10,059 bases of DNA from Synergistaceae bacterium (GTDB taxonomy: Bacteria; Synergistota; Synergistia; Synergistales; Aminobacteriaceae), in NCBI GenBank assembly GCA_017475805.1, contig JAFVEW010000183.1, positions 1-10,059 of the forward strand, in the 5' to 3' direction. Within the stretch, counting starts at the first letter, position 1; the number at the start of each line of letters is the position of its first letter. Shown piece by piece: positions 1-10,059 of this stretch. Both the position numbers and the translations under genes were made by a program. A model generated the notes under the pieces. It searched no databases. It had not been told where the DNA came from and saw only the letters and a list, made by a program, of their open reading frames with translations.

Positions 1-1
1 A

Positions 2-973
2 TCGCTTTATCTCAGTACGACTTTGATGTCCTTAGCTATAGGATTAGCGGCGGCGAATTTTTTTAGACCCGGCGTTTTAATGCAAATTCCAAAGAATATT
101 CAAGTAAATATCGAAAGTGCCATACCTGTTACGGATATAATTTTAGATATTTTCCCGAGCAATCCAATATCATCAATGGCTAACGCTAACATGCTTCAGA
201 TTATAGTCTTCTCATTTTTTGTCGGTCTTGCCTGCTTAGTTACGGGCGAGCCTGGCAAAAAAGTTTCAAAGTTCTGTGCATGGTTTGCCGAGATAATGTA
301 TTCAGTAACGAAGTTCGTGATGATTTTCGCTCCCTATGGCTTTTTCGCGTTGATTGCTGATGCTGCTGCAAAATTTGGGATGTCGATTTTAGCTCCGTTC
401 GCGAAATTAATTCTTGTCATTTACGGAAGCGCATTTCTCCACGCTTTGATTATTTACTCACTGATGATTTTAATTTTTTGCCGCCGTTCGCCTGTATGGT
501 TTTTCAAGGGCATTGAAGAGACGATAATAACGTCCTTTGTAACACGTTCGAGTGCCGGGACTTTGCCTGTAACTCTTAATAATGTCCGCGAAAATTTCGG
601 AGTTTCAGAAGGCATTAGCTCTTTCGTTTTGCCTCTCGGAGCTACGATTAATATGGACGGAACGGTTTTATATTTAGGCGTCTGTGCGTTGTTTGTTGCT
701 CAGGCTTTTAATGTTTTAGTTACGCCGAACATGTTAATCGCGATAGCTGTATCATCGACGTTAGCTTCAATCGGAGCGGCAGGAGTTCCCGGAGCTGGCT
801 TAATAATGCTTACGACAGTTTTATCGAGTGTAGGCCTACCTGTTGAAGGCGTCGGCTTAGTCGCTGGAATTGATGTTATATTAGGCGGCCTTCGTTCATG
901 CTTAAACGTTGTAGGAGACGCGGCTGTCTGTGTTGTTGTTGCGTCAAGCGAGGGCGAAGAGTTAAAACAGTGA
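2..973 (+). CDS. Dicarboxylate/amino acid:cation symporter (DAACS family), 5'-truncated
   Basis: C-terminal part of an inner-membrane secondary transporter that moves an anionic substrate with Na+ or H+. The frame is open to the left edge of the window (from base 2, upstream of the first possible start at 23), so the N-terminus lies outside. Family landmarks run in order: the hairpin 1 motif SSAGTLP, the NMDGT unwound helix of TM7, the hairpin 2 stretch GAAGVPGAG, and the TM8 motif with arginine and NVVGD near the C-terminus. Hydrophobic segments fill the rest. In TM8 the position equal to Asp394 of GltPh is glycine (codon 884-886), while the arginine (Arg397 equivalent), the Asn and the last Asp (405 equivalent) are kept. 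In the family this Asp holds the substrate's amino group and is Ser in DctA, so I infer a dicarboxylate rather than an amino acid. The stop at 971-973 abuts a heptanucleotide repeat. Confidence 0.9.
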   Translation, partial: SLYLSTTLMSLAIGLAAANFFRPGVLMQIPKNIQVNIESAIPVTDIILDIFPSNPISSMANANMLQIIVFSFFVGLACLVTGEPGKKVSKFCAWFAEIMYSVTKFVMIFAPYGFFALIADAAAKFGMSILAPFAKLILVIYGSAFLHALIIYSLMILIFCRRSPVWFFKGIEETIITSFVTRSSAGTLPVTLNNVRENFGVSEGISSFVLPLGATINMDGTVLYLGVCALFVAQAFNVLVTPNMLIAIAVSSTLASIGAAGVPGAGLIMLTTVLSSVGLPVEGVGLVAGIDVILGGLRSCLNVVGDAAVCVVVASSEGEELKQ

Positions 974-1008
974 GGAATTAGGAGTGAGGAAGTAGGAAGT
1001 AAAAAATA
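973..1008 (+). repeat. Heptanucleotide repeat block, direct copy A
   Basis: Four 7-base units of the form AGGANNN (AGGAATT, AGGAGTG, AGGAAGT, AGGAAGT) followed by AAAAAATA. The block starts in the stop codon of the transporter gene. It matches the block at 2149-2184 in 33 of 36 positions; all three differences lie in the last three bases of the second unit. It is non-coding and fills much of the gap before the rpiB-upp promoter candidate. Confidence 0.8.
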
Positions 1009-1013
1009 AGTCT

Positions 1014-1022
1014 TGCTATAAT
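1014..1022 (+). promoter_or_regulatory. Extended -10 promoter candidate for the rpiB-upp gene
   Basis: TGCTATAAT is a perfect extended -10 element (TG, one base, TATAAT at 1017-1022). No good -35 box lies 17 bases upstream, where the heptanucleotide repeat sits; extended -10 promoters often do without one. Transcription would start near 1029, leaving a leader of roughly 27 bases that carries the ribosome binding site AGAAGGAG at 1038-1045, 10 bases before the ATG. It is the best promoter-like sequence I found in the window and may drive the genes downstream. Confidence 0.5.
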
Positions 1023-1055
1023 AATAAAAATTTTTCCAGAAGGAGTTTTATAAAA

Positions 1056-2150
1056 ATGAAAATTGCAATAGGCTGCGACCACGCCGGATATGTTCTAAAA
1101 GACGCGGTTGTTAATTTTTTACGCTCAAAAGAAGTTGAAATTCTTGATTTAGGTGCTTATGAATTAAACGCTGATGATGATTATACAAATCCCGGTTTCA
1201 AAGTCGGCGGAGCAATTCTTGACGAAGAAGCTGATTTAGGTGTCCTTATGTGCGGGACGGGCTTTGGAATTTCAATCGCTGCTAATAAAGTTCCCGGCGT
1301 CCGTGCTGTTCCTTGCTGCACAGCGGAACAGGCGAAAATGGCTAAAGCTCATAATAATGCAAACGTCATAGCACTTGGAGGAAATTTAATTAAACCCGAA
1401 GACGTCGCAGGAATTTTAGAGACTTGGCTTTCAACTCAATTTGAGGGCGGCAGGCACTTAAGACGAATAAATAAAATCGCTCAAGCTGAAAAATCGACGC
1501 TTAACATGATTCATCAGGGCGGTGGCCGTGTAGTTATTTTTAATCATCCGTTAGTTCAGCATAAAGTAGGAATAATCCGCGACGTCAATACGAGCGTTAA
1601 ACAATTCCGTGAACTTTTACAGGAAATTGCGGGCTTAATGGTCTATGAAATCACTCGAAACTTGCCATTAACAGACAAAGAAGTTCAAACGCCTATCGAG
1701 AAGACAAAAGTTAAAACAATCGAAGGCAAAAAATTAGCAATCGTTCCTGTTTTGCGTGCAGGTTTAGGAATGGTAGACGGAATTTTACAGGTTGTCCCTA
1801 ATGCTAAAGTCGGACATATCGGACTTTATCGCGACCCTAAGACGCTTGAGCCTGTTGAATATTATTGCAAGTTGCCGTTTGACATTGAAGAGCGTGAAAT
1901 TTTTGTGTTAGACCCGATGTTAGCTACGGGCGGAAGTGCAAGCGCGGCAATAAGTTTAATCAAGAAGCGCGGTGGACGTAAAATTTCATTAGTTTGCTTA
2001 ATCGCAGCTCCTGACGGAATTGAGAAAGTTCACACGGATCATCCTGACGTTTCGATTTTTATCGCGGCTCTTGACTCTCACTTAAATGACCACGGCTATA
2101 TCGTTCCTGGACTTGGCGACGCCGGCGACAGACTTTTTGGAACAAAGTAG
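1056..2150 (+). CDS. rpiB-upp: Fused ribose-5-phosphate isomerase B / uracil phosphoribosyltransferase
   Basis: A single 364-residue frame holds two complete cytosolic enzymes. Residues 1-145 are RpiB (ribose 5-phosphate to ribulose 5-phosphate): N-terminal CDHAG, catalytic Cys66 in CGTGFGIS and His99 in AHNNAN, both at the E. coli RpiB numbering. Residues from about 151 to 364 are uracil phosphoribosyltransferase (uracil + PRPP to UMP): HPLVQHK near the start, the PRPP-binding fingerprint DPMLATGGS from Asp286, and the C-terminal uracil-binding motif [12 protein letters not shown] from Tyr348. Both parts are close to the lengths of the free enzymes, joined by a short charged linker with no stop or internal ribosome binding site. 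Ribose 5-phosphate is the precursor of PRPP, so the fusion links pentose phosphate to pyrimidine salvage. Start chosen from AGAAGGAG 10 bases upstream. rpiB and upp are often neighbours in low-GC bacteria; a true fusion is less usual. Confidence 0.95.
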
Positions 2151-2184
2151 GAATTAGGAAATAGGAAGTAGGAAGTAAAAAATA
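2149..2184 (+). repeat. Heptanucleotide repeat block, direct copy B (left arm of palindrome)
   Basis: Units AGGAATT, AGGAAAT, AGGAAGT, AGGAAGT then AAAAAATA. The block begins in the stop codon of rpiB-upp, exactly as copy A begins in the stop of the transporter gene, and the two are 33/36 identical. With the inverted block at 2185-2214 it forms an imperfect hairpin whose outer stem pairs 2148-2159 with 2200-2211 (12 base pairs). Confidence 0.8.
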
Positions 2185-2214
2185 TTTCTCACTCCTCACT
2201 CCTAATTCCTAATT
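2185..2214 (-). repeat. Heptanucleotide repeat block, inverted copy C (right arm of palindrome)
   Basis: Read on the - strand this is AATT, AGGAATT, AGGAGTG, AGGAGTG, AGAAA: the same 7-base units as copies A and B in opposite orientation, and closer to A than to its own partner B in the second unit. B and C together fill nearly the whole gap between rpiB-upp and the wecA-like gene. No run of T follows the hairpin, so it does not look like an intrinsic terminator. Confidence 0.75.
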
Positions 2215-2221
2215 ATTAAAA

Positions 2222-3106
2222 ATGTTAGATGTAAAATTATTTCTGTTTATAATAATTGGATTTTTTTGGGGAGGCTTGACTGCGCCTGTTTCGATAAAAT
2301 TAGCCGGCCTCTATGGAATTATTGACATTCCTGACGCCCGAAAAATTCACAAAGGACAAATGCCTCGTGGTGCAGGCTTGGGCTTATGGCTTGGATATTT
2401 ACTAATGTCTGTGATAATGTCTGCTGAAATACCAAGTCTGCGTTACATAGCGACAGGTGGAACTTTAATTTTTTTCTGCGGTTATCTTGATGACATGTGC
2501 TCATTAAGTCCGTTTCTGCGTTTAGCTCTTCACATGATAGCTTCGGCTCTCGTAGTAATACCCATGAATTTTAATCCTGTTGTAAGTTTTTTTGCAATTT
2601 TTTGGATAGCGGGTCTCACGAGTGCATATAATTTAATTGACGGCATGAACGGCCTTTGTATCTCGCTTTTTATAGCATCATCTGTTGCTTTATTTGTTTT
2701 AGGCAACGACTATACAATAATCTATACGGGAGCAATGGCATTAGGAATTTTGTGTTGGAATTTTCCTGCTGCTCAAACGTTTTTAGGCGACGGAGGCAGC
2801 ACGTTATTAGGATATTTATTTGCATCGCATTTCATGACGTCGGCATTACCAAATCTTAAAAGCGTCAGAGTTTATGAGTTTATTTTAATGCTCGTTCTAT
2901 TCGGAGGTATTCCAGTTGTTGACACTCTTACGGCTTTTACAAGACGAATGTTATCAGGAAAATCTCCTTTTTACCCGGATAAAAAACATTTGCACCATAT
3001 TTTAATTTCATTCACCGGCTCGAACATTTTAACCGTCAGTATTATCTTGAGTTTGCAGGTTTTAATGCTGTTTGCCGGAATACAATTATATTTGAGGATA
3101 CAATGA
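2222..3106 (+). CDS. wecA: WecA/TagO-type undecaprenyl-phosphate GlcNAc-1-phosphate transferase
   Basis: Integral membrane enzyme of the polyprenol-phosphate HexNAc-1-P transferase family. It probably moves GlcNAc-1-phosphate from UDP-GlcNAc to undecaprenyl phosphate, starting lipid-linked surface glycans. Visible motifs: DARKIHKGQMPRGAG near residue 38, the Mg2+-binding Asp90-Asp91 pair in YLDDM, NLIDGMNGL with Asp140 and Asn143, FLGDGGS with Asp190, and the HxHH-type motif HLHH at 256-259 in the cytoplasmic loop that marks WecA/TagO rather than MraY. Many hydrophobic segments cover the protein. At 294 residues it is on the short side for the family, with no C-terminal extension. The ATG is the only usable start after the in-frame TAA at 2210, and it has no Shine-Dalgarno sequence because the heptanucleotide palindrome lies directly upstream. 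It overlaps wecB by ATGA. Sugar specificity (GlcNAc) is inferred. Confidence 0.88.
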   Translation: MLDVKLFLFIIIGFFWGGLTAPVSIKLAGLYGIIDIPDARKIHKGQMPRGAGLGLWLGYLLMSVIMSAEIPSLRYIATGGTLIFFCGYLDDMCSLSPFLRLALHMIASALVVIPMNFNPVVSFFAIFWIAGLTSAYNLIDGMNGLCISLFIASSVALFVLGNDYTIIYTGAMALGILCWNFPAAQTFLGDGGSTLLGYLFASHFMTSALPNLKSVRVYEFILMLVLFGGIPVVDTLTAFTRRMLSGKSPFYPDKKHLHHILISFTGSNILTVSIILSLQVLMLFAGIQLYLRIQ

Positions 3107-4224
3107 AAAATATTACATGCGTAACAGGCACTCGCCCCGAAGCTATAAAGATGGCTCCTGTAATCTTAGAACTTAGAAAAAATCCTGATTTTCATGTTAC
3201 AACACTCGCAACAGGTCAACATACTGACATGTTAAGGCAGGCATTAAAAGATTTTGGTATAGTCCCTGATGTTGACTTAAATATTATGAAACAAGCTCAA
3301 ACGCTGGATTATATAACGTCAAGCGTATTACAGGGCGTTGGAAAATTTTTAGACGAAAATAAACAAGATTTAATTTTAGTTCACGGAGATACTTCAACAA
3401 CTTTTGCGGCGGCGTTGGCAGGATTTTACAGACATGTTCCCGTAGGTCATGTTGAGGCCGGACTTCGCAGTCATAAATTAGCTTTGCCGTTCCCTGAAGA
3501 AGCTAACAGAATTTTAACGGACGGAATTACAAATTTGTTTTTTGCACCGACCGAAGGCGACGCTGAAAATTTGAGACAAGAAGGTAAAAACGAAAATATT
3601 TTTATCACAGGTAACACTGTTATAGACGCGCTTTATGATATTATTGAACGGCGAAAAAATCAAAATATGCCTGAACCTGGATATATGCAAAATATAAAAG
3701 ACAGGCCGATGATTTTAATGACGGCTCACAGGCGCGAGTCTTGGGGTAAAACTCTTGAGATTATCTGCACTGCTGTTGTAGATATTATCAAAGAACACGG
3801 CGACGTTTTATTTTTAATACCATTGCATAAAAATCCGGTTGTTCGCGAAATTATAAAAACTTGCTTAAAAGATTTTAGTAATAATGTAATTTTCACAGAG
3901 CCTTTGAATTATCCTGAATTTGTTTACGCAATGAGCAAAAGTATTTTTATACTATCAGACAGCGGCGGAGTTCAGGAAGAAGCAAGCGCGATTAATAAAC
4001 CCGTCTTAATAATGCGAACTTTATCAGAACGTCCTGAAGCTATTACTCACGGAACTTGTATTTTAGTCGGTACAGAGCGCGAAAATATTAGAAACGAAGC
4101 CTTGAAAATTCTCAATGAACCTGAATATCTCAACGCTATAATTTCTAAAAATAAAATGCCTTTTGGAAACGGCACAGCAAGCAAAAAAATTCATGAGGCA
4201 GTCAGAGAGTTCTTGAAGAGATAA
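3103..4224 (+). CDS. wecB: UDP-N-acetylglucosamine 2-epimerase (non-hydrolysing)
   Basis: Cytosolic enzyme that interconverts UDP-GlcNAc and UDP-ManNAc, giving ManNAc for surface polysaccharide or teichoic-acid-like polymers. The 373 residues match the usual length. Family motifs are complete: N-terminal TGTRPEAIKMAPVI, HGDTST with Asp96, GHVEAGLRS with Glu118, PFPEEANR, TAHRRESWG with His209, and the UDP-binding LSDSGGVQEEAS near the C-terminus. The Asp, Glu and His correspond to catalytic residues Asp95, Glu117 and His213 of E. coli WecB. The start overlaps the stop of the wecA-like gene (ATGA at 3103-3106), so the two are translationally coupled and likely work in one glycan pathway. A hydrolysing or sialic-acid-type epimerase is unlikely given the length and motifs. 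Confidence 0.95.
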   Translation: MKNITCVTGTRPEAIKMAPVILELRKNPDFHVTTLATGQHTDMLRQALKDFGIVPDVDLNIMKQAQTLDYITSSVLQGVGKFLDENKQDLILVHGDTSTTFAAALAGFYRHVPVGHVEAGLRSHKLALPFPEEANRILTDGITNLFFAPTEGDAENLRQEGKNENIFITGNTVIDALYDIIERRKNQNMPEPGYMQNIKDRPMILMTAHRRESWGKTLEIICTAVVDIIKEHGDVLFLIPLHKNPVVREIIKTCLKDFSNNVIFTEPLNYPEFVYAMSKSIFILSDSGGVQEEASAINKPVLIMRTLSERPEAITHGTCILVGTERENIRNEALKILNEPEYLNAIISKNKMPFGNGTASKKIHEAVREFLKR

Positions 4225-4243
4225 TATTGGAGATGAAAATTTT

Positions 4244-5170
4244 ATGAAAAAAAATTTTTTATTGATATTACTCGCAATAATTTTTGCGTCAACGGCTTTT
4301 GCTGACGATAGCACTTCTGAAAAATTATTTAAGTTAGTTGAAGACGAAAACGCAACGGCTTCGCAAGTGAAAGACTTAATTGAAGCTGGAGCGGACGTTA
4401 ATTTTCACAGCAACGATCAGACACTTTTAATGCACGCTTACGAATATAGTAATTATGAAATTGCAAAAATTTTATTAGAATACGGAGCAGACGTCAATGA
4501 AAAATATGGATACGGCGGCTCTACTGTTTTGATAGAAGCTTTGTCAGAGATTGGCGAATTGTCTCCTGAGGCAAGAGAATTTGTAAAAGTTTTAATAAAA
4601 GCCGGTGCTGATGTTAACTTAAGAGATGATTTTAATTGTCCTCCTTTAGTATTTGCTGCTGAAGATACAGAGACCATAAAAATTTTACTTGATGCCGGAG
4701 CTGATGTAAATGCAAGCGACAACGAAGGTGAAACGATTTTAATTAGAGCGGCGGCTTTTAACCCCAATCCTGACGCTATAAAAATTTTATTGGACGCAGG
4801 GGCAGACCTCAATGCTAAAGACGAAAACGGCATGAATGCTTTAATTCGTGCGGCAGGCAGCAACGAAAATCCTGAGATTACTAAAATTCTTATTAATGCA
4901 GGTTTGAATGTAAATTCTCGCGATAATGAACGCAAAACTCCTTTAATATGGGCAACTACAGGTCTAACTGAAGACTTAGCCGAAATAGGTAACCCAGAAG
5001 TCGTTAAATTTTTATTGCAGGCTGGAGCAAATCCAAAATTAAAAGATAAATACGGAAAAACCGCTCTCGACTATGCAAGAGAAGAAAACATCACGCAAAT
5101 AAAAAAAATTCTTGAAGATTTTACTAAATCTAAATCGAATAAAAATAAAAATTCCAAGAAATCGCGTTAA
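4244..5170 (+). CDS. Exported ankyrin-repeat protein
   Basis: 308 residues. The N-terminus is a clear Sec signal peptide: two lysines, a hydrophobic core (LLILLAIIFA) and a likely cut after STAFA at residue 20, leaving a mature protein that starts DDSTSEK. Residues from about 28 to 290 form roughly seven ankyrin repeats with the consensus tail AGADVN (for example DAGADVNASD and DAGADLNAKD). The last 18 or so residues are almost all Lys, Asn and Ser, a basic tail suited to binding nucleic acid, anionic polymer or wall. It lacks LPXTG and has no second membrane segment. A ribosome binding site GGAGA lies at 4229-4233, 10 bases before the ATG. It starts 19 bases after wecB and ends 20 bases before the first Rpn-type gene, so all may share a transcript. 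Its partner is unknown; periplasmic or secreted protein binding is inferred from the fold. Confidence 0.85.
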   Translation: MKKNFLLILLAIIFASTAFADDSTSEKLFKLVEDENATASQVKDLIEAGADVNFHSNDQTLLMHAYEYSNYEIAKILLEYGADVNEKYGYGGSTVLIEALSEIGELSPEAREFVKVLIKAGADVNLRDDFNCPPLVFAAEDTETIKILLDAGADVNASDNEGETILIRAAAFNPNPDAIKILLDAGADLNAKDENGMNALIRAAGSNENPEITKILINAGLNVNSRDNERKTPLIWATTGLTEDLAEIGNPEVVKFLLQAGANPKLKDKYGKTALDYAREENITQIKKILEDFTKSKSNKNKNSKKSR

Positions 5171-5190
5171 AAAATTCTAAATTTGTAAAA

Positions 5191-6108
5191 ATGTCTGAAG
5201 AAAAAATTTTCCGTAACTCAAAAAATTCTATTTTTCTTGATTTATTCAGCATTCCTGAATATCTTTTGCAGCTTGTCAAAACTCTTCACCCGGAAATGAC
5301 GGACTTAAAAGAAAACGAAATTAGAATTTTGACGTTGCAAAGCGTGTTTTTTAATCGGCCTTATAATGATTTAGGTATACTTGTAAAAAATAAACTTTTG
5401 ATTTTAGTTGAAGCTCAAGCAACGTGGTCAATTAATATTTTAATAAGAATTTTGCTGTATCTTGCCTCGACTTATCATGACTACATACATGATAATAAAT
5501 TATCAGTTTATAGCGATAAAAAAATTGAGCTGCCTGAGCCGGAATTTTATGTGATTTATACAGGCGACAGGAAAATTGATAAAGATATTCTTTCACTTAA
5601 AGGAGATATTTTTGAAAATCCTGATGCAAAATTAGAATTAATCGCACGGGTTATTCACGCTGAAAATAAAAATGACATAATAGGCCAATACATAATCTTT
5701 TGTCATGTTTTAGACAGTCAGATAAAAATTTATGGCTACACTAAAAAAGCTCTTGAAAATACAATTAAGATTTGTCAAAATTTAGATGTCCTGAAAAAAT
5801 ATCTTGAAAGTAGAAAAAAGGAGGTCACGGATATAATGTTTATTCTGTTCGACCAAGAATATAACATAAAGTTATATGCTGAAGAATACGCAAGAAACCG
5901 CGAAATAAAAGGTGCTGTTGAAATGTGTAAAGAGTTCGGCTTTTCAATAAAGGATGTTATCAAAAAAATCGCCGAAAAATTTGGCATTGCCAAAGAACGC
6001 GCCGAAAAATATGTCAATGAGTTTTGGAACAGCAGGCCGGAAGATTATGCCGTTGATCTTTCGGAATTTGAAGGACTTGAAGAAATGCGGAAGGAATATA
6101 CAAAATGA
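5191..6108 (+). CDS. Rpn-type PD-(D/E)XK nuclease, full-length form
   Basis: 305 residues of the Rpn / PD-(D/E)XK 'nuclease family transposase' type. The N-terminal region has KNSIFLDLF, and the core has NDLGILVKNKLLILVEAQ, giving Asp60, Glu74 and Gln76 as the D...ExQ active-site triad (Gln in place of Lys is usual in this family). IRILLYLASTYHDYI follows. The C-terminal third (from about 205) is charged and helical, with a helix-turn-helix-like end rich in Lys and Glu. Such proteins are DNA endonucleases first found to promote RecA-independent recombination; in E. coli they act in phage defence. The ATG has no Shine-Dalgarno sequence. A perfect one, AAGGAGGT, lies inside the gene at 5818-5825 with an in-frame ATG at 5836, suggesting a second, shorter product. 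The gene sits between the ankyrin gene and murA, both on the same strand. Not a transposase in practice: no inverted repeats flank it. Confidence 0.85.
   Translation: MSEEKIFRNSKNSIFLDLFSIPEYLLQLVKTLHPEMTDLKENEIRILTLQSVFFNRPYNDLGILVKNKLLILVEAQATWSINILIRILLYLASTYHDYIHDNKLSVYSDKKIELPEPEFYVIYTGDRKIDKDILSLKGDIFENPDAKLELIARVIHAENKNDIIGQYIIFCHVLDSQIKIYGYTKKALENTIKICQNLDVLKKYLESRKKEVTDIMFILFDQEYNIKLYAEEYARNREIKGAVEMCKEFGFSIKDVIKKIAEKFGIAKERAEKYVNEFWNSRPEDYAVDLSEFEGLEEMRKEYTK
5818..5825 (+). promoter_or_regulatory. Internal Shine-Dalgarno sequence within the first Rpn-type gene
   Basis: AAGGAGGT is a full anti-Shine-Dalgarno match inside coding sequence (codons for Lys-Lys-Glu-Val). It lies 10 bases before an in-frame ATG at 5836-5838, with an ATA at 5833 just before it. 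It is stronger than anything upstream of the gene's own start at 5191. Confidence 0.65.
5836..6108 (+). CDS. Predicted intragenic small protein (RpnS-like) from the first Rpn-type gene
   Basis: In-frame internal start giving a 90-residue protein identical to residues 216-305 of the full-length nuclease. It begins MFILFDQEYNIKLY, continues through IKGAVEMCKEFGFS and ends with a Lys/Glu-rich helix pair; it contains none of the nuclease triad. Evidence is the perfect Shine-Dalgarno sequence at 5818-5825 and the ATG 10 bases later; the spacing is slightly long. In E. coli rpn genes an internally initiated C-terminal protein inhibits the full-length toxic nuclease, so by analogy this would be the antitoxin and oligomerisation partner. 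This role is inferred from layout; the internal start is a direct sequence observation. Confidence 0.5.
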   Translation: MFILFDQEYNIKLYAEEYARNREIKGAVEMCKEFGFSIKDVIKKIAEKFGIAKERAEKYVNEFWNSRPEDYAVDLSEFEGLEEMRKEYTK

Positions 6109-6147
6109 TCGTTGAAGCAGAATAAAATAATGAATTTTAGTTTTTAG

Positions 6148-6155
6148 AAAGGAGG
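6148..6155 (+). promoter_or_regulatory. murA Shine-Dalgarno sequence pointing to an ATA start
   Basis: AAAGGAGG is a near-perfect ribosome binding site. It is 20 bases from the ATG at 6176, too far for normal use, but 8 bases from an in-frame ATA at 6164. No ATG, GTG or TTG lies in frame between the upstream in-frame stop (6131-6133) and 6176. Confidence 0.6.
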
Positions 6156-6175
6156 AAGTTTCAATAGAAAACATA

Positions 6176-7435
6176 ATGAAAATCAACGGCGGCAAACCGT
6201 TAAAAGGCACGATAAAAACTCAAGGAGCCAAGAACGCCGCGCTCCCTGTTATTGCTGTGTGTTTATTGCTGAGAGATGGAATTTTAACACTTGATAACGT
6301 CCCGGATTTATATGACATTAACACTATGCTTGAACTTATAAAAGATTTAGGCGTCGAAATCGAAATTAACCGCGACGATAAAAACTCTCAAGTAATTTTC
6401 AAAGTTCCAAGCGAAATAAAATGGGAAGTCTCGGAGACTTTAGCTCGAAAAATGCGAGGATCTTCGCTTTTATTAGGACCTCTACTCGCAAGCTGCGGGA
6501 AGGTTTCTTTGCCTTTGCCCGGAGGCTGCTCAATCGGTGCAAGACCCATAGATTTACACTTAAAAGGCTTGAAACAAATGGGAGCAGAAATAGAAATTCA
6601 AAACGGCGTCGTTCACGCTAAAGTTAACGGAAGACTGCGAGGCCGGAGAATTTATCTCGACTTTCCTTCAGTCGGAGCAACTGAAAATTTAATGATGGCT
6701 GCGTCGCTCGCTCAAGGCGAGACTATAATCGAAAATATTGCACGTGAACCTGAAATTGATAATCTTGCGGCTGTGTTGCGCTGTGTCGGCGTTCCCGTTG
6801 AACTTGAAGGCGTCGGCGGCGTCAGAATACAAGGCGTTGAAAAAGTTAAATCAGGCCGTGAGAAAGTCATTCCCGACAGAATTGAAGCATGTACTTACAT
6901 TTTAGCCGGCGTTATGACAAATAGTCATATTAAAGTTGAAGACGTCGTGCCTTCGCATATTGACGCGATATTAGCTAAACTTGAAGAAAGCGGAGCAAAA
7001 TTCAAAGTCAAAAAAGATACCGTCGAAATTTTTCCGTCAAAAAAACGTCTTCACCCTGTAACTATTAAAACTATGCCTTATCCGGGTTTCCCGACTGACG
7101 CACAGCCTCAAATGGCAGCGACTTTAGCTCTTGCTCAGGGAGTCAGCAGTATTGAAGAAAGCGTCTTTCAAGCGAGATTTTTATATGCTCAAGAATTAAA
7201 TCGAATGGGCGCAGATATTAAAATTTCCCGCGATGTCGCCGTTATTCGAGGTGTCGAAAAATTACAAGGGGCTCGCGTTAAAGCTACGGATTTAAGAGCA
7301 GGAGCAGCTTTGATAATGGCCGGGCTTGCGGCTGAAGGCGAAACAATAATTGACGACATGGTCCACGTTTGGCGCGGCTACGAAGCTATCGACAAAAAAT
7401 TAAAATCTTTGGGGGCACAGGTTGAGCTTCTCTAA
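6176..7435 (+). CDS. murA: UDP-N-acetylglucosamine 1-carboxyvinyltransferase (MurA)
   Basis: Cytosolic enzyme of the first committed peptidoglycan step: enolpyruvyl transfer from PEP to UDP-GlcNAc. The EPSP-synthase fold is complete over 419 residues. Motifs: GAKNAALPV with the substrate-binding Lys19 (Lys22 in E. coli) and Asn20, the catalytic loop LPGGCSIGARPIDLH with Cys118 (Cys115 in E. coli, the residue hit by fosfomycin, so the enzyme should be sensitive), and YPGFPTDAQPQ near residue 302. From the ATG, only three residues precede NGGKPLKG, about three fewer than in E. coli MurA. The in-frame ATA at 6164, 8 bases after AAAGGAGG, would add I/M-E-N-I and restore the normal N-terminus, so true initiation may be at 6164. 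The 3' end overlaps the next gene by 14 bases. One strong binding site suggests high translation despite the uncommon start. Confidence 0.96.
   Translation: MKINGGKPLKGTIKTQGAKNAALPVIAVCLLLRDGILTLDNVPDLYDINTMLELIKDLGVEIEINRDDKNSQVIFKVPSEIKWEVSETLARKMRGSSLLLGPLLASCGKVSLPLPGGCSIGARPIDLHLKGLKQMGAEIEIQNGVVHAKVNGRLRGRRIYLDFPSVGATENLMMAASLAQGETIIENIAREPEIDNLAAVLRCVGVPVELEGVGGVRIQGVEKVKSGREKVIPDRIEACTYILAGVMTNSHIKVEDVVPSHIDAILAKLEESGAKFKVKKDTVEIFPSKKRLHPVTIKTMPYPGFPTDAQPQMAATLALAQGVSSIEESVFQARFLYAQELNRMGADIKISRDVAVIRGVEKLQGARVKATDLRAGAALIMAGLAAEGETIIDDMVHVWRGYEAIDKKLKSLGAQVELL
7411..7415 (+). promoter_or_regulatory. Ribosome binding site inside murA supporting a TTG start
   Basis: GGGGG within the last codons of murA lies six bases before TTG at 7422. 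It supports the overlapping TTG start of the P-loop/Asp23-like gene over any later start, which would cut into the strand leading to Walker A. Confidence 0.5.
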
Positions 7436-8270
7436 TAAAATTGAATCTGAAAATCTTTCAAAAATCGAAATTTTTGCATTCGTCGGCCCTGCAGGTACAG
7501 GCAAGAGCCACAGAGCTACTCATGTCGCTAAACAAAACGGAATAGGCGTTATTATTGATGACGGTCTTGTAATCTCTCGCGGAAGAATTTTAGCAGGACG
7601 CAGCGCAAAATCCGAAGTCAACAGGCTTAGAGCAATCAAGCGCGCTATTTTTGAATATGAAGATCATCGCGACGAAGTTGTTAGATATTTATCGAAAAAT
7701 CCTCCTGAAAAATTAATGATACTTGCAACTTCTGAAGGCATGATTAATAAAATTGTTTCGCGTCTTGGATTAAATTCGCCGTCAAAATTTATAAATATTA
7801 CTGACATTTCTACTCCTAAAGAAATCGAAGCGGCATTGCGCGAAAGACGAGAAAAAAAACAGCATGTTGTTCCGGTTGCTAAAGCTCAAGTCCAGCAAAA
7901 TTTTGCAGGAAAATTAGTCAGTCAAATTAGAGGATTTTTCAGAGGCCGCGACAAAGATGAATCTAGAAACACTATTGTTAAGCCTTTATTTAGTTTTAAC
8001 GGCAGAGTTACCATTGAACATGATGCACTTGTCGAAATTAGTAAAAAGTTACTCGAACTGGGAAATCATGTAAGAAAAATTCGAGAGCTTGAAATTGAAA
8101 TTTATGATGACAAAATTAGCATGAATATAGAAATTGACTTGAATTTAGGCGGTAAAAGTGCCTTATCTATCGCCAGAGCCTTGCAGCGAAAAATATTTAA
8201 GGGATTAAGCTATCTAACAGGCATGGAAATAAGACAAGTTAATATTAGAGTAAACGAGATTTTTTTGTAA
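7422..8270 (+). CDS. P-loop NTPase with Asp23/Gls24-like C-terminal domain
   Basis: 282 residues with two regions. Residues 15-160 form a P-loop domain: Walker A GPAGTGKS at 22-29, a hydrophobic strand ending in Asp46-Asp47 (GVIIDDG) as a Walker-B candidate, RSAKSE at 60-65 and ATSEGM at 102-107. After a basic linker (about 160-188), residues 190-282 resemble Asp23/Gls24 proteins: a SFNGRVTIEHDALVEI start, a strand IEIDLNLGG, a helix SIARALQRKIFKGL and the strand MEIRQVNIRVN. I recall the same pairing in uncharacterised clostridial proteins; the role is not known. Asp23-type proteins are envelope-associated, which fits placement next to murA. The start is TTG, with GGGGG at 7411-7415 as ribosome binding site six bases upstream, overlapping the murA end by 14 bases: strong translational coupling. 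No signal peptide or membrane segment, so cytosolic. It could be a nucleotide-sensing regulator of wall synthesis (speculation). Confidence 0.7.
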   Translation: MSFSNKIESENLSKIEIFAFVGPAGTGKSHRATHVAKQNGIGVIIDDGLVISRGRILAGRSAKSEVNRLRAIKRAIFEYEDHRDEVVRYLSKNPPEKLMILATSEGMINKIVSRLGLNSPSKFINITDISTPKEIEAALRERREKKQHVVPVAKAQVQQNFAGKLVSQIRGFFRGRDKDESRNTIVKPLFSFNGRVTIEHDALVEISKKLLELGNHVRKIRELEIEIYDDKISMNIEIDLNLGGKSALSIARALQRKIFKGLSYLTGMEIRQVNIRVNEIFL

Positions 8271-8273
8271 AAA

Positions 8274-8858
8274 ATGATTGATATAAATTCAGCTTGGCAA
8301 GAATTAAAATCGAGCGTCGAAAATTGCAAAAAATGCGGCCTTTGCGAAACTCGTCATAATACAGTATTCGGAGAAGGTTCTATGAATTGCAAAGCAATGA
8401 TTATAGGTGAAGCTCCCGGTGAAGACGAAGATTTACAGGGCAAACCTTTTGTAGGAAAAGCAGGACAATTATTAACAGATATTCTTGAAAAAGGCGGCGG
8501 AATTTTAAGAAGTTCTGTTTATATCGCTAATGCAATAAAATGCAGACCGCCTGAAAATCGAGACCCTGCGCAGAAAGAGCTTTTTGCATGCAATGATTTT
8601 CTTGAAGCTCAAATATTATTATTACGCCCGAAAATTATTGTTACTCTCGGCAATATTTCTACAAAATGGCTCCTGAAAACTTCCAGAGGCATTACAAGTT
8701 TGAGAGGCCAGTGGTTCGATTGGCGCGGTATAAAATTATTACCGATGTTTCACCCAAGCTATTTGCTCAGAGACCCGTCAAGAAAAATTGGCTCGCCGAA
8801 AGATTTAACTTGGCAGGACGTCAGGGCATTAAAAGCTAAAATTGATGAAATGGAATGA
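8274..8858 (+). CDS. Family 4 uracil-DNA glycosylase ([4Fe-4S] type)
   Basis: Removes uracil from DNA (from cytosine deamination or dUTP misincorporation), starting base excision repair. 194 residues, normal for family 4. The iron-sulphur cluster cysteines are visible: Cys18 and Cys21 in CKKCGLC, then Cys90 (KCRPPENR) and Cys106, with the 16-residue gap seen in Thermotoga UDG. The active-site motif GEAPGEDED begins at Gly45, the uracil-pocket stretch GKPFVGKAGQLL follows, and HPS at 160-162 is the conserved C-terminal motif. A DNA polymerase-related 'UDG-like' annotation is often given to the same family. It starts three bases after the previous stop with no obvious ribosome binding site, so translation is probably coupled. 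It has no clear link to envelope synthesis; its place here follows a conserved housekeeping order. Confidence 0.95.
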   Translation: MIDINSAWQELKSSVENCKKCGLCETRHNTVFGEGSMNCKAMIIGEAPGEDEDLQGKPFVGKAGQLLTDILEKGGGILRSSVYIANAIKCRPPENRDPAQKELFACNDFLEAQILLLRPKIIVTLGNISTKWLLKTSRGITSLRGQWFDWRGIKLLPMFHPSYLLRDPSRKIGSPKDLTWQDVRALKAKIDEME

Positions 8859-8915
8859 TAGGTTATAAAAAAGGTTACGCTTAAAACACGAAAAGAAATT
8901 GCAAAGCTCTCATTA

Positions 8916-9668
8916 ATGAATAATGATTTTATGAATTTAGCACTTGAAGATAATATTCCTTGTGTCGAAGAAATATTGCGCGTAATATTATGTAAACCTG
9001 ATTTAATAGTTAAGACTGTTAGGACTCAGAAATTTTTTCAGGGCTTCAAGCGTTCTATTTATCTTGATGTTTATGCTGAAGACAGTAAAGGAGTTTTGTA
9101 TAACATAGAAATTCAGCAGGCTGATGAAGGTGCAGATCCCCGCCGCGCGAGATTTCATACTGGAATGATTGACGCTCATAGTCTTAAGGCCGGACAGGAT
9201 TTTAAGGAGCTCCCTGAATGTTATGTTATCTTTATAACTCTCAATGATGTTCTTGGACTTAATCGAGCTATATATACTATTCATAAATATATAGACGGAA
9301 GTTTGAAACCTTTTGATGACGGCTCTCATCTGATATATGTCAATGGTTCGGCAGAAGATGATGGAACGGAACTTGGAAAATTAATTCACGACTTGCGCTG
9401 TACGAAAGCCGATGAGATGTATTTTCCGCGTCTTGCGGCAAGGGTAAAATTTTTGAAGGAAGATGAGGAAGGAGTAAAAATTATGAGCGATTATTTTGAA
9501 GAACAACGGGCGAAAGCCGTAGCAAAAGCTGTAGCAAAAGCCGAGAAAAAAAACACAGAAAATCTCGTGTTAAATCTCCTAAAAATGGGCAAATTATCTC
9601 TTGAAGAAATAGCGAAGTGTTCCGGCCTCACTCTTAAAAGAGTCCAAACACTCGCAAGTACTTTATAA
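8916..9668 (+). CDS. Rpn-type PD-(D/E)XK nuclease (second copy), full-length form
   Basis: 250 residues from the first ATG. The core matches the Rpn / PD-(D/E)XK 'nuclease family transposase' group: LALEDNIPCVEEILRVIL, then IYLDVYAEDSKGVLYNIEIQ with Asp51, Glu65 and Gln67. The Asp-to-Glu spacing (13 residues between) and the ExQ ending equal those of the first copy. GELGKLIHDLR-like helices follow (here TELGKLIHDL), then an Ala-Lys-Val linker and an HTH-like tail (LSLEEIAKCSGL). The frame stays open upstream to 8862 with a plausible family N-terminus (KKVTLKTRKEIAKLSL) but no ATG, GTG or TTG; an ATA at 8865 is the candidate. The ATG has no good ribosome binding site. A strong one at 9469-9474 serves an in-frame ATG at 9483. 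Inserted between the glycosylase gene and uppS. Expected to act as a DNA endonuclease in defence or recombination. Confidence 0.82.
   Translation: MNNDFMNLALEDNIPCVEEILRVILCKPDLIVKTVRTQKFFQGFKRSIYLDVYAEDSKGVLYNIEIQQADEGADPRRARFHTGMIDAHSLKAGQDFKELPECYVIFITLNDVLGLNRAIYTIHKYIDGSLKPFDDGSHLIYVNGSAEDDGTELGKLIHDLRCTKADEMYFPRLAARVKFLKEDEEGVKIMSDYFEEQRAKAVAKAVAKAEKKNTENLVLNLLKMGKLSLEEIAKCSGLTLKRVQTLASTL
9469..9474 (+). promoter_or_regulatory. Internal Shine-Dalgarno sequence within the second Rpn-type gene
   Basis: AAGGAG, part of the longer purine run GAGGAAGGAG (9465-9474), lies 8 bases before the in-frame ATG at 9483. Ideal spacing, and much stronger than anything upstream of the full-length start. 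Confidence 0.65.
9483..9668 (+). CDS. Predicted intragenic small protein (RpnS-like) from the second Rpn-type gene
   Basis: In-frame internal start giving a 61-residue protein equal to residues 190-250 of the full-length nuclease. It begins MSDYFEEQRAKAVAK, has an Ala-Lys-Val repeat, then a helix and an HTH-like tail ending in SGLTLKRVQTLASTL. No nuclease residues are included. AAGGAG sits 8 bases upstream at ideal spacing. By analogy with E. coli rpn genes, this would be an antitoxin binding the same C-terminal region of the full-length protein. Both Rpn-type genes in this window have the same arrangement, which strengthens the call. Function is inferred. Confidence 0.55.
   Translation: MSDYFEEQRAKAVAKAVAKAEKKNTENLVLNLLKMGKLSLEEIAKCSGLTLKRVQTLASTL
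9510..9542 (+). repeat. Short in-frame tandem repeat coding (Ala-Val-Ala-Lys)n
   Basis: Two near-identical 12-base units (GCCGTAGCAAAA at 9516-9527 and GCTGTAGCAAAA at 9528-9539), preceded by GCGAAA and followed by GCC, encode AKAVAKAVAKA. This is a helical linker just inside the predicted small protein. The units are a multiple of three, so copy-number slippage would change linker length without breaking the frame. Confidence 0.6.
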
Positions 9669-9686
9669 AAAAGGAGAAAAAATTTT

Positions 9687-10059
9687 ATGACTGATAAAAA
9701 ATTACCTAACCATTTAGCTATCATTCTTGACGGCAATGGAAGATGGGCTAAACGCAGGAATCTCCCAAGACTTATGGGACACAGAGCAGGCTTCAGAAAA
9801 TTAGATAATATCGCCCGACTCGTATTAAATCGCGGCATTAGATATTTTTCTGTCTATGCTTTCTCAACTGAAAATTGGAACAGACCTGAAATGGAAGTTA
9901 CAGGCTTGATGAGCATTTTTAGATTTTATATTCGCAAAAAAGTTTACGAATTAAAATCTCTCGGCGTTCGTTTAAGATTTTGCGGACGAAAAGACAGAAT
10001 ACCAGAAGATTTATTAAAATTAATGCAATGGGGCGAAGACTACACGAAAGACGAAAAAA
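9687..10059 (+). CDS. uppS: Isoprenyl transferase / undecaprenyl diphosphate synthase, 3'-truncated
   Basis: The N-terminal 124 residues of a cis-prenyltransferase that builds the C55 lipid carrier from farnesyl-PP and isopentenyl-PP; the frame is still open at the window's right edge, and the family is about 240-250 residues long. Start: ATG with AAGGAG at 9671-9676, 10 bases upstream, 18 bases after the second Rpn-type gene. Motifs: HLAIILDGNGRWAKRR with catalytic Asp15, GHRAGF, and YAFSTENWNRP (Phe59-Ser60-Thr61-Glu62-Asn63-Trp64). Its product is the carrier used by the WecA-like enzyme upstream and by peptidoglycan synthesis after MurA, so it fits the envelope theme of the cluster. Confidence 0.95.
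   Translation, partial: MTDKKLPNHLAIILDGNGRWAKRRNLPRLMGHRAGFRKLDNIARLVLNRGIRYFSVYAFSTENWNRPEMEVTGLMSIFRFYIRKKVYELKSLGVRLRFCGRKDRIPEDLLKLMQWGEDYTKDEK

Follow-up and report, generated by a model that had tools for sequence, protein, structure and literature searches.

The 305-codon frame at positions 5191-6108 of the DNA analysed here, a stretch of 10,059 nucleotides from a Synergistaceae bacterium (the window), is most probably an intragenic toxin-antitoxin gene of the RpnL/RpnS type (we put the probability at roughly 0.8), which would yield a low level of a nuclease together with an excess of a 90-residue inhibitor made from an internal start. Such a gene-within-a-gene arrangement is known from E. 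coli, and here it is found in a distant, unclassified branch. The features of the window used below are as follows, where A1 denotes an alignment of 71 sequences (the window and 70 of 120 listed proteins, out of 1,265 matches).

4244..5170, + strand: upstream ankyrin-repeat gene, from the open reading frame; translational coupling to rpn possible.
5191..6108, + strand: full-length RpnL-like gene, 305 residues; structure model with pLDDT 85.
5368..5370, + strand: codon of D60, the proposed active-site Asp; invariant in the 71 sequences of A1.
5410..5418, + strand: codons of E74-x-Q76; invariant in A1, with the ExQ...R spacing of RpnA E82/Q84/R94 as given in the available text of PMC5350276.
5446..5448, + strand: codon of R86, 12 residues after E74 as in RpnA; invariant in A1.
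5818..5825, + strand: internal Shine-Dalgarno (SD) sequence AAGGAGGT, in codons K209 K210 E211 V212; from sequence and codon comparison.
5836..5838, + strand: putative internal start ATG, M216; ATG in 36/36 sequences, at residue 216 or 215.
5836..6108, + strand: RpnS-like internal frame, 90 residues, predicted long helix and helical bundle; the long helix corresponds to variable four-residue repeats in relatives.
6176..7435, + strand: murA, the gene after rpn; SD at 6148-6156, 7-8 nucleotides before an in-frame ATA at 6164.
8916..9668, + strand: second Rpn gene; TIGR01784 profile match, E 3.4e-14.

An earlier reading of this DNA from its letters (the sequence-only reading) had placed AAGGAGGT and an in-frame ATG inside the coding region, and the coordinates, the frame and the 90-residue product were all confirmed: the stop of the 305-codon frame ends at 6108, and (5836-5191)/3 = 215 puts the ATG in frame as residue 216 of 305. 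The internal SD duplex reaches −12.1 kcal/mol against a best value of +0.8 kcal/mol at the outer start 5191, which agrees with the proposal that the outer start has no ribosome-binding site. The small product was also expected to be free of the D60/E74/Q76 triad, and this holds, the triad lying upstream of residue 216; by alignment and predicted structure the product corresponds to the variable C-terminal helical domain. The possibility that the 11-nucleotide spacing from GGAGG to ATG is too long was ruled out, because this length is ordinary in a related genome, G004, where 53/60 GGAGG-ATG pairs are spaced by 7-12 nucleotides and eight by exactly 11. Sigma-70-like matches lie upstream of the internal site on the + strand at 5654, 5700, 5753 and 5772, but such matches are in excess throughout the region (16 versus 6.5 in shuffles), so no internal promoter is claimed.

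According to the available text of a preprint (PMC10327210), E. coli RpnS is made from an internal start and binds and blocks RpnL, its length varies by four-residue repeats, one added repeat abolished cross-inhibition in RpnC, separate rpnS copies lie downstream of rpnC and rpnE, and C. difficile RpnS is made from an internal start of a cloned gene. The E. coli precedent had been taken to include release of the nuclease in phage defence. Blocking by the internal product stands, but the same text leaves open how RpnL gets released and reports protection, against certain T-even phages, for one plasmid Rpn system only. PMC10327210 alone brought the terms RpnS and RpnL together in the literature searched, a set with subscription journals mostly outside it; a 2017 paper on the E. 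coli Rpn proteins exists, and the available part of a 2025 review (PMC12707154) mentions intragenic antitoxins.

Like E. coli rpnA-E and rpnP2 and C. difficile RpnL/RpnS, as far as the available texts describe them, the window gene and its relatives combine a full-length nuclease frame, an in-frame start inside it that follows a strong ribosome-binding site, a small C-terminal helical product, D-ExQ-R residues with the ExQ-to-R spacing of RpnA, four-residue repeats that vary in number and begin soon after the internal Met and, in some relatives, separate small-gene copies nearby. By contrast with these systems, the window gene matches neither TIGR01784 nor a Pfam nuclease model, near kin are fixed between wecB and murA, and the outer start has no SD here, or an SD with AUA in three relatives. 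The D-to-E spacing is 14 rather than the 19 of RpnA (D63-E82), and the internal SD-to-ATG distance is longer (E211 to M216 versus E241 to M244), again by the available RpnA descriptions.

The RpnA residues D63, E82, Q84 and R94 (PMC5350276, available text) are present as D60, E74, Q76 and R86 and are invariant in A1. Among 38 DNA-derived frames, 33 carry D-E-Q, four are broken or lack part of this region, and in L029 the Gln is replaced by Glu. Family models see little of this: the window protein gave no Pfam match, no relevant NCBIfam match at E up to 1 and no relevant match in PHROGs or PADLOC, while PDDEXK_2 weakly matches 4/71 members of A1 (best E 6e-4) and TIGR01784 appears below its cut-off in 4/10 more distant relatives (L053, L054 and L086 at the C-terminus, L094 at the N-terminus). 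A sequence search of solved structures with the full alignment found no match, and the 19 rows obtained with the C-terminal alignment, the best of them designed helical proteins at E 1.7e-4 and higher, were rejected as an effect of composition. In the model of the 305-residue protein the N-terminal domain may be PD-(D/E)XK-like, with weak fold matches to PD-(D/E)XK, and the C-terminal domain is helical.

The 90-residue product is predicted, at a mean pLDDT of 72, to have a long helix at 7-34 and helices at 38-49 and 53-64, which fits the description of RpnS in the available text of PMC10327210; the RpnA-S structure (PDB 7TH0) was not among the structure matches listed. The linker, counted from the LFDQ phenylalanine to the VxxC motif, was measured in 25 of the 26 sequences given (L050 left out) and is a multiple of 4 in all of them, 17/17 resident genes and 8/8 separate copies. 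Its eight values are 20, 24, 28, 32, 36, 40, 44 and 52, with the differences filled by visible repeats such as EKRG, QGKL and EGRA. This count omits relatives whose C-terminal domain is of another type (for example L012, L083, L053 and L054), because these offer no homologous anchor; a looser pattern gives out-of-phase values for them.

A search of the 12 genomes behind related loci found C-terminal-only stretches near the gene in relatives and none in this window. Eleven were examined. Nine lie downstream of the gene, that of L070 lies upstream of it and retains a short N-terminal remnant, and that of L080 stands alone. An ATG with an SD occupies the internal-start position in 4/11 (L066, −7.0; L069, −12.1; L070, −12.4; L078, −6.9 kcal/mol), two of these sites being as strong as that of the resident gene, and start, SD or frame is lost in the other seven. 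The separate stretch of L068 has a broken frame and its site reads AAGGAAGT (−5.6). The eight measured separate copies come from L001, L003, L005, L009, L014 and L071; two are clostridial and four keep a start with an SD. Furthermore, five relatives with an incomplete, split or interrupted nuclease half (L076, L077, L078, L079 and L082) retain an SD of −12.1 or better, the ATG and an intact C-terminal frame, and in a sixth, L097, the ATG persists behind a weaker site (−9.8), assembly errors being possible for single cases. L074 does not belong to this group, since only its first 23 or so residues differ and its triad is intact. As these genomes show, the C-terminal piece is a separable frame in relatives.

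These features also bear on the strongest alternative, namely that the internal start is real and the small protein acts as a structural partner, completing or assembling the nuclease rather than inhibiting it; Cas11d, made within cas10d, is a precedent in the available text of PMC10327210. The comparison of relatives described below concerns selection for a start and not for inhibition, and by model and fold matches the C-terminal domain looks like a long helix with a helix-turn-helix-like bundle, both of which would suit such a partner. However, the linker of a separate copy differs from that of its resident in 8/8 measured cases, always by a multiple of 4, which would be unusual in a fixed subunit, the small frame survives where the nuclease is interrupted, and the E. 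coli Rpn proteins show inhibition (PMC10327210, available text). We therefore regard a structural partner as unlikely.

To follow the internal start across relatives, 38 distinct homologous frames were collected (tblastn E up to 1e-20, loci of relatives and the window), of which 36, including the window, span the site; L008 and L097 were left out as collected, with an early stop. An in-frame ATG is present in 36/36 (the window and 35 relatives), as residue 216 in 33 and residue 215 in three distant ones, and the internal SD is the strongest anti-Shine-Dalgarno match of the whole gene in 33/36, the exceptions being L090, L012 and L096. Retention of the triad with loss of the site, which had been named as evidence against an internal start, was approached in only one of the 36: L096 keeps the triad while its site is weakened to −8.9 and is not the best window of the gene. 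The other 35 gave no such case.

Could the SD have arisen by accident, with K-K-E-V...I-M kept for protein reasons and no internal protein made? E211 is invariant and K210, V212 and M216 are nearly so in the 71 sequences, AAG GAG GTN follows in part from conserved residues, and synonymous-codon shuffling within single genes is mostly not significant (p = 0.012 for the window, median 0.16 over genes). However, the bias in codon choice at the site exceeds that in the remainder of each gene. Of the 78 alignment columns that hold 10 or more Lys, Glu or Gln codons, the two with the strongest bias are 211 and 210, with G-ending codons in 34/35 versus 18.1 expected and 27/28 versus 14.3 expected, respectively. 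For codons 210 and 211 combined, the counts are 28/28 versus 12.6 expected in 14 Synergistaceae genes including the window (the family of genome G001, locus L001, Fretibacterium) and 31/32 versus 17.3 expected in 20 representatives below 60% identity; the accompanying probabilities of 1e-11 and 1e-8 assume independent sequences and therefore overstate the case. Residue 210 is not Lys in 14 sequences, and yet its codon is still G-ending in 12 of them (exceptions L053 and L095). The SD-ATG pair is kept where the Met sits one codon earlier (L053-L055), and some separate copies start at the internal ATG. An accidental SD is accordingly given very little credence.

Combining the shuffle probabilities by Fisher's method gave 3.9e-6 over 36 genes and 2.7e-4 over 20 representatives. 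As a background, 261 long frames in 400 kb of G004 were scanned over their last 60% and gave 1,711 in-frame internal ATGs. Six of these ATGs have a site at least as strong as −11.4 kcal/mol, and they are spread over three frames; since the rpn gene is one of the three, a comparable internal site occurs in 2/260 other long frames. A chance origin of the internal site was rejected by the synonymous shuffles, this background and the codon bias at 210 and 211. The alignment of homologues thus bears out that SD and ATG are kept beyond amino-acid need and, as judged from codon choice in the relatives, shows the internal start to be under selection as a start. Internal SD-like sites have been proposed to slow ribosomes, which counts for a programmed folding pause or coupling signal in place of a start, but all 36 sequences retain an in-frame ATG at a usable distance and some separate copies begin at it, leaving this explanation the slightest chance of all.

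Because the internal start is conserved and relatives show the RpnL/RpnS hallmarks, the sequence-only reading is most likely right in proposing an intragenic antitoxin; the selected internal start, D-ExQ-R, the four-residue steps and the separate copies in relatives support it, with antitoxin action inferred. For the RpnL/RpnS-type gene we picture the following. The 305-residue product would be a PD-(D/E)XK (D-ExQ-R) nuclease of the Rpn kind, probably translated at a low level because the outer start has no ribosome-binding site. The 90-residue product would start at the internal ATG behind the very strong SD and be made in excess. Comprising the C-terminal helical dimerisation domain only, it may bind the same domain of the nuclease and hold it inactive, until phage infection or another stress frees the nuclease. 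By analogy with the known systems we infer the protein levels, an active and toxic nuclease, the small protein as its antitoxin and a stress-triggered release.

Strong initiation inside and weak initiation outside, as originally proposed, fits the window gene and its nearest kin but not several clostridial relatives, which have a strong outer SD. The outer SD is also weak in L066, L067 and L002 (−2.1 to −2.9) and moderate in L003, L070 and L075 (−7.3 to −7.9). Given the clostridial genes, weak outer initiation is a feature of near kin and not of the family. The outer start overlaps the wecB stop or lies directly next to it in L066-L069, and in the window the ankyrin gene stops 20 nucleotides before 5191; because of this proximity to an upstream stop, translation of the full-length frame may depend on coupling. 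In three relatives (L071, L072 and L073, from genomes G004, G050 and G064), no ATG, GTG or TTG lies between the upstream stop and conserved residue 13, and an ATA behind a strong SD (−10.5, −10.5 and −10.6) stands where the window has its ATG, or close by. An AUA start of rpn that keeps the toxin low is possible in these three.

A similar pattern was observed at murA. Among 72 distinct family genes (the window at 6148-6187, L068, L074, L079 and L149-L218, with L174 and L178 left out for a start outside the match or too short a sequence), the best-placed SD precedes an in-frame ATA (34) or ATC (4) in 38, and the first standard start, usually four or six codons later, is poor in SD terms. This SD is weak in four of the 38 (L068, L162, L169 and L177, −3.5 to −4.5). 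The other 34 were assigned a standard start (ATG 18, GTG 13, TTG 3), mostly at an SD, though with no strong SD before it in, for example, L188 and L197. An essential gene thus seems to have a conserved start codon of a non-canonical kind. In G004, AUA starts are uncommon (4/89 frames with a GGAGG site in 400 kb), and in our judgement they are convincing there only at murA and rpn. The mechanism has a precedent in Staphylococcus aureus, where conserved AUA and AUU starts behind strong SDs lower expression (PMC13009471, available text). AUA behind a strong SD is shared by S. aureus infC, ccpN and cvfC1 with murA and with rpnL of the three relatives, although the genes and the phylum differ and the cases here are known from sequence alone. 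No report of a non-canonical murA start was found in the literature searched, with a crude query that also matched the word synergistic.

The nearest named relatives are rumen and gut Synergistaceae/Fretibacterium metagenome assemblies. The rpn gene lies between wecB and murA in the window and in 12/12 closer Synergistaceae loci with both flanks (L066-L077), and L078 and L079 have only the murA flank in view; neither flank was seen at the distant family members L084 and L085, at the lone copy L080 or in clostridial relatives. In some genomes (the window, L070, L072, L073 and L075) about 0.9-2 kb separates wecB from rpn, and in the window this gap encodes the ankyrin repeats. Counting distant ones, 30/81 genomes of the family contain a match to the protein (E up to 1e-5), and one scan of a viral collection (viral_contigs) gave three pattern matches, none of them a relative. 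The ankyrin repeats at 4244-5170 gave a PADLOC candidate-defence match (PDC-M72A, E 1.9e-36), which may reflect the repeats only. Positions 1056-2150 form what we take to be one frame joining ribose-5-phosphate isomerase B and uracil phosphoribosyltransferase; tblastn matches cover all 364 of its residues in L066 and L071.

The second Rpn gene has D51/E65/Q67/R77, invariant or nearly so, spaced as D60/E74/Q76/R86, and likewise an internal SD and ATG before its C-terminal part (AAGGAG at 9469-9474 and ATG at 9483, within 9469-9485, for a product of 61 residues), but this SD is weaker (−7.6). Among 29 rows, the window included, the aligned site is the strongest SD of the gene in 17, one of them truncated before the site (L134), and not in 12. 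Profile comparison of the two Rpn genes aligned only the C-terminal part, at a probability of 4%, and gave no convincing homology.

If the C-terminal product is an antitoxin, the wecB-murA interval of gut Synergistaceae might be a store of length-coded antitoxins, in which extra RpnS copies neutralise toxins of other repeat lengths and let the resident toxin change length; we rate this as improbable. Such copies would not act on the resident toxin, given that cross-inhibition in E. coli RpnC was lost on addition of a single repeat (PMC10327210, available text). Were the store reading true, the targeted toxins would either have arrived from relatives or be remnants of earlier versions. With separate copies whose length is mismatched, the determinants of RpnL/RpnS specificity can be tested directly. 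The AAG GAG GTN ... ATG signature and the four-step linkers provide a test applicable to other unannotated nucleases, and a gene missed by the Pfam and NCBIfam models is now marked. Finally, the comparison offers sequence-level evidence, independent of expression, for an intragenic antitoxin start kept by selection in the Synergistaceae, a family outside the species named in the available text of PMC10327210.
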